From the NCBI RefSeq assembly GCF_000419525.1, contig NZ_ATTE01000001.1, positions 2,588,655 to 2,652,654 of the forward strand: a stretch of 64,000 nt of DNA. The letters are read 5' to 3'. Shown one piece after another: positions 1-64,000 of the stretch; the stretch's first letter is position 1; the number at the start of each line of letters is the position of its first letter. Origin of the DNA: Leucothrix mucor DSM 2157 (GTDB lineage Bacteria; Pseudomonadota; Gammaproteobacteria; Thiotrichales; Thiotrichaceae). A program made the translations under genes and the position numbers. The notes below the pieces were generated by a model. The model did no database searches, was not told where the DNA came from, and saw only the letters and a program-made list of their open reading frames with translations.

Positions 1-500
1 ATACCCACATGACCTAAGTCCAGTACGATATTTTTACGGCCGGTTAATTGCAGCGTATCCAACATCAGGCTAATGACTTCATAGTCACTTTCCATGCCTG
101 CATGACCGAATAACTCAGCACCGACTTGAATCGGCGAACGTGAGCCACCGGCTTGTTCACTGTGCGTCCGCAATACGGTGCCGACATAGCACAAGCGGTT
201 AGGCTGGCCAGGTGCCATTTGCATACGGTGTGAATCAATTCGGGAAACTTGAGGGGTGATATCTGCGCGGAGGCCCATCATACGACCATTGGTCTGATCG
301 GTGATTTTAAAGGTCTGCAGATCCAGTTGTGAGCCCATCGCAATGCTTAGGGATTCCAGATACTCCACCATGGGTGGCATCACAAACCGGTAACCCCAGC
401 TGCGATAAAGATCCAGTAACTCACGGCGCATAGCTTCGAGGGCTTCTGCCTCGGGCGGCAGTGACTCGTTAATTCCATCCGGAAGTAACCAATATTTCAT
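1..500 (-). CDS. hisZ: ATP phosphoribosyltransferase regulatory subunit HisZ (partial)
   Basis: The minus-strand frame begins at an ATG at 498-500 and runs off the left edge, so only about the N-terminal 166 residues are present. The translation (MKYWLLPDGI..., then LRADITPQVSRID and RTHSEQAGGSRSPIQVGAEL) matches HisZ, a catalytically dead histidyl-tRNA synthetase paralogue that activates short-form HisG in the first step of histidine synthesis. The LRADITPQ and Q-x-GAEL segments are the class II synthetase-like core. It is the last visible gene after hflK-hflC-DUF2065; the order hflKC-hisZ is common in gammaproteobacteria outside the enterics. Confusion with HisS is unlikely given this context and the N-terminus. 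Confidence 0.9.
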   Translation of the reverse strand, partial: MKYWLLPDGINESLPPEAEALEAMRRELLDLYRSWGYRFVMPPMVEYLESLSIAMGSQLDLQTFKITDQTNGRMMGLRADITPQVSRIDSHRMQMAPGQPNRLCYVGTVLRTHSEQAGGSRSPIQVGAELFGHAGMESDYEVISLMLDTLQLTGRKNIVLDLGHVG

Positions 501-522
501 GTCAAACGGTTCTCGTGTGGCA

Positions 523-714
523 TTAAACCAAAAAAAGAAGGAACAGCCCTGCAACCATACTGCCAAACCCAAGCACTCGTAAAGACTTGTCCGGCATTTC
601 TAACATCGACTGATACACTTCTTTTAATTTAGAAGGGGCTGCAAACGGAAGCAGCCCCTCGATGATAAGCACCAATGCTATAGCAGTCAGCAAGTCATTC
701 CAATTGATATTCAC
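523..714 (-). CDS. DUF2065 (YjeT-like) small inner-membrane protein
   Basis: This 63-residue protein begins with GTG (712-714), preceded by a GAGGG-like sequence. It has two hydrophobic segments (about 8-25 and 45-62) separated by a short polar loop with the KLKEVYQ-MLEMPD pattern typical of DUF2065/YjeT. Members are small membrane proteins found just downstream of hflC; no molecular function is established. Here it lies between hflC and hisZ, 24 bp and 22 bp away, so it is probably co-transcribed with both. The assignment rests on size, topology and position. Confidence 0.8.
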   Translation of the reverse strand: MNINWNDLLTAIALVLIIEGLLPFAAPSKLKEVYQSMLEMPDKSLRVLGFGSMVAGLFLLFLV

Positions 715-738
715 TTGCTAACTGCCCTCACATTGATT

Positions 739-1596
739 TTACTGGGATTTATTCTTGAAGTAGCGGAAGAATTCAGAATCCGGCTCCAATACCATCACAT
801 CACCTGATTGACCCATCGCTTTACGATACGCCGCCAGACTACGGTGGAAAGAATAGAACTCAGCATTTTTGGTGTACGCTTCTGCATAAATCTGAGCCGC
901 TTTAGCATCACCCTGACCGCGAATCTTCTCAGCTGCGCTATACGCATCTGCTTCGATTATTACAGAGTCACGATCCGCTGCTGCTTTAATACGCTCAGCT
1001 TCTTCACGACCACGGGCACGGAAATCCTGTGCTACACGCTCACGCTCAGAACGCATCCGGTTAAATACCGACTCACTAACAGATTCGGTGAAGTCAATCC
1101 GGCTAACGCGTACATCCACAATGTTAACCCCTAACTGATTAGCGGCTTCATTGGACTTAGTTTGCAGGCCTTCCATGATCTCATCACGCTCACCAGAAAT
1201 CGCTTCCTGAATGGTACGCTTAGAGAACTCATTTCGCAGACCGTCGCGCATGATGCTTTCCAGACGATTCTCGGCACGGTTCAAATCACCACCAGTCGAA
1301 CGGTAGAATTTGCCCGGCTCAGAAATGCGCCACTTCACGAAGAAGTCTACCTGAACGTACTTTTTCTCATTCGTCAAAAAGCTTTCAGGCTGAGCATCCA
1401 GCGATAAGATTTGAGAAGAGAAACGCTCAATGCGATCTAAGAATGGAATCTTAAAGTTAAGACCCGGCTCAATGCTTTCTTCAACGATTTTACCAAAGCG
1501 CAATACGATAGCGGTTTGACGCTGATCAACAACATAGGCGGAACTGGCAATGAGCACTATCAATGCCAAGATAGCAATTACGATAGGGTTTTTCAT
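739..1596 (-). CDS. hflC: HflC, SPFH-domain modulator of FtsH
   Basis: A 285-residue protein with one N-terminal membrane anchor (about residues 5-22), a periplasmic SPFH/band-7 domain starting near QRQTAIVLRFGK, and a C-terminal helical region rich in Glu/Arg/Ala (ERVAQDFRARGREEAERI). HflC forms a large membrane complex with HflK around the FtsH protease and tunes degradation of membrane proteins and other substrates. The ATG overlaps the end of hflK by 4 bp, so the two are translationally coupled. Length and architecture are normal for the family. Confidence 0.95.
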   Translation of the reverse strand: MKNPIVIAILALIVLIASSAYVVDQRQTAIVLRFGKIVEESIEPGLNFKIPFLDRIERFSSQILSLDAQPESFLTNEKKYVQVDFFVKWRISEPGKFYRSTGGDLNRAENRLESIMRDGLRNEFSKRTIQEAISGERDEIMEGLQTKSNEAANQLGVNIVDVRVSRIDFTESVSESVFNRMRSERERVAQDFRARGREEAERIKAAADRDSVIIEADAYSAAEKIRGQGDAKAAQIYAEAYTKNAEFYSFHRSLAAYRKAMGQSGDVMVLEPDSEFFRYFKNKSQ

Positions 1597-2819
1597 TGAC
1601 GAACTCCTCGGGTTGATTCACGGAGCGATGAGGTATCAACACCTGTATTTTTAGCACGATCCGCAGCATTACTTAGGGCACTAGCCACGGCTGCACCCGC
1701 ATTTGCGCTGTCGCTGTTTGAGCTAGACGACGCAGCACCAGATTGCATCTTATCTAACGGCAGGTACAACATGTTATTGCCTGACGAAGAATCGATCATC
1801 ACCTTGGAGCTGTTCTGCAGCACTTCTTCCATGGTTTCCAGATACAAACGCTCACGAGTCACGTCCGGAGCCTTAGCATACTCTGTTGCTAACTGCTCGA
1901 AACGTGAGGCCTCACCTTGCGCCTTTGAGATTGCCTGACTACGGGTCGCAGTCGCATCTTCAATAATACGCGCGGCTTTACCACGTGCATTTGGCACTAC
2001 TTGCTTCGCGTAAGTTTCAGCTTGGTTTTTATAACGGTTTTGATCTTCTCGGGCTCGAATCGCATCATCAAAGGCGTCTTTAACCTGAGATGGCGCTTCA
2101 GCATCAGTCACGTTGACTTTCATCACGTCGATACCCGTTTTGTAGTCATCCAGTACACGCTGCATAATGGCCAGAATTTCCGGAGCCATTTTTTCACGAT
2201 CGGCACCGATGATGGAATCCATCGTAGTACGACCTACCACTTCACGAACCGCGCTACGCATTACGTTATACACAGTAGCCAATGACTGATTGCTCTCATA
2301 GTCAGGCAGGTATACGTTAAACAGGTAATCTTCAGGGTTCTTGATGCGGTATTGCACGTTCACTGCGATAGAGATGATGTTCTCATCCTTGGTCAGCATG
2401 TGTGTGCTATTGGTTGCATCGCGAGCCGTACGGCTACGATCCACATCCACTAGCTCAACTGTGTCAATTGGGTATGGCAGGCGCCAGTGTAGTCCCGGCA
2501 TGGTGGTTTGCTTGTACTGGCCAAAACGCAACTCTACGCCTCGTTGTGCAGAATCTACGGTATAGAAACCAGTCGCCATCCACGCAATGAATGCGATTGC
2601 GGCTAAGCCAATCACCACATTTTTGCTGACTCCAGGGCCATCTCCGGAAGGCTCACTGTCGCCACCCTTGCCAGATGAATTACCGCCAAATAGCTTTCCT
2701 AGCTTTTCATTCATTTTCTGAATAGCATCTTCAATACCGTCAGATGAAGATCCGCCACGTGGACGCTTATTGCTCCACGGATCTTTATCCTTATTCCCAC
2801 CCGGTTCGTTCCAAGGCAT
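1593..2819 (-). CDS. hflK: HflK, SPFH-domain modulator of FtsH
   Basis: A 408-residue protein with a Gly/Asp/Lys-rich cytoplasmic N-terminus (MPWNEPGGNKDKDPW is characteristic of HflK), one membrane span at about residues 67-87, a band-7/SPFH domain (QRGVELRFGQY onward) and a long helical region. The C-terminus is a low-complexity Ser/Ala/Asn stretch. It is the partner of HflC in the FtsH-associated complex. It is the first gene of the hflK-hflC-DUF2065-hisZ unit; about 120 bp of non-coding DNA separates it from the uracil glycosylase gene upstream. Confidence 0.95.
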   Translation of the reverse strand: MPWNEPGGNKDKDPWSNKRPRGGSSSDGIEDAIQKMNEKLGKLFGGNSSGKGGDSEPSGDGPGVSKNVVIGLAAIAFIAWMATGFYTVDSAQRGVELRFGQYKQTTMPGLHWRLPYPIDTVELVDVDRSRTARDATNSTHMLTKDENIISIAVNVQYRIKNPEDYLFNVYLPDYESNQSLATVYNVMRSAVREVVGRTTMDSIIGADREKMAPEILAIMQRVLDDYKTGIDVMKVNVTDAEAPSQVKDAFDDAIRAREDQNRYKNQAETYAKQVVPNARGKAARIIEDATATRSQAISKAQGEASRFEQLATEYAKAPDVTRERLYLETMEEVLQNSSKVMIDSSSGNNMLYLPLDKMQSGAASSSSNSDSANAGAAVASALSNAADRAKNTGVDTSSLRESTRGVRQ

Positions 2820-2941
2820 GTATTACTCCGTCTATTAGTTACTCAGGGATCACCTGATTTTCAACTATATGGGCTAAATTCAAAAAGTCAAAGGCGGCAA
2901 TTGTAAGCGCCTAGTGTTTTTCAGGCAATGCTTGATGTGAT

Positions 2942-3541
2942 TTACTTTAAAGCCTGCCACTCGGGATCTTCTCCAAGTCGATTTAGCGCCTCGTTCAACA
3001 AACTGATTCCTGGCTCTTTACGGTGCCATGTTGAGGCACCTGAAGGGTGTGGCAGTGGAATCAATGTACATTGCTCTCCCTCAATTTCACGCTCAAAACG
3101 CAGACCAATCACATCGGTTAAGCGCTCAAGCGGTAAAAACTGAGAGATTGCCAATTTTCCGACCAAAATAATTAGTCGAGGTTTCAAAATTTTAAATTCT
3201 TGTGACATCCACTCGCTGCATTGCGCGATTTCTTGTGGATTAGGCACCCGATCACCACCTTTTGGCTTTTTGCCCGGAAAGCAGCGACAAACCGAGGCGA
3301 TATACACCGACTCACGAAACCGCTCTTCATCAATTCCCTGACTGGCAAACCACTTAAACAAGGTTTTCCCAGCGGTCCACGCAAAGGGACGGCCAATATC
3401 CCCTTCCCGGTCTCCCGGTGCCTGACCAATCAGCATCACCCGAGACACCACCGGCGTACCTGTAATAACCGGCCCAATCATCTCAGGACAGGCTTTACAA
3501 TCCCGTAATTGCGTTTGGTGCTGGATTAGTTTCGACTGCAT
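2942..3541 (-). CDS. Uracil-DNA glycosylase family protein (family 4-like, Fe-S)
   Basis: A 199-residue protein of the uracil-DNA glycosylase superfamily, which excises uracil from DNA. Visible motifs are GQAPG (residues 39-43, the motif 1 position) and HPSG (165-168, the motif 2 position). Cys15 and Cys18 (CKAC), Cys85/Cys87 and Cys108 are placed as expected for the four ligands of a [4Fe-4S] cluster in family 4/5 enzymes. The length fits family 4. The exact subfamily and substrate range cannot be fixed from the sequence alone. It is followed by a long gap before the divergent TPR gene and is probably transcribed separately from hflK. Confidence 0.82.
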   Translation of the reverse strand: MQSKLIQHQTQLRDCKACPEMIGPVITGTPVVSRVMLIGQAPGDREGDIGRPFAWTAGKTLFKWFASQGIDEERFRESVYIASVCRCFPGKKPKGGDRVPNPQEIAQCSEWMSQEFKILKPRLIILVGKLAISQFLPLERLTDVIGLRFEREIEGEQCTLIPLPHPSGASTWHRKEPGISLLNEALNRLGEDPEWQALK

Positions 3542-3792
3542 TGAGCCCTCACTGTTGTGATCGTGTCGTGCAGTATAAATGAATGCGACGGGCTATGAGC
3601 TAATGAAACACTATTTGAGCGGATTTTAAACGTGTGCAATAAATAATATCCGCCATTTAAATTAGCACACTGATCAGCACTTAATCAGCCAACCCCTTTT
3701 ATCCTGAAAGACGCTACGTTGAACCGCTTATCGGAGGTGTTAAGTGATTAATTCTATTAATGTCTTGAGGACAAGATCAGGGCTAACAAATT

Positions 3793-5115
3793 ATGCAAAC
3801 CACTCACACTTCGCCAACCGTGAATGCGATGGTACCGGACGTGGTATTACTTCCCGACGGTCAATCCAGCGCATTTCAATTGTTGAATATTGAATACTTT
3901 TCACTATTCTACCGACTGACTGATGATGCGATAGCACGCAGCTTAAAGCATGGGCTTTCTCATCAGCTAATGCACAGTTATAAATTGCATAAAACCAACA
4001 CCGCCTGGCAAGCCGATGCCGATACCGCGCTGGATGAATTAAACCAGCAACTGATGAAAGGTATTCGTGGTCGACAGAAACAGTTGCCTGTCGCTGGATT
4101 ACTGGCAATGCCCAAGCAAATTCCAGAGCTAAAGCGCGCCCTGCACCAAAATCCAAATGACTACCTCAGCCACTTTCAGTTAGGCTGGCTGCATATGTTG
4201 CAACGCTCACTACCGATGGCTGAAAGACATTTCAATATCGCCGCCTTGCAAAGTCAGGGCGTGAATCCTCAGTTTGCCTCATTTGTTTATCGTCACCTAG
4301 CCAATACTCGTTATCGCCGTGGCAATTTTGAGCAAGCGCTACTAGCCATTGAATCAGCACGGGAATGCTGCAGTGGCTATTGTGTGCAATTGCACTATGA
4401 ATACATTTGCCTGCTATCCCGGACAGCCCGAACCACTCAGGGATTAAGGCAACTACACACACTGTTAAGTAAAGCTCCGCATTACGAGGCTTTTGCCCGC
4501 AGCGAGCCAGATTTAACGCGTAACCCATCATTCCAACTGCTGTTTAATCAACGTCGGCAGCGCCATATTCAAACCATTGAGCAGTCGTTGAGTGAGCGTT
4601 GGGAAAATGACCCGATCGGATTGCTTAATCTTGATCAGGAACTGGGCCGTAAAAATAGTGTGCAGGCATTGCGACACAAGCAACACCAACTGTTAATGCA
4701 ACTCCCTAACTTGCTGTTGATCGATACTGCGCGCAGTTGTGCGCTGATTGAAAAGCAACGCCGCCAATATGTGATGCGCGCCTTAAACGCTCGTAAGCAG
4801 CAGTTTATCGAAACTATTGAGGAACATCAGGAGTGCGCATCGACAGTGCACCAAGGTGGTCAGTGGTTGATTTTTGCCGCGGTGGTTTCACTGCTAGCCT
4901 TAGCGGTTAGTTATGGCATCAGCTTTATTGCGGGTCAGTTTGGGCTGGATTGGCCAATTAATCTGAACGTACAAAATATTGTATTGGTGTGTGCTGGCGT
5001 ACTGGTGACACTCGGCGTGTTGCTCTGGTACTTCACACCCCGCAAGCTTAGAGCATTAATGCGAAAGCGGCAGCAGCTGGAACGGCTCTACTCCCGCATT
5101 CGGACCTTAGCGTGA
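3793..5115 (+). CDS. TPR-containing membrane protein of unknown function
   Basis: A 440-residue protein. Residues about 120-230 carry tetratricopeptide-like helical pairs (NPNDYLSHFQLGWLHMLQ, then a repeat around ALLAIESARE). Two transmembrane helices near the C-terminus (about 358-383 and 395-416) are followed by a very basic tail (RKLRALMRKRQQLERL). There is no recognisable catalytic motif. The ATG at 3793 is the first usable start because an in-frame stop lies 9 bp upstream; an AGGG sequence sits 10 bases before it. The 3' end overlaps the convergent cysZ gene by 9 bp. A scaffold or assembly role is a guess. Confidence 0.6.
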   Translation: MQTTHTSPTVNAMVPDVVLLPDGQSSAFQLLNIEYFSLFYRLTDDAIARSLKHGLSHQLMHSYKLHKTNTAWQADADTALDELNQQLMKGIRGRQKQLPVAGLLAMPKQIPELKRALHQNPNDYLSHFQLGWLHMLQRSLPMAERHFNIAALQSQGVNPQFASFVYRHLANTRYRRGNFEQALLAIESARECCSGYCVQLHYEYICLLSRTARTTQGLRQLHTLLSKAPHYEAFARSEPDLTRNPSFQLLFNQRRQRHIQTIEQSLSERWENDPIGLLNLDQELGRKNSVQALRHKQHQLLMQLPNLLLIDTARSCALIEKQRRQYVMRALNARKQQFIETIEEHQECASTVHQGGQWLIFAAVVSLLALAVSYGISFIAGQFGLDWPINLNVQNIVLVCAGVLVTLGVLLWYFTPRKLRALMRKRQQLERLYSRIRTLA

Positions 5116-5838
5116 TAGCTGCTTAACCCACATGCTGGTGGCCCCACACACGGCCACTGGCATGGCTAGAAAGTTTAAAACCGGAATCACTGTAATTGCG
5201 GTGGTCGCCGCACCAAAGCCTAAAGCGTGGCCACGATTCTTGCGCAACACTGCCAACTCTTCCTTAACAAACATATTATGGTTGCCCATCGGGAAGTCGG
5301 TGTATTGCAGCGAGTACATCCATGCGCCATAAATCAGCCACGCTAAAGGCGCGATCAGATTTAATCCGGGAATAACGGTAATCAGCAGTAACACTGGCAT
5401 CCATTTCAGCATATAGAATATCTTTTTAACTTCGCTGCCGAGCGTTTTACCAATATTTTTCATTAGCGCCGCAATTCCGGAATCATCAGGCATTGGTCGG
5501 CCATTGAGTTTCATTTCAACTCGCTCCGCCAGCAAGGCATTAAAAGGCGAGGCAATGAGGTTGGCCACAATGCTGAAGGTATAGTAAATAATCAGCAACG
5601 TCAGTAGCGCAAAAAATGGCAGAATAATCCACTGCAGCCATGATAACCAAGAGGGCAACCAATTCAGCATGGCATCCATCATCGACTGAAATTGCCCGTA
5701 AGCCAGCCAGATCGCGCCAGTAAACACGACAATATTAATCAGTAGTGGAATAATGACAAACCCGCGAATGCCTTTCTGGGTGATCAGAGAAAATCCCTGA
5801 AACAAAAAACCAATCCCTTGAATAAATCCCTGAATCAT
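5107..5838 (-). CDS. cysZ: CysZ-type sulfate transporter (EI24 family)
   Basis: An EI24/CysZ-family protein of about 243 residues with several hydrophobic helices and the signatures SPFNALLAERVE and LKWMPVLLL. CysZ imports sulfate for cysteine synthesis in the inner membrane. I place the start at 5838 (MIQGFIQGIGF), which has an AAGGAG ribosome-binding site 10 bases upstream. The longer frame to 5961 would translate through a strong terminator hairpin and is unlikely. The gene overlaps the end of the convergent TPR gene by 9 bp. Its leader contains the hairpin listed separately, which may control expression. Confidence 0.85.
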   Translation of the reverse strand: MIQGFIQGIGFLFQGFSLITQKGIRGFVIIPLLINIVVFTGAIWLAYGQFQSMMDAMLNWLPSWLSWLQWIILPFFALLTLLIIYYTFSIVANLIASPFNALLAERVEMKLNGRPMPDDSGIAALMKNIGKTLGSEVKKIFYMLKWMPVLLLITVIPGLNLIAPLAWLIYGAWMYSLQYTDFPMGNHNMFVKEELAVLRKNRGHALGFGAATTAITVIPVLNFLAMPVAVCGATSMWVKQLSR

Positions 5839-5911
5839 CGCTGGCGTGCTCCTTAAATCAGCTTGAAGATGGCCGCTATGCTGCGGTCGCGCCAATGGTA
5901 ACCCTTCTGCC

Positions 5912-5947
5912 AAAAAAAAACGACCTGCCCTTTTCAGGGAGGTCGTT
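5912..5947 (-). terminator. Intrinsic terminator hairpin in the cysZ leader (attenuator or sRNA end)
   Basis: Read on the minus strand, AACGACCT pairs with AGGTCGTT and CCC with GGG around a six-base loop, followed at once by nine Ts. This is a canonical rho-independent terminator. It points toward cysZ and ends about 75 bp before the cysZ start. No minus-strand protein gene lies between it and the divergent aqpZ gene. It must therefore end a leader transcript (attenuation of cysZ) or an independent small RNA. Confidence 0.7.
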
Positions 5948-6226
5948 ATGCCTTTTTTCATGCCTTATTAGGTTGGCATTTTATTATTTATTATCACTAA
6001 TTTTTTTTATCAGCTACTTCAACGTTAACCTTATTGATTTGCCTATTTAGTGCATGTGACATCGAAATGGGTTCACAAAAAATTTGAAAAAGTTTTCTTA
6101 ACCTAAGATGAACAATTCTAACTGACGCCTTCACCTATTGATTAGGGCAACGGCGATGTAACAAAAATAAGTCAGAGTCGCTGCCCTAATACCTTTCTAA
6201 TCAATTAATAAAATGGATTTTATTAT
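5948..6226. other. Intergenic region between cysZ leader hairpin and aqpZ
   Basis: An AT-rich stretch without a credible ORF. It must hold the divergent promoters for cysZ (minus) and aqpZ (plus). A TTGAAG/GATAAT-like arrangement on the minus strand near 5985-6025 has poor spacing, so I do not call it. The right half contains the nested inverted repeats listed separately. Confidence 0.5.
6137..6205 (+). promoter_or_regulatory. Nested competing inverted repeats in the aqpZ leader
   Basis: ATTAGGGCA (6141-6149) is the exact inverse complement of TGCCCTAAT (6182-6190), with an extra GCGA/TCGC pairing inside. ATTGATTAG (6137-6145) is the exact inverse complement of CTAATCAAT (6197-6205). The two stems share 6141-6145, so in RNA they exclude each other. 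The block ends 21 bp before the aqpZ ATG. It may be a leader switch or a double operator; the sequence cannot decide between these. Confidence 0.5.
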
Positions 6227-6934
6227 ATGAAACTACACAACAAACTCTTTGCTGAGTTTTTCGGCACCCTGTGGCTTGTACTTGGTGGCGTCGGTAGCGC
6301 GAAGCTAGCGGCCACTTTCCCAGACGTTGGAATTGGACTCGTCGGCGTTGCATTTGCCTTCGGCTTGACTGTGGTCACTATGGCTTATGCTGTTGGCCAT
6401 ATTTCAGGTGGTCACTTTAATCCGGCGATTACTATTGGCTTATGGTTTGGTGGTCGCTTCTCATTTGCTGAAGTCCTGCCTTATATTGCGGCCCAAGTTA
6501 TGGGCGCCTGTGCGGCTGCGGCTATTCTTGCCATTATTATTTCGGGGCAAGCCGGCAGTGAAATCGGTAATCTGGCCTCCAATGGTTTTGGTGAAGCCTC
6601 TCCAGGTAAGTACAATCTACTGTCAGTACTGATCACTGAAGTGGTTATGACGGCTGCATTCTTGATGGTAATTATGGGTGCTACCGATCGTCGGGCTCCA
6701 GCAGGCTTTGCACCACTGGCGATTGGTCTGTGTTTAACGCTAATTCACCTGATCTCGATTCCGGTATCCAATACCTCAGTCAACCCAGCTCGTAGCACAG
6801 GCCCTGCGTTGATCTCTATGGATGCAACCGCGATCTCTCAGCTATGGGTATTCTGGGCTGCACCCATTGCTGGCGCCATACTTGGGGCTTTGATCTACCG
6901 CACACTATTGAGTAATAACGCAGAGGACGCGTGA
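6227..6934 (+). CDS. aqpZ: Aquaporin Z
   Basis: A 235-residue six-helix MIP channel. Both NPA motifs are present (residues 65-67 in HFNPAIT and 186-188 in VNPARS). The water-selective filter residues Phe43, His174, Thr183 and Arg189 fall at the same positions as in E. coli AqpZ, which argues for water rather than glycerol transport across the inner membrane. The start follows an AT-rich leader with only a weak ribosome-binding site. A strong terminator follows at 6962-6990. Confidence 0.96.
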
Positions 6935-6961
6935 TTGACTCATTAACCTAGACTTGTAACA

Positions 6962-6990
6962 AAAATTGCCCGACTAGTTCGGGCAATTTT
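6962..6990. terminator. Bidirectional intrinsic terminator between aqpZ and zwf
   Basis: A perfect 12-bp stem, AAAATTGCCCGA against TCGGGCAATTTT, around a five-base loop. A/T tracts on both sides let it serve both convergent genes. Confidence 0.9.
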
Positions 6991-7015
6991 GTATTAGAGA
7001 CTCATGAAGTTTCTA

Positions 7016-8479
7016 TCAGATCTTGCGCCAGCGACGCCCTGCTCTAGCCATCATTTCAACGGCAGCTGTCGGGCCTTCACTACCCGCATCATACGTTTCT
7101 GGCTTCAAGCCTGAATCATCCCAGCTCTCCATGATTGGATCAATCCAGCTCCAAGCGGCTTCAACCTCATCACCACGCATAAATAGCGTTTGATCGCCAC
7201 GTACCACATCCATCAACAGACGCTCATAAGCATCCGGCATCCGCCAGCCTTTGGCTTGATCCTTTGCAAAGGTTACATCCAAAGGAGTAGAGCGTAAACG
7301 GAATCCACCAGGCCCTGGATCTTTGGTCATCAGCTCAAGCTGCAAACCTTCATCCGGCTGTAGGCGAATACTCAACACGTTCGGCGTAACAGGAGTAGAT
7401 AACTCACCAAACACAGAGTGAGGTGGCTTCTTAAATACAATCGCAATTTCAGTGGCCTGAGAGCGCAGTTTTTTACCAGTACGCAGATAGAACGGAACAC
7501 CCGCCCAACGCCAGTTTTCAACTTCTGCTTTAATCGCAACATAGCACTCAGTTGTGCTATCAGGATTTTTAACTTCGTCGGTATAAGAAGGCGCCGTTTC
7601 TGTGCCTAAGTATTGGCCGCGAACGGTGTTACGCAGTGCGGTATGTCCTTTCAGCGGACGCAATGCACGCAATACTTTTAGCTTCTCGTCACGTACCGCA
7701 TCCGCATTAAAGTCATGCGGCGGCTCCATGGCAATCAGACACAACAGCTGCATTAAATGGTTCTGCACCATGTCGCGCATCGCACCGGAGTGGTCGTAGT
7801 AACCACCACGCGTGCCCACACCTAATGATTCTGCAGCGGTAATTTGTACATGATCAATCGCTTGTGCATTCCAGATCGGCTCAAACAAGGCATTAGCAAA
7901 GCGCATTGCCATCAAGTTCTGTACCGTTTCTTTACCAAGGTAATGATCAATCCGGTAAATGCAGTGCTCATCGAATACTTCACCGATATCCGCATTCAAC
8001 TGTTGCGCACTCTTAAGGTCATGCCCTAGCGGCTTCTCAACCACCAAACGTGCACCACCACCAGATAGGCCGGCCGCCGCCAAACCATGCGCGATCACAC
8101 CAAACAGAGAGGGTCCAACCGCGAGGTAGTAAACCCGAATCCGGTCAGGTTTCTCATTTAGGGTCTCAACCAGCTCAGTCCAGCCTTCAGGATTAGTCAC
8201 ATCATTAGGCATATAATGAATGCGCTCAATAAAGCTATCCAGGTGCCCTTCCAGCTCTTCCTCCGAAATATGCTTAACTAAGGCTTCCCGGGCGAGGCTG
8301 CGGTATTTTTCATTGCTGTGATTGCTGAGTGACAAACCAATAATTCTGGCGTCCTCAGGAATTTGAGCTACCGCATGCCGGCGAAATAAAGCAGGCAACA
8401 ATTTGCGCATGGCAAGGTCGCCAGTGGCACCGAAAATAACAAGGTCGAACGGTTTTACAGGGATTACTACGCTGGTCAT
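7016..8479 (-). CDS. zwf: Glucose-6-phosphate 1-dehydrogenase
   Basis: A 487-residue enzyme that oxidises glucose 6-phosphate to 6-phosphogluconolactone with NADP+, the entry step of the oxidative pentose phosphate pathway. The nucleotide-binding GATGDLA motif is at residues 17-23, EKPLGHD at 148-154, and the substrate-site signature RIDHYLGKE at 176-184 with its catalytic His. The ATG at 8479 has an AGGAA ribosome-binding site. It is monocistronic here; the next pathway gene in the window, gnd, lies 20 kb away and no lactonase gene is visible. Confidence 0.97.
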   Translation of the reverse strand: MTSVVIPVKPFDLVIFGATGDLAMRKLLPALFRRHAVAQIPEDARIIGLSLSNHSNEKYRSLAREALVKHISEEELEGHLDSFIERIHYMPNDVTNPEGWTELVETLNEKPDRIRVYYLAVGPSLFGVIAHGLAAAGLSGGGARLVVEKPLGHDLKSAQQLNADIGEVFDEHCIYRIDHYLGKETVQNLMAMRFANALFEPIWNAQAIDHVQITAAESLGVGTRGGYYDHSGAMRDMVQNHLMQLLCLIAMEPPHDFNADAVRDEKLKVLRALRPLKGHTALRNTVRGQYLGTETAPSYTDEVKNPDSTTECYVAIKAEVENWRWAGVPFYLRTGKKLRSQATEIAIVFKKPPHSVFGELSTPVTPNVLSIRLQPDEGLQLELMTKDPGPGGFRLRSTPLDVTFAKDQAKGWRMPDAYERLLMDVVRGDQTLFMRGDEVEAAWSWIDPIMESWDDSGLKPETYDAGSEGPTAAVEMMARAGRRWRKI

Positions 8480-8625
8480 AAGGGGTTCCTAATGAGATAT
8501 GCGGGCAAAATCAAATAGCACAGATTGTAACATTGCCAAGAGTGGCTTCACAGTACGGAAATTCCTGTAACGCAACCATTATTGCTAACAAGCTGCTAGA
8601 ATACCTTAAAACTCAGGATTGTCCC

Positions 8626-10050
8626 ATGACGACAATGGCAATTATCATTGCTGCAGTGCAACTACTAGGCTTAGTCTTTGCAGTATTCGCACTTCTCTCT
8701 ACCCGCACCTCACAAGGCACCGTCGCTTGGGTGGTCACCTTAATAGCATTCCCTTGGCTAGGAATACCGGCTTACCTGCTTTTTGGCCGCACTCGATTCA
8801 ATGGTTATGTTACCGCCAGAGTGGCCCATGAAATTGATTTTCGTAAAAAACTGGGGCTGGAATACAGCAAACTGCGCTGTTATATGTCACCTCACCCTCA
8901 AACTGAGAGCCATGACCAGTTAAAAACCTTTGAAGTCCTTGCCAAGCTACCCTTTACCGAAGGGAATAACGCACGCCTGCTCATTAACGGGCGAGCCACC
9001 TTTGATGATATTTTTGATGGTATTCGCCAAGCTAAAGACTACGTACTGATCCAGTTTTACATTGTGAATGAAGGACTCATTGGCGATGCCTTTTGGGAGT
9101 GCTTAGTTGAGGCGAGAGAGCGTGGCGTACGCGTGTATTTTCTCTATGATGAAATTGGCAGTTATGAACTGGCGGATTGGTATCTTGAGGGGCTACGGAA
9201 AAATGGCGTGCAGGTTTATTCCTTCCACTCCAATCGCAATGTACTTAACCGCTTCCAACTTAACTTTAGAAATCATCGCAAAATAGTCGTCGTCGATGGC
9301 CTCACAACATGGGTTGGTGGTCACAATATCGGCGATGAATACATTAACAAAGACCCTAAATATCCGTTTTGGCGTGATACGCATATCCGCTTAGATGGCC
9401 CTGCAGCATTGGGCGCACAGCTATCCTTCGTTGAAGATTGGCACTGGGTTACCGAGGAAACGCTGCAATTAAACTGGAAGCCGGTTGAAACCTGCTGTTC
9501 TAATCAGCGCGCTTTAGTACTGCCTTCAGGACCTTCTGATACCTTCGAAACCGCCAGTTTAATGATGCAATACGCCATGCATGTAGCCAAAAAACGCATC
9601 TGGATTGCCAGCCCTTATTTCGTACCGGATGAAGGCGTGCTGCAGTCACTACGCCTCGCAGCCTTGCGCGGAGTGGATGTACGCATTCTGATTCCGGAAA
9701 AGCCAGATAATCTACTGATCTATCTATCCGCCTTCTCATTTGTTAGCGGCATCTTAAAAGCGGGCGTTAAGATCATGCGTTATCAGCGCGGTTTTCTACA
9801 TCAAAAAGTGTTTCTGGTGGATGACTATTTATCAGCGGTCGGCACCACCAATATGGATAACCGCTCGTTCCGGCTGAACTTTGAAGTAACCGTATTGCTT
9901 GATGACCGCACTTTTGCGGCTGAAGTCGAAAAAATGCTGCTAGATGACTTCAGCCATGCCCAAGAAATGCTGATCAAAGATGCTGAGAGCAAGCCTCTAT
10001 GGTTCAAAATACTCTGCCGCGCTGCTTACCTCTCGGCCCCTGTTCAATAG
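8626..10050 (+). CDS. cls: Cardiolipin synthase (phospholipase D family)
   Basis: A protein of about 474 residues that makes cardiolipin from phosphatidylglycerol in the membrane. Two N-terminal membrane helices (MAIIIAAVQLLGLVFAVFALL; AWVVTLIAFPWLGIPAYLLF) precede two phospholipase D HKD motifs: HRKIVVVDG near residue 217 and HQKVFLVDD near residue 392. The frame is open to 8533, but the membrane helix starts right after the ATG at 8626, which has a CAGGA sequence upstream. The 5' portion is therefore treated as leader. The family has ClsA, ClsB and ClsC types; two N-terminal helices favour ClsA. Confidence 0.92.
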   Translation: MTTMAIIIAAVQLLGLVFAVFALLSTRTSQGTVAWVVTLIAFPWLGIPAYLLFGRTRFNGYVTARVAHEIDFRKKLGLEYSKLRCYMSPHPQTESHDQLKTFEVLAKLPFTEGNNARLLINGRATFDDIFDGIRQAKDYVLIQFYIVNEGLIGDAFWECLVEARERGVRVYFLYDEIGSYELADWYLEGLRKNGVQVYSFHSNRNVLNRFQLNFRNHRKIVVVDGLTTWVGGHNIGDEYINKDPKYPFWRDTHIRLDGPAALGAQLSFVEDWHWVTEETLQLNWKPVETCCSNQRALVLPSGPSDTFETASLMMQYAMHVAKKRIWIASPYFVPDEGVLQSLRLAALRGVDVRILIPEKPDNLLIYLSAFSFVSGILKAGVKIMRYQRGFLHQKVFLVDDYLSAVGTTNMDNRSFRLNFEVTVLLDDRTFAAEVEKMLLDDFSHAQEMLIKDAESKPLWFKILCRAAYLSAPVQ

Positions 10051-10073
10051 TTTAAGTACTCACTTTGCAGTAA

Positions 10074-11027
10074 TCAGAACGCACCGACCATGCGACGAAT
10101 ACCTTCTAATTGTTGCAAAGTAACATCATAACCGACCTGAATCGCCTCTTCTGCGCGATAAAACTCTAATATCCCAATATCTGACAGGCGTGGCGATAGC
10201 AGTATTTCTGGCGGATCACCCGCCATGCGGCTACGAGTAATACGATCTTGCATAATATTGACCGCACCGGCGATTGTGTCAAAAAAGCCTGGTGCTACAG
10301 GCTCTGGTGGCGCAGTGCTAATTGCAAATAAGGAACTGGAATAATCCATCACCGTATTACGCAAATTATCCAATAATGGCTGCTCTTTTTTAACAGCACC
10401 CGGCTCTGGTTCAGGCTTTGGGGGCAACGGCGATGTTTTGGGTATTCCCGGCTCAGGACGTCGATGCTTGCCAACAATGTCACCGTTTAAATCAACTGCG
10501 ATGACGACATCAGCGCCTAGCGAGCGACACATGGATACTGGCACAGGGTTAACCAAGCCGCCATCAACCAGCCACTTATCTTCATGCAGCACGGGAGGAA
10601 ACAATCCGGGCAATGACATCGACGCCCACATCCCTGTTTGCAAGTCACCTTGGGTAAACCAAATTTCCCGACCAGTGTGCAGGTCCGTTGCCACACAGCC
10701 GAACGGTTTATCTAACTGATCAAACGTAGCGCCCTTCTCGCAAATAAACTGATTAAAGCCTTCTTGCAGGCGCTGCTTATTAATCCAGCCAGCACGAAAA
10801 TTTAGGCCGGCATATTTCGCCATTTCCATTTTGGTTAATGAGGTTGCCCAGCTTTCCAAATCATCAAGCCGTGAAGCGGCATAAGCTGCACCGACAATCG
10901 CGCCTACCGAACAGCCACAAACTACATCTGGATGAATATCGTATTTTTGTAGCGCACGAATAACCCCAATATGCGCCCATCCGCGTGATGCGCCACTGCC
11001 CAAAGCCAGACCGATTTTAACCGTCAT
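10074..11027 (-). CDS. Patatin-like phospholipase, RssA-type
   Basis: A 317-residue patatin-family serine hydrolase. The oxyanion Gly-rich loop GSGASRGWAHIG is at residues 10-21, the nucleophile motif GCSVG at 38-42 (Ser40), and the dyad Asp in DGG at 155-157. All catalytic elements are intact. The family includes RssA and related lipid acyl hydrolases of unclear substrate. A Pro/Lys-rich insert (about residues 186-215, TSPLPPKPEPEPG) separates the core from a C-terminal helical part. Only 23 bp separate its 3' end from that of the convergent cls gene. Confidence 0.85.
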   Translation of the reverse strand: MTVKIGLALGSGASRGWAHIGVIRALQKYDIHPDVVCGCSVGAIVGAAYAASRLDDLESWATSLTKMEMAKYAGLNFRAGWINKQRLQEGFNQFICEKGATFDQLDKPFGCVATDLHTGREIWFTQGDLQTGMWASMSLPGLFPPVLHEDKWLVDGGLVNPVPVSMCRSLGADVVIAVDLNGDIVGKHRRPEPGIPKTSPLPPKPEPEPGAVKKEQPLLDNLRNTVMDYSSSLFAISTAPPEPVAPGFFDTIAGAVNIMQDRITRSRMAGDPPEILLSPRLSDIGILEFYRAEEAIQVGYDVTLQQLEGIRRMVGAF

Positions 11028-11179
11028 GTATTATCCCTGTTACTTTGTTATGTTGGTTCTTAAACCCTGTCGCCTGAACTGCAAGATCAGCACCAGCGAC
11101 AGGTGCATCACTTTAGTTAATGTCCGCCAGCAGCCCATAAGCAAGCACGCTGCTATAAGCCTTTTGAGAGAGTTTAACG

Positions 11180-12745
11180 TTATGGCGCCATCGTCACTTC
11201 GCCTTTGTAATACTTACCAGCAAAGTAGATAAGCACCAATACCGGCAGCGTCAGAATCGTCGTCATTATGAAGAAGTTGGTGTAACCCATCGACTCCACA
11301 ATCGAACCAGAATAACCGCCCAATATTTTCGGAAACAAGGTCATTAAAGAACTGAAGATAGCGTACTGAACCGCTGTAAAGGAGATATTAGTTAAGCTCG
11401 ACAAGAATGCAATAAAGGCCGCACTAGCGAGTCCCGCCGACAGATTATCGGCACCAATGACCGCATACAGCATTGGCATATTGCCACCTGCTGTACTGAG
11501 CGCAATAAACAGTAAGTTGGTTAATCCGGAAAGCACCGCACCCAGAAACAGTATCCGCATGACACCATAACGCACCGACAGCAAGCCACCCAGAAAGCCG
11601 CCCATAATCGTCATTAGCAAACCAAACAGCTTAGAGACATTGGCGATATCAACTTTGGTGTAGCCCATGTCTTGGTAAAACACATTGGAAATAAAGCCCA
11701 GCACGATATCTGAAACGCGGTAAAAGCCGACTAACGCCAATAATAACAATGCCAAGCCTATACCATAGCGACGGAAAAAATCCCGTACCGGCTCAACATA
11801 AGCATCTTCAAACATATGACCATCGACCAGCTTTGCGCCAGTTAATACTTTGGCAATAACCCAAGCAACGAAGATACCGGCCGCTAAGCGCATGGTCTCA
11901 ATAATAAAGCTCGCTAGATTTTTATTATTAAAGGCCTCACCCAGTGATTTTTTAGCATCGGAAACAATCTCTGAACTTAACGTAAAGACCGCAATAAAAC
12001 CTATCACCGCTAAGACAAACAACAGTAAAAATCGTAGATAGTCCGAAGTGTGATATCTGGACTCATCAGGGCGGTAGCTATCTGGTTCTGGGATAATCAA
12101 TGTGGTTGCAACACCAACTAACATCACCGCAGCCATAATCACATAGGTATACATCCATGCGGTGTAGCTATAGGCCTCTTTCTGAGTACCAAAGTAAGAG
12201 GCTAAATACAGTGCACCGGCACCGGCAACGATCATTCCAATACGATAGCCTGCGATATAGGTTGAGGACATCATCGCTTGTAAATCACGGTCTGCCGACT
12301 CAATCCGGTAGGCATCAATAACGACATCTTGGGTGGCTGATGAGAAACCTAAAAGCACGGCTGCAAGCGCCATTGTCGTCAGTTGTGCTTCACCCACTGC
12401 GGGATTAGTCAGCGCCATCCACAAAATGGCTGTGATGACCGCAAACTGTGCAACCAGCAACCAACTGCGCCGACGCCCTAGCAAACGGGTGAGAAACGGC
12501 ACGGGTAACTTATCGATCAAAGGCGCCCAGATAAACTTAAAGGAGTAACCCAAGGCCGCCCAACCAAAAAAGGTTACGGCGGACTTTTTAACCCCGGCCT
12601 CACCCAGCCACAAACTCAAGGATGAGAAAATCAGCAGAATCGGTACGCCCGCCGAGAACCCCAAAAACAACATTGTAATCACCCGCGGGTGGATAAAGCT
12701 GCGAATGGTTTCACCCCAACCACGCTTGGCAATTATTTCACTCAT
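11180..12745 (-). CDS. ampG: AmpG-like major facilitator transporter
   Basis: A 521-residue MFS permease with 12 or more hydrophobic segments and the AmpG-type N-terminus (FLGFSAGVPILLIFSSLSLWL). A second signature is SSATQDVVIDAYRIE. AmpG imports anhydro-muropeptides from the periplasm for peptidoglycan recycling, which suits a genome with the two lytic transglycosylases found 3-6 kb away. A long cytoplasmic loop (about residues 220-320) is a little larger than in E. coli AmpG. The start overlaps the xthA stop by 4 bp, so the genes are coupled. The substrate is inferred from the family. Confidence 0.85.
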   Translation of the reverse strand: MSEIIAKRGWGETIRSFIHPRVITMLFLGFSAGVPILLIFSSLSLWLGEAGVKKSAVTFFGWAALGYSFKFIWAPLIDKLPVPFLTRLLGRRRSWLLVAQFAVITAILWMALTNPAVGEAQLTTMALAAVLLGFSSATQDVVIDAYRIESADRDLQAMMSSTYIAGYRIGMIVAGAGALYLASYFGTQKEAYSYTAWMYTYVIMAAVMLVGVATTLIIPEPDSYRPDESRYHTSDYLRFLLLFVLAVIGFIAVFTLSSEIVSDAKKSLGEAFNNKNLASFIIETMRLAAGIFVAWVIAKVLTGAKLVDGHMFEDAYVEPVRDFFRRYGIGLALLLLALVGFYRVSDIVLGFISNVFYQDMGYTKVDIANVSKLFGLLMTIMGGFLGGLLSVRYGVMRILFLGAVLSGLTNLLFIALSTAGGNMPMLYAVIGADNLSAGLASAAFIAFLSSLTNISFTAVQYAIFSSLMTLFPKILGGYSGSIVESMGYTNFFIMTTILTLPVLVLIYFAGKYYKGEVTMAP

Positions 12746-13524
12746 AATTTTGGAATCTCATAATCGTATTCAATCGTTAAAGGCGCATGGTCCGAGAAGC
12801 GTGACTCGCGATATACCGACGCGTTTAATACGGTGCCTTTTAGGCTTGGCGATAAGATATGGTAGTCAATCCGCCATCCGGTATTATTCGCCCAAGCTTG
12901 TCCGCGATTCGACCACCAAGTGTATTCATGCTCTTCCTGCTCAAGCTCACGAAACGCATCAACATAGCCTTCGTCATCAAACAAGGTATCCAGCCAAGCG
13001 CGCTCTTCCGGTAGAAAGCCGGAGTTTTTCTGATTGCCGCGCCAATTTTTAATATCTTCTTTTTTGTGTGCAATATTCCAGTCGCCACAGATGACGACAT
13101 CGCGGCCTTCATCGCGTAGTGCTTTGAGTTTTGGTAATAAGAAGTCCATGCCACGGTATTTTACTTCCTGGCGCTCTTCTTTGGATGAGCCGGATGGAAG
13201 ATACAGACTTATGACGCTCAACTTGTCATAGCGTGCCTCTAAATAACGGCCTTCGCTATCCAATTCTTCAAAGCCCATGCCCGCAATGACTTCATCTGGC
13301 TTATGCCGACAATACAAAGCAACACCACTGTAGCCTTTTTTTTCCGCATCGTGGTAATAGCAGTGATAGCCTTCCGGGTGAAAGATCGGATCGCTCAGTT
13401 GAGCCACTTGCGCTTTAGTTTCTTGAATGCAGACAACATCTGCCCCCTGTTCAGCTAACCATTCAAAGACTCCTTTACGAGCCGCTGCACGGATGCCGTT
13501 AGCATTAATTGTGATGATTTTCAT
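12742..13524 (-). CDS. xthA: Exodeoxyribonuclease III (class II AP endonuclease)
   Basis: A 260-residue endonuclease/exonuclease/phosphatase-fold enzyme that cleaves at abasic sites and trims 3' ends during base excision repair. It shows the N-terminal strand MKIITINANGIR, the metal-binding Glu35 in QETKA, the catalytic GDWNIAH segment and the C-terminal SDHAPL histidine motif. It is slightly shorter than E. coli ExoIII (268). It is the first gene of a two-gene unit with ampG and is divergent from the small membrane protein gene at 13640. Confidence 0.95.
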   Translation of the reverse strand: MKIITINANGIRAAARKGVFEWLAEQGADVVCIQETKAQVAQLSDPIFHPEGYHCYYHDAEKKGYSGVALYCRHKPDEVIAGMGFEELDSEGRYLEARYDKLSVISLYLPSGSSKEERQEVKYRGMDFLLPKLKALRDEGRDVVICGDWNIAHKKEDIKNWRGNQKNSGFLPEERAWLDTLFDDEGYVDAFRELEQEEHEYTWWSNRGQAWANNTGWRIDYHILSPSLKGTVLNASVYRESRFSDHAPLTIEYDYEIPKL

Positions 13525-13639
13525 AGGGAGAATATTATACTGAAATTGCTGAATCAGCTCTACTAATTAGCATTTACCTAGCCAATGAGGTTAGAATGGT
13601 CAAAATCAAAATTATCGCCAAGAGACTCTGACTTTCATT

Positions 13640-14269
13640 ATGGAACTTGCTGTATTAATCGCTGCGGTTGTTGGCATTGTGCTATTTGCACTCAGCTATC
13701 TCAAATTTGCCTACGAAGGGTTTCGTTATCACGTCATTACCGGGTTTTTGGCACTCATTCCTGTTATCAACCTGATTGCATTACCCACTCTTTGGGACCG
13801 CACTTACCGCATGCTCATTGTCGGTATTATCGGTTTAGCCATCGCAGCGGGCGCATGGTTTGCAGGGGCTGATCAAACGTTCTGGAGTTACTGGAATCGC
13901 AGCCATAAGCAGGTAGCAAGCCCAGCGCTTAGCTCTGGCAGCAATAATAATGGTGCGGCACCTACCGCCGGAACCGCGTCAGGCACCTCAAATACTCAAG
14001 CAGATAACAATACGTACTCAAGCTTATTGCCAAGCAAAGCGCTGTATCGTTTAGATTTTGAAACCGCTGCGCCAGATCAAATCAAAGCATTTGTTGGCCG
14101 CATCGTTCGTATTACAAATTCAGAGCATGAAGTGACCATTGGCCGTATCCAAAGCGTGACGCCAGCGAGTGTATTTATTGAGCGCACTGGTAGCGCCCAT
14201 ATCGCTTATGAAATGGTATTGAGTAATATCAAAACCGTTGAAGTCATGGTTAAGCGGGAAGCACGATAA
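13640..14269 (+). CDS. Small membrane protein of unknown function
   Basis: A 209-residue protein I do not recognise. The first 80 residues form about three hydrophobic helices (about 3-20, 33-50 and 55-76). A low-complexity Ser/Asn/Gly/Thr linker (about 95-130) leads to a soluble C-terminal domain of about 75 residues (YRLDFETAAPDQIKAFVGRIVRITNSEHEVTIGRIQSV...), a beta-rich pattern that could be a small SH3- or Sm-like barrel. Its stop overlaps the ATG of the YcgL gene by 1 bp, so the two are co-expressed. Confidence 0.6.
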   Translation: MELAVLIAAVVGIVLFALSYLKFAYEGFRYHVITGFLALIPVINLIALPTLWDRTYRMLIVGIIGLAIAAGAWFAGADQTFWSYWNRSHKQVASPALSSGSNNNGAAPTAGTASGTSNTQADNNTYSSLLPSKALYRLDFETAAPDQIKAFVGRIVRITNSEHEVTIGRIQSVTPASVFIERTGSAHIAYEMVLSNIKTVEVMVKREAR

Positions 14270-14553
14270 TGGAAAGCATTTCCTGTTTTGTCTATCGCAG
14301 TGAGCGTAAGCAAGGCCTGTACGTGTACCTGACGGAAAAGGATAACTTCGATATCATTCCTGATGCGCTGCGTAAGCGGGTTGGCAGCTTAGTTTATACC
14401 TTTGAATTTGACCTGACTGAGTCGCGCAAGCTTTCCCGTAATAACACGAAAGAAGTCATGCAGAGCCTCGCCGAAAAAGGTTACTTCCTACAGATGCCAC
14501 CGGCCAATACTAATTTTCTCGATTTAGATCTTCATCAGTCCGACGGCTTTTAA
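14269..14553 (+). CDS. YcgL-domain protein
   Basis: A 94-residue cytoplasmic protein matching the YcgL family: N-terminal CFVYRSERKQGLYVYL, then the central pattern IPDALRKRVG and the terminal GYFLQMPP. The family is widespread in gammaproteobacteria, has a small alpha/beta fold and no agreed function. The ATG overlaps the last base of the upstream membrane-protein gene. An intrinsic terminator follows. Confidence 0.85.
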   Translation: MESISCFVYRSERKQGLYVYLTEKDNFDIIPDALRKRVGSLVYTFEFDLTESRKLSRNNTKEVMQSLAEKGYFLQMPPANTNFLDLDLHQSDGF

Positions 14554-14575
14554 AGCACCTAAAATCAACAGACAT

Positions 14576-14611
14576 AAAAAAGGGCAGCAAATAATTTGCA
14601 CGCCCTTTTTT
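14576..14611. terminator. Bidirectional intrinsic terminator between ycgL-type gene and hisC
   Basis: An outer stem AAAAAGGGC/GCCCTTTTT encloses an inner stem GCAAA/TTTGC. A and T tracts flank both sides and the genes converge here. Confidence 0.85.
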
Positions 14612-14630
14612 ATTGCTGATCAACACTCAA

Positions 14631-15683
14631 TCAGGCTTTTAGACAGTCCAGAAATTGCTGCATTTCCGAATCGGTACCGATGGTAATCCGCAAGTAATCA
14701 CTAATCCGTGGCTTGTTAAAGTAGCGCACTAAAATGCCCTTTTCCTTAAGCGACAAATACAAAGCCTCTGCACTTTGCCCTTCTGGTGGCTTGGCAAAAA
14801 TGAAGTTACTACCCGATGGCAACACACTAAAGCCCAACGCAGTCAGTGACGTTTCAGTCTGCTCACGCGTGGCAATAATCTTAGCCCGACACTCTTCAAA
14901 GTAAGGCACATCTCTAATCGCAGCAGCGGCACCCGCTTGCTCAACACGCCCTAGAGGATAGGAGTTAAATGAGTTTTTCACTCGCTCCAGCGCTTCAATC
15001 AAATCAGGCTGGCCAATAGCAAAACCTACCCGCAAGCCCGCTAATGAACGAGACTTTGACAAGGTTTGAACCACTAGTAAGTTTGCATATTGCTCAACAA
15101 GCGCGATAGCCGTCTGCGCACCAAAGTCCACATAAGCCTCATCCACCAACACAACTGACTCCGGGTTAGCCTTTAGAATTTGCTCAATAGCATCCAGCGG
15201 CAATGCCATGCCGGTTGGTGCATTGGGATTTGGAAAGATGATGGCGCCATTGCTTTGGCTATAATCGGCAGGATCAATCTCAAACTGATCATTCAGCGGT
15301 ATTCTCACCGCATTGATATTGAACAGATTGCAGTAAACGGGATAAAAACTGTAGCTGATATCAGGGTATAGCAGTGGCTTGTCGTGCTTTAGCAATGCCA
15401 CAAAAGCATGTGCTAACACTTCATCCGAGCCATTACCCACAAACACAAATGACCGGTCCAAGCCATGCAAATCCGCAATCGCTTGTTTCAGGTCATCGGC
15501 ATTGGGATCAGGATATAAACGCAGAGAGTCATTAACCGCCGCATGCATTGCCTCAATGGCAAGCGGTGATGGCGGATAAGGACTCTCATTGGTATTCAGC
15601 TTAATGTACTGCTGATCCTTCGGCTGTTCGCCAGGCACATAAGGATCAAGTTCCTGTACACGCTGGCTCCAGAACTGGCTCAT
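14631..15683 (-). CDS. hisC: Histidinol-phosphate aminotransferase
   Basis: A class I/II PLP aminotransferase of about 350 residues that converts imidazole-acetol phosphate to histidinol phosphate. It has the HisC N-terminus ([25 protein letters not shown], shown here in part), the nucleotide-site FPNPNAPTG segment, DEAYVDF, and the PLP lysine in [15 protein letters not shown] choose the second ATG (15683) because it has a GGAG ribosome-binding site 6 bases upstream; the first ATG at 15695 has none. It stands apart from other his genes. Confidence 0.94.
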
Positions 15684-15708
15684 ACGGTTCTCCATAAATA
15701 ATAACGGA

Positions 15709-15736
15709 GCCGTATCAGCTTCAGATCAGATACGGC
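15709..15736 (-). terminator. Possible weak terminator stem after the first lytic transglycosylase
   Basis: GCCGTATC and GATACGGC form an 8-bp perfect stem overlapping the stop codon of the transglycosylase gene. On the minus strand it is followed by a T-rich but interrupted run. Termination is plausible, not certain. Confidence 0.4.
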
Positions 15737-16955
15737 ATTCCCAAACTAACAGTTGATGACCTGGCGCTAAGGTCGACTTAGAGGTCAGATGATTCATACG
15801 CTTAATGCTATTAATATGAACACCTGTCTTATGCATCACGTTTGCCAGATTTTCATTGGCATTCAATTGATAATATCTACGCCAGATTCTGCCACCACGA
15901 CCACTTCGCTTCAAGCGTGTCGTCGCGTTTAAATGGGAAGGCACGGCTTTAAGGCAACGCTGCTCACTCAATGGCTTGTTGCTTTGTGACGTTTGCTGCT
16001 TCGCACGCTGCTTTTGCAACCAAATACGCTGATAATCTGCGCGGGTTTTAGTGAGGTTGGTTGAGGTTTCATTCGCTGAACGCTCACGTTTGCCGTAAAG
16101 CGTTTTGTAAACACCCATTACACGGCGCACATATTCACGCGTTTCTTTGTAAGGAGGAATTCCACCGTAGCGATCAACCTTACCTTCACCAGCGTTGTAG
16201 CCAGCTAAAGCAAAGTGCATATTGCCTTGGTAACGGTCGAGTAACCAACGTAAGTAACGGGCACCCGCACCAATATTCTGATGGCTGTTGTAACTATTAC
16301 GTACACCAAAACGACGTGCTGTCGCTGGCATTAACTGCATTAAGCCACGCGCACCTTTATGAGAACGTGCCTTCACTTTGAAGCAACTCTCTGCGGTAAT
16401 AACAGACTTGATTAGTTCTTGGCTGACGCCGTGTAGACGGCTAGCTTCTTCGATCGACTTTTGATAGCGACGAGACTTGTTTTGCAGCTCATGATAGTTG
16501 TACTTATAACAAGGGCGGTAAGACGAGCGCTTACGCGTACTGGTCTTTTTAACACTTCCCATCACTTGCTTATAAGCTTGAGCAGTTAGTAACGGTGCAG
16601 CTGGCTGGCTCTTTTTTGCAACCTTAGCTGGAGCTGCTTTGGCGGCTGGTTTAGTGATGAACTCGTCTAAGTTGATGCCAACCAAGCCCTCAATCCCCAA
16701 GGTGGACGCCGCGCTAGACGCTCCATTACTGACGAGCTTGACGGTTGACTTGCTTCGATTTGAGCTTGGCGCGGTTAGTACACCAGAAGGTGCCGCCCGA
16801 CTACTCTTATCCAGCAATGCCACAACCTTCAGCAAATCCTGTTCTATCGCCCCCACTAACCTACTACTCTTATCAGTCGCATGCGATACAGCTGACAAAC
16901 TAATCAACGGGAGTATCATCAATACGCGCAACAAACACTGTTTATTTTTGACCAT
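15726..16955 (-). CDS. Lytic transglycosylase with C-terminal LysM-like region
   Basis: A 409-residue secreted protein with an N-terminal signal peptide (about residues 1-26), a low-complexity Ala/Lys/Ser linker to about 135, and a Slt-type lytic transglycosylase domain. The catalytic Glu189 lies in ITAESCF and GLMQLMP follows at 204-210, then AGYNAGEG and the YVRRVMGVY motif. The C-terminal 50 residues (NENLANVMHKTGVHINSI...LLVWEC) resemble a LysM peptidoglycan-binding repeat. It cleaves glycan strands in the periplasm. It is a paralogue of the gene at 17272-18330. Confidence 0.88.
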   Translation of the reverse strand: MVKNKQCLLRVLMILPLISLSAVSHATDKSSRLVGAIEQDLLKVVALLDKSSRAAPSGVLTAPSSNRSKSTVKLVSNGASSAASTLGIEGLVGINLDEFITKPAAKAAPAKVAKKSQPAAPLLTAQAYKQVMGSVKKTSTRKRSSYRPCYKYNYHELQNKSRRYQKSIEEASRLHGVSQELIKSVITAESCFKVKARSHKGARGLMQLMPATARRFGVRNSYNSHQNIGAGARYLRWLLDRYQGNMHFALAGYNAGEGKVDRYGGIPPYKETREYVRRVMGVYKTLYGKRERSANETSTNLTKTRADYQRIWLQKQRAKQQTSQSNKPLSEQRCLKAVPSHLNATTRLKRSGRGGRIWRRYYQLNANENLANVMHKTGVHINSIKRMNHLTSKSTLAPGHQLLVWECRI

Positions 16956-17271
16956 TAATGGCTACTCTTAACTCTGGTTTCAAAAAATCCATTCCGTGAA
17001 ATCCGGAAAATATGATTCAAGTTAGCACAGGCAAAGATCAGAAAGATTCGCCAGAGGAACAAGCGGTGCCATTTTACTCACCAACTGTATTTATATACAA
17101 TAGCATCTAACAAGTGACTAAACGTCCACCTCTAGTGTATTGTATAAGCAGTAGATAGCCCTAATGAGAGTCCTGAGTAATTCCCTAAGCCCGCGTTTTT
17201 CCCTTATATAACAAGATCAAACACCTGAGACTTAAGATAATACATTAAGTAACCGTTTGTCAAAGAACGAT
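16956..17271. other. 316-bp non-coding gap between the two lytic transglycosylases
   Basis: No ORF of interest, terminator or obvious repeat. It is AT-rich and must contain the promoter of the downstream (left) transglycosylase and the 3' end of the right one, but no convincing -35/-10 pair could be picked. Confidence 0.5.
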
Positions 17272-18330
17272 CTACTTACTGCACTCCCAGACCAACAGCT
17301 GCTCCCCTTTTCTCACCTTCAAACGCGACACCCCACGGTTTAAACGAAGCAATTCCTGCATGGATACGCCTATCGTTCTCGCCAAACTGGCTAAGGATGT
17401 GGCGTTAGTCACCGTATGATGCCTTTTCCATGAATTTCTGCGTTTAGTCAGATCACTAACATTACGAATTTGGGCAGATGGCGTGTCACGACACACGGCT
17501 GAAGCAGTATTTGGAGCAACTCCACGCCTGCTGGTACTCACCGGTACCGTTGCATAACGACCGTTTTTATCCTTCCACTTGTAATCTGGCTTAATAAAAT
17601 AGCCTCGCGTGTCAGCGCGGCGAATCGGCTCTGGTGCAAGTTTGGCAAGCGTTGAAGCCAGGTCGGGTGCGGCAGCAGGTTGCGGCTGTGCAGCCGGCTC
17701 ACCACGCAAGCGCTTATACACGGCAGTCACGCGTCGTACATACTCTTGTGTTTCGCGATATGGCGGAATGCCTGAATAACGGTCTACTGCGCCCTCACCC
17801 GCATTATAAGCGGCAATCACATGCGGTAGGTTTCCAGAGAATTTCTTCATCAGAAACTTTAAGTAGCGGGTGCCACCTTGAATATTTTGTGAGGCTTGAT
17901 ACGCATCAGTCACTCCGAAGCGACTAGCCGTAGCAGGCATTAGCTGCATTAAGCCTTGAGCGCCAACCGGAGAACGGGCTTGCTCAGCAAAACAACTTTC
18001 AGCCGTAATGACCGCGATAATCAACGCTTCAGTGACGCCATGCCGAGTACTCGCTGCACGAATATAAGGCTGATAATCATTCGCCCGCTTTAGAATCGTT
18101 TCAGCACTTGACTGATGACAAGCACGACGACCTCGCGATGAAGCACGTTTTGGCTTTGCCGCCATGACCTGTTCAGCGACTGCAACAGGCACTGAGTTAA
18201 ACTCTTTCAATCGGCTTGCCAAGCTAAGCGATGGGTCAGCATAAGCAGCTGTCGCCGAAAAAAGTGTCGGCACTAAACAGCCCAACAGCAAGCTTTTGAA
18301 TCGCTCTGATGTAATTTTCAATGTGTCCAT
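17272..18330 (-). CDS. Lytic transglycosylase with C-terminal LysM-like region (second copy)
   Basis: A secreted Slt-domain protein of about 352 residues. A signal peptide (LLLGCLVPTLFSATAAYA) precedes the catalytic domain: Glu111 in ITAESCF, GLMQLMPATASRFGV, AAYNAGEGAVDRYSGIPPY and YVRRVTAVYKRL. A degenerate LysM-like tail ends LLVWECSK. I prefer the ATG at 18330 because the signal peptide follows it; neither it nor the ATG at 18375 has a well-spaced ribosome-binding site. Domain order and C-terminus match the neighbour at 15726-16955, showing a tandem duplication that has since diverged. Confidence 0.85.
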   Translation of the reverse strand: MDTLKITSERFKSLLLGCLVPTLFSATAAYADPSLSLASRLKEFNSVPVAVAEQVMAAKPKRASSRGRRACHQSSAETILKRANDYQPYIRAASTRHGVTEALIIAVITAESCFAEQARSPVGAQGLMQLMPATASRFGVTDAYQASQNIQGGTRYLKFLMKKFSGNLPHVIAAYNAGEGAVDRYSGIPPYRETQEYVRRVTAVYKRLRGEPAAQPQPAAAPDLASTLAKLAPEPIRRADTRGYFIKPDYKWKDKNGRYATVPVSTSRRGVAPNTASAVCRDTPSAQIRNVSDLTKRRNSWKRHHTVTNATSLASLARTIGVSMQELLRLNRGVSRLKVRKGEQLLVWECSK

Positions 18331-18505
18331 ACTCGGTTTAATGTTGCTAAGCTCCTCGCAACCCAAGAATACCATTATTATTTTGGCTTAGTATCCTCTT
18401 TTCAGGCGGAGTATACCCCAAGCCATTTTTATGAAAGATTACAAATCAGTAGGGTTTGACCCAGATAAACGCTGGCTTCAAGTGAGGGCCTGCTTAGTAA
18501 GTCGC

Positions 18506-19315
18506 TTAACCAAGCTTCGCCAGTTGCTCCATTTCTTGCTCTGAAAAGCCAGCCTGCAAACGTGCTTCCGTATGAAAAGGGCCACGTAATCCATTGCCCA
18601 TATACTCTTCCAACAGCTTGATAAAGGTAGGCTCTGGCTCTAGCCCCTGCAGCTCACAGCAATACTTAAACCAATGCGAGCCAATCGCCACATGGCCAAT
18701 TTCTTCGGCCAAAATCACATGTAGAATTTCAACCGTTGCCATATCACCAACCTGCTCTAATCGCTGAATCATGCCCGGCGTGACATCAAGCCCACGCGCT
18801 TCCATCACCCGTGGCACCAAGGCCATGCGCGTTAAGGTGTCGTGGTCGGTTTTTACTGCCATTTCCCACAAGCCATTATGCGCTTTCATATCACCATAGG
18901 CATAACCCATGTCTTTCAAACGAGCTTGTAATAAACCAAAATGCTTGGCTTCTTCGCGCGCCACCAGCAGCCAATCCAGATAATATTGATCTGGCATATC
19001 ACGAAAGCGATACACTGCATCCAGCGCTAAATTAATTGCATTAAACTCAATATGCGCAATGGCATGCACCAAGGTCGCACGCCCGACTTCAGAGCTTAGT
19101 TTGCGGGACTTCACATCGCGGGGAGAAACCAGCTCCGGCTTCTCCGGCTTGCCTGCAACTGGCACAGATACAACCGTATCGGTTGCTTCCCGAGGCAATA
19201 CCTCAAGCGCGATAAAACGCTGATACAACGCCTCGGCCTGAAGCAGCTTCTGAGCAATATCAGATTCCATTAAACAAGCATAAGCAGCTTCATGAATAGA
19301 GACAGTAGTAGACAT
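18506..19315 (-). CDS. DUF455 ferritin-like protein
   Basis: A 269-residue helical protein of the DUF455 family. Conserved Glu/His pairs fit a ferritin-like di-metal site: HIEFNAINLALD, REEAKHFGLL and LAEEIGHVAIGSHWF. Such carboxylate/His patterns bind two metal ions in ferritin-like and tRNA-hydroxylase-like proteins. No reaction is established for this family. It lies 71 bp downstream of erpA but is separated from it by a terminator, so it may rely on its own promoter or on read-through. Confidence 0.8.
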   Translation of the reverse strand: MSTTVSIHEAAYACLMESDIAQKLLQAEALYQRFIALEVLPREATDTVVSVPVAGKPEKPELVSPRDVKSRKLSSEVGRATLVHAIAHIEFNAINLALDAVYRFRDMPDQYYLDWLLVAREEAKHFGLLQARLKDMGYAYGDMKAHNGLWEMAVKTDHDTLTRMALVPRVMEARGLDVTPGMIQRLEQVGDMATVEILHVILAEEIGHVAIGSHWFKYCCELQGLEPEPTFIKLLEEYMGNGLRGPFHTEARLQAGFSEQEMEQLAKLG

Positions 19316-19331
19316 TTTAATTCCTGAAATG

Positions 19332-19354
19332 AAAAACCCCGCCTAAGCGGGGTT
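19332..19354 (-). terminator. Intrinsic terminator of erpA
   Basis: On the minus strand AACCCCGC/GCGGGGTT forms an 8-bp GC-rich stem with a four-base loop, followed by five Ts. It lies just after erpA. Confidence 0.88.
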
Positions 19355-19386
19355 CTGAATCATGGATCAATACTAACGGCTAATGA

Positions 19387-19746
19387 TTAGACGTTGAATG
19401 AAGAACCACAACCACAAGTCGTTGTTGCATTTGGATTGCGAATCACAAACTGTGCGCCTTCCAAACCTTCGGTATAATCAATATCGGCACCCACCAAATA
19501 CTGAAAACTCATTGGATCGATCAGCAAAGTAACCCCTGAGTTTTCAACGGAGGTATCACCGTCATTAATGTTTTCATCAAAGGTAAAACCATACTGAAAG
19601 CCGGAACATCCGCCACCAGAAACAAACACGCGCAGTTTAAGCGCTGGGTTGTTTTCTTCTTCAATCAGGGTTTTAACCTTACTGGCCGCAGCATCGGTAA
19701 AGTTTAGCGGCGACATTTCTTCCATCGACATAGTTTCAACTGACAT
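19387..19746 (-). CDS. erpA: ErpA, A-type iron-sulfur carrier
   Basis: An A-type Fe-S carrier of about 119 residues that delivers clusters to apo-proteins. It has the three cluster-binding cysteines in [11 protein letters not shown] and the C-terminal CGCGSSF, with the ErpA-type [11 protein letters not shown] context rather than IscA or SufA. The ATG at 19746 has a GGAG site 8 bases upstream; a TTG two codons earlier is less likely. The gene stands alone, without isc or suf neighbours, as usual for erpA. Confidence 0.94.
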
Positions 19747-19833
19747 TTTCAAATCTCCTGTGCGTATACACGTATAAGTATAGTGTAACGACTTTTTTAA
19801 CAGCCCACCAACAAGCAGACTATTTTACTGATA

Positions 19834-20274
19834 TTAGGCTTTCGGCACTGATAGATGAGCCGGAACTCCTTCAGCGTTTTCATGTACGTGGCTGATCAAT
19901 TCATGATGAACCAGCTTTCCGGTAACGCCTGCTCCCACTGCCATTTCCAGCAGATTGTAATGCAAGTCGCCATTAATTCGTGACTTTTCGTAAAGCTCAA
20001 CCTTATTGTTTGCCAGCACGTTTCCATCAATGCGGCCATTGATCATAACATTCGCTGACTTCACACTTCCTTTAATATGTCCGGCATCACTCAAAATCAA
20101 GGTACTATTTTCATCGTCCGAGATTAAGTCCCCTTCAATCGTGCACTCAACGTGCAAAATTCCGGAAAAATACACATCCCCAGCAATTTTCAAGGTACGG
20201 TTTAATACTGCATCCACGCGAGGACGAGCAACCGGCGCCTCAACAACCTGCTTTTTTTTGTTCTTTTTGAACAT
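19834..20274 (-). CDS. Bactofilin (polymer-forming cytoskeletal protein)
   Basis: A 146-residue bactofilin. A basic N-terminus (MFKKNKKKQ) leads into the right-handed beta-helix core with short hydrophobic repeats (VYFSGILHVECTIEGDLI, HIKGSVKSANVMINGRIDGNVLANN). Bactofilins polymerise without nucleotide into membrane-associated filaments that direct cell shape or peptidoglycan synthesis. No M23 peptidase partner is next to it, although erpA is the neighbour as in some other gammaproteobacteria. Specific role here unknown. Confidence 0.88.
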   Translation of the reverse strand: MFKKNKKKQVVEAPVARPRVDAVLNRTLKIAGDVYFSGILHVECTIEGDLISDDENSTLILSDAGHIKGSVKSANVMINGRIDGNVLANNKVELYEKSRINGDLHYNLLEMAVGAGVTGKLVHHELISHVHENAEGVPAHLSVPKA

Positions 20275-20387
20275 ATTACATAATCCTGTTTATCACCAAT
20301 TGTGCTCAAACCACGAGGATAAGCCCTCCGCGTAGTCTGAAGCACAATATACACCCTTTTTTCTATTGGTTTAGGACGTTTACCGTT

Positions 20388-21416
20388 CTATGGCAGCATT
20401 CCCGGATGACGTAAGGCCTCATCTTCCTCAAAGCCCAGCATTAAGTTCATATTCTGAACCGCCTGACCGGCTGCACCTTTAACCAAGTTATCAATAACTG
20501 ACAACACAACAATGCGGCTGCCATTACCCGGACGATGCATGGCAATCCGGCACATATTGCTGCCTTTTACCGAACGCGTCTCAGGCTGTGAGCCCGCTGG
20601 CAATACATCCACAAATCGCTCGTCTTTATAACGCTGCTCATACATATTTTGTAAATCTAGCGAGCCATCATCACGCGCATACAAGGTCGCATGAATACCA
20701 CGAATAATGGGCAGCAAGTGCGGGCTGAATGTCAGATCCACATCAGTACCGGCAACCTTTGCCAAGGTCTGTGCGATTTCGGGTTGATGGCGATGGCCTG
20801 GTGTGGCGTAAGCTTTAAAACTCTCACCCGCTTCACTGTAAATATTGGCTAATTTACCCTGACGCCCTGCACCACTAATGCCTGATTTGGTATCTGCAAT
20901 CAACTCTTCCAGATTCACTTTGCCGGATTCAATCAGCGGCAAATAACCTAAAGTTACGGCCGTTGGATAGCAACCGGGGTTGGCAACCAGCTGCGCACCA
21001 CGAATGTCATCACGGTACATTTCTGGTAAGCCATACACGGCTTCAGCCACTAAATCCGGGCAAGCATGTGTCATGCCATACCATTTCGACCAAACATCCA
21101 CATCTTTAATACGGAAATCAGCCGCTAAATCGATGACTTTCACGCCAGATTTCAATAATGCAGGGGTATGCTCCATCGCAATCCCGTTTGGCGTTGCGAA
21201 AAAAACCAAATCGCAATCACCCAACGCATCGTCACCCGGATCACTGAATTCAATGTCGCAATGACCGCGCAGGTTTGGAAACATTGCATCCACGCGAGAA
21301 CCAGCATTACCGCGAGAGGTTACAAAGCTCACTTCAACGCCGGGGTGCATAGACAGCAACCGCAGCAACTCAACGCCGGTATAACCCGTAGCGCCTACAA
21401 TGCCGATTTTTTTCAT
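20388..21416 (-). CDS. argC: N-acetyl-gamma-glutamyl-phosphate reductase
   Basis: An enzyme of about 342 residues that reduces N-acetylglutamyl phosphate with NADPH in arginine synthesis. It shows the Rossmann start [18 protein letters not shown], the active-site Cys in NPGCYPTA, and the GISGAGRQ and PGHRHQPEI segments. The start at 21416 is supported by a GGAG site 12 bases upstream and by alignment of the Rossmann motif to the N-terminus; the frame extends six codons further. It is divergent from hemJ. Confidence 0.95.
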
Positions 21417-21510
21417 AATAATTCGCAACTCCAAATTGTTGGCCTTTATAATAACGGGGATTTAGTCGGCAATCTACGCCCATTTCAGCACTCAACCCCA
21501 AGGTCAACTC

Positions 21511-21933
21511 ATGTATTTATGGCTCAAAGCAATTCACGTCATTTTTATGGTCACGTGGTTCGCAGGTCTCTTCTACCTACCGCGCTTGTTTATTTACCAT
21601 GCAATGGACGAAAACAACGCCAGCTTTGACTTGTTCAAGGTGATGGAAAAACGCTTGTTTGGCATTATGACAATCGGCGCAGCGGTCACCGTATTCTTTG
21701 GTGTCGGGCTGTTGTCTATGAATTGGGGATATTTGGTTACCAGCGGCTGGTTTATGCTAAAGCTCGTTTTTATCGCAGCGCTGTTTGGCTATCACTACTG
21801 GTGTTATCGAATTATGTTGGAGTTTCGTGAAGGGCGTAATCAGCGCAGTCATGTGTGGTATCGCTGGTTTAATGAAGCGCCTGCGGTGGCTTTGATCGTG
21901 ATTGTTATTATGGTGGTTGTCAAACCGTTCTAG
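21511..21933 (+). CDS. hemJ: HemJ, protoporphyrinogen IX oxidase
   Basis: A 140-residue four-helix membrane protein of the HemJ family, which oxidises protoporphyrinogen IX to protoporphyrin IX in heme synthesis. It begins MYLWLKAIHVIFMVTWFAGLFYLPRLF, shown here in part; the conserved His near residue 9 and the following WFAG-LFYLPR block are diagnostic. A later YHYWCYR segment and FNEAP motif are also typical. It is divergent from argC and converges on rppH. Confidence 0.92.
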   Translation: MYLWLKAIHVIFMVTWFAGLFYLPRLFIYHAMDENNASFDLFKVMEKRLFGIMTIGAAVTVFFGVGLLSMNWGYLVTSGWFMLKLVFIAALFGYHYWCYRIMLEFREGRNQRSHVWYRWFNEAPAVALIVIVIMVVVKPF

Positions 21934-21946
21934 GCCTGACAACCAC
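21913..21946. terminator. Stem-loop between convergent hemJ and rppH
   Basis: GTGGTTGTCA and TGACAACCAC form a perfect 10-bp stem with a 14-base loop that straddles the hemJ stop codon. There is no strong T tract, so factor-independent termination is uncertain. Confidence 0.45.
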
Positions 21947-21956
21947 TATTCAGCAC

Positions 21957-22448
21957 TTACTCAAACGAGGGAAGTAATGGGGAAAGCTCACGTAGGGCTT
22001 TCTCATATACCGTTCGTTTAAAATAAACCACCTCTCTAATTGAACGCTGGTGATGTACCCAACGCCAGCCGTCAAACTCAGGCACTGAAGTCGCCTTAAG
22101 ATCGACAAAGGAATCATCCGTGGTCAACCGCAGCAGGAACCAGACCTGCTTTTGACCAATACAAGTCGGTGTAGATCGTCTGCGAATCAAATGTTTCGGC
22201 AGACGATAACGCAACCAGTCGGACGTATAGCCGACTACCTCAACGTGTTCAGATGTTAAACCAACCTCCTCATGAAGCTCGCGATACATTGCTTCGAGCG
22301 GAGTTTCACCTTCATTGATGCCACCTTGTGGAAACTGCCAGGACCGTTGCCCGATTCGTTTCCCCCAGAAGACTTTGCCATCGTTATTGGAGAGGATAAT
22401 GCCAACGTTTGGTCTAAAACCATTCTCGTCTATCACGACATTCTCCAT
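21957..22448 (-). CDS. rppH: RNA pyrophosphohydrolase (Nudix)
   Basis: A Nudix hydrolase of about 163 residues that removes pyrophosphate from the 5' end of mRNAs and so triggers RNase E decay. The Nudix box is complete: GGINEGE followed by REL-HEEVGL with the expected spacing. The RppH N-terminus (DENGFRPNVGIIL) and WQFPQGG are present. I set the start at the ATG at 22448. The frame continues to a TTG at 22496 that would add 16 unrelated residues; a GTG just inside is another option. It is divergent from the HAD gene, an arrangement also seen in pseudomonads. Confidence 0.9.
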   Translation of the reverse strand: MENVVIDENGFRPNVGIILSNNDGKVFWGKRIGQRSWQFPQGGINEGETPLEAMYRELHEEVGLTSEHVEVVGYTSDWLRYRLPKHLIRRRSTPTCIGQKQVWFLLRLTTDDSFVDLKATSVPEFDGWRWVHHQRSIREVVYFKRTVYEKALRELSPLLPSFE

Positions 22449-22547
22449 TATAAATCTTGATGGAGCGATTTTTTCATAACTGTCATCAATCAGCAAACGT
22501 TAGCGGCTATAATGTGGTTTTTTTTATGCTAAACACGAGTTTACACT

Positions 22548-23207
22548 ATGACACTGGCACTTTTTGATCTGGACCACACCCTACTAAGCAATGACAGCGA
22601 CTACTTATGGGGTCAATTTCTGGTGGATAACAAACTAGTCGATGATCAGGAGCATGCTGCCAGCAACAAAGCCTTCTACACACAGTATCAAAATGGCACC
22701 TTAGATATTCATGAATATGCGGCGTTCAGCTTCGCGAGCCTAGCCTCGCGTACTATGGAAGAACTGGCTGAGCTACACCAAGAATTTATGCGAAACTATA
22801 TTGAACCGGTCATGTCGAACAAATCGAAGGCACTGATTGCACAACATAAGGCAATGGGCCACACCTTGATGGTGATTACCGCCACCAACAGCTTTATTAC
22901 CCGCCCGATTGTTACCGCGTTTGGCATTGATAACCTGCTCGCGATTGAACCACTGATTGTTGACGGACGTTACACCACCAAAATTGATGGCGTGCCCTCT
23001 TTCCGTGAAGGTAAAGTGACACGCCTAAACGCTTGGCTTGAGAATAACAATGAAACACTGGAAGGCAGCTACTTCTACAGTGACTCGCACAACGACCTGC
23101 CACTGCTGGAATGCGTAACCTACCCGATTGCTGTTGATCCTGATCCTAAGCTCAAAGACATTGCACAAGCTCGTAACTGGGACATTATTTCCTTAATTGA
23201 TGACTAA
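22548..23207 (+). CDS. HAD-IB family phosphatase
   Basis: A 219-residue haloacid-dehalogenase phosphatase of subfamily IB. Motif I is FDLDHTL, motif II is in VITATN, the motif III Lys precedes VTRLNAW, and motif IV is YSDSHNDLPLL. The cap is an inserted helical region after residue 15. It resembles SerB-like enzymes and the HAD protein next to rppH in pseudomonads, for which a histidinol-phosphatase role has been proposed; that would suit the hisZ and hisC in this window but is inference. A TATAAT at 22508-22513 is a likely -10. The stop overlaps the rluA start by 1 bp. Confidence 0.82.
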   Translation: MTLALFDLDHTLLSNDSDYLWGQFLVDNKLVDDQEHAASNKAFYTQYQNGTLDIHEYAAFSFASLASRTMEELAELHQEFMRNYIEPVMSNKSKALIAQHKAMGHTLMVITATNSFITRPIVTAFGIDNLLAIEPLIVDGRYTTKIDGVPSFREGKVTRLNAWLENNNETLEGSYFYSDSHNDLPLLECVTYPIAVDPDPKLKDIAQARNWDIISLIDD

Positions 23208-23866
23208 TGAATTTACCGTATCTGCCACCGCCGCCTGAGAGTATTAACGTCCTGTATTTGGACGATGACCTGCTATTGGTTGAAAAACCTGCAGGATTAC
23301 TCTCAGTACCCGGTCGCGGAGACGATAAACAAGACAGCCTGATCAGCCGGGTGCAATTAACTTTTCCGGATGCCCTAATTGTACATCGGCTGGATATGGC
23401 TACCTCTGGCATTATGGTCATCGCACGTAATAAAGAGGCCCATCGCCAGCTCAGCCGCTTATTCTCAGAACGTAACATCGAGAAAACTTATTGCGCCGTG
23501 GTCGAAGGCATTATTGATGCGGATAGTGGCCGGATTGATTTTCCGATCATGGCTGACTGGCCAAACCGACCTAAACAAATGGTCGCGCCGTTAATGGGAA
23601 AACCTTCAATCACTTATTTCAAAGTGCTATCACGCGACCTGAATTCCGGCATTACACGGGTGGAGCTAAAACCAGAAACTGGCCGTACTCATCAGTTGCG
23701 AGTGCATCTCGAATTTATCGGCCATGCCATACTCGGTGACAGGCTCTATGCCAGCCCTGAAACACAACAGCGCTCTGAGCGACTACTGTTACATGCTAAT
23801 GAGCTGTCTTTTGAACACCCTATTACCCATCAAACACTCCGGTATTCATCAAGCATCCCATTTTAA
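23207..23866 (+). CDS. rluA: RluA-type pseudouridine synthase
   Basis: A 219-residue pseudouridine synthase, exactly the length of E. coli RluA. The catalytic Asp lies in HRLDMATSGIMV; LLSVPGRG at the start and DWPNRPKQ, GRTHQLRVHLEFIGHAILGD later are RluA signatures. RluA modifies U746 of 23S rRNA and U32 of several tRNAs. There is no N-terminal S4 domain, again as in RluA. Translation is coupled to the HAD gene by a TAATG overlap. Confidence 0.92.
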   Translation: MNLPYLPPPPESINVLYLDDDLLLVEKPAGLLSVPGRGDDKQDSLISRVQLTFPDALIVHRLDMATSGIMVIARNKEAHRQLSRLFSERNIEKTYCAVVEGIIDADSGRIDFPIMADWPNRPKQMVAPLMGKPSITYFKVLSRDLNSGITRVELKPETGRTHQLRVHLEFIGHAILGDRLYASPETQQRSERLLLHANELSFEHPITHQTLRYSSSIPF

Positions 23867-23948
23867 ACTGCTAGGCTTAAAGATTGTTTACCCCCTCCTC
23901 TGCCTGCTAAGATTAGCAGCAAAATATTAGATAGAGCATTGAGAACAC

Positions 23949-24275
23949 ATGGAAGAATTACTGGATATTGAAACATACAACGGCCTGAAGGACTTACTGG
24001 AAGAAGAGTTTCCATCCTTTCTGGAAATGTTTTTCTCAGAAAATCAGGATGCACTCGATGGCATCAAAACGGGCCTTGCCTCGAATGATGCCGATGGCGT
24101 AAAGCGCGCAGCACACAACCTAAAGTCCAGCACTGGATACCTTGGCGCGATGCAACTGTCTGAACTGGCTCGCCAGATTGAAGAAGGCGCAGCGGCGAAT
24201 GACTTAAGTAATACCGGCGAGCTGTACGAGCAAGCGCAATCAATGTTTGAAACGATTAAAACCGCCGTACTTTAA
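23949..24275 (+). CDS. Hpt-domain histidine phosphotransfer protein
   Basis: A 108-residue all-helical protein consisting only of an Hpt domain. The phospho-accepting His56 is in AAHNLKSS, followed by GAMQLSELARQIE. It should relay phosphate between a hybrid kinase and a response regulator. No hybrid kinase is encoded nearby, so it is a free-standing component with unknown partners. It is followed by a strong terminator. Confidence 0.88.
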   Translation: MEELLDIETYNGLKDLLEEEFPSFLEMFFSENQDALDGIKTGLASNDADGVKRAAHNLKSSTGYLGAMQLSELARQIEEGAAANDLSNTGELYEQAQSMFETIKTAVL

Positions 24276-24321
24276 GCGCTGACGTTAATCTGTTAACGAC
24301 TTGGGCATAAAAGGCCCATAA

Positions 24322-24356
24322 AAAAAAGCCGCTCCTTTAACGGGAGCGGCTTTTTT
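24322..24356. terminator. Bidirectional intrinsic terminator between the Hpt gene and htpG
   Basis: A perfect 14-bp stem, AAAAAAGCCGCTCC against GGAGCGGCTTTTTT, with a seven-base loop and runs of A and T on either side. The genes converge here. Confidence 0.95.
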
Positions 24357-24388
24357 GTAAGCGTCAAACTAACTTACGATGTACTAGC

Positions 24389-26308
24389 TTATGACAGCTT
24401 CAGCATCAGCGCGTTCAGCTTGTGAACGAAGCCTGCTGGATCTTCCAGATGGCCACCTTCTGCCAACAACGCCTGATCAAACAGGATGCTTGCCCAGTCT
24501 TTGAACTGCTCATCATCGGCTTCACTTTCCATACGCACCAACAATGGGTGAGTCGGATTGATTTCCAGAATCGGCTTGCTAGATGGCATTGCATGGCCGG
24601 CTTGCTTCATCAGTTGCTGCATGTACAGCGCCATATCTTGCTCATTCAGTACGATACAAGAAGGTGAAGTCGTCAGACGGTGAGAAACACGCACATCATC
24701 AACCTTATCTTCCAGCACTTCTTTCAAATGCTTCAATAAAGATTGTGCTTCGTCTTCAACCTTCTTTTGCTCTTCCTTATCTTCTTCAGAATCCAATTTA
24801 CCCAGATCCAACTCGCCCTTAGCAACTGACTGCAGTGACTTACCATCAAACTCAGTCAAGCCACTGATCATCCACTCATCTACGCGGTCAGACAGCAACA
24901 GTACTTCGATGCCTTTGGAGCGGAATACTTCCAGGTGTGGGCTGTTTTTCGCTGCGGTGAACGTATCAGCAGTAACGTAGTAAATCTTTTCCTGACCTTC
25001 CTGCATGCGAGACACGTAATCTTCCAGCGTCACATCCTGAGTTGAAGAGTCCGTATGAGTAGAAGAGAAACGCAACAACTTAGCAATCTGCTCTTTGTTA
25101 GCCGCATCTTCAGTTGGGCCTTCTTTCAGCACTTTACCGAACTCATTCCAGAATGACTGATACTTCTCAGCGTCATCCTTAGCGATCTTCTCCAGCAAGC
25201 CAAGCACCTTCTTCACAGACGCTTTCTTCATGCTGTCGATAACGTGATTGCTTTGCAGAATCTCACGTGACACGTTCAATGGCAGATCGTTAGAATCGAT
25301 TACACCGCGCACGAAACGCAGGTAGTGAGGCATCAGATTCTTGGTGTCATCCATAATGAACACACGCTGCACGTACAACTTAATGCCGTTACGCTGCTCT
25401 GGCTCCCACAAATCCATCTGTGCTTTAGCAGGGACATATAACAGAGACTTGTATTCCAGCTTACCTTCTACATGGTTGTGAGACCATGCCAGTGCATCCT
25501 GCCAATCATGGGCAATGTGCTTGTAGAATTCCTGATAGTCTTCGTCTTTGATTTCGCTCTTAGGCATAGTCCACAGTGCATTGGCTTTGTTAACCACTTC
25601 CCACTCTGGTGCTTTTGGCTCAGCGTCTTCTTTAACATTGCCTTCGTCATCGAACTCAGGCTCTGGTGTTTTAAGCATTTTAACCGGCAGCGGAATGTGA
25701 TCCGAGTAGGTTGAAATGACGTTACGCAGACGGTAGCCGTTGGCGAATTCTTTCTCTTCTTCTTTCAGGTGCAGAACGATTTCTGTACCGCGAGTTGTTT
25801 TGTCAGCAGTTTCTAATGTGTAGCCGTTCTGGCCATCAGATTCCCAAGTCACTGACTCAGTTTGGCCCGCTGCACGCGTCGTCAACGTCACTTTGTCTGC
25901 CACGATAAAGGCAGAGTAGAAACCAACACCGAACTGACCGATCAGGTTAGAGTTCTTTGCGGCGTCATCGCCCAGCTTTGATAAGAACTCTTTTGTGCCT
26001 GATTTAGCGATGGTACCGATGTGCTCAATCACTTGGTCACGAGTCATACCAATACCGTTATCACGGATGGTGACGGTATTCGCGGCTTCATCAAACTCAA
26101 CTTCAATGCGCAACTCGCCGTCGCCTTCATATAAGGAGTCATCTGAAATCGCGTTAAAGCGTAACTTGTCACAGGCATCCGCACCGTTGGAAATCAATTC
26201 ACGCAGAAATATTTCTTTATTGGAATACAGAGAGTGGATCATCAGTTGCAGAAGCTGATTCACTTCTGTCTGAAACTGCATCGACTCTTTAGCTTGTGGT
26301 TGTGTCAT
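24389..26308 (-). CDS. htpG: Hsp90 chaperone HtpG
   Basis: An Hsp90-family ATPase of about 639 residues that assists folding of client proteins in the cytoplasm. It has the GHKL ATP site ([35 protein letters not shown]), the middle-domain NVSREILQ and the C-terminal dimerisation part. The start at 26308 has AGGA 8 bases upstream; nine more codons are open before it. The coding region is followed by a shared terminator. The upstream 135 bp are shared with the divergent AAA-ATPase-like gene. Confidence 0.97.
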
Positions 26309-26443
26309 CTGGGTTTTCCTAAATTGGTTAATCACTGTGAAAGGAATTTTGGGGCTGCCCGATGGAATTCAAGGCCAATTGTTGTTAAACCTGAATTTTT
26401 CTTCATGCTAAACTGCATAAACACAATCGAACGCGTAGGCATC

Positions 26444-27997
26444 ATGAGCACAGCAGACCGCAAACGACTCCCAATTGGCATTCAAACCTTTCGGGAGATT
26501 CGCGAAAATAATCACTATTACGTGGATAAAACAGCGCTGGCACTGCAATTAATTCAAAGTGGAAAGCACTACTTTCTATCCCGTCCACGTCGTTTCGGTA
26601 AAAGCTTGTTTCTGGACACATTGAAAGAGATTTTTGAAGGCAACAGCCCACTCTTTGAAGACTTAGCCATTCACCCACACTGGGATTGGTCAGTGCAATA
26701 TCCTGTCATTCGTTTTAGCTTTGGCAGTAAAGAATACAGTCAGGGAAATGGACTGGAGTCGACACTAAACACACAGCTCAGTCATTTGGAACAAACCTTT
26801 GGCCTCCAGAAACAGTTTGAGGATGCCAGTGGGCGCTTTGCTGATCTTCTGGTACAGCTGCATAAAACCACCGGCCTGCCAGTTGTCGTACTCATTGACG
26901 AGTATGACAAACCGATGCTTGATGCGTTGGAACACCCCGAGATTGCCAAGGCAAATCGTGATTTTCTGCGCGGGTTTTATGGCGTCATTAAAGACTACGA
27001 CGCGCATATTCGCTTTAGCCTATTAACCGGCGTTAGCAAGTTCTCAAAAGTCAGCTTATTTTCCGGCCTGAATAACCTCAACGACATTTCATTGGATAAG
27101 CGCTACTCCTCGCTTTGTGGTTACACCGATAAGGATATCGATCAAACCTTTGCCGCCGAGCTTGATGGACTTGATCGCCAAGCCATACGTGACTGGTACA
27201 ATGGTTATCATTGGCGGGGTGAAGGTGTTTATAACCCCTTTGATATTCTGCAACTGTTTGATAAGCGTGAATTCAGAAACTACTGGTTTGAAACTGGCAC
27301 GCCTACCTTCTTAGTCGATTTACTGTTTAAGCGCCAAGTACCCAGCCTGCAACTTGATAATATGCTTAGCAGCAGTGCCATTCTTTCCAGCTTTGATATT
27401 GAAGAGATTGCCACCGAAGCCCTGCTATTCCAAACAGGCTACTTGACCATTAAGCACGAAGAAAACTTAGGCGGGCAATACTTTTACACGCTCGGCTATC
27501 CCAACCGTGAAGTCTATCAAAGCCTCAATGAAAACCTGCTTTCGGTACTAGTACAGGATAAAACGCGTCAGACCCAGCAATCCTCACAACTTTATCGTCG
27601 ATTGCTGGTGAATGACTTTGATGGACTGCGGCAGTTATTCCACAGCTTTTACGCCAGCATTCCGCACCACTGGTACACGCATAACGATATTCAAAATTTT
27701 GAAGGTTATTACGCCAGCGTATTTTATTCTTACTTTGCGGCATTGGGGCTGACTGTAATCGTTGAAGACTGCACCAACCACGGACGGCTGGATATGACGG
27801 TGAAGTTTAACCAGCAGATTTATCTGTTTGAATTTAAAGTCGTCGAAATCGCCCCCGAAGGTAAAGCCTTACAGCAACTTAAAGATAAAGCCTATGCAGA
27901 TAAGTATCGCGGACTTGGGCAACCGATTCATTTGATTGGGGTGGAGTTTAGCAAGGAGTCACGAAATATTGTGGGGTTTGAGGTTGTGAGCGGCTGA
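26444..27997 (+). CDS. AAA-ATPase-like protein with C-terminal PD-(D/E)XK nuclease-like domain
   Basis: A 517-residue protein of the AAA-ATPase-like/DUF1703 architecture. After the diagnostic N-terminus (PIGIQTFREIRENNHYYVDKT) come a Walker A-like RPRRFGKSL and a Walker B-like VVLIDEYDKPM. The C-terminus has GRLDMTV followed by YLFEFKVV, the D...ExK core of a PD-(D/E)XK nuclease fold. I chose the ATG at 26444 because the family N-terminus follows directly; 70 codons further upstream are open but antisense to htpG. Such genes are scattered and often multi-copy; a defence or mobile-element function has been suspected but not shown. Confidence 0.85.
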   Translation: MSTADRKRLPIGIQTFREIRENNHYYVDKTALALQLIQSGKHYFLSRPRRFGKSLFLDTLKEIFEGNSPLFEDLAIHPHWDWSVQYPVIRFSFGSKEYSQGNGLESTLNTQLSHLEQTFGLQKQFEDASGRFADLLVQLHKTTGLPVVVLIDEYDKPMLDALEHPEIAKANRDFLRGFYGVIKDYDAHIRFSLLTGVSKFSKVSLFSGLNNLNDISLDKRYSSLCGYTDKDIDQTFAAELDGLDRQAIRDWYNGYHWRGEGVYNPFDILQLFDKREFRNYWFETGTPTFLVDLLFKRQVPSLQLDNMLSSSAILSSFDIEEIATEALLFQTGYLTIKHEENLGGQYFYTLGYPNREVYQSLNENLLSVLVQDKTRQTQQSSQLYRRLLVNDFDGLRQLFHSFYASIPHHWYTHNDIQNFEGYYASVFYSYFAALGLTVIVEDCTNHGRLDMTVKFNQQIYLFEFKVVEIAPEGKALQQLKDKAYADKYRGLGQPIHLIGVEFSKESRNIVGFEVVSG

Positions 27998-28062
27998 CAA
28001 GACTTGCTTTTGGAGCAGAGGTCGAACTGGCTATGCAGGAACGACCACCAACCCCAATACTT

Positions 28063-28695
28063 TTAGATAGCGGGATTCATTGTATAAGTTCCCATATGCG
28101 ATGCACTTGCCAGAATATGACCCTCCATAGCCGCCAACGCATCCTGAGCACTGAACTCACCTTGCAGTTCTAAAGTTTCAACATCCAGCGCATAAACCTC
28201 AAAATGGTAGTGATGCACGATACTGTCATTCCATGGTGGACAAGGGCCATCATAGCCACCGTAAGTACCTTCCATATCAGGATCGCCTGCAAACCATCCG
28301 GTGTAGTCATTCTTGCCGGTTAGGCCTTGTGCGGTTTGACCCACCGGCTTGCCTCGCGGCGTGATGCCTTGACACACTTCACCTTCATCCAGACCAGATA
28401 CATCAGCAGGAATATTTACAAGCACCCAATGAAAGAAATCTACACGCGGCAAATCAGCCGGAACCGTCTTGCCTGCTTGATTTACATCTTCGCCTGAAGA
28501 TGGTACATCCGGATCACGACAGATAACCGCAAAGGAACGCGTACCCTCTGGCGCATCAGACCAGCGAATATCAGGGCTGATATTATCACTTGGCGCAAAT
28601 GGGCTATCAGTGCCCGGACGACCAAATGCGTATTTCGCAGGAATTGCTGAGCCATTGGCCCAAGCGTCAATGTGAACGGAAAATTGTGTGTTCAT
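28063..28695 (-). CDS. YbhB/YbcL family (PEBP, Raf-kinase-inhibitor-like) protein
   Basis: A 210-residue phosphatidylethanolamine-binding-protein family member. The signatures are SPDIRWSDAPEGTRSFAVICRDPD, here cited in part, FFHWVLVNIPADV, YGGYDGPCPPWNDSIVHHYHFEVYAL and a C-terminal helix. The DPD and HHYHF residues line the anion-binding pocket. The bacterial proteins are soluble and of unknown function. It lies between gnd and the nuclease-like gene with no clear partner. Confidence 0.88.
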   Translation of the reverse strand: MNTQFSVHIDAWANGSAIPAKYAFGRPGTDSPFAPSDNISPDIRWSDAPEGTRSFAVICRDPDVPSSGEDVNQAGKTVPADLPRVDFFHWVLVNIPADVSGLDEGEVCQGITPRGKPVGQTAQGLTGKNDYTGWFAGDPDMEGTYGGYDGPCPPWNDSIVHHYHFEVYALDVETLELQGEFSAQDALAAMEGHILASASHMGTYTMNPAI

Positions 28696-28859
28696 TGCTT
28701 ATACTTCCTATGCTTGATGTTTAAACGACGTTATAAACGCATTGTAGTATCAAATAACCAAGTACCAAAAAATACTCTCATTAGCCTGCGCTATTCAACA
28801 CAGGCTGGGAGATTAGTGTAGCGCAGCCTCTCAGCCCGAGTTCAAGACTTCAACAGCAA

Positions 28860-30308
28860 TTAAGCATCATAGCTGGAGCTAGGCACATCACCACCCGCAC
28901 CCGTCCAATTAGAATGGAAACGCTCACCCGCTGGGCGGTCAGTGCGCTCATAAGTATGCGCTCCAAAGTAATCCCGCTGCGCCTGCAACAAATTCGCTGG
29001 TAAATTCGCAGTACGATAGCCATCATAAAATGCCAGTGCCGCACTCATGGCAGGTGTTGGAATACCAACCTCAATCGCTTTAGCTAACACCTTACGCCAG
29101 CCCGCTTGCGCCTCGCCGACCTTGCCACAGAAATACTCATCAATCAGCAAACTATCCAACTCAGGCGAACGGTCATAAGCGCGCTTGATATCATCTAAGA
29201 ACACCGAACGGATAATGCAGCCTTGGCGCCACAGCTGCGCAATCGCACCGTACTGTAGATCCCAGTTAAATTGCTCAGAGGCTTCACGCATCAACATAAA
29301 GCCCTGCGCATAAGACACCATTTTTGACGCTAACAATGCATCACCCAGCGCTTCAACAAACTCAGCCTGCTCTGCCGATAAGTCGACTGCCGGTGGCGCT
29401 TGCAAAATACCAGACGCCACGACGCGCTCATCTTTTAAAGCAGACAAGCTACGTGCAAATACCGCTTCGCCAATCAGCGTGACCGGAATACCAAAGTCCA
29501 GCGCATTGATCGCCGTCCACTTACCGGTGCCTTTTTGGCCGGCTTTATCAACAATGCGATCAACGACGTACTCGCCATCTTCTTTAAAGTTAAGAATGTC
29601 AGCGGTGATTTCGATTAGGTAGCTTTCAAGGTCGCCTTTGTTCCACTTGGCAAACACCGCTTGCATCGCCGCATTGTCCATTTTCAGCAGGTCTTTCATA
29701 AAGTGATACGCTTCGCCGATCAGCTGCATATCGCCATACTCAATCCCGTTGTGAACCATTTTCACAAAGTGGCCCGCGCCATCACTACCTACCCAATCGC
29801 AACAAGGCTGGCCGTCTTTAGTTTTTGCACTGATGTCTTGGAGAATGTCTTTGACCAGTGGCCATGCTTCCGGATTGCCGCCTGGCATAATGGATGGCCC
29901 GAAACGCGCCCCCTCTTCTCCACCAGAAATACCGCTACCGATAAAGCGGATGCCTTTGGCTTTAAGATCGATCGAACGACGCTGGGAGTCAGGGTAGTTG
30001 GCGTTTCCGCCGTCGATAATCACATCACCTTCATCCAATAGTGGCAGCAGCTCATCAATCACCGCATCAACTGCATCGCCAGCCTTCACCATCAACATGA
30101 TTTTACGAGGCTTGCTCAGCATACCGACCATGGCTTCGTAGCTTTCAGCGCCTACGATATTAGTGTCTTTTGCCGGGCCGTTGAGGAAATCCTGAGTGAC
30201 GGAAACTGTGCGGTTGTAAGCAACAACCTTGTAACCTTTATCATTCATATTGAGGATAAGGTTCTGACCCATTACTGCAAGGCCAATGAGCGCAATGTCG
30301 TAGTTCAT
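28860..30308 (-). CDS. gnd: 6-phosphogluconate dehydrogenase (decarboxylating)
   Basis: An enzyme of about 482 residues, the family's usual length, that oxidatively decarboxylates 6-phosphogluconate to ribulose 5-phosphate with NADP+. It begins with the Rossmann segment IALIGLAVMGQNLILNM, and has the catalytic SGGEEGARFGPSIMPGG loop and the KMVHNGIEYGDMQLI lysine motif. The start at 30308 has AGGA 7 bases upstream, while 20 extra codons are open before it. Together with zwf it supplies NADPH and pentose phosphates. Confidence 0.97.
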   Translation of the reverse strand: MNYDIALIGLAVMGQNLILNMNDKGYKVVAYNRTVSVTQDFLNGPAKDTNIVGAESYEAMVGMLSKPRKIMLMVKAGDAVDAVIDELLPLLDEGDVIIDGGNANYPDSQRRSIDLKAKGIRFIGSGISGGEEGARFGPSIMPGGNPEAWPLVKDILQDISAKTKDGQPCCDWVGSDGAGHFVKMVHNGIEYGDMQLIGEAYHFMKDLLKMDNAAMQAVFAKWNKGDLESYLIEITADILNFKEDGEYVVDRIVDKAGQKGTGKWTAINALDFGIPVTLIGEAVFARSLSALKDERVVASGILQAPPAVDLSAEQAEFVEALGDALLASKMVSYAQGFMLMREASEQFNWDLQYGAIAQLWRQGCIIRSVFLDDIKRAYDRSPELDSLLIDEYFCGKVGEAQAGWRKVLAKAIEVGIPTPAMSAALAFYDGYRTANLPANLLQAQRDYFGAHTYERTDRPAGERFHSNWTGAGGDVPSSSYDA

Positions 30309-30397
30309 GTTTGATTCCTGATCGGTTTCGGATGGGGCGCGAGTGTCGCCGATCAGGATAGCAATCACAAGGGTTGAGGTAAAACCCTACGGAAAGT

Positions 30398-30844
30398 TCA
30401 TGCTTGCCAGAGCATCAGTCCATGAGCCAATACGACTAACGCTGTCACTCTAAGCCTTAAGCCGAGATAGTAATCTGGCCGCTTGATATGACTCATAACC
30501 AGTGCCTCTAATAAGTAGAGTGCTATAAACCCCAAAGCCGTAATGACCAGTGCTATCGATGAGTCTGCCAATAAAAAGGCAAGCCAAGCAGCCAATGTAA
30601 TGGCATTGCTAGCAAGCGCAATGCGTTTGATCCTGACCTCCTCATTCACCACTTGACCCCATAAGGTGCCAGCCATAAAACTTAAAATCGCCAAGCCATA
30701 AGTTAGAAACCATTGACTCGCAGCAACTCCTAAAAAAGAGTAGTTAGAGACGCTCGCATAGACAGCCAAAAAGAATGGCAATGCACCGAGGTAGGTCAGT
30801 AGTTTAATCAGTGCTAAATTATTGATAGCCATAATAGTTGCCAC
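30398..30844 (-). CDS. DUF3429 family membrane protein
   Basis: A 148-residue protein with about four to five hydrophobic helices and the DUF3429 pattern (LTYLGALPFF; YGLAILSFMAGTLWG). The family is found in alpha- and gammaproteobacteria and has no known function. It is 89 bp upstream of gnd on the same strand and could be co-transcribed. It may start at the internal ATG MAINN, four codons later. Confidence 0.78.
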   Translation of the reverse strand: MATIMAINNLALIKLLTYLGALPFFLAVYASVSNYSFLGVAASQWFLTYGLAILSFMAGTLWGQVVNEEVRIKRIALASNAITLAAWLAFLLADSSIALVITALGFIALYLLEALVMSHIKRPDYYLGLRLRVTALVVLAHGLMLWQA

Positions 30845-31061
30845 TCATAAGGTTTGCTTATTCATATTCCAGTACTCCTCAAAGCCAATATAAAGGTATT
30901 TAGCACTTTCTTTTCCTTATCAGCATGAAATAACAGTAATCCACAAGAATTTACATCAAATAAACCTAACCCCAAGTTACCATCGATGCACATCTGGGAC
31001 AAAAAAGCTTGTCGAGCATCACAGGCCGTGTGATTTTGGATACCTTTCAATCAATTATTAT

Positions 31062-32063
31062 CTAATTCTCCGTGAAAACTTCGCTTGCGGGCATTTTCCC
31101 TTTAAGTACTTTTAATGTTCTCAATAACGAAGAAGTAACATCTCTGTTGTTATCATCCACGATGAAATGCTGTGCCTCCTCGAATCCCCAATCTATCTGC
31201 TTCAGATTTTCATCTGTAATACTATCTATAAGCTCCCGAATATGTCCCACTAACTCTTTATCTTTATTGGTTTGATAAAGTTCAACAGCATCAAAAAACC
31301 AAGCTAAGTACTCTTTTCTTGATATTACATCTTTAAGTTTATTTCGAAGCTCTAAATATCGATCATGGTGCCCAGTGAATAAGGACAATTCGCACAAATT
31401 CAGTGCAGCTCTATCGTTTTCCGGATCTAATTTTAATATTTTCTCTAACACAGATAGAGCTTCCGGAAATCGCTTGAGCTTTAATAGACATAGCTCCTTT
31501 TGTTCAAGCAAGGCAGTATTATCGCTATCCATATCCAAGCCTATCTCTATATACTCTAGAGCCTGATGATGAAAATTTCGTTGAATATATGAAGAAACCT
31601 TTTCAATTAACTCAAGCACTCGCAATCTAGTGTCTTGTGTTGCATTACTTATAGATATTTTTTCCAGCTCTTCTTTCGCCCTTTTTTGCTGGAACTCAAT
31701 TTCTTTGAGGCGCTCCTCAGACTGTCCTCGAACCTCCCTAAGCTGTCGCAACTCATCACGAAAGTCTTCACGTATATTTCCAATACTCTTAATTCCAAAA
31801 AAAGCGAATACCGTGAATGTCGCCAGCACAACTGTTATCATCAAATTTATGGTTTGAATATTACTTCCGTAAGCTTCTTTTAATAAATTTTTCTCAATGG
31901 AATAGTTAAGTTGATCACGCCTAACCTCAGAAAGCTGTTGCTCAAGCGTGCTAACTTTCTCCAAAATGTCATCGACTCCCTTAGTCTGAGAATCGATTTG
32001 ATTTCCAAATGCAACGCCAGAAAAAATCACGAGTACAATTACTAAATTAATTATTTTTTCCAT
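31062..32063 (-). CDS. Membrane-anchored coiled-coil/TPR protein, AT-rich
   Basis: A 333-residue protein with an N-terminal signal or anchor (IINLVIVLVIFSGVAFG), a first coiled coil (about 30-60), a membrane helix (about 72-92), a second charged coiled coil (about 95-145; FRDELRQLREVRGQSEERLKEIEFQQ in part) and TPR-like repeats (about 155-250, with LDPENDRAALNLCELSLF). The start at 32063 is supported by CAGGA 5 bases upstream. The gene is visibly richer in A/T than its neighbours, which suggests a separate origin. No enzymatic motif; it probably mediates protein-protein contacts at the inner membrane. Confidence 0.65.
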   Translation of the reverse strand: MEKIINLVIVLVIFSGVAFGNQIDSQTKGVDDILEKVSTLEQQLSEVRRDQLNYSIEKNLLKEAYGSNIQTINLMITVVLATFTVFAFFGIKSIGNIREDFRDELRQLREVRGQSEERLKEIEFQQKRAKEELEKISISNATQDTRLRVLELIEKVSSYIQRNFHHQALEYIEIGLDMDSDNTALLEQKELCLLKLKRFPEALSVLEKILKLDPENDRAALNLCELSLFTGHHDRYLELRNKLKDVISRKEYLAWFFDAVELYQTNKDKELVGHIRELIDSITDENLKQIDWGFEEAQHFIVDDNNRDVTSSLLRTLKVLKGKMPASEVFTEN

Positions 32064-32168
32064 TTCAATCCTGAAGTTCAATTACAGCCAACTGCGTTGG
32101 CGCTTAGCTCTATACAGCTCTTAATACATCTCTTCTATAATATATTAAATGGATAACTTTTTCCCATC

Positions 32169-32846
32169 ATGAAACAAAAAACCTACACCGGAACCACCTG
32201 CAAACAGATCGACCGCATTGCCATAGAACAGTACGGCTACTCCGGCCTTCAGCTCATGACAACCGCAGGCGAAGCCGCCTTCCAACACATCAAAACCTAC
32301 TACCCTACGGCCAGATCGTTACTAATTCTCTGTGGCAGTGGCAATAACGGTGGCGATGGCTATGTGGTTGGCTCTTACGCATTAGAAGCAACATGGGATG
32401 TCACCATTATCGCTACTGAACCGCCCAAAACTCCAGACGCTAAAACGGTCGCACAACACTATGAATCACTCGGCGGGCAAATCATTGGAGCCTCCGATTT
32501 AGACTCACTCAAAGCAAAGCCAGACCTCATTATCGACGCGCTACTGGGTGTGGGTTTGACAGGTGCGCCACGCGGTGCTTATGCAGAACTAATTAAATTT
32601 GCCAATCAACAAGCAGCGCCGATTGTTGCTTTAGATGTGCCCAGCGGCTTAGATGCCGATACCGGTCAGGCATTCTCGCCCTGCATTCAAGCAGAGCACA
32701 CCATCACCTTTATTGCTCAGAAATTAGGGCTAGTGACTGGTTCTGGAGTGGCCTGTGCAGGCGTGGTTGATGTGGAAACACTAGGGCTTATCCCTGAAGT
32801 GTATGATCTAGTCGACGCTGTAGAGATTAGCGACTCAGCCATTTAA
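32169..32846 (+). CDS. nnrE: NAD(P)H-hydrate epimerase (YjeF N-terminal domain)
   Basis: A 225-residue stand-alone YjeF N-terminal domain. The GSGNNGGDGYVVG loop, the KPDLIIDALLGVGLTG segment and ALDVPSGLDADTG are diagnostic. It epimerises the damaged R form of NAD(P)HX so that the dehydratase can repair it. In most bacteria this domain is fused to the dehydratase; here the fusion partner is absent, so a separate dehydratase is expected elsewhere. Its stop overlaps the end of the convergent DUF4303-like gene by 4 bp. Confidence 0.9.
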   Translation: MKQKTYTGTTCKQIDRIAIEQYGYSGLQLMTTAGEAAFQHIKTYYPTARSLLILCGSGNNGGDGYVVGSYALEATWDVTIIATEPPKTPDAKTVAQHYESLGGQIIGASDLDSLKAKPDLIIDALLGVGLTGAPRGAYAELIKFANQQAAPIVALDVPSGLDADTGQAFSPCIQAEHTITFIAQKLGLVTGSGVACAGVVDVETLGLIPEVYDLVDAVEISDSAI

Positions 32847-33454
32847 CTGTTTTGAGCGAGGCAATACTGCTGGTAGCCCAACAGCTTGTCATGCCAATAC
32901 GGAGAATTCAGCCGTGCCGAGGCTTGAACATACCCGGCGACTTGATCATTATCCGCAGCGTCAGCCACTTGATACCCCAGAAAGAGATCCTTCTCAAATA
33001 GCGCTGTGTTAAACACGCCATCTTGTTTGAGTTTTATCAGTGTTTGAATAATCGCTTCAGGTATGGCCTTAGTAATATGCGCTTCCGCCGCCTGAAAATC
33101 AGTCTCATCGTCAAACTCACAACCCTCGTAAAGCACATCGTAGAGCGCAATCAGGTACTCTGAAAGTGAAAAGAATACCTCCGAATGCAAACCAATGTAT
33201 TCCCACTCATCCGCACAGATTTCCAGATATGCCTTGGGTATTTGAAATGCTTGCTCAGCAGCGACTTTTTGCTTTCGCTCTAAGCTCTCAAGCGTTGCAA
33301 CGGCAACATACACCCCCTGCTCAAAACCATAGCTATACACATTAAAGCCATAGATTTTTTCGCCCGCTAAGTCTTGCTGAATCAGCTCAATATACTTAAT
33401 ACAAGCCTGATATAACTCGGCTTCGATCGTTTGTTGTAGGGTATAAAGTTTCAT
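32843..33454 (-). CDS. DUF4303-like protein
   Basis: A protein of about 203 residues. The pattern KIYGFNVYSYGFEQGVYVAVATLES followed by ADEWEYIGLHSEVF, cited in part, fits DUF4303-type proteins, many of which belong to the immunity/SUKH-like set associated with polymorphic toxins. No toxin gene is adjacent. It is acidic and has no signal peptide, so it is cytoplasmic. The frame begins with a second ATG two codons earlier. Assignment by eye only. Confidence 0.5.
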   Translation of the reverse strand: MKLYTLQQTIEAELYQACIKYIELIQQDLAGEKIYGFNVYSYGFEQGVYVAVATLESLERKQKVAAEQAFQIPKAYLEICADEWEYIGLHSEVFFSLSEYLIALYDVLYEGCEFDDETDFQAAEAHITKAIPEAIIQTLIKLKQDGVFNTALFEKDLFLGYQVADAADNDQVAGYVQASARLNSPYWHDKLLGYQQYCLAQNS

Positions 33455-33475
33455 AGGCATCGGCTCGATATAGGC

Positions 33476-33757
33476 TTATGTTCGCTCAGCAAGGCACTCA
33501 TAGCCTGCCATTTCAAACTCACGACAAATCCAAGGGCGCTTATCATAGATACTACAAAGCATCGTGGCGCGGTCCAAGGCAGCGCACCATCCATCATCTA
33601 AGCGAGCCATGGTCATTCCACCCCATTTATCGACTTCAATAAACTCCTCGGGCACGCCGGTATCAGTAATCAACATCACTTCCAAACGGCAGCAGTTTGC
33701 TCTACAGGTGGCGCAGGTTATTTCTTCGCTTGGCACGCTCGTTACTTCACTCGTCAT
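33476..33757 (-). CDS. YkgJ family cysteine-cluster protein
   Basis: A 93-residue protein with eight cysteines arranged as CATCRANCC near residue 16, GWCAAL and MLCSIYDKRPWICREF, then a last Cys in YECL. This is the pattern of the YkgJ/DUF-type zinc or iron-binding CxxCxxxCC proteins. Function unknown. It lies 21 bp upstream of the DUF4303-like gene on the same strand and is probably co-transcribed with it. Confidence 0.83.
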   Translation of the reverse strand: MTSEVTSVPSEEITCATCRANCCRLEVMLITDTGVPEEFIEVDKWGGMTMARLDDGWCAALDRATMLCSIYDKRPWICREFEMAGYECLAERT

Positions 33758-34008
33758 TGTTTACTATTCACCCGTTTTATATCCTGAAATTTGATCTCAT
33801 AATGTTTGCATAGCACTATGCTACATGGAAGGCTCTCATCGCTGATTGATGTAAGGTCTACGCTCTCCAAACCAAGACGCCCGCCGTGGTGGCCGAACCT
33901 ATCACGGATCAACAATAAATAGTATGACTAAGCCTTCACGTAGTAGCATGATGAGCAATGTCCGGCTGCAATCGAAGCCGTCACTATAAAAGTAACTGAG
34001 TAGTTAAT

Positions 34009-34926
34009 GTGCGCGCCATTACCCTAATCTACAATCCGGCATCGGGCACCTTACTGGAGCTGGCTGCTGAAGATGATTTGCCGGTTTACTTTAAATCGCT
34101 GCTCGCCGCGTTTCCCGAAGTGCAGCTTACACTGGTCGCGTTTAAAGGCGATCAGCTGAATCAATTAAAACGAGACCTTAAACGCACGCCACCCGATGCA
34201 GTCTGGGTAGCTGGTGGCGATGGCACGGTATTAGCCGTTGCCAGCCTGACCGAATCACTAAATATTCCGCTCGGCGTGTTACCCGGTGGCACCATGAATT
34301 TGCTGGCGCGAGATATTGGCATGAGCCTGACGATGAAAATGGCCGTTCGCCAACTGATTTATGCCGAAGTCGAATACATTGACCGCGCAGAAATTAATGG
34401 TCGCCCTTTTCTGTGTATTTCTAATTTTGGCATGTCGACTAAACTCACTGAGCGGCGTGAGAGACTTAGGCGTCATGCTGGCTGGATACGCTGGCCAATG
34501 ATGTTGGGCTATATGCTCAAATTTATGTTTATCTACCCACCCATCCATATTCGCTTAGAAGAGAATGGCAAAGTCCATCAGCTGCGCACGCGTGCGGTGA
34601 CCGTCACTAATAACCCACTGGCCGCTGAGAGCACCATCATTCCCATGCGTTGCGCTTTGAATCAAGGCGTGCTCGGCGTTTATGTGACACGCGACCGCTC
34701 AATCTGGTCACTGCCCCGGCTTATTTTTAGACTACTGATCGGCGACTGGCAAGGGGATGAAGACATGCTGATTTTCAAAGCCTCATCCGTTAAAGTGAGT
34801 TTTCGCCGGCGCAAACGTAAGCTCAAAACCATGAGCGATGGCGAGTTATTTCGCGATAAAGTCCCGCTGAAATACCGCATTTATAGCCGCGTTTTGCCAA
34901 TCCTCAAACCTGGAGTCATACCGTGA
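34009..34926 (+). CDS. Diacylglycerol kinase-family lipid kinase
   Basis: A 305-residue DAGK-catalytic-domain protein. It has the N-terminal YNPASGT, the nucleotide-binding GGDGTVLAVAS loop (about residues 68-78) and LPGGTMNLLARDIG. It should phosphorylate a lipid such as diacylglycerol or a sphingoid-type base at the inner membrane. The start is GTG (34009-34011), with only a weak GAG upstream. It overlaps the metallophosphoesterase start by 4 bp (GTGA), so kinase and phosphoesterase are made together. Confidence 0.88.
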   Translation: MRAITLIYNPASGTLLELAAEDDLPVYFKSLLAAFPEVQLTLVAFKGDQLNQLKRDLKRTPPDAVWVAGGDGTVLAVASLTESLNIPLGVLPGGTMNLLARDIGMSLTMKMAVRQLIYAEVEYIDRAEINGRPFLCISNFGMSTKLTERRERLRRHAGWIRWPMMLGYMLKFMFIYPPIHIRLEENGKVHQLRTRAVTVTNNPLAAESTIIPMRCALNQGVLGVYVTRDRSIWSLPRLIFRLLIGDWQGDEDMLIFKASSVKVSFRRRKRKLKTMSDGELFRDKVPLKYRIYSRVLPILKPGVIP

Positions 34927-35717
34927 CTTGTATCGCTCACCTGTCTGATCTGCACTTTGGGCGCGAATTGCCCTCCATTATTGATGGCTTGCTGAAAAGT
35001 CTGGATGTCATCCAACCAGAGCTAATCATTATTAGTGGCGATCTAACCCAGCGCGCAACGCATCGGGAGTTTCGGGATGCCCGCGCGTTTCTAGACAGCC
35101 TCAAACAGCCGTACATGATTATTCCGGGCAATCATGATTTATCGGCATATCGACTGTGGGAACGCTTTATTTACCCTTGGCGCAAGTGGCGCAACTATAT
35201 CTCGGATGACCTTCAGCCGGTGGTGAAGCGCAAGGGCTTTACCGCGACCGGTGTGAATACCGCACGACGTATTGGCTTTTATCTGGACTTGTCACGTGGG
35301 CGTATTAGCCAGCATCAAGTGAAACGAGTCTGCAAAGTATTTAAAGACACACCGGAAGATTCCTTGAATATCGTCGTGGCACATCACCCTTTCTGGCTGC
35401 CCGAATCAAGCCTTAGCCGCAGCCTGATCGGCAATCGCGATCACGCCATTAAGTCCTTTAGCGAAGCGGGGGTTGATCTAATTCTTGGCGGACACATTCA
35501 CTTAGCGTATGTAGAGCCAGTTAAGGGCATTATTGTGTCTCATGCGGGCACCTCAACATCGCACCGTTTGATTGCCCATCAACCCAATAGTTTTAATGTA
35601 ATCAAAGGCGACCGAAAACAACTGGTCATGGAAGAAATGGAGTGGACGGGGCACAAGTTTGAATGTGTAAACCCGGAGCGATTTAAGCGCACACCACACG
35701 GCTGGCAGTTGCAGTAG
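34923..35717 (+). CDS. Calcineurin-like metallophosphoesterase
   Basis: A 264-residue phosphoesterase with all five metal-binding blocks: LSDLHFGRE, SGDLTQRA, GNHDLS, AHHPFW and GGHIHLAY. The family hydrolyses phosphomonoesters or diesters, including cyclic nucleotides and lipid head groups. It starts with GTG overlapping the lipid kinase stop, so a joint role in phospholipid turnover or repair is likely but inferred. No signal peptide. Confidence 0.88.
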   Translation: MTCIAHLSDLHFGRELPSIIDGLLKSLDVIQPELIIISGDLTQRATHREFRDARAFLDSLKQPYMIIPGNHDLSAYRLWERFIYPWRKWRNYISDDLQPVVKRKGFTATGVNTARRIGFYLDLSRGRISQHQVKRVCKVFKDTPEDSLNIVVAHHPFWLPESSLSRSLIGNRDHAIKSFSEAGVDLILGGHIHLAYVEPVKGIIVSHAGTSTSHRLIAHQPNSFNVIKGDRKQLVMEEMEWTGHKFECVNPERFKRTPHGWQLQ

Positions 35718-35831
35718 CGGCTTGATTATTCTAATTTAATCACAATACTTAGCCATACGCTCTAGCCTGTTTTTATCATGAAGCGGGGTATACAATGGCT
35801 TATCAATTCACTAATCATGAGAAGGATATTT

Positions 35832-36332
35832 ATGACTAAACTACCTGCTACTGTGCTTTCAACGCTCGCTACCGTCGGATTCTCCCTCATGACTTTCTCA
35901 GCGTCGGTGAACGCCGAAGAAGTGGGTGATGTGAGTGTCGATTGGCTAGGCGGCGACATTAAAATTGAAGCCATCGATGACCCCAAAGTACAGGGCGTTA
36001 CTTGCCATGTCGCCTATTTTGACCGCGGAATGATTGATCGTTTGCGCAATGGCGAGATTTTTAGCGACCCATCCAACTCATCGATTGCTTGCCGTCAAAC
36101 CGGCCCGCTAATTATTGGTGATATCGAAAAGGATGATGGTGGTGAGAACGTATTTTCAAAGCGTACATCATTGGTTTGGAAGTCGCTGAAAGTGACGCGT
36201 GTTTATGATGAAGAACACCAGACACTGATCTACTTATCGCATGCCACGGAAGTCCAAAACGGTTCTGCTAAAATGGCTATTTCAACAGTACCGCTATTCG
36301 GTCAAAATGTGACTTGGACTGAAGAGGAGTAA
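35832..36332 (+). CDS. creA: CreA family periplasmic protein
   Basis: A protein of about 166 residues with a signal peptide (TVLSTLATVGFSLMTFSASVNA) and the CreA core (EEVGDVSVDWLGGDIKIEAIDDPKVQGVTCHVAYF in part, then SIACRQTGP and FSKRTSLVWKSLKVTRVYD). Two cysteines could form a disulfide. CreA is a conserved periplasmic protein of unknown function. The ATG at 35832 has GAAGGA upstream and directly precedes the signal peptide; the frame opens 18 codons earlier. Confidence 0.9.
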   Translation: MTKLPATVLSTLATVGFSLMTFSASVNAEEVGDVSVDWLGGDIKIEAIDDPKVQGVTCHVAYFDRGMIDRLRNGEIFSDPSNSSIACRQTGPLIIGDIEKDDGGENVFSKRTSLVWKSLKVTRVYDEEHQTLIYLSHATEVQNGSAKMAISTVPLFGQNVTWTEEE

Positions 36333-36352
36333 GTCCGTTTATAGGCTGCGGC

Positions 36353-37324
36353 TTAAGCTAAGATGGCTTCAGCAGCAGCCCAGCCAGAAAGTACTGCGCC
36401 CTCCACTTTCGGCCCGCCAAAGGCATCGCCGACCAATACCAACATCGGTCTATCGCTAATCACTAAGTACCGCTGCTCAACCGGAGCGGCGGGCTTGCTG
36501 TAAAGCCAGGCATGCACCTGATACGACTCAACCGCTGCGCCTAACTGCTGACTGGCTGCGGCTAATAATTCCTGAGCAACCTCATCCCGATCACGGTCCC
36601 AATTATCCCGGCTGTAAGCGGCGCTGGCGTGAATCGTAACTGCTGGCTTGGCCGATACACCTTTAGCCTGGTTATCTGCAATCCATTCGATGGGCCCTTC
36701 GCTAAATCTCAACGCACCCGGCGTGGCAATAGCCGATGGCTGATCCAATGTCGCCATCACGGCAATACAAGGGTCGTATTCAACCCCTTCTAATAGCGCT
36801 TTATCCCGAGCTAACATCGCGACATTGCCAGCTTCCAGTAACGCCAGTGTTTGCGGCACGGGTGAGCTAATCACCACCGACTCACTAAAAATAGTCTCGC
36901 CAGATTCCAACGTCGTCAGCCACCCATTTCCGCTCATCGCGACCTTGCTGGCACGTTGCGAGAGCATAATATCTAACCCAGAACCCAGTTGCTTAGCCAT
37001 CGCGCTCATGGTCGGAATACCACGATAACGTGGGTGCGATTCTGTCTCGCCATTTAGGCTATGAAACCATGGCTCAACAAAACCACGCGATTCCCAACGC
37101 TTCATTAACTCCTGAAAACGTGGCGATCGGGTGGTGGCAAACTGCGCGCCATGCTCGGCAATCGCGCCACCCATACGGCGATTGGCTAAGCGGCCACCGA
37201 GCCCACGTGCTTTATCGATCACCAATACATTCTTACCCGCTTCCTTTAAATCAGAAGCAGCAGCTAATCCGGCCATACCGGCACCAATCACTAATATTTC
37301 AGCCGTGTGTTGAGCTTGAGACAT
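36353..37324 (-). CDS. COG3380-type FAD/NAD(P)-dependent oxidoreductase
   Basis: A 323-residue flavoprotein with an N-terminal dinucleotide motif (VIGAGMAGLAAASDL) and the RGLGGRLANRR segment. The C-terminal FAD contact is GDAFGGPKVEGAVLSGWAAA. It belongs to the renalase-like/COG3380 amine-oxidase group. It is the last gene of the Cfa operon, 33 bp after the DUF3833 gene. Its substrate is unknown; operon context suggests oxidation of a modified lipid or a cofactor by-product. Confidence 0.82.
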   Translation of the reverse strand: MSQAQHTAEILVIGAGMAGLAAASDLKEAGKNVLVIDKARGLGGRLANRRMGGAIAEHGAQFATTRSPRFQELMKRWESRGFVEPWFHSLNGETESHPRYRGIPTMSAMAKQLGSGLDIMLSQRASKVAMSGNGWLTTLESGETIFSESVVISSPVPQTLALLEAGNVAMLARDKALLEGVEYDPCIAVMATLDQPSAIATPGALRFSEGPIEWIADNQAKGVSAKPAVTIHASAAYSRDNWDRDRDEVAQELLAAASQQLGAAVESYQVHAWLYSKPAAPVEQRYLVISDRPMLVLVGDAFGGPKVEGAVLSGWAAAEAILA

Positions 37325-37357
37325 GCATTCCCCTTTCCACCTGTTAAACAGTATTTG

Positions 37358-37906
37358 TTATTTTTTAAAACTAATGACAATCTCGCCCACTTTCACGCCA
37401 AACTTCGACATGGTGGCGCGGTTGATCATGACATCGTCTTCAGCCAGAAACATCCAGTCATCCAGCGTCAAATCAATGGTGCTGCCTTTGTATGGCACTT
37501 GCAGCACATACGACCAGCGCAGCGCATTGCCTCGCGCCTCACCTTGCGCCACGCCAATCACATCAGGAGCCGTTCCGCTGTAGCGGTTTTTGCCTAAGGA
37601 CTTGATCACCCATTTGCGCTGGCTTTTTTCACCATCGTCAAACACAAAGTCTTCATCCAGCACCAGCGTCTTGGTTTCTTCATCCCATGTACCGACCAGA
37701 TCAACCGTAAAATGGCGCTGCGGCGTGCCGCTTCGATCAAACAAAATACCGTAAGCGCGGCTATTGCCTTGGAAGTATTCTTCGATTTTCAAGACTTTAT
37801 CAGTTACCGGAATATCAGCAATTTTGACGCCGGAACAGCTGGACAGTAAGCCCAGCGCCACGACCAGAAAAGCGCCTTTTAGCCAGTTTGATTTTAGAAA
37901 TTTCAT
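37358..37906 (-). CDS. DUF3833 family lipoprotein
   Basis: A lipoprotein of about 182 residues. A signal peptide with lipobox LLSSC (KFLKSNWLKGAFLVVALG before it) is followed by the DUF3833 domain (KIEEYFQGNSRAYGILFDRSG in part, DLVGTWDEETKTLVLDEDF). The ATG at 37906 overlaps the DUF2878 stop by 4 bp, which decides the start over the longer frame to 37981. DUF3833 is usually found in Cfa/COG2907 operons; its role in the envelope is unknown. Confidence 0.88.
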   Translation of the reverse strand: MKFLKSNWLKGAFLVVALGLLSSCSGVKIADIPVTDKVLKIEEYFQGNSRAYGILFDRSGTPQRHFTVDLVGTWDEETKTLVLDEDFVFDDGEKSQRKWVIKSLGKNRYSGTAPDVIGVAQGEARGNALRWSYVLQVPYKGSTIDLTLDDWMFLAEDDVMINRATMSKFGVKVGEIVISFKK

Positions 37907-38418
37907 GAGGGTTGCTCCGTTATTCTTTTTGAGCGGACATGCGCCGCAATTCGCAGCATTATCGGAAATTGTATCGACCATAAAATGGCTAGTGCTAGCA
38001 GGCTAATCCAGTTGGGTGTCAGTAACACCAAAGAGTGAAACCCTGCTGCCGCTAGATAACTCGCTGGCCCAAAGATAGCTGCCAGTAATACCTGCCAATG
38101 GGTAGCTATCTTCGTAATCCAGCCCAAGCTGTGATTCATACTAAAGGCCAGCAGGCACCACAGCAGCATCATCCACGGTGGTAAAAACCAAGTGCTATTA
38201 AAGCTCACGCCACCCCAGATCACCATCAACAACTCAGTCGCCAAGCCAAATGGCACCACCCACAATGCGATCTCCAAATCCTGTTTTCGCGCTGGGCTGA
38301 GCGCCACATGGATGAGCACTAAACCCAGCATCCACAAGGTCGAATCATCCTTTAGCCAAGCCGCACAAAACCAACCCGCCTGAAATAGCCCGAGATTAAT
38401 TAGCGAGAACAGCGGCAT
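37903..38418 (-). CDS. DUF2878 family membrane protein
   Basis: A 171-residue protein with about five hydrophobic helices and the DUF2878 pattern (NLGLFQAGWFCAAW; FGLATELLMVIWGG). It overlaps the cfa-type gene by 23 bp and the DUF3833 gene by 4 bp, so it is firmly within the operon. Function unknown; always seen with Cfa and DUF3833 proteins in this type of cluster. Confidence 0.85.
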   Translation of the reverse strand: MPLFSLINLGLFQAGWFCAAWLKDDSTLWMLGLVLIHVALSPARKQDLEIALWVVPFGLATELLMVIWGGVSFNSTWFLPPWMMLLWCLLAFSMNHSLGWITKIATHWQVLLAAIFGPASYLAAAGFHSLVLLTPNWISLLALAILWSIQFPIMLRIAAHVRSKRITEQPS

Positions 38419-39658
38419 GATCCGGATCCACGTAGCGAGGCTTCTCAGCCACTAAATGCACAGTGCTAATTAGGCGCTCACGGAAGCCACCTTCGCAGTA
38501 ATGAAAGTAGAACTGCCACATGCGATAAAACTGTTGATCTAAGCCTAATGCGGGCAACTCATGGCGCACTTCTTTTAAGCGCTCTGACCAATGCTTCAAA
38601 GTCAGCGCGTAATCCAAACCAATATCGTGTAATCCAGACACTTTCAGATCGGTATGTGCTGCGATGTTTTTATTCATCACTTGTACTGACGGTAAAAAGC
38701 CACCAGGGAAAATATAGCGCTGAATGAAATCTGCCTGCTTGCGGTAACGGTCATAACGCTGATCGGCAATGGTAATCGCCTGTATCAGCATTTTGCCGTT
38801 GGGTTTTAGCAAAGCATTGCAGGTCTTGAAGAAGGTTGGTAAAAAGCGATGGCCCACCGCCTCAATCATTTCAATTGAAACCAGCTTGTCGTATTGGCCT
38901 TCCAAGTTGCGATAATCTTCTTTTAGCAGCGTGATTTTATCGCCCAAACCATGCTTGGCGATTTCCGCTTTAGCAAAGGCATGTTGCTCTTCTGAAATAG
39001 TGGTTGTGGTGACATGTACACCGTAATTCTTAGCAGCATGTAGCGCAAAGCCACCCCAGCCGCTTCCAATCTCAACTACGCTTTCACCTTCGCGCAGCTG
39101 TAAACGTTGGCAAATATCATCTAATTTTTGCACTTGCGCTTGATATAAGCTGACTTCCGGACTCGCAAATACCGCACTGGAGTACATCATAGTGTCATCC
39201 AGAAACAGCTTGTAAAAGTCATTGCCTAAATCGTAATGCGCCACAATATTTTTCTTAGAACCGGCTTTAGAATTGCCGCGTAAAAAGTGCATTAAGCGCT
39301 GGCTCAACTGGCTGATGCCTGCAAAGCGATGGTCTAAATCATCCATCATTTTAGCGTTACGCACTAAGACGCGAATCACATCGGTGACGTTCGGGCTATC
39401 CCATAAGCCATTAAAATAGCCTTCACCGGCAGCAATGGTGCCGCCATTGAGTACTTTGCTGTACAGGCTAACATCGTGCACGGTGAGGTGCGCATGTAGC
39501 TCGCTGTCAGGGTCGCCAAAGGTGTAGGTTTCATTCTGTTCTGAAAGAGTCAGATGACCGTGCTGCATACGCGAAAGCAGTTTGAACAGCAGTTTTCTGG
39601 CAGTTGATTGCCACCAGGATACGGATTCATTGCTAATACTGATCTGTGAACTTTCCAT
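38396..39658 (-). CDS. Cyclopropane-fatty-acyl-phospholipid synthase family methyltransferase
   Basis: A protein of about 420 residues of the CFA synthase family, which transfers a methylene or methyl group from S-adenosylmethionine to unsaturated acyl chains of phospholipids. It has the SAM loop VEIGSGWGGFALHAA, the preceding HYDLGNDFYKLFLDDTMMYSSA block (quoted in part) and YIFPGGFLPS. The ATG at 39658 overlaps the DUF1365 stop by one base. Relatives in this operon type can act as methylases (for example in furan fatty acid synthesis) rather than true cyclopropanases, so I do not assign cfa. Confidence 0.9.
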   Translation of the reverse strand: MESSQISISNESVSWWQSTARKLLFKLLSRMQHGHLTLSEQNETYTFGDPDSELHAHLTVHDVSLYSKVLNGGTIAAGEGYFNGLWDSPNVTDVIRVLVRNAKMMDDLDHRFAGISQLSQRLMHFLRGNSKAGSKKNIVAHYDLGNDFYKLFLDDTMMYSSAVFASPEVSLYQAQVQKLDDICQRLQLREGESVVEIGSGWGGFALHAAKNYGVHVTTTTISEEQHAFAKAEIAKHGLGDKITLLKEDYRNLEGQYDKLVSIEMIEAVGHRFLPTFFKTCNALLKPNGKMLIQAITIADQRYDRYRKQADFIQRYIFPGGFLPSVQVMNKNIAAHTDLKVSGLHDIGLDYALTLKHWSERLKEVRHELPALGLDQQFYRMWQFYFHYCEGGFRERLISTVHLVAEKPRYVDPDHAAVLAN

Positions 39659-40389
39659 TAGGTCATCTCCTTTTTCTTCACATACGGGATATATGGCACG
39701 CCTTTGAGCCATAGCCGTGCGGCCTGCCAATGAATGCCGATAACCGTGGTAATGGTCATCGCTGGAATTCGTAACAGGTTTTTAATTAAGTTGCTGCGGG
39801 TAAGCGCCTGCTGATCCATGATCAACGTGGCATCAAACACTTTGTCTTGTTTGCGGTTTTCAATATTCAAATACAAACGTGGGTTCAGCGGCGTAAAGCG
39901 CCAGTGATAATCCATGTCTTCATTCATAAACGGTGACACGTGAAAGACTTTTTCGACGGCGGATTTGTCTTGCGCATCGATCAAATAACAATGACGTTCC
40001 TTCCACGGCGTATTGCTCACTTCAGCCAGTAAATAACGTAATTCACCCGCCTGATCGTGGCAGTAATAAAAATTAACCGGGCTAAAGTAAAAGCCAAAGC
40101 ACCGTAGCTGCCCAAGTAGCACCACCTTGCCGCCTAGTACTTCGCCATCCAGCTCTGCGACTTTATCCCAGACGCGCTGACGGGTAAGCTTGCCCTTGCC
40201 ACCTAAGTAATCTTGGTGGCGAAAGCTCATCACAGCGCGTTTCTCAACCGCCAATAAACGCCCAAAACCAAAGTCATCTACCAGCTCATCCAAATCCAAA
40301 GCCAGCAGAAACATGCCGTAGTTGAAATTATGTGGCTTCACAGCATAACGGCGATGCCGGACGTTGCCTTGGTAGATGACGCTATTCAT
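39658..40389 (-). CDS. DUF1365 family protein
   Basis: A protein of about 243 residues matching DUF1365: VRHRRYAVKPHNFNYGMF near the start, then GFYFSPVNFYYCHD, EVSNTPWKERHCYL and KVFHVSPFMNEDMDYHWRF. The family always travels with COG2907 flavoproteins and Cfa-type methyltransferases. Its reaction is unknown. The start at 40389 is set by the 4-bp overlap (ATGA) with the upstream flavoprotein stop. Confidence 0.9.
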   Translation of the reverse strand: MNSVIYQGNVRHRRYAVKPHNFNYGMFLLALDLDELVDDFGFGRLLAVEKRAVMSFRHQDYLGGKGKLTRQRVWDKVAELDGEVLGGKVVLLGQLRCFGFYFSPVNFYYCHDQAGELRYLLAEVSNTPWKERHCYLIDAQDKSAVEKVFHVSPFMNEDMDYHWRFTPLNPRLYLNIENRKQDKVFDATLIMDQQALTRSNLIKNLLRIPAMTITTVIGIHWQAARLWLKGVPYIPYVKKKEMT

Positions 40390-41642
40390 GCGCTGGCGCC
40401 AAAGCGTTTGCATACATCCAAGGCACTGCGAACGCCATCTTCATGAAAGCCGCTATACCAATACGCGCCACAAAAATGAGTACGCTCTACGCCGCAAATC
40501 TCTTCACGTCGCCCTTGCGCTTCCACCATGCCCACACCAAAAACGGGGTGGCTGTAGCGATAGGTTTTCAGAATCTTGTCTGGATTGATCGACTGAGTGC
40601 TATTGAGCGTGACGCAGAATGTTGGCGCATCATCCGGCAGGCATTGCAGGATATTCATTGAGTAGGTCACTGAGGCTGGCTTTTCCATTTCACCGGATAA
40701 GTGATAGTTCCAGCTGGCAACCGCTTGCGGAATGGCTGGCAACATTTTCTCATCAGTGTGCAGCACGACTTCATTTTCGCGATACGGAATCGCCGATAAA
40801 ACAGACTGCTCTGCAGCGGTGGGGTCGGCCAACATCGCCAGCGCTTGATCGCTATGACAGGCAAAAATTACTTCATCAAAACGACGAACTTGGCCATTGC
40901 CCAGCGCTAACTCCACGGAGTCTTTATGGCGAGTCACTTTGCTAATCGGTGTGTTTAAATGAATGTTGTCTTCAAAACCACGAATCAGTTTTGGAATGTA
41001 TTGGCGCGAGCCACCTTTAATGGAAAACCACTGTGGGCGGTCATTCACATTCAGTAGTCCATGGTTATCGAAGAACTGAATAAAGAAGCGTAGCGGGAAG
41101 GCTTTGATCTCGCCCAAGCTGGCTGACCAAATTGCAGCACCCATTGGCAGAATATAGTTTTCAGCGAAGAAATCTTTAAAGTTTTCAGCAACCAAAAACT
41201 CGCCAACTGTCATGCCCTTTTCGATCATGTCATTGCTATTTAGCGTTTTGCAAAGCTTGTTAAAGCGTAGAATTTCACGAATCAAACCCCAAAAACGCGG
41301 ACTGAATAAGTTACGCTTCTGTGCAAATAAGCTGAAGATTGAGTTGCCGTTATAGACCAAGCCATTGCTGGAGTTGGTCACACTGAAGCTCATTTCAGTC
41401 TCTTGATAATCAACCGCTAAGGCATCCATCAAGCCTTGAAAGGATGGGTAGGTGTGATCGTTAAACACGATAAAACCAGTATCAATGGCGTAAGGCTTAC
41501 CCTCCACTTCAACATCAATCGTTGCCGTGTGGCCGCCTAAATAGTCGTTAGCTTCAAACACTTCAACATCGTGATCGCGCGATAATTTATAAGCACAAAC
41601 CAAGCCGGAAACACCAGAACCAATGATTGCTATTTTTTTCAT
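40386..41642 (-). CDS. COG2907-type NAD(P)/FAD-dependent oxidoreductase
   Basis: A 418-residue amine-oxidase-superfamily flavoprotein. The N-terminal dinucleotide motif is IAIIGSGVSGLVCAYKL, followed by YLGGHTATIDVEVEG. A C-terminal CGAYWYSGFHEDGVRSAL motif completes the FAD site. Members sit next to DUF1365 and Cfa proteins and are thought to act on acyl chains or their oxidised products. It overlaps both neighbouring genes by 4 bp. Confidence 0.9.
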   Translation of the reverse strand: MKKIAIIGSGVSGLVCAYKLSRDHDVEVFEANDYLGGHTATIDVEVEGKPYAIDTGFIVFNDHTYPSFQGLMDALAVDYQETEMSFSVTNSSNGLVYNGNSIFSLFAQKRNLFSPRFWGLIREILRFNKLCKTLNSNDMIEKGMTVGEFLVAENFKDFFAENYILPMGAAIWSASLGEIKAFPLRFFIQFFDNHGLLNVNDRPQWFSIKGGSRQYIPKLIRGFEDNIHLNTPISKVTRHKDSVELALGNGQVRRFDEVIFACHSDQALAMLADPTAAEQSVLSAIPYRENEVVLHTDEKMLPAIPQAVASWNYHLSGEMEKPASVTYSMNILQCLPDDAPTFCVTLNSTQSINPDKILKTYRYSHPVFGVGMVEAQGRREEICGVERTHFCGAYWYSGFHEDGVRSALDVCKRFGASA

Positions 41643-42364
41643 GACTTCACCATCTTTTGTCCCAACCAGACTTGTACAGAGTGTGGGAGCTGGCTTAGCA
41701 GTCCCAATAAAAAGGTAAATACGCGTGGGGTTCCGATGTGCGCTTTGCGCTTATCCAAACCCTGTTTAATATCGGCCGCTGCTTTCTCAACCGTAATTTT
41801 CATTGGCATTTCAAAATCGTTTTTATCCGTCATCGGTGTTTCGATAAAGCCTGGGCTCACTAAACTCACATCAATACCATGCGGTGCTAAGTCGACTGCC
41901 AACGAACGGGCTAGATAACTCACGGCCGCCTTACTGGAGCCATAAGCCTGAGCGCGGGTGAATGGGAAGAAGCTCGCGCTGGAACCCACCAAGGCAATCT
42001 GCCCACCGCGTGGAATGTGGTGTAAAAATGCGGCTAAGCAATCGCCCATACCAAGCACATTACTAGTCATCACTCGGCGGAACATGGCGTTATCAAACTG
42101 CATTACGTCGTCGATATACTCACAGGTGCCGGCACATAGAATCACCATATCCAGCTCATTTTTGATCTGCTCACCCGCTGCGGCAATTTCATCCGACTTC
42201 ATCAGATCAAACTCCAGCGTTTGCATGCTGGTGCCAGCGGTTAATGTCGCCAGCTTTTCACTATTGCGGCCGCAAGCAATCACCTGCCAACCTGCTGCGT
42301 CATAATCCTTTGCCAGCTGCTGACCGATGCCAGACGTTGCGCCAGTAATCAAAACTGTTTTCAT
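41639..42364 (-). CDS. Short-chain dehydrogenase/reductase
   Basis: A 241-residue SDR enzyme with TGATSGIGQQLAKDY (NAD(P)-binding), CAGTCEY, the catalytic Ser in LVGSSASFFPF and Tyr-x-x-x-Lys in YGSSKAAVSYLA, and the SPGFIETPMTDK loop. The catalytic set is complete. The substrate is unknown; within this operon a hydroxy- or keto-acyl lipid is plausible. It overlaps both neighbouring genes by 4 bp. Confidence 0.9.
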   Translation of the reverse strand: MKTVLITGATSGIGQQLAKDYDAAGWQVIACGRNSEKLATLTAGTSMQTLEFDLMKSDEIAAAGEQIKNELDMVILCAGTCEYIDDVMQFDNAMFRRVMTSNVLGMGDCLAAFLHHIPRGGQIALVGSSASFFPFTRAQAYGSSKAAVSYLARSLAVDLAPHGIDVSLVSPGFIETPMTDKNDFEMPMKITVEKAAADIKQGLDKRKAHIGTPRVFTFLLGLLSQLPHSVQVWLGQKMVKS

Positions 42365-42786
42365 GACACCGCCCTCTTTTTAATGAATCGAATCGCCGCG
42401 CCCAGCACCGGAATGTGCTCATACAGCATCTGCCCCATATCGATGTAATCACGGTGATAAGTGATCTTGTCTTCAAACTTCAGGTGACTTACCCCATCGA
42501 CCGTAATGTTCTTTTTGCCTGCCAGCTGGCTGTGTGCGTACTGCATTTCCCAGCGAACATAGGCATTGCCCTCGCCACTTTGCACATCGGTAATCTCAAA
42601 CTTGCAGTACAGCAAATTGGTATACAACGCTTCAAAGTAAGCTTCCAAATCATCAATGCCGTTCACTTCATGCAAAGCATCTTTAAACAACACCTCATCA
42701 CTGTAGACATCACGAATCTGCTGCAAATTGTCTTTGCTCAGTGATTCGTACATCTCAATGAAATTCTTTAACGCTTGTGGTGTCAT
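42361..42786 (-). CDS. NTF2-like (SnoaL-type) protein, first gene of the Cfa operon
   Basis: A protein of about 141 residues with an NTF2/SnoaL-like cone fold pattern (FIEMYESLSKDNLQQIRDVYSDEVLFKDALHEV in part, then YVRWEMQY and DYIDMGQMLYEHIPVLG). Such proteins are pocket-forming isomerases, cyclases or binding proteins. The ATG at 42786 has a GAGGCGAG sequence upstream; the frame extends 13 codons further. It heads an eight-gene unit and is divergent from a sensor kinase 107 bp away. Confidence 0.85.
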   Translation of the reverse strand: MTPQALKNFIEMYESLSKDNLQQIRDVYSDEVLFKDALHEVNGIDDLEAYFEALYTNLLYCKFEITDVQSGEGNAYVRWEMQYAHSQLAGKKNITVDGVSHLKFEDKITYHRDYIDMGQMLYEHIPVLGAAIRFIKKRAVS

Positions 42787-42893
42787 AATTGCTCGCCTCG
42801 ACAGTGCCGCCATTTCGGGACACAATGAATAGAATGGATTGGTAATCAGTGTGCCAGCCCCAATGTCAATGGAACGTGAAGAAGGAAATAGTT

Positions 42894-44174
42894 TTGCAAG
42901 CCACCGGTATTCGTAACAAACTGATTCGCGTATTTATTGTGCAAATGCTGTTTATCAGCGTGATCACTGCTTTGGGTGTGTATGTGGCCGCGATTATTGT
43001 GGAACAAGTCATGATCCGCACTGCGCTGGAAAATGAGGCGATTCACTACTGGCAAGTCTCCGATCAAGACCCCAAACACCCCACGCCCAATACCGATAAC
43101 TTGCGTGGCTATCTGGCCAGCGATGGCGATTACAGTAAGGTGCCAGAGGTATTGCGAGCCATTGAACCGGGCTTTGGGCGCGCCGCCCTTAATGACCACG
43201 AACCGATTGTGTATGTCGAAGATCGTGGTACCAAACGCCTGTTTCTAATTTTCGATGAACAGAGCGTGCGCAAGCTCTCCTTTTACTTTGGCGTGGTGCC
43301 GCTCAGCTTAGCACTGATGGTGATTTATTTATCCGCTTGGTTTGCCTACCGCTCCTCACATAAAACGCTCTCGCCACTGATGTCACTGGCGCAAACCATG
43401 CGCAGTTTTGATCTCAGTAAAGACAAACTAGATTCCCTGCATTTGGATGATTACACCCAAACCGGCGTGGATGATGAAGTGCACGTACTCGCGGATTCAC
43501 TCAAAGAATTTACTCAACGACTCAAACGCCAGTTGCAACGCGAACGGGAATTTACCCATGATGTCAGCCATGAACTGCGCACCCCTTTAGCGGTAATTCG
43601 TGGCTCGCTGGAGATTCTCAATAAACAAGCAAACATCAACCCAATTCAGCAACGCGCCATCAACCGTATGCAAACTACCTCGGGCGATATGCTGTCGATT
43701 ATCGAGACCTTATTGGTACTGGCCCGAGATAGCGACACCTCAGAATCTCCCAGAGAAACCGTGCAGCTAAACCAACTAATGCCGACCATTATTAATCAGG
43801 TCAACAGCACCCATAATGCCGATAATCATGTGGTGATTGAGCTGCAGGATGGCGCTGAACTTGAAGTCTCAGCGCCAGTGCAAGCGGTGAGTATTGTATT
43901 GAGTAACCTATTGCGCAATGCCTGCAATTACACGCATGAAGGGCTGGTATCAGTGAAAATTGAAGCTGATAGTGTGAGTATTGGAGATAATGGCGAAGGC
44001 ATCGCTGCGGATGAGATCGAGCGAATTCAACAGCCGTTTCAACGAAGTAGTTCACAAGCTGATGGCTATGGGCTGGGATTAGATATTGTGCGCAGACTGT
44101 GTGAACGCTTTGGCTGGGAGCTGGATATTCGCAGTGAAGTTGGTAAAGGGACTGTAGTGCGGGTTCGGTTTTGA
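42894..44174 (+). CDS. Sensor histidine kinase without adjacent response regulator
   Basis: A protein of about 426 residues. One membrane helix at about 13-35 and a second at about 143-162 flank a periplasmic sensor region of roughly 105 residues. Then come a HAMP-like linker, the phospho-acceptor box FTHDVSHELRTPLAVIRGSL, and the HATPase domain with NLLRNACNYT, DNGEGI and GYGLGLDIVRR. I place the start at TTG 42894 because AAGAAGGA lies 7 bases upstream; the frame opens at GTG 42849 without such a site. No regulator gene adjoins it. It is divergent from the Cfa operon and is a candidate for its control. Confidence 0.88.
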   Translation: MQATGIRNKLIRVFIVQMLFISVITALGVYVAAIIVEQVMIRTALENEAIHYWQVSDQDPKHPTPNTDNLRGYLASDGDYSKVPEVLRAIEPGFGRAALNDHEPIVYVEDRGTKRLFLIFDEQSVRKLSFYFGVVPLSLALMVIYLSAWFAYRSSHKTLSPLMSLAQTMRSFDLSKDKLDSLHLDDYTQTGVDDEVHVLADSLKEFTQRLKRQLQREREFTHDVSHELRTPLAVIRGSLEILNKQANINPIQQRAINRMQTTSGDMLSIIETLLVLARDSDTSESPRETVQLNQLMPTIINQVNSTHNADNHVVIELQDGAELEVSAPVQAVSIVLSNLLRNACNYTHEGLVSVKIEADSVSIGDNGEGIAADEIERIQQPFQRSSSQADGYGLGLDIVRRLCERFGWELDIRSEVGKGTVVRVRF

Positions 44175-44320
44175 GCGCCTGCTCAGCAGTTTTTGTATAG
44201 ATAAACCAATAAAAATAGATTATCCCTACAAAATCTACTACCAGCGACCTCAAAGTCCGTGCTCACCAAAATGAGCCCAAACAACCGCTAGCCACAGACC
44301 CCAACGCCACACCCCACTAA

Positions 44321-44391
44321 GGGAAAAGTATTCCGCAGAATAAGAGCCTTCCGAGGAACGAGGCGAAGCGTTTATGCGGAATACTTTTCCC
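44321..44391. repeat. Long palindromic element, copy 1 (17-bp arms, 37-base core)
   Basis: GGGAAAAGTATTCCGCA (44321-44337) is the perfect inverse complement of TGCGGAATACTTTTCCC (44375-44391). The 37-base core between them matches the core of the copy at 51073-51137 in 33 of 37 positions. The arms of the two copies differ but stay fully paired. It lies between the lone kinase gene and the PepSY promoter. Confidence 0.85.
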
Positions 44392-44401
44392 GCCCCACAA
44401 C

Positions 44402-44455
44402 CTTACAAACCTGTAAACCCCACGCAATCCCCCTGTATACCCTCTCCCCTATAGT
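44402..44455 (+). promoter_or_regulatory. Promoter and operator of the PepSY gene (module copy 1)
   Basis: A palindromic operator CTTACAAACCTGTAAA (44402-44417), then CACGCAATC, CCCTGTATACCCTCTCC and a -10-like TATAGT (44450-44455). There is no good -35, which suggests activator dependence. Operator centre to -10 is 40.5 bp, identical to copy 2 at 45137-45190. Confidence 0.7.
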
Positions 44456-44507
44456 ACTCCCCATCAGGACAGTAAACGGCTGGCCTACTTAACCACCGGA
44501 GTACATC

Positions 44508-44888
44508 ATGAACAAAGCAACCATCGTCAGCACTTCAGCAATCGCCTTATTAATTGCAGGCCTGAGTTTCAATGCATTCGCCAGTTCAGGTGATAGAGAA
44601 GCCACCGCCGAAGCCCGAAAAAACGCCGCAATCTCCCTAACTCAAGCAATCAGCATTGCCGAGCAGGCCACCGGCGGCAAAAACGCCGAAGCAGAGTTTG
44701 AATTAGAAGATGGTGTTGCACTTTACGAAGTCGAAATTAAGATGCCAGACGGCTCGGAAGTTGATGTCGATGTTGATGCGACATCCGGTACCATTCTCGC
44801 TCAAAAAGCAGAGAAGGATAAGCACGATAAAGACTGCGATGATGATAAAAAACCTCACCATAAAGACAAGAATGACGGCAAAGCTTAA
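44508..44888 (+). CDS. Secreted PepSY-domain protein with acidic/His-rich tail
   Basis: A 126-residue protein with a signal peptide cleaved after about residue 25 (ALLIAGLSFNAFA), one PepSY domain (ISLTQAISIAEQATGGKNAEAEFELEDG in part, then YEVEIKMPDGSEVDVDVDATSG) and a tail of Asp, Lys and His (about 103-126, DKHDKDCDDDKKPHHKDKND). Such tails bind metal or cationic ligands. PepSY proteins next to two-component systems often modulate kinase sensing in the periplasm. Its promoter is a near copy of that of the regulator operon downstream, supporting a common regulon. Confidence 0.85.
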   Translation: MNKATIVSTSAIALLIAGLSFNAFASSGDREATAEARKNAAISLTQAISIAEQATGGKNAEAEFELEDGVALYEVEIKMPDGSEVDVDVDATSGTILAQKAEKDKHDKDCDDDKKPHHKDKNDGKA

Positions 44889-44918
44889 AGCAGTAGCTCA
44901 GAACTAAACCAAAAGGGG

Positions 44919-44959
44919 CCTGTCAGCGAAGTAAGTAAACACTGCTATTCAGTGACAGG
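44919..44959. terminator. Stem-loop downstream of the PepSY gene
   Basis: CCTGTCA (44919-44925) pairs with TGACAGG (44953-44959) around a 27-base spacer. It follows the PepSY stop by about 30 bp. There is no long T run, so it may only protect the 3' end. Confidence 0.4.
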
Positions 44960-45067
44960 TCTCAACTAATACAAGTATGGGCTGCACGTAAAAGTAAGAA
45001 GCACTCCACCAGTAAACAGTGCAAGCGAAATTCTGAATATATGATGTCTATTCGCTAAACACTGTTG

Positions 45068-45116
45068 GTCTTCAGAATAAATGCCGCCCAAGCAACGAGA
45101 CATTTATTCTGAAGAC
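45068..45116. repeat. Long palindromic element, copy 3 (degenerate core, 16-bp arms)
   Basis: GTCTTCAGAATAAATG (45068-45083) is the perfect inverse complement of CATTTATTCTGAAGAC (45101-45116). It keeps the CAGAATAA and GCC pieces of the other two copies but has a shortened 17-base loop. It lies before promoter module copy 2 just as copy 1 lies before module copy 1. Confidence 0.7.
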
Positions 45117-45136
45117 TTTTCCCTACCCTGCCCAAC

Positions 45137-45190
45137 TTTACAAAACTGTAAACTTCACGCAATCTCCCTGTATACCCTCTCCTCTATAGT
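45137..45190 (+). promoter_or_regulatory. Promoter and operator of the small membrane protein-regulator-kinase operon (module copy 2)
   Basis: A perfect palindrome TTTACAAAACTGTAAA (45137-45152), then CACGCAATC, CCCTGTATACCCTCTCC and TATAGT (45185-45190). The text between operator and -10 is almost the same as in copy 1 and the spacing is identical. The ribosome-binding region TGGAGTACAC before the ATG also matches copy 1. Confidence 0.7.
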
Positions 45191-45241
45191 ACTTCTCATA
45201 GGGATGGCACAAGGCCTTCCTCAACATAACTGGAGTACACA

Positions 45242-45451
45242 ATGAACAACTTCAAAAAAGCAGCACTAATGGCCCTTGGCACTATCGCAATGGGTTTGAT
45301 GATCTTTAGCTTCGCCACCATCGGCTTAGTGATTTTAGGGGTCGCAGCAACACTCACCGTAATCGGATTAATCGCCAGACCGTTTTTACCCAAAGGCCCT
45401 AGAAAGCCCGTTATAATAGATGTCACACCTATTTCATCAACCATCTCGTGA
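45242..45451 (+). CDS. Small two-helix membrane protein
   Basis: A 69-residue protein I cannot assign to a family. Residues about 7-30 and 30-47 are hydrophobic (MALGTIAMGLMIFSFATIGLVILGV in part), followed by a short Pro/Lys-rich tail (ARPFLPKGPRKP). The start has TGGAG upstream. It is the first gene of the operon with the response regulator, whose ATG is only 11 bp after its stop. A small membrane protein in this position may feed back on the kinase. Confidence 0.65.
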   Translation: MNNFKKAALMALGTIAMGLMIFSFATIGLVILGVAATLTVIGLIARPFLPKGPRKPVIIDVTPISSTIS

Positions 45452-45461
45452 CAGGCCTTGT

Positions 45462-46136
45462 ATGCATATATTGCTGGTAGAAGATGATCAAAAACTTGCT
45501 GACTACATAGAGCAAGGACTCCTAAACGCGGGGCATACTGTCGACCATATTACGGATGGCAGTATTGCCCTCGCCGCCAGCGTTACCGAGTCTTATGATG
45601 TCGGGATTATCGACCGCATGATTCCGGGTATTGATGGTTTATCGCTGGTTAAAGCCATGCGCGCAGCCAATCTCGCCCTACCGGTTTTATTCCTCACCTC
45701 ACTCGGTGGAGTCGATGATCGGGTTGATGGCCTGCAAGCTGGTGGTGATGATTACCTGACCAAGCCGTTTGCCTTTCCAGAGTTACTCGCTCGCGTTGCC
45801 GCATTAGGTCGACGCCCGCCAATCCAAGGCGAAGAACTCACCCTCAACTATGCCGATATCCATATGAATATCGCCGAGCGCAAAGTTACCCGCGCCGGAC
45901 AAGTCCTCGACTTACTGCCTAAAGAATACAAAATTCTGGAAATATTCCTGCGCAACCAAGGCCGCGTTGTCACCAAAAACATGCTGCTGGAGAAAGTCTG
46001 GGATATCCACTTCGACCCCAAAACCAGCGTGGTGGAAACCCACATCAGCCGCTTGCGCAATAAGCTCGAAAAGCCATTTGGCGATACCATCCTAAAAACC
46101 ATTCGCGGAGCCGGATACAAGCTGGAAGTCAGTTAA
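45462..46136 (+). CDS. OmpR/PhoB-family response regulator
   Basis: A regulator of about 224 residues. The receiver starts MHILLVEDDQKLADYIEQGL; the phospho-acceptor Asp is in IIDRMIPGIDGL and the Lys in LTKPFAFPELLARV. The C-terminal winged helix has LLPKEYKILEIFLRNQGRVVTKNMLLEKVW and THISRLRNKL (parts quoted). It lies 1 bp before its kinase. It is the obvious candidate to bind the TTTACA-N4-TGTAAA operators at 44402 and 45137. Confidence 0.93.
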   Translation: MHILLVEDDQKLADYIEQGLLNAGHTVDHITDGSIALAASVTESYDVGIIDRMIPGIDGLSLVKAMRAANLALPVLFLTSLGGVDDRVDGLQAGGDDYLTKPFAFPELLARVAALGRRPPIQGEELTLNYADIHMNIAERKVTRAGQVLDLLPKEYKILEIFLRNQGRVVTKNMLLEKVWDIHFDPKTSVVETHISRLRNKLEKPFGDTILKTIRGAGYKLEVS

Positions 46137-46137
46137 T

Positions 46138-47559
46138 ATGGCGCTTCCACCGCTCAGTGCTACCCTACGCCGCTATCGAGAAAACCTCACCCGTTCCAGC
46201 GCCATCCAGCAAGGCTTGCTCAACCTCAGCATCTTTTTAATTAGCTTGTTGCTGCTCTCAATCACGACCTATTTTTTCGTGCAAGATGCGCTCTCCAACC
46301 GTGCCGACAATGATCTTCGCCAACGCATGAGCGTGCTGCAAGAACGCCTCTCCGATGATGACTGGGAAGAGGAAGATGATGAAGGCGATTCACCCTATAA
46401 AAAACTCAACCAATCGATGCAAGGTGACGACTTCTTTCTGGTACTGACTGAATCTGATTTGGAGCTGGATAACAATAAAGCCTTTAGCCAAACCGGCTTA
46501 AGCACCCGCGTGTTAAAGCGCCGCAATACCTACCGCAGCGATAAAAACAAAGACACGCGCTACCGCATTTTGGTTGAAAAGCGTGATGGCATGGTCTTCG
46601 TCGTGGGCATTAATAACGACAATGATCAGGAGATTATTGAGATCGTGATGTCGGCGTTTATGCTGAATGCATTGATCGCGATGATTTTTACTGCCCTCCT
46701 CGTGATTTATCTCGCCAACCGCTCTCATCGACAAATCAGGCTTATTGAACATGTCCTCAATCACGCGGCTCAAGGCGATTTAAAACAACGCATCGGACCA
46801 TCAGACAAAAACAATGACCTTGGCCATGTCAGCGATCAAATCGATACCATGCTATCACGACTCGAAACCTCGATGACCGCCATGACCGATATCTCTGCCA
46901 ATATCGCACACGAATTAAAAACGCCGATTTCACGCTTGCGTCATGACCTGATCACCGCACTCGATCAGCACGAACAAGGCAAAGATGTCGAGGCTGCGCT
47001 GAATGACGCCTACGAGGAAACCGGCTATATCACTGAAACCTTTGACGCGCTGTTACGCATTGCACAGATTGAAGGCGGCGCACGACGGGCAAACTTTACC
47101 TCGCTGAATTTACAGTCAGTGATTGAAACGGTGTTGGATATTTATATTGAAGTTGCTGAAGATGCGGGAATGACATTGCAGTTAGCCGCCCCATCAACAG
47201 CGCAATCCAATAAGCCAGTTATGATCCAAGGCGACAAGGAATTGCTAGTGCAAATGCTGGCAAACCTGATTGAAAATGCCATTCGTTATTGCCCTGAAGG
47301 TACGACAATTTCAGTTGAATGCGTCGAGCGCAATGGGCGCATTCAACTCAGTGTTGCGGATAATGGCGCAGGAATTCCGGAAGCGGAGCGCGAGCAAGTG
47401 TTTCAACGGCTATATCGGGTTGATAAAAGCCGCAGTGACAAACGTGGCACGGGGCTTGGCTTGTCACTGGTTAAAGCCATTATCGAGCTGCATCATGCGA
47501 CCATTACACTGGAAGATAACAAGCCGGGCTTACGTGCGGTTATACTGTTCACGCCGTAG
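46138..47559 (+). CDS. Sensor histidine kinase, partner of the 45462 regulator
   Basis: A 473-residue kinase with membrane helices at about 28-50 and 178-199. The periplasmic region between them begins with a strongly acidic patch (DDDWEEEDDEGDS, about residues 79-91). A HAMP linker precedes the phospho-acceptor box ISANIAHELKTPISRLRHD, and the ATPase domain has NLIENAIRYC, DNGAGI and GTGLGLSLVKA. An acidic periplasmic patch suggests sensing of divalent cations or cationic molecules, as in PhoQ. Its last 30 bp overlap the convergent GlxA-type gene. Confidence 0.92.
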   Translation: MALPPLSATLRRYRENLTRSSAIQQGLLNLSIFLISLLLLSITTYFFVQDALSNRADNDLRQRMSVLQERLSDDDWEEEDDEGDSPYKKLNQSMQGDDFFLVLTESDLELDNNKAFSQTGLSTRVLKRRNTYRSDKNKDTRYRILVEKRDGMVFVVGINNDNDQEIIEIVMSAFMLNALIAMIFTALLVIYLANRSHRQIRLIEHVLNHAAQGDLKQRIGPSDKNNDLGHVSDQIDTMLSRLETSMTAMTDISANIAHELKTPISRLRHDLITALDQHEQGKDVEAALNDAYEETGYITETFDALLRIAQIEGGARRANFTSLNLQSVIETVLDIYIEVAEDAGMTLQLAAPSTAQSNKPVMIQGDKELLVQMLANLIENAIRYCPEGTTISVECVERNGRIQLSVADNGAGIPEAEREQVFQRLYRVDKSRSDKRGTGLGLSLVKAIIELHHATITLEDNKPGLRAVILFTP

Positions 47560-48501
47560 CTCACTCGGGCTTTGCCCATAAACGGCTCTGAAACATTTAG
47601 CAAAATAACTCTGCGAGCTAAAGCCCGTTGTCTGTGCAATGGTGCTAAATGGAAGGCGCGTTTCTTCAACCATTTTTTTGGCATGCGCTAAGCGTAATTT
47701 CAGATAGTAATAACCCGGTGGCATCCCCTCATGACGACGAAATACATTTTCTAAAGTGCGCGTGGTTGTGCCAATTTTATTCGCCAGTCGCGCGATTGAA
47801 TAAGGCTGCTCTATATTGCCTTCCATAACCTCGACCGCAGCCCCCAGCGTTTCTGATTTCATCCGTAAACGCAGGTAGCGAATGCTCCGGTGCATTTCTG
47901 TTTCGCTACGCATTCTATCCTGCAAAAACTGCTCAGAAACACGCGCCGAAAAGTCATAGCCATGATCTCTGGCGATCATATATAACACCATGTCCAGTGC
48001 CGAGATCCCGCCGGCACAACTGAGAATATCCTGATTAACGGTAAAGAAGTTTTCTTGCAGCACAGTACTGGGGTACAACTCCTGAAATGCCGCTCTTTGC
48101 TCATAGGCAAGCGTGCAACCAAGGCTATCCAACAGGCCTGCTCTGGCCAAAATAAAACTGCCACTAGACAGGGCCGCTAATCGGCAATGCTTCCGGTGTA
48201 ACTGAGAGAGCTTCCTAAACACAGGGCTATTTTGATACAGCGCAGCCTGTCGAAAGGCGCAGACAAATAGCGTCGTGCAATCCAGCGTCGCTTCAGAGAA
48301 AAACTGCTGTGTTTGCACCGAGATCTGATTAGAGCTCAGCACCGTATCCGAGCTGATATCCCCGCTGTATAACGTCAGCTCATACAAGGGCGAGTTGCTC
48401 AACGTGTTAGCGACAGTTAAGGCCTCGACTGCCAATGAAAAAGACGTGAGCGCGAACCCCGGAATTAACAGAAAACCGACGCGCTGTACCTGGCTATTCA
48501 T
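47530..48501 (-). CDS. GlxA-type transcriptional regulator (DJ-1/PfpI plus AraC HTH)
   Basis: A 323-residue regulator. The N-terminal DJ-1/PfpI-like ligand domain (about 5-180: VGFLLIPGFALTSFSLAVEALTVANTLS in part; LAALSSGSFILARAGLLDS) is followed by an AraC-type double helix-turn-helix ending FSSQSYFAKCFRAVYGQSPSELR. Relatives control catabolism of choline derivatives, carnitine and arginine. Divergent from the 2-oxoglutarate oxygenase gene 126 bp away, which is its likely target. Confidence 0.9.
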   Translation of the reverse strand: MNSQVQRVGFLLIPGFALTSFSLAVEALTVANTLSNSPLYELTLYSGDISSDTVLSSNQISVQTQQFFSEATLDCTTLFVCAFRQAALYQNSPVFRKLSQLHRKHCRLAALSSGSFILARAGLLDSLGCTLAYEQRAAFQELYPSTVLQENFFTVNQDILSCAGGISALDMVLYMIARDHGYDFSARVSEQFLQDRMRSETEMHRSIRYLRLRMKSETLGAAVEVMEGNIEQPYSIARLANKIGTTTRTLENVFRRHEGMPPGYYYLKLRLAHAKKMVEETRLPFSTIAQTTGFSSQSYFAKCFRAVYGQSPSELRREQYNRT

Positions 48502-48627
48502 CCACTTTCCCTACCTGCTTATCAATCATACGCATTGGTCATCATTGTTTTCGCATTTGTTATAGCAGCCATAGCCCGATCCTCACAGAATAGTTTGCTC
48601 TGAAACCTCACTGACACCAAACCGACT

Positions 48628-49626
48628 ATGAATATACCAGCACCTGCTACGCGTGAATTAGCCAGTCAGAGCCTCTCGTTTGACAGAATTCCAATTGTTG
48701 ATATCGGTCCTTTACTCAATGGTAGCAACCCTCAGCAAGTTGCCAGAGAGATCGGTGATATTTGTGAAAACATCGGATTTCTCTACATCAAGAATCATGG
48801 CATTAGCGAGCAATTAATCAACGATGCTTACACCCAAGCTGAGGCGTTTTTTGCCTTACCTCAAGCCGAAAAAGACAAATTAAACATCGTAAACTCAGGC
48901 CCGACGCTGCGTGGCTACATCCCCATTTACGGTGAAAACGTCGACCCTAAATTTACCAAGGATTTTAAAGAATGTTTTGATCTTGGCAAGCACGAAGACG
49001 CTGTCAGTCCGTTTTTTGGTCCTAACTTGATGCCGGAGCAGCCTGCAAAATTCACTGAAGTATTTGAAGCCTATCATGAAGCCATGATGGCATTGGCAAC
49101 ACAACTAGTCAGCGCCATTGCCCTTAGCCTTGGTTTGCCTGCTGACTACTTTGCCAAGCGCCAACAAAAGCCCATTACCATACAACGCCTGCTGCACTAT
49201 CCACCACAACAAGGCGATATATCCGTTAAAGAAATCGGCGTGGGTGCGCATACTGATTACGGTTTTCTAACCATTTTGGCACAGGATGATAAAGGCGGTT
49301 TGCAGGTACAAAACCGTGAAGGCGAATGGGTCAATGCACCACCGGTGCCGGGTACTTTTATTGTTAATATTGGTGACTTGGTGCAAACACTCACGAATGA
49401 CCGCTATATCTCCACCATGCACCGCGTGATTAATACCAGCGGGCAAGAGCGCTACTCCTTACCTTTCTTTTTAGATATGGATTTTGATGCGGTTGTTGGG
49501 CCAGTACCTACCTGCATCAAGTTTGGGGAGCCGGCAAAATACGCGCCGTATCGTTGTGGAGAGCACAAGTATCAACGCTTTGTGAATAGCTATGAGCACT
49601 TACAAAAGGCAGCACTCATCGCATAA
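48628..49626 (+). CDS. 2-oxoglutarate/Fe(II)-dependent oxygenase (isopenicillin-N-synthase-like)
   Basis: A 332-residue enzyme of the IPNS/DIOX-N family. The N-terminal part has IPIVDIGPLL, ENIGFLYIKNHGI and RGYIPIYGENVDP. The iron ligands are His and Asp in GAHTDYGFLTIL and the distal His in TMHRVIN; the co-substrate Arg is in RYSLPFF. It hydroxylates or desaturates a small organic molecule. The divergent GlxA-type regulator suggests a catabolic substrate. The exact substrate cannot be read from the sequence. Confidence 0.9.
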   Translation: MNIPAPATRELASQSLSFDRIPIVDIGPLLNGSNPQQVAREIGDICENIGFLYIKNHGISEQLINDAYTQAEAFFALPQAEKDKLNIVNSGPTLRGYIPIYGENVDPKFTKDFKECFDLGKHEDAVSPFFGPNLMPEQPAKFTEVFEAYHEAMMALATQLVSAIALSLGLPADYFAKRQQKPITIQRLLHYPPQQGDISVKEIGVGAHTDYGFLTILAQDDKGGLQVQNREGEWVNAPPVPGTFIVNIGDLVQTLTNDRYISTMHRVINTSGQERYSLPFFLDMDFDAVVGPVPTCIKFGEPAKYAPYRCGEHKYQRFVNSYEHLQKAALIA

Positions 49627-49641
49627 GCGTTTAAATTAAAA

Positions 49642-49679
49642 CCAATCCGCCGTGCAACTCATTCGCCACGGCGGATTGG
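49642..49679. terminator. Strong stem-loop after the oxygenase gene
   Basis: CCAATCCGCCGTG and CACGGCGGATTGG form a perfect 13-bp stem with a 12-base loop. There is no T tract, so it may be a rho-dependent or mRNA-stabilising structure between convergent genes. Confidence 0.5.
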
Positions 49680-49710
49680 ACAGACTTGTCTAGTGTACGG
49701 GGCTGAAGTG

Positions 49711-50046
49711 CTAAGCGCACTCCCCTTCAGTGTAGCTTCTCACCTTAGGATCGCTACACGCCGAGCAACTATTTGAATACGTCTTTTTCTTCATCATAAT
49801 CACCGCAGGACAGGCCATACCCGGTTTGCAGACAGGCGCTTCCGCAACATTCCCGCAGACAGGCAGGTATTGCATGGTACACATTTCAGGGCGTGGGTCC
49901 TTGCATTGAGTCACAACTGGTGTGCTTTCTTCTGGTGGTACAATGCCTATGGGCTCTTCAGGAGCAGGCTTTGTCGCACCCATGCATGAGACTAAAAAGC
50001 CTGCCACCACTGCCATTAAAATAGTTTGCCAAATGTGTTTCTTCAT
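49711..50046 (-). CDS. Lipoprotein with Kazal-like cysteine domain
   Basis: A 111-residue predicted lipoprotein (lipobox around LVSC, residue 21). The mature part has a Pro/Glu-rich linker, then seven further cysteines with the pattern C-x7-C-x7-C ... KTYSNSCSACSD ... GEC. MQYLPVCGN followed by TYSNSCSA is the signature of Kazal-type serine protease inhibitor domains, here with an insertion (VAEAPVCKPGMACPAVIM) between PVCG and the TYSN block. A protease-inhibiting or protective function at the outer membrane is inferred. Confidence 0.75.
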   Translation of the reverse strand: MKKHIWQTILMAVVAGFLVSCMGATKPAPEEPIGIVPPEESTPVVTQCKDPRPEMCTMQYLPVCGNVAEAPVCKPGMACPAVIMMKKKTYSNSCSACSDPKVRSYTEGECA

Positions 50047-50143
50047 ACCTGTCTCCTTATTTGATTAACAACGCTAAAAGCCACCAAAGGCCTTATCGCA
50101 TGTTAACCAGTAAGGTGAAAAAGATACACTGCTTAATTTAACC

Positions 50144-50521
50144 TCAATACTCCACCGCCTCAAACTCAATCCCATGCAAATGAAAGTAAAAACGCCGTCC
50201 TGGTGCAGTATCATTCTCATTATGAATAGCAATATTTGAGTTCAGCACCATTTGTTTTATCTCATCTAAATCATCCACAACAACCCCAATATGATTCATT
50301 GCACGATCAGATAAGTAAGGCTCCACCGGCTCTCCCGTCAATTTCGGCGGCGTGTAAAGCGCCAAATAAGAATGCTCACTCCCCACGTGTACGGTATAAC
50401 CATTATCTTTAGAATCACCCTGCCAGCGAACCTTCCAACCCAGCAGCTCACACAACGCTTGCGCCAGCTCAATAGGCTTTTCCACTGTAATATTTAAATG
50501 TTCCACTATTGCTGCTTTCAT
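50144..50521 (-). CDS. VOC-family (glyoxalase/bleomycin-resistance fold) protein
   Basis: A 125-residue vicinal-oxygen-chelate protein. It begins VEHLNITVEKPIELAQALCELLGW and ends HLHGIEFEAVEY (parts quoted), with NHIGVVVDDLDEI starting the second half. The metal-ligand positions His9, His78 (NHIG) and Glu near the end are compatible with a metal site. It could be a lyase, dioxygenase or drug-sequestering protein. A SoxR-type promoter lies immediately upstream, so it should be induced by redox-active compounds. Confidence 0.85.
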   Translation of the reverse strand: MKAAIVEHLNITVEKPIELAQALCELLGWKVRWQGDSKDNGYTVHVGSEHSYLALYTPPKLTGEPVEPYLSDRAMNHIGVVVDDLDEIKQMVLNSNIAIHNENDTAPGRRFYFHLHGIEFEAVEY

Positions 50522-50553
50522 CGCTTTTCTCCGTTTGTTAAGTCAATGGTGGT

Positions 50554-50584
50554 AGCATGAAACCTCAAGTTAACTTTAGATCAA
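50554..50584 (-). promoter_or_regulatory. SoxR-dependent promoter with sox box, facing the VOC gene
   Basis: CCTCAAGTTAACTTTAGA (50563-50580) matches the E. coli sox box in 16 of 18 positions. On the minus strand TTGATC (-35) and CATGCT (-10) are separated by exactly 19 bp, the over-long spacer used by SoxR and other MerR-type activators. The predicted start is some 15-25 bp before the VOC ATG. Confidence 0.85.
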
Positions 50585-50591
50585 GGCTTTT

Positions 50592-51092
50592 ATGGCATAT
50601 CGTGGAAATGAATTTATCGCTATCGGGAAACTAGCCGAACGTACCGGCGTCGCGGTATCGGCATTACGGTTTTATGAGGAAAAAGGACTGGTCAAAGCCC
50701 TACGCAGCAGTAGCGGCCATCGACAATTCAAACGCTCAGATATTCGCCGCATATCATTTGTACTGGCCGCACAGAAGCTAGGCTTCACACTGCCAGAAAT
50801 ACGCGAACAACTAGATAGCCTGCCCGATGCAAGAACACCGACCAAAGCCGATTGGGAAAAATTAAGCAGGAAATTTAAAGCAGAAATCGAGCAACGTATC
50901 GCAGGCTTGGAACAACTACGAGATACACTAGACTCGTGTATCGGCTGCGGCTGCCTATCACTACAAAAGTGTCGCCTATACAACCCCGATGATCAAGCCG
51001 CAGAACTAGGAGCCGGCCCCAGATATCTAAAAGGAAACACCCCACCCTCTCAGACAACATACCAAAGTAGGCCAAAGCATCCCGCAGAATAA
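50592..51092 (+). CDS. soxR: Redox-sensing MerR-family activator SoxR
   Basis: A 166-residue regulator (E. coli SoxR has 154). The MerR helix-turn-helix (IGKLAERTGVAVSALRFYEEKGL) is followed by a dimerisation helix and the [2Fe-2S] ligands in CIGCGCLSLQKC, the invariant SoxR CxxCxCx5C set. It activates promoters when its cluster is oxidised by redox-cycling compounds. soxS is not adjacent, as expected outside enterics. The final codons and the stop (TAA at 51090-51092) lie inside a palindromic element, so the last few residues (PKHPAE) are element-derived. Confidence 0.93.
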   Translation: MAYRGNEFIAIGKLAERTGVAVSALRFYEEKGLVKALRSSSGHRQFKRSDIRRISFVLAAQKLGFTLPEIREQLDSLPDARTPTKADWEKLSRKFKAEIEQRIAGLEQLRDTLDSCIGCGCLSLQKCRLYNPDDQAAELGAGPRYLKGNTPPSQTTYQSRPKHPAE

Positions 51093-51137
51093 GCGCCTTC
51101 CGACGCAGGAGGCGAAGCGTTTATGCGGGATGCTTTG
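51073..51137. repeat. Long palindromic element, copy 2 (14-bp arms, 37-base core)
   Basis: CAAAGCATCCCGCA (51073-51086) is the perfect inverse complement of TGCGGGATGCTTTG (51124-51137). The 37-base core is 33/37 identical to that of copy 1. Relative to copy 1, two T:A pairs of the stem are changed to C:G on both arms. It covers the soxR stop codon and lies between convergent genes, so it may act as a bidirectional transcription end. Confidence 0.85.
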
Positions 51138-51155
51138 ACCGAAACTAGGAAGTGA

Positions 51156-51707
51156 TTACTTCTTAGCCCAAGCAAACTGCTTGAATGCATCATCAACTGG
51201 CGTTTCAGCAATGTGATTCACATAGTTGCTCATCACTTTCTGAGACAAGCCCAAAATGATTTCCAGCAACTGACGCTCACCATAACCGGCCGCGTAAAAC
51301 GCTTTAATTTCTTCCTGAGTCAAGTTACCACGGCTGCGAACCATCGCCAGAGTCGTGTCATGCAGTGCCTGCAACTTCTCAGTTGGCATTGGCTCGCTGT
51401 TTCTCAGCGCTTCAGTCAGTGCTGGATCAACTTTCATTGAATGCGCGATACCAGTATGAGCCGGTACGCAGTAATGGCACTCGTGCTCAACGTTAATCGT
51501 CTGCCATACCACCGTCAGCTCTTCTGCATCAAACGATGAGTTTGCAAATAACTCATGCAGTACTTGGTAGCCTTCCAGCAAGCCAGGTGCGCTCGCCATT
51601 ACGCCATGCAGGCCAGGAATCATGCCATAGGCTTTGAATGATTTTTCCAGAAACGGCTTGCTCTCTGCGGGTGTTGTCTCTAAATCATGAATGGTAAAAG
51701 TAGTCAT
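51156..51707 (-). CDS. AhpD-like/carboxymuconolactone decarboxylase-family protein
   Basis: A 183-residue AhpD-fold protein. The redox-type motif ECHYCVPAHTGIA gives the E-x-x-C-x-x-C-x3-H proton-relay set of alkylhydroperoxidase AhpD. The remainder is helical and typical of the family. It probably reduces peroxides or quinone-like compounds, though many members are uncharacterised. It converges on soxR, and its upstream region has two GAAC-N4-GTTC operators, suggesting control by a TetR-type repressor encoded elsewhere. Confidence 0.85.
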   Translation of the reverse strand: MTTFTIHDLETTPAESKPFLEKSFKAYGMIPGLHGVMASAPGLLEGYQVLHELFANSSFDAEELTVVWQTINVEHECHYCVPAHTGIAHSMKVDPALTEALRNSEPMPTEKLQALHDTTLAMVRSRGNLTQEEIKAFYAAGYGERQLLEIILGLSQKVMSNYVNHIAETPVDDAFKQFAWAKK

Positions 51708-51785
51708 TTTTTCTCTCCAGATGGTGCGATTAAGTAATGCCCTTTAATAGGCGTTTGTGTTCGATGGAGAGGACTATAAATAAAA

Positions 51786-51823
51786 TTGAACGATTGTTCA
51801 ATATATATTTGAACAAATGTTCT
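51786..51823 (-). promoter_or_regulatory. Twin palindromic operators upstream of the AhpD-like gene
   Basis: TTGAACGATTGTTCAA (51786-51801) and TTGAACAAATGTTCT (51809-51823) share the GAAC-N4-GTTC core. Their centres are 23 bp apart, about two helical turns. The layout is typical of TetR-family operators; no TetR gene is in the window. Confidence 0.65.
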
Positions 51824-51904
51824 AAATAGTTTTCAAGGCACAAAAAACCGAAGCCGTATATTCCTATACCCTGCTCCGGCCAATGTGTTCGGTTAAATGA
51901 TTTA

Positions 51905-52426
51905 TTACTGTTTTACATAGATCAGCTTGTCAGTATCAAAGCCAATTTCAGCCGCTCGCTTTTCAAAGCGCTCAATCAGCTTAGGGTCGACCGTTTTAGT
52001 TCTGGATAGCAACCACAGGTATGACAAATCAGGGCCGGAAACAAAGGCGTAGTTGTAGTTTTCTTTATCCAAATCAAACACCACATAAGAGCCATAAAAT
52101 GGTCCAAAGAATGAGACTTTGAGGTAGCCAGTCGTTGGATCATTCACAAACTTAGCTTTACCAACAGACTCGCTCCACTTGTTTTTAGTTGTCGAGAATC
52201 CGCGATTGGTGACTTTCACCGTGCCATTTTTATTCAGCTCATACTCGGCAGTCACCTGCTCTAGGCCGCGCTCAAAGGAATGGTCCAGTCGGGCAACTTC
52301 GTACCATTTCCCCATATAGCGGTTGATATCAAAGTCTTTAACCGGCGTTACACCCGTCGGCATACCGGTGCAGCCACTAAGAATAAGTGCCACGCCAGCT
52401 AGGAAAAGTGTTTTGATTGCGTTCAT
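51905..52426 (-). CDS. blc: Bacterial lipocalin Blc (outer-membrane lipoprotein)
   Basis: A 173-residue lipoprotein with lipobox ILSGC (Cys19), followed by the lipocalin signature RYMGKWYEVARLDHSFERG (residues about 36-54), TAEYELNKNGTVKVTNRG in part, and the LWLLSRTKTVD block. Blc binds lysophospholipids or fatty acids at the outer membrane and is linked to membrane stress. Length and motifs are normal. It follows the AhpD-like gene's control region on the same strand, as a separate unit. Confidence 0.93.
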   Translation of the reverse strand: MNAIKTLFLAGVALILSGCTGMPTGVTPVKDFDINRYMGKWYEVARLDHSFERGLEQVTAEYELNKNGTVKVTNRGFSTTKNKWSESVGKAKFVNDPTTGYLKVSFFGPFYGSYVVFDLDKENYNYAFVSGPDLSYLWLLSRTKTVDPKLIERFEKRAAEIGFDTDKLIYVKQ

Positions 52427-52508
52427 TGCTTAAGCTCCTTACAAGCTCGAAAAATTATAAGCCTAAAGTAGCAAGCGCGATGTCGATATAACGTGAAGGG
52501 AATTGAGT

Positions 52509-53180
52509 CTAAACTACCAAACGTAAACCAACGCCTTTAACGGTCTGGATCATGGGCGTATCAAAGGGATTATCCACGCCTTTACGCAGATTATAGATAT
52601 GACTGCGCAGCACATCAGTATCCGGCACATCGCTCCCCCAAAGCTCCTGCTCAATGGCTTCACGGGTGACCACTTGCGGGTATTCACGCACCAGTATATT
52701 TAAGATTCGAAAACAGGTTGGCGAGACTTCAACCGGCTGCCCTGCCCGCGTAATTTGCTGGCTGCCGACATCTAACACCAGATCACCCACCGTAAGTTGC
52801 TTCGTCGTCACCTGCCCACGATGGCGTTTGACCAACGCTTTAAGCCGCACCACCAACTCCTGATTTTCAAAGGGCTTCACCAGATAGTCATCCGCGCCAT
52901 GCTCAAAGCCTGTCAGCTTATCCTGCAACTGATCACGTGCCGTGAGCATCAATATTGGCGTATCAATTTTATAGGTTTGGCGCAGCTCCCGACAGATCGT
53001 AAAACCATCCATACCCGGCAAATTCACATCCAGAATAATCGCATCAAACGGTTGGCTTCGGGCAAGTTCCAGCCCTTGTGTGCCATTGCTGGCATAGTCC
53101 ACATCAATAGCTTCAGTCGCCAGATAATCACTTAATGTCTCAGCCAGTAGCCGATGATCCTCAACCAGTAACACCAACAT
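52509..53180 (-). CDS. OmpR-family response regulator, no adjacent kinase
   Basis: A 223-residue regulator with MLVLLVEDHRLLAETLSDYL, phospho-acceptor Asp51 in IILDVNLPGMDG, LVKPFENQELVVRL and a C-terminal winged helix (SPTCFRILNILVREYPQVVTREAIEQELWG in part; SHIYNLRKGVD). It starts 2 bp after the LysR stop, with a GGAG site inside that gene's last codons, so it is translationally coupled to a LysR regulator, an unusual pairing. No kinase gene lies next to it; the lone kinase at 42894 is a candidate partner. Confidence 0.9.
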   Translation of the reverse strand: MLVLLVEDHRLLAETLSDYLATEAIDVDYASNGTQGLELARSQPFDAIILDVNLPGMDGFTICRELRQTYKIDTPILMLTARDQLQDKLTGFEHGADDYLVKPFENQELVVRLKALVKRHRGQVTTKQLTVGDLVLDVGSQQITRAGQPVEVSPTCFRILNILVREYPQVVTREAIEQELWGSDVPDTDVLRSHIYNLRKGVDNPFDTPMIQTVKGVGLRLVV

Positions 53181-53182
53181 AC

Positions 53183-54130
53183 TTACGCTCCTTGTAATTC
53201 TTGCGGCTCATTATCAGCAGGCAATCCAGCCTGTCCGGTGAGGTAGTCAAATAACAGCAGGCTCGCCCGATACTGCTCACCCAGCTCACTACGATAGATA
53301 TAAAAACCTTCAGGTCCGACAATCGCCGGTGCGGCTGCAAATTGGCGCAGTGAGCCATCGGCTAGTAAGTCTTTTACCAATAATTGACGCCCCAAAGCAA
53401 TGCCCAGCCCTTGTTTGGCCAACTGATAAGCGATCAATGAATTATCAACGCTCCAGTCTTGCTTGCCTTTATTGCGGCGCTGACTAGCGATGGCATCCAC
53501 TAAAGCCGATGGCAGTTCAGACTCTGCCGCCTGCTCCAGCCACCAATCCCATTCCCGATAATAACCGGAGACATGAATCAGCGGTAACTGGCTAATGGCC
53601 TCATCGGATAAGTGACTGGCGACCACCGGAAACAGCTGATTATCCAGAAAGCGAACGGTGGATGACTTCTCTTGTTTTTTATCGACCATGCCATAGCCAA
53701 TGACCAAGTGAGCGTTATGACTTGAGACGCCTGGCTCCCAAATGTCGTGCGAGATTTCAATGGAGATATCCGGATGCATACGCCGAAATTCTGCCAGCTG
53801 AGGGCAAAGCACCAGACTGCTATAACTGATATTGCAGCGCAGATTCACTCGATTGGAGACCTGCCGCGCAAAAAACTGATTAGTCACGCTATCTAACTGA
53901 CGTACCAAATCCCGCGTATCCAGCCAGTAACGACGGCCCTGTTCGGTCAGGCTCAATCCATGTGCATGGCGTTTGAATAGCTGGCAATTGAGCTGAGTTT
54001 CCAGACCCTTAATTTGTTTGCTGACTGCCGCCTGAGTAATATTTAACTCCATTGCTGCCTGAGTGAAGCTGGCATTTCTGGCAGCGGCTTCAAAGCTTCT
54101 CAACCAGGTTAATGGAGCTTGCTTACTCAT
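53183..54130 (-). CDS. LysR-family transcriptional regulator (GcvA-like)
   Basis: A 315-residue LysR regulator. The N-terminal helix-turn-helix (FTQAAMELNITQAAVSKQIKGLE in part) and the LTWLRSFEAAARNASF start resemble the GcvA subgroup. A periplasmic-binding-like effector domain follows (from about residue 92). It is divergent from dmdA with 169 bp between them, so it is the prime candidate regulator of DMSP demethylation here. It forms a two-gene unit with the response regulator. Confidence 0.9.
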   Translation of the reverse strand: MSKQAPLTWLRSFEAAARNASFTQAAMELNITQAAVSKQIKGLETQLNCQLFKRHAHGLSLTEQGRRYWLDTRDLVRQLDSVTNQFFARQVSNRVNLRCNISYSSLVLCPQLAEFRRMHPDISIEISHDIWEPGVSSHNAHLVIGYGMVDKKQEKSSTVRFLDNQLFPVVASHLSDEAISQLPLIHVSGYYREWDWWLEQAAESELPSALVDAIASQRRNKGKQDWSVDNSLIAYQLAKQGLGIALGRQLLVKDLLADGSLRQFAAAPAIVGPEGFYIYRSELGEQYRASLLLFDYLTGQAGLPADNEPQELQGA

Positions 54131-54299
54131 TCGGTGATGTCCTCAGGTGCGCGATAAATACCGATTAGTGTACCTAAATTCCGGCATAAGCTATAACTAT
54201 TTCCCTGTCTCAGTCTGGTGGTTTTTCGTTTGCGGGCGGGTTCACATTGCAGACAAAATCAGCTACAGAAACCGCAAACCCTAACCATAGAAGACGACC

Positions 54300-55442
54300 A
54301 TGCCAGAACTATCCATTTCACGCCGCACGCGTAGCACGCCCTTTACTTCGCGCCTAACTGAAGCCGGTGTTAAAGGCTACACCGTTTATAATCACATGTT
54401 GCTGCCAACGGTGTTTCGTAGCGTCGAAGAAGACTATTATCACCTCTGCCAACACGTTCAGGTGTGGGATGTTTCCTGCGAGCGCCAAGTACAGATTCAA
54501 GGGCCGGATGCGAACAAATTAGTGCAATGGATGACGCCCCGCGATATCTCCCAAGCGCAGGATGATCAATGTTTTTACCTGCCACTGTGCGACGAACATG
54601 GCATTCTAATTAACGACCCCATCGGCATTAAAGTGGATGAGCAAACGTGGTGGCTAAGCATCGCCGATTCGGATGTGCTGTTGTGGGCCAAAGGCTTAGC
54701 GCTTGGCGCGGGGCTGGATGTAAGAATTACCGAGCCCAACGTGTGGCCGGTCGCCATTCAGGGGCCAAAAGCGGAAGTGTTGGTCGAGCGTTTATTTGGT
54801 GAAGGGGTGAGAAATATTCGCTTCTTCCGCTATCAACGGCTGGCATTTCGGGGCCATGAAATGATTGTGGCGCGCTCCGGCTGGTCTAAGCAAGGCGGTT
54901 TCGAAGTCTATGTGGATGATGCCGAAGTCGGCCAAGCGATGTGGGATGAGCTATTTTTGCAGGGCGAGGATCTCAATGTGGGTCATGGCAGCCCAAACCT
55001 GATCGAGCGCATCGAAAGTGGCTTACTCTCATTTGGTAGCGATATGGATTATCGCCATACACCGCTGCAATGTGGCTTAGATAAATATTGCCACCTTGAT
55101 CGCGACCTTCCTAGCATGAGCCTTGAGGCGCTACGCCAGCAAAAAGCTGAAGGCGTTCCCTCTAGGCTTATCGGCTTGGCCGCACCGCAAATGCACCAAC
55201 TGCCCGCAGACATGAAAGTACGATTGGAAGGCAGCATAGTCGGCGAAATCACCTCTCACACCCTATCGGCTAAATACCATGCATGGCTAGGCTTTGCGAT
55301 GCTAAACTCTGCCGCAATCCGCGCCGCGCTCGAGGAAAATAGACGCCTCACCGTAAAAAGCGGTAATGTTGAATATCAGGTAATTTGCTGCGAATTACCG
55401 TATGATTTTGCCAAATTGAACCTTGCTGAACGTAATACCTGA
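54300..55442 (+). CDS. dmdA: Dimethylsulfoniopropionate demethylase DmdA
   Basis: A 380-residue GcvT-fold protein. The DmdA-type N-terminus (RRTRSTPFTSRLTEAGVKGYTVYNHMLLPTVF in part) and VQVWDVSCERQVQIQGPDA distinguish it from glycine-cleavage T protein. DmdA moves a methyl group from dimethylsulfoniopropionate to tetrahydrofolate, yielding methylmercaptopropionate, in the cytoplasm. It is followed 9 bp later by a DmdB-type synthetase, which fits the pathway. Divergent from a LysR gene. An unrelated aminomethyltransferase role is possible but less likely. Confidence 0.87.
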   Translation: MPELSISRRTRSTPFTSRLTEAGVKGYTVYNHMLLPTVFRSVEEDYYHLCQHVQVWDVSCERQVQIQGPDANKLVQWMTPRDISQAQDDQCFYLPLCDEHGILINDPIGIKVDEQTWWLSIADSDVLLWAKGLALGAGLDVRITEPNVWPVAIQGPKAEVLVERLFGEGVRNIRFFRYQRLAFRGHEMIVARSGWSKQGGFEVYVDDAEVGQAMWDELFLQGEDLNVGHGSPNLIERIESGLLSFGSDMDYRHTPLQCGLDKYCHLDRDLPSMSLEALRQQKAEGVPSRLIGLAAPQMHQLPADMKVRLEGSIVGEITSHTLSAKYHAWLGFAMLNSAAIRAALEENRRLTVKSGNVEYQVICCELPYDFAKLNLAERNT

Positions 55443-55451
55443 GGAACCCCT

Positions 55452-57131
55452 ATGTCCCGAGCTGACCAAACACTCAAACTGCCTGCCATGTACGACTCAC
55501 TGAGTGAATCACTGGGGCAAAGTGCCAACTTTGTACCACTCACGCCGATCGGATTTTTATCACGCACGGCGGATGTATATCCCGATACCACCAGCCTGAT
55601 TTATCAATCGCAGCGCTATACTTGGTCGCAAACCGAACAGCGCTGTCAGCAGCTGGCCCATGCGCTAAAGCGCTTAGGGATTGGCGCACATGATACGGTT
55701 TCAGTACTCGCCTTTAACACGCCGGAAACCTTCGAAGCACACTTCTTTGTGCCGATGGCTGGCGCTGTACTGAACACCATTAACACTCGCTTGGATGAGG
55801 AAACCGTTCGCTATATTCTGAACTTTGCCGAAGCCAAAGCCGTGCTGGTTGACCGTGAATTATTGCCACTCGCGATTCAAGGCATCCGTGATCGCGCAGA
55901 AGCAGGCAACCCGATTCCGGTCATTTTAATTGATGACCCGCATGCGGCAACACAGCCAGAAATTCCGGATGATCTATCGATTTATCTGTATGAGGAATTG
56001 TTGAATAAACCGGTTAAGCGCAGCGAGTATCTGCCTTACCAAGTTGCCAATGAGCTGCAGCCGCTGGCGATTAATTTCACCTCCGGTACCTCGGGCAATC
56101 CTAAAGGCGTGGTTTATCATCACCGTGGTTCTTATTTGATGTCTATGGGTACGATTGCAGGCTGGCCATTGCCACTGCACCCGACCTATCTGTACGCCGT
56201 GCCACTGTTCCATTGCAATGGCTGGGGTCATGCCTGGACGATGACCGCCATGGCGGCAACCGTAGTTTGTGTGCGTAGTATTGTACCAAAAACTATTTTT
56301 GAGCTGATGCAAACTCACGAGGTAACCCACTTTGGTGGCGCGCCGATTGTGTTGAATATGCTGGCCAATTCACCCGACTGCCCTGCACGCATCTCAGAAG
56401 ATCGAGTTGTTTACTGCATGACGGCTGGAGCGCCACCACCAGCGCCAGTACTCGCCAGAATGGAGTCAATGGGCTTTGAAGTCATGCATGTGTATGGCCT
56501 CACAGAAACTTATGGCCACATCCTGCAAGGCACTTCACAAGAAGCTTGGCGCACGGCTGATCAGGATAAAATTGCTGAACTAAAGTCCCGTCAGGGTGTG
56601 CGCTTTCCAATGACCGAATCCGCCACTGTTATTAATCCGGAAACACTGAAGCCCGTCGCGCACGATGGTGTTGAAATGGGCGAGATTGTGATTCGCTCCA
56701 ATACCATTATGACAGGCTATTTAAAAGATGCTGAAGCCACTGAAGAGGCATTCCATGACGATTGGTTCTGGAGTGGCGATTTAGCAGTAATTCATCCGGA
56801 TGGCTATGTACAAGTTAAAGACCGCGCTAAGGATATTATTATCTCCGGTGGCGAGAATATTTCCTCAGTTGAAATTGAGAATGCGCTGTATAAACACCCT
56901 GCGGTCAGTGATGCTGCGGTAGTGGCGATGCCGCATGAGAAATGGGGTGAAACGCCTTGTGCTTATATTGAAATCAAGGTTGGAGTGCAAGTCACTGAGC
57001 AGGACATTCTGGATCATTGTAAGCAGCATTTGGCTGGATTTAAAAAGCCCGGGAAAGTGGTGTTTGGGGAGTTACCGAAAACCGCGACGGGCAAGATTCA
57101 GAAATATGAGCTGCGCAAACGCACCAGCTAA
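55452..57131 (+). CDS. dmdB: DmdB-type methylmercaptopropionate-CoA ligase (acyl-CoA synthetase)
   Basis: A 559-residue ANL-superfamily acyl-CoA synthetase. The AMP-binding loop is FTSGTSGNPKGVVYHHRG, with the GLTETYG motif, the WFWSGDLAVIHPDGY hinge and the PKTATGKIQKYELR lysine. The start has GAGGAA upstream, 9 bp after dmdA. Activating methylmercaptopropionate to its CoA thioester is the second DMSP-demethylation step, so the dmdAB order supports the name. A general medium-chain fatty acyl-CoA ligase is the alternative. Its stop codon lies in the first unit of a 15-copy 8-bp repeat. Confidence 0.85.
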   Translation: MSRADQTLKLPAMYDSLSESLGQSANFVPLTPIGFLSRTADVYPDTTSLIYQSQRYTWSQTEQRCQQLAHALKRLGIGAHDTVSVLAFNTPETFEAHFFVPMAGAVLNTINTRLDEETVRYILNFAEAKAVLVDRELLPLAIQGIRDRAEAGNPIPVILIDDPHAATQPEIPDDLSIYLYEELLNKPVKRSEYLPYQVANELQPLAINFTSGTSGNPKGVVYHHRGSYLMSMGTIAGWPLPLHPTYLYAVPLFHCNGWGHAWTMTAMAATVVCVRSIVPKTIFELMQTHEVTHFGGAPIVLNMLANSPDCPARISEDRVVYCMTAGAPPPAPVLARMESMGFEVMHVYGLTETYGHILQGTSQEAWRTADQDKIAELKSRQGVRFPMTESATVINPETLKPVAHDGVEMGEIVIRSNTIMTGYLKDAEATEEAFHDDWFWSGDLAVIHPDGYVQVKDRAKDIIISGGENISSVEIENALYKHPAVSDAAVVAMPHEKWGETPCAYIEIKVGVQVTEQDILDHCKQHLAGFKKPGKVVFGELPKTATGKIQKYELRKRTS

Positions 57132-57242
57132 CCAGCTAACCAGCTAACCAGCTAACCAGCTAACCAGCTAACCAGCTAACCAGCTAACCAGCTAACCAGC
57201 TAACCAGCTAACCAGCTAACCAGCTAACCAGCTAACCAGCTA
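57123..57242 (+). repeat. Tandem repeat, 15 exact copies of ACCAGCTA
   Basis: From 57123 to 57242 the 8-bp unit ACCAGCTA is repeated exactly 15 times without a mismatch. The first unit encodes the last codons and the TAA stop of dmdB. Because 8 is not a multiple of 3, the array has TAA stops in all three frames. It ends 11 bp before the terminator stem. Confidence 0.97.
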
Positions 57243-57253
57243 ACATGATGATT

Positions 57254-57289
57254 AAATGGCTCGGTTTTACCAAGCCATTTTTGGTTTTT
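57254..57289 (+). terminator. Intrinsic terminator of dmdAB
   Basis: AAATGGCT-C-GGT pairs with ACC-A-AGCCATTT (one mismatch) around a three-base loop, followed by TTGGTTTTT. It stands just after the repeat array and is shared with the convergent oxidoreductase gene. Confidence 0.8.
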
Positions 57290-57863
57290 AAGCAGCGTAT
57301 TCAGATTTGATTTTCGTGCGCCATGTATCGATGGTGGCGGCATCTGCGCGATCAGCCTGATCGAAATAGAAGTGCCGCTTTACACGCAAGCCACAATACT
57401 CATAAATGCCCATATCTGAGGCAAGTGACAAGGCTTTGTCCATGCCACTTTCCTCATACTCTGCCGTGGATTTTCCATGCGTATTAATAACCACGACCTG
57501 CTTTCCCACCAATAAGCCTTGTTGCACACCTTGATCATAGCGGTAGGCAAAACCATAACTAAACACCCTGTCGATATAACCTTTCATAATTGCCGGTAAA
57601 CCCGTCCACCAGATCGGATAGATAAACGTAATACACTCTGCCCATGTAATAAACTCCTGCTCTCGTTTTACCTTACTTGCCACCTGCCCCGCTCGCTGGC
57701 CTTGCATATCCTGTAGCGAAAGCACGGGGTTAAAATTCAGCTGATACAAATCCCTCACTACCACATCATGCTGCTGCGCTTGCAAGTGATCTGCCAGCGT
57801 TTGTTTCAGCGTGGCATTTAAGCTATCTGTATTTGGATGGGCAAAAATAATTAGGTGCTTCAT
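57288..57863 (-). CDS. NAD(P)H:quinone oxidoreductase (flavodoxin-like)
   Basis: A 191-residue flavodoxin-2-family protein with HLIIFAHPNTDSLNATL, the YPIWWTGLPAIMKGYIDRVFSYGFAY FMN/quinone-site block (part quoted) and the GK-VVVINTHG strand. It two-electron-reduces quinones in the cytoplasm. It is followed upstream (80 bp) by an AraC regulator in the same direction, which may control it. Confidence 0.9.
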   Translation of the reverse strand: MKHLIIFAHPNTDSLNATLKQTLADHLQAQQHDVVVRDLYQLNFNPVLSLQDMQGQRAGQVASKVKREQEFITWAECITFIYPIWWTGLPAIMKGYIDRVFSYGFAYRYDQGVQQGLLVGKQVVVINTHGKSTAEYEESGMDKALSLASDMGIYEYCGLRVKRHFYFDQADRADAATIDTWRTKIKSEYAA

Positions 57864-57943
57864 GCGTCGGACTCCTATTTCTATTTCAAAGATGAAACCA
57901 GAATAAGAGATCGCGGTGCGCGGGGATTGTATGAAAACGAAAC

Positions 57944-58765
57944 TCAGCCAGTCGGCCCGCAGATATCCTGCTGAAATTTGAGATATTGAGAAGGACTCAA
58001 CTCAAAGTAATACTGAAAATCCCGAATCAAATGGCTTTGATCGTAGTAACCACAGGCCTCAATAACGTCATGCCAATCAATATTGGAGCCAGCAGCGAGC
58101 CTACTTTGTACTTGGCTGATCGCCTGAGAAAAACGTTGATAGCGCTTAAACTCCTTTGCTGAATAACCCAAGTATTTTTTGTGATGTGCTTGGATGGTAC
58201 GAGTCGTTTTTTGCTGTAACTCTGCGAGAGATTGAACTGTATCAGCTTTGGCATTTTTCACGTTTGAGAGCTGTTCAGAGAATGGCGTGCGCTGTCGGAT
58301 ATAGGGTTGGCTAAAATCGAGAATGTAGTTTACTCGACTGTTCGTGTCAGCCTCCTGCTTAAGCGCCTGCCATAGTGTCGTAAAACAACTTTCATCCACT
58401 AGGTTATCTGGGTGTATTGCCGTATTTTTCTCTAAAGGTGGAGACTCGAAGAAGCGATAAAATGCATCATCTTTAAAACTGACCACCAATATCTCAGCGC
58501 CGGGTGGCAAGGCGTATTCGAAAGCCTGCTTAATTGGCCCAAGCACTAAGCATTTATCCAGAGTGATTTGTGAATTTTGCCTGCTGCGAAGCGTGACAGC
58601 TTCACCAAAACTGAAAATCATCATCGACTGAAAAGATGGTAATAGCGTTTTGGTGAGACTGCAGCTTGAGTGATTTTCGGCAACATAAAAATGCGAGAAA
58701 AGCGCTTCAAAGGCAGCCGGAACATCAATTCGTTGGCTTACATAATTTAGGTTAATGTCTGCCAT
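57944..58765 (-). CDS. AraC-family transcriptional regulator
   Basis: A 273-residue regulator. The C-terminal two helix-turn-helix units read YFELSPSQYLKFQQ and GYYDQSHLIRDFQ, preceded by a variable N-terminal ligand domain (MADINLNYVSQRIDVPAAFEALFSHF in part) like that of DUF6597-type AraC proteins. It lies 80 bp before the quinone reductase gene and 8 bp after the sulfotransferase gene, so it may belong to an operon with both. Confidence 0.85.
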   Translation of the reverse strand: MADINLNYVSQRIDVPAAFEALFSHFYVAENHSSCSLTKTLLPSFQSMMIFSFGEAVTLRSRQNSQITLDKCLVLGPIKQAFEYALPPGAEILVVSFKDDAFYRFFESPPLEKNTAIHPDNLVDESCFTTLWQALKQEADTNSRVNYILDFSQPYIRQRTPFSEQLSNVKNAKADTVQSLAELQQKTTRTIQAHHKKYLGYSAKEFKRYQRFSQAISQVQSRLAAGSNIDWHDVIEACGYYDQSHLIRDFQYYFELSPSQYLKFQQDICGPTG

Positions 58766-58773
58766 CTACGTCA

Positions 58774-59589
58774 CTATTTCTGCTTAAGTAACTTCTTGTA
58801 AAGAGGAGACTTAGCATCGGTAATTTTCTGCTTATAAAGCGCAATGTCGCCGTTATAAACCTCCGCAACTATCTCTATCAACTCGGCATTGAACATATCC
58901 TTTGGTCGTGGAAGATAACCTGCATTTTTCATCTCAAACAACTTCACCGGACTCAGGCTAAATGGAGAGCCCTCCTTCAGGGGCTTATAACCGCTAGTTT
59001 GGTGAGCCGTTAGAGGGCGCGCATCAACAACTTTCAGATCAATTTTTTCCTTAAGGGTTTTGCTCGCGCTACTTAGATTTTCAATCGAGAAATAGTCGTC
59101 ATAATTCTCAAAAACCAAAAAATCCTGCTGAGGCCTCCAGTGGATATTGCCATCACGGATATCAGTATCTAGCAGGCTTCTTACAAAGAACTCAAAGGTA
59201 ACCGCCTCGGGCTTGATGCTCCTGTCATGAAGGTCTACGTAGCTCCAAAGGTCTAAATCTCTCCCAACAATTTTATCTAAATAAGCACTAACAAGGCGAG
59301 AAAAAGGGTCGCGCAATATTACAAATGCATACTGGCACCGAACAAGGTCCCTTAGCTCTGCACTGAATGTTCCGTTATTTTGATGTATCCAGTTGTAGTC
59401 ACGTTTGTTCTTAATAAAGCCATTGGCCATGGCAACACTAAGCCGCATGGTCGAACAGGCATTTTTTGGAATAAAGCTATACAAAGCATCTTTTCGATAT
59501 AAGTTAAGCGCGTGTTGCTGTGCAAAGCGATGCTTTGTATTTGCATGGATTGACTTGAGTGACGCAGTCGCATATTTCATATAATGCAT
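58774..59589 (-). CDS. Sulfotransferase family protein
   Basis: A protein of about 271 residues of the Sulfotransfer_2 type. The PAPS 5'-phosphosulfate loop is YSFIPKNACSTMRLSVA and the 3'-phosphate motif is FVILRDPFSRLVSAYLDK. It should transfer sulfate from PAPS to a carbohydrate or similar acceptor. The ATG at 59589 has AAGGA 7 bases upstream. No capsule or polysaccharide locus is nearby. It starts 30 bp downstream of the flavoprotein gene's stop and is probably in the same transcript. The acceptor is unknown. Confidence 0.83.
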   Translation of the reverse strand: MHYMKYATASLKSIHANTKHRFAQQHALNLYRKDALYSFIPKNACSTMRLSVAMANGFIKNKRDYNWIHQNNGTFSAELRDLVRCQYAFVILRDPFSRLVSAYLDKIVGRDLDLWSYVDLHDRSIKPEAVTFEFFVRSLLDTDIRDGNIHWRPQQDFLVFENYDDYFSIENLSSASKTLKEKIDLKVVDARPLTAHQTSGYKPLKEGSPFSLSPVKLFEMKNAGYLPRPKDMFNAELIEIVAEVYNGDIALYKQKITDAKSPLYKKLLKQK

Positions 59590-59619
59590 GCTGGATTCCT
59601 TTTGGATATAAGTAATCAA

Positions 59620-61263
59620 CTACTTTTCAGAATGAACATAATCCCAGACCTTCGAAATGACCACCGAACCTTCGCCTACCGCCGAAGCAACACGCTTAAC
59701 TGACCCTGCGCGCACATCACCCACAGCAAAAATCCCATCATGAGATGTCTCATAAGACGAATTGCGTTTTACCGCCTCTCCTGTGAGTACAAACCCTTTG
59801 TCATCTAACTCCGCACAGCCGTTGAGCCAGTCAGTATTAGGCGCAGCCCCAACCATAATGAACACTCCCCTCGTCGCCATTCGTTCAACGTCCCCGGTTT
59901 TGCGATCTCGAATATCGATGGCCTCAAGATGATCTTCCCCATACAGCGCAGACATTTCAGCCCCATAATGAATCGTAATCGCAGAGTTATTTTGAAGGCG
60001 ATGCGATAAGTAATCAGACATTGATGCAGCAAGCGAATCGCCTCGAACTAATAAATGAATATGGCTAGACGTGCGCGATAAATACATCGCCGCTTGTCCA
60101 GCCGAATTACCTCCACCGATAATGACTGCCGCTGTTTCACGACACCAACGAGACTCCACTTCGGTCGCCGCATAATAAACGCCGACGCCTTCGAAGCGCT
60201 CCAGGTCACAGATGGGTAACCGTCGATACTGAACGCCCGTCGCGATGACAACAGCCTTGGTCCGCACTGACTCACAATCTTCGAGCTGGACGGTGAATAT
60301 GCCATCATCGCCTTGCACCAGTGACCGAGCGCGCTGTGGCACACAAAAACGTGTACCAAACTTCATGGCTTGTACTTCGCCGCGCCACACTAAGTCACCA
60401 CCTGAAATTCCTGTTGGAAATCCCATATAGTTTTCGATACGGCTGGAGGTTCCGGCCTGTCCACCGATCGCCATATCTTCAACAACCAATGCCGATAAGC
60501 CTTCGGCACCCGCATAGACTCCTGCGGCAACACCTGCAGGCCCTCCTCCCACAATCACCACATCCACAACTTCGCAGTCTCCAATGCCTTGATGCATACC
60601 AATCAGTCGGGCAATTTTACGCGGGGTTGGGTCAGGCACCAGATGGTTCTTACCAATAATGACTGCTGGTTGGTCCTCCGGAATTCCACAGTCTGCAGCC
60701 AGCGCTAATGCTTCACTACTGCCTAGTTTCAGAGAATTAACAGGAATCTTATTCTGGTTAGCGAAACTGGCTATGCGGCGAATTTTACGGTCATCCTCTT
60801 CGCCCAGCAGAATCAAACCAATATCATTCGATTCCAATAAACTCCGACGTCGCGCTGCAAATACCGTAACAATTAGATCACTCAACTCTGGTACACGGCT
60901 CATCAGCTGGAGCATTTCGGTGCGAGGCACAGCAATCAAGCGACTCGGCGAGACTGCCCGCGCACCCATGATATTTTTGCCGCCATTAAGAAACGAGATC
61001 TCACCAATGTATTGGCCGGGCCCCAAGGTGTATTTGCCGTAGCGTTTCTCGGTGATGGGGTCGACTAATTCAATTTCACCTTCCTCGACATACCAGAAGG
61101 TATTGATGGGATCACCCAATCGCATTGGACACTCACCCGCTTTAAACTCGACAATCTCGCCGGCCTCTCGCATCGCGGCCAAATGTGCCTCGCTTAACGA
61201 GGTACGAGTCATCTGCTCAAGATCTCCGGCAAGTGATTCCATATAGGGCTCCAGTTGGTCCAA
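59620..61263 (-). CDS. Cyclic-nucleotide-binding domain fused to thioredoxin-reductase-like flavoprotein
   Basis: A 547-residue fusion. Residues about 20-145 form a Crp-type cyclic-nucleotide-binding domain (FKAGECPMRLGD, EGEIELVD, GQYIGEISFL). A middle linker (about 160-225) resembles a thioredoxin/glutaredoxin fragment. The C-terminal half is a thioredoxin-reductase fold: VVIVGGGPAGVAAGVYAGAEGL, the second motif VIIGGGNSAGQAAMYLS and FAVGDVR. The CxxC dithiol of thioredoxin reductase is replaced by AATE (about 362-365), so it cannot reduce thioredoxin by the usual route. It shares a transcript with the sulfotransferase. Confidence 0.87.
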   Translation of the reverse strand: MDQLEPYMESLAGDLEQMTRTSLSEAHLAAMREAGEIVEFKAGECPMRLGDPINTFWYVEEGEIELVDPITEKRYGKYTLGPGQYIGEISFLNGGKNIMGARAVSPSRLIAVPRTEMLQLMSRVPELSDLIVTVFAARRRSLLESNDIGLILLGEEDDRKIRRIASFANQNKIPVNSLKLGSSEALALAADCGIPEDQPAVIIGKNHLVPDPTPRKIARLIGMHQGIGDCEVVDVVIVGGGPAGVAAGVYAGAEGLSALVVEDMAIGGQAGTSSRIENYMGFPTGISGGDLVWRGEVQAMKFGTRFCVPQRARSLVQGDDGIFTVQLEDCESVRTKAVVIATGVQYRRLPICDLERFEGVGVYYAATEVESRWCRETAAVIIGGGNSAGQAAMYLSRTSSHIHLLVRGDSLAASMSDYLSHRLQNNSAITIHYGAEMSALYGEDHLEAIDIRDRKTGDVERMATRGVFIMVGAAPNTDWLNGCAELDDKGFVLTGEAVKRNSSYETSHDGIFAVGDVRAGSVKRVASAVGEGSVVISKVWDYVHSEK

Positions 61264-61371
61264 TAAATAAATTAAACCATACAGGATGAGCCTGCCACTG
61301 CACAGTTCACATCTAATTTTGAAGGACTAGTAAAGCGCTCTCCATTGCCCTAAAAGCGAAAGAGACTCACC

Positions 61372-62355
61372 TTAGTAAACGCTAACTCTCTGCTTAGCTG
61401 CTAGTCGCTCACGCCAGGCAATCGTCAGCCCAGCCATGATGATAATCGCAGTACCCACTAAGGCCATTGCATTAGGCACTTCATCAAAAAACAAATAACC
61501 GCCAACGATAGCCGCCGGGAGGTATAAATATTCCAATGGCGAAACCAAGCTGGCTGGCGCATTTTGATAAGCAGCAGCCAAAGCAAAGTGCATCGCCACA
61601 CTAGCAATCGACACAGCGACTAACACCAAAAGTGGCGTCAGTGGCAAGTTAATCAAAGGCCGTGTCAGAAAATCAGGCTCAGGAGATACGGGCAACAAAG
61701 CCAAACCGATGATGCCCAAAATGCCGGACACCAAGAATACTGCCGCTAACCAAAATGACATCGCGACAGGGGTTTCTTCTTTGCAATATTTACGCGTAAA
61801 TACTTGAGTCAGCGCATAGAAAAAAGCACAAATAACGGGCAATGCCAGCATCAGATCAAAGGTCGCAGGATCGGGCTGAACAATCAGTAGCACGCCAATA
61901 AACCCGGCCAATACACTGCTCAGTCGCCAAATTCCGATACTCTCCTTCAACATCACAGCTGACAGCAACACCATAAATAATGGTGCACTAAAATAGCCAC
62001 CGGCGACCACTGCGATCGGCAATACAGCCAGCGCGGTAAAAAAAGCCAGATAGGAAGCGGTCATCAATACGGAGCGGAATATTACGGCTTTGGTATTGAT
62101 CATCCGAATAGTCGGCAATTTACGCATCAGAATTAGTAGTACTAACAAAAAGATGATGCCAAATGCAGAGCGCATAGACTGTAATTGCCACAGGGATAAA
62201 TCCGAGGTCAGCCACTTGGTGGTTAGGTCAGTGCTAGCGATGGTGAGGGTTCCGGCAATGGCCATGGTGATGGCAAAACCGATGCGGTCTGGTTGCGGGG
62301 CGATGGTGGCGGCAGAATTAGCCATAAAGCGATACTCGATAAGCGACTGTTTCAT
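61372..62355 (-). CDS. EamA/DMT-family transporter
   Basis: A protein of about 327 residues with ten hydrophobic helices in two EamA repeats (TLTIASTDLTTKWLT... and CAFFYALTQVFTRKYC). Drug/metabolite exporters of this type carry amino acids or other small solutes; the substrate is unknown. The best-supported start is the ATG at 62355, with GGGA 9 bases upstream; a second ATG ten codons later and a GTG at 62370 are alternatives. It lies on the same strand as the GNAT and second EamA genes. Confidence 0.82.
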   Translation of the reverse strand: MKQSLIEYRFMANSAATIAPQPDRIGFAITMAIAGTLTIASTDLTTKWLTSDLSLWQLQSMRSAFGIIFLLVLLILMRKLPTIRMINTKAVIFRSVLMTASYLAFFTALAVLPIAVVAGGYFSAPLFMVLLSAVMLKESIGIWRLSSVLAGFIGVLLIVQPDPATFDLMLALPVICAFFYALTQVFTRKYCKEETPVAMSFWLAAVFLVSGILGIIGLALLPVSPEPDFLTRPLINLPLTPLLVLVAVSIASVAMHFALAAAYQNAPASLVSPLEYLYLPAAIVGGYLFFDEVPNAMALVGTAIIIMAGLTIAWRERLAAKQRVSVY

Positions 62356-62449
62356 ATCGATAATTCCCACTCATTCCAGCTTTGGAATTATCACGCGTAG
62401 CTATCAGTCAATCCCAACAGAAACAGCTGATACTCGCCGAGTATAGTAG

Positions 62450-62914
62450 CTATACGAGCTTGCGCACCATCTTAAAATTCCGCAGTACCTGTCCGCGGAT
62501 TTCGACAAACTGCTCCTCATCCACCACAAAGCCCTTGGCTTCAAAAAATGGGCGGGCGGTAATGCTAACATCCGAGCTCATTTCAGTAGCTCCTTTAGCG
62601 CGAGCAAGCTGCTCCAAGTGTGCCATTAGAAAACTCCCAACGCCCTGCCGCTGGTAATCTGCATGGCAGAAAAAGTGATCCACATAACCACTCTCCTGCA
62701 CATCTGAGTACGCCACAATCGTGTCATCAATTAACACGACAACGGGATTAATAGATTCAATTTTCTGCTGCCAAATGGCTTCATCCAACTCGGCATAGCC
62801 CCAGGCATCAAGCTGCGCTTGCGAGTAATCTCTGGCATTTACCGTGTGGACCGTATTATAAAAAAGCGACCACAGAATGCGCTCTTCCCCAGCCTGATAC
62901 TGTCGAATTTTCAT
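62450..62914 (-). CDS. GNAT-family N-acetyltransferase
   Basis: A 154-residue acetyltransferase with the acetyl-CoA loop QRQGVGSFLMAHLEQLA, preceded by the strand DHFFCHADY and followed by ARPFFEAKGFVV. The N-terminus (IRQYQAGEERILWSLFYNTVHTVNARDYS in part) matches small GNAT proteins of unknown substrate. It lies between two EamA transporter genes on the same strand. Confidence 0.88.
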   Translation of the reverse strand: MKIRQYQAGEERILWSLFYNTVHTVNARDYSQAQLDAWGYAELDEAIWQQKIESINPVVVLIDDTIVAYSDVQESGYVDHFFCHADYQRQGVGSFLMAHLEQLARAKGATEMSSDVSITARPFFEAKGFVVDEEQFVEIRGQVLRNFKMVRKLV

Positions 62915-62957
62915 AATACGGCTCCCTCAATAACTGATTTTCTACGGTGTATTGCTC

Positions 62958-63857
62958 TCAGATCGCTTGTCTGGATTTAGGCATATAGCGGGTAATGGCG
63001 ATACCTGAAATAATCAATCCCAACGCTGCCAGACTCTGCCATTCAATCATCTCATGCAGCATGAGCGCACCAGTGAAATACGCCACCACGGGCACCACAT
63101 AATTGATATTCGATAAGAATGTGGGGCCTGCATTACCAATCACTGCAAAGTACAATAAGGTAGCAATCCCCGTTGGCCCGATACCTAACCAAATCAACGA
63201 TAAGATCGCTTGCTGGCTATAAGTCTGCTGCCATGGCATATCGCGAAACAACCAGATCGGCACAATAATCAGGCTGCCAGTAATCAGCATCCCTGCTCCC
63301 GCCACCACTGGATTAAAGCGTGGCAAGCGACGCACCAATACGCTATTGAGCGCATAGCTCAGGCTGGCTAACAGGATGAGAATAATGCCAAATAAGGTGT
63401 TATGGCCACCCAATAAGCTGGGATACATCACAATTAGAACGCCCAAAATACCGAAGCTAAAGCCGAGTATTTTGTATCGATTTAAAGACTCATCCGGTAC
63501 CAGATAATGCGCTAATACCATGGTCGCCAGCGGCATACTCGCCATCAGCAAGCCGGCAATACCTGAAGTCACACTTTGCTGGCCAAAGGAGATAAAGGAA
63601 AATGGCAGCAAGTTACCTAATAATCCAAACAATAAGAAGATCGACCACGACTTCAGGTCACGCGGAAAGCTTAAGCCTTTAGCCCATAAAAAGCCGGTGA
63701 GCACCAAAGCCCCGAGCGATACCCGCATGGCCACCACACCGACCGGCGAGAAACTCTCCAGCGATAGCGAGACAAACATAAACGAGGTGCCCCAGAGCAT
63801 AATCAAGCCCAGCAGCATTAACCAGTTAAGCATTGGTGACCCATTTGACTGGTTCAT
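62958..63857 (-). CDS. EamA/DMT-family transporter (second copy)
   Basis: A 299-residue permease with ten helices and two EamA repeats (WLMLLGLIMLWGTSFMFV..., then LASLSYALNSVLVRRL). The loading of small aromatic and Gly residues fits drug/metabolite transporters such as those for amino acids. Substrate unknown. Its ATG overlaps the upstream stop by 4 bp (63854-63857), so it is coupled to the histone-deacetylase-family gene. Confidence 0.87.
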   Translation of the reverse strand: MNQSNGSPMLNWLMLLGLIMLWGTSFMFVSLSLESFSPVGVVAMRVSLGALVLTGFLWAKGLSFPRDLKSWSIFLLFGLLGNLLPFSFISFGQQSVTSGIAGLLMASMPLATMVLAHYLVPDESLNRYKILGFSFGILGVLIVMYPSLLGGHNTLFGIILILLASLSYALNSVLVRRLPRFNPVVAGAGMLITGSLIIVPIWLFRDMPWQQTYSQQAILSLIWLGIGPTGIATLLYFAVIGNAGPTFLSNINYVVPVVAYFTGALMLHEMIEWQSLAALGLIISGIAITRYMPKSRQAI

Positions 63858-64000
63858 ATCGCGCCCTCAAACCCCTGCAATACATTGACCATATTCACGC
63901 CTAATTCCTCAACGTTATAGCCACCTTCCATCACAAATAAGGTAGGGATGCCCAGCGAGGCAATGTCTGCGCCCATCACTAAATAATCTGGTGTGGTGAG
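63854..64000 (-). CDS. Histone deacetylase/acetylpolyamine amidohydrolase family (C-terminal part only)
   Basis: A 48-residue C-terminal fragment enters from the right edge and stops at TGA (63854-63856). The translation contains GIPTLFVMEGGYNVEELG followed by NVLQGFEG, which is the conserved end of class II-like histone deacetylase family proteins and acetylpolyamine amidohydrolases. The GGY tyrosine is the catalytic one in that family. It overlaps the EamA gene by 4 bp. A role in removing acetyl groups from polyamines is inferred from bacterial relatives. Confidence 0.8.
   Translation of the reverse strand, partial: LTTPDYLVMGADIASLGIPTLFVMEGGYNVEELGVNMVNVLQGFEGAI

Follow-up and report, generated by a model that had tools for sequence, protein, structure and literature searches.

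A Leucothrix family of dispersed hairpin elements with a conserved core and covarying arms

GTAG-tagged REPs, which are recognised, and cleaved as single strands, by RAYT (TnpA_REP) enzymes, are intergenic hairpins dispersed in both orientations, and their stems vary in a complementary manner within and between families (Di Nocera 2013, PMC3733652; NAR 2021, PMC8266576). The Leucothrix family described here shares these properties, as well as an enrichment of GTAG and AAGTA at one foot. It differs in having stems of mostly 16–24 bp (5–13 bp in GTAG-REPs) and a centre of 24–79 nt (against loops of 2–20 nt; PMC3733652), and in carrying the GTAG tag in about a quarter of its copies rather than in >90%. 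The tags are a minority far above chance (GTAG in 7/31 copies, AAGTA in 8/31), the genome holds only 11 copies, a low number for a REP, and it encodes neither a RAYT nor any other Y1 transposase. A preliminary description, made from the sequence alone, had likened the hairpins to REP-type or non-autonomous mobile elements; the resemblance stands (dispersed, intergenic, in both orientations, genus-restricted, variably present at syntenic sites, with an AAGTA/GTAG foot), but the family falls outside the REPs proper on tag frequency, size and transposase.

CGTC-tagged REPs are likewise hairpin repeats without a dedicated transposase, but have 8–9-bp stems and 4–5-nt loops (PMC3733652), and the Leucothrix feet carry no CGTC tag. 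Repetitive hairpin-forming elements of sponge mitochondria are also small, dispersed and intergenic, with an unknown mover; their stems are conserved and their loops vary (PMC2800124). The Leucothrix family does the opposite of these comparable repeats: unlike REPs and mitochondrial hairpin repeats, it varies most in the sequence of its stem.

Integron attC sites, too, form hairpins whose boxes are conserved and whose paired stems are otherwise free in sequence, but their boxes lie at the ends, whereas those of the Leucothrix element lie inside; the element also has no R-box consensus, and the genome has no integron integrase above the curated cut-off. MITEs resemble the family as small non-coding dispersed units with inverted ends. 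The ends of MITEs keep their sequence across copies, whereas the outer arms of the Leucothrix element do not (median identity about 0.44–0.5, compared with ~0.89 for the core), so that shared conserved terminal inverted repeats are missing; no parent element was found for the family, and no target duplication could be read in the diverged intergenic flanks of two empty sites. Literature searches in open-licence papers found no account of it.

Hairpins in the window

The window, a stretch of 64,000 nucleotides of the genome of the filamentous marine bacterium Leucothrix mucor DSM 2157, contains two clear copies, A and B (Table 1). Both palindromes of the preliminary description are present where it had placed them. 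Copy A (44321–44391) has a 17-nt arm on either side of its 37-nt core, and 17/17 arm pairs form. Copy B has the same dimensions and is slightly longer than described (51070–51140 instead of 51073–51137); in it, 16 of 17 pairs form and one is an A–C mismatch. Both are predicted to fold strongly as RNA (z about –7). Between the two cores, 4 of the 37 positions are different, bearing out the 33/37 identity first reported, and the T/C arm differences said to have changed on both strands are real paired changes. The core pattern has two matches in the window and none in 100 shuffles. When 16-bp arms around a 37-nt spacer were scored at every window position, copy A reached 16/16 and copy B 15/16, the next best position giving 13/16.

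Table 1. Coordinates of the hairpins, their parts and the neighbouring genes in the window
Feature	Position	Strand	Remarks
Copy A, full unit with conserved feet	44312..44400	+	R2 model match, 88.1 bits, E 1.6e-23
Copy A left arm GGGAAAAGTATTCCGCA	44321..44337	+	pairs 17/17 with 44375-44391
Copy A core, 37 nt	44338..44374	+	33/37 identity with copy B core; core pattern in 0 shuffles
Copy A right arm TGCGGAATACTTTTCCC	44375..44391	+	
Copy B, full unit with conserved feet	51061..51149	+	R2 model match, 90.6 bits, E 2.9e-24
GTAG, copy B left foot, REP-like tag	51067..51070	+	last base is first arm base; over-represented at left feet across the family
Copy B left arm GGCCAAAGCATCCCGCA	51070..51086	+	pairs 16/17 with 51124-51140
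Copy B core, 37 nt	51087..51123	+	MerR gene takes its in-frame stop from the GAATAA here
Copy B right arm TGCGGGATGCTTTGACC	51124..51140	+	
Diverged relative of copy A ('third copy')	45068..45116	+	perfect 16-bp arms, 17-nt loop; in paralogous copy of copy A's downstream region
Histidine kinase gene, upstream of copy A	42849..44174	+	Pfam HisKA, HATPase_c
PepSY-domain gene, downstream of copy A	44508..44888	+	Pfam PepSY
MerR-family regulator gene, 3' end inside copy B	50592..51092	+	Pfam MerR_1, MerR-DNA-bind
Convergent gene adjoining copy B, AhpD-like by eye	51156..51707	-	no Pfam match

The perfect inverted repeat at 45068–45116 had been taken for a degenerate third copy. Its flank is indeed paralogous to that of copy A, with which it aligns through the promoter region and the start codon of the next gene, but it scores just 16.4 bits in the covariance model and is no clear member by itself. 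The best interpretation is a relative that has diverged from copy A and was carried along when the region upstream of the PepSY gene was duplicated, its former left box now being paired into the stem. The paralogous promoter regions, at 44392–44510 and 45117–45244 (AAACTGTAAAC..CCTGTATACCCTCTCC..CTATAGTAC), lie in front of the PepSY gene and of the small gene after it, respectively.

Distribution and anatomy of the family

A search of the 5.19-Mb genome with the core only, blind to the arms, returned 11 convincing copies (A to K), and a covariance-model search returned the identical set; the further copies that the preliminary description had expected from such searches are therefore there. 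Paired arms of ~15 bp or more flank the core in 11/11. The family is present in 6/7 Leucothrix genomes and in 0/56 other genomes of the taxonomic family, a restriction to Leucothrix in the genomes searched; the viral contigs, phages and plasmids searched gave no match. Two weak model matches in draft genomes (G005:C51 and G001:C378) are real copies, and a third locus (L176, G004:C143) is a copy with degraded arms and an intact core; there, an ABC ATPase gene directly follows livM, and livK is missing. Searching with the left box (up to two mismatches) recovered the known copies and a few hits without paired arms; neither an extended autonomous version carrying a gene between the boxes nor separated element halves turned up.

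The element is a Leucothrix-specific, non-coding, dispersed hairpin of ~75–125 nt, built from unpaired conserved feet, a stem of largely free sequence, asymmetric conserved boxes (AATAAGCGCCTTMCGAC / GGAGGCGAAGCGTTT) and an apex, which is short in this genome and in relatives frequently a nested hairpin (for example GTTTAATGG..CCATTAAAC). The feet follow the consensus ..CAnAA.A on the left and GMCMCC on the C-rich right, with A at –1 in 25/31 copies and G at +1 in 24/31, and their positional information of ~1.0 compares with a 99.9% null of 0.41. Among the 31 left feet, 8 contain AAGTA (0.26 expected) and 7 contain GTAG (0.61 expected). Core identity between copies in this genome has a median near 0.89. 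Several inner core pairs are frequently broken in a 20-copy alignment, so the core appears to be constrained by sequence more than by pairing. At three loci (L030, which is copy D, and L174 and L175 of G001), a second right half (GCGTTT followed by the right arm) lies 7–9 nt downstream of the hairpin; in copy D it is this distal half, not the proximal, that gives the better match to the left arm.

Covariation and renewal of the arms

Covariation was scored over 16 register-locked arm pairs in 20 copies. All 16 pairs show both-sided changes in some copy, and the foot-adjacent pair is formed in 20/20. Double-changed cells number 106, against 31 in shuffles, and 90% of cells are paired, against 66%; the covariation score is 0.611, compared with 0.170 for shuffled arms and at most 0.165 for slid controls. 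Copies from relatives were gathered with a model that expects paired arms, and their covariation is therefore partly selected, whereas the 11 genome copies are free of that effect. The arms vary with pairing preserved, as had been proposed. With additional copies in existence and arm variation compensated, the initial observation has survived on both of the points by which it was to be judged. Mismatches comprise 23 G–T and 14 A–C against 703 Watson–Crick pairs; the two counts do not differ clearly and do not separate constraint at the DNA level from constraint at the RNA level.

Despite an identity between copies of mostly 0.3–0.75, the arms hold 9.66 bits of positional information, against 1.76 with each arm shuffled; for the copies of this genome by themselves, picked regardless of arms, the values are 12.8 and 3.3. 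The arms belong to the element, since they keep this weak positional consensus and are enclosed by conserved unpaired feet.

Comparison of the same site in different species shows that the long paired arms have been rewritten in concert on their two sides. In front of the PepSY gene, this genome and a relative (G003) both carry the element and have the right flank in common; 7 of 17 arm pairs carry two-sided changes, and no pair carries a one-sided change. Between livM and livK, where both genomes again carry the element, a middle arm block has been replaced and both arms show a matched 1-bp length change. The block changes and the matched length change lead us to infer that arm-to-arm template switching during replication probably renews the arms. 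Template switching has been proposed as a source of multibase compensatory change in RNA genes (PMC8794818). A slower mode, dominated by one-sided changes, is seen between G005 (L045) and G001 (L059), with one double change and four one-sided changes, and the related units H, I and J, within 10 kb of one another, display T–G, A–C and A–A intermediates; ordinary stepwise compensation could account for part of the arm data. With such both-sided rewriting at one site, the family can serve to test whether compensation in hairpins proceeds stepwise or by template switching (PMC8794818).

The PepSY-site element of G003 is split across two contigs (the end of L058 on G003:C30 and the start of L108 on G003:C17). 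The broken ends lie inside the element and carry matching inverted CCTAAAATnCTCAGTT sequence as well as a TTTAT repeat, pointing to an insertion sequence within the core. At a pair of apparently orthologous loci, the arms grow from ~22 bp in L178 (G001:C173) to >40 bp in L179 (G004:C227) by mirrored flank; L053 and L179 of G004, near a contig end and possibly an assembly artefact, were left out of the arm comparisons.

Mobility, gene context and alternative readings

Spread of the element is supported by the occurrence of one core at unrelated loci, by the common arm consensus and feet, and by its absence from two syntenic sites (those of copies E and G) in G002. At these empty sites no clean junction or target duplication is readable, the intergenic DNA of the available species being too diverged. 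No transposition event was seen directly. The RAYT-type transposase for which the preliminary description had proposed a check was not found: a search with Y1_Tnp (PF01797, covering RAYT and IS200 relatives) gave no match in this genome, which is 100% complete in two contigs, and none in five other Leucothrix genomes, some of them incomplete (6/7 in all). The exception, G003, encodes three near-identical IS200-like Y1 transposases of 149 aa, with no element copy nearby.

We favour, with moderate confidence, a REP-like Leucothrix element that is constrained in hairpin shape, core and feet and whose arms are renewed through stepwise compensation and probably also template switching. The complete unit, with its arms, would be copied to intergenic sites; the arm consensus, the feet and the related H, I and J copies support this. 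After copying, the arms would drift without losing their pairing, in part by way of single mismatches compensated afterwards, of which intermediates are seen, and probably also through arm-to-arm switching in replication. The element would most likely be recognised as a folded hairpin by its shape, core and feet, as REPs are by RAYT enzymes; since the genome lacks a Y1 transposase, the mobilising enzyme would be lost or unknown here. The family offers a test case for the persistence of hairpin repeats without a RAYT gene in the genome. A stronger form of this reading seems unlikely to us: a non-RAYT enzyme would recognise the mobile hairpin by shape, core and feet alone, leaving its 16–24-bp arms open to rewriting, and intra-hairpin template switching would time and again replace arm blocks on both sides simultaneously, the family acting as a natural recorder of this process.

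Gene contexts were assigned from open reading frames in 3-kb stretches. The 11 copies are intergenic, copy B overlapping the last codons of the MerR gene, and occur in both orientations. Copies A, E, F, G and I lie between codirectional genes, B, C, D and H between convergent genes, and J and K between divergent ones. The initial suggestion that the hairpins end transcription on both strands is plausible for copy A and the third copy, which have an A-run and a T-run at their feet and alone approach an intrinsic terminator (a stem followed by a T-run); most copies lack the T-run and two of the eleven lie between divergent genes, so bidirectional termination is possible for some copies and is not a family trait. 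That the hairpins serve mainly as bidirectional terminators or mRNA 3'-end stabilisers, the core being a recognition site for a protein or RNase and the arms needing only to pair, we consider improbable. The predicted RNA folds of five copies are stable (–34 to –43 kcal/mol, z –6.8 to –8.2) and four copies sit between convergent genes, as such a role would lead one to expect, but orientation to genes is mixed, and a near-identical core at unrelated loci requires a copying step anyway. A terminator scan gave similar numbers of hits in the region and in shuffles (11 against 8.6), although it accepts loops of 3–8 nt only, to which the full hairpins are invisible. A cis-acting structured RNA, either a leader or an sRNA, with a conserved internal loop and a free stem is more doubtful still. 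Families of that kind typically combine an asymmetric conserved core with a covarying stem, and relatives have the apical nested hairpin; against this, the copies lie in both orientations to genes that share no function, Rfam 15 gives no match in the window above any family's gathering threshold, and G–T mismatches are about as rare as A–C.

A short mobile core might have inserted into resident palindromes or terminator hairpins, the arms then being target sequence; the arms of E, G, D and K do look unrelated at first sight, and a small 7-bp hairpin lies at the E site of G002. This is very improbable, being disfavoured by the strong positional consensus of the arms and their place inside conserved feet; in addition, the arms differ between two species at one site, and the G site of G002 has no such palindrome. 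We reject solitary attC-like sites for an integron integrase, to which we give hardly any credence: integron integrases occur in three Leucothrix genomes, yet this genome has 11 copies and no integrase above cut-off, the topology is reversed (conserved inside and variable outside), and the feet consensus lacks the RYYYAAC/GTTRRRY R-box pair. The integrases of the three genomes (L180, L181 and one on G006:C44) all score above the curated cut-off.
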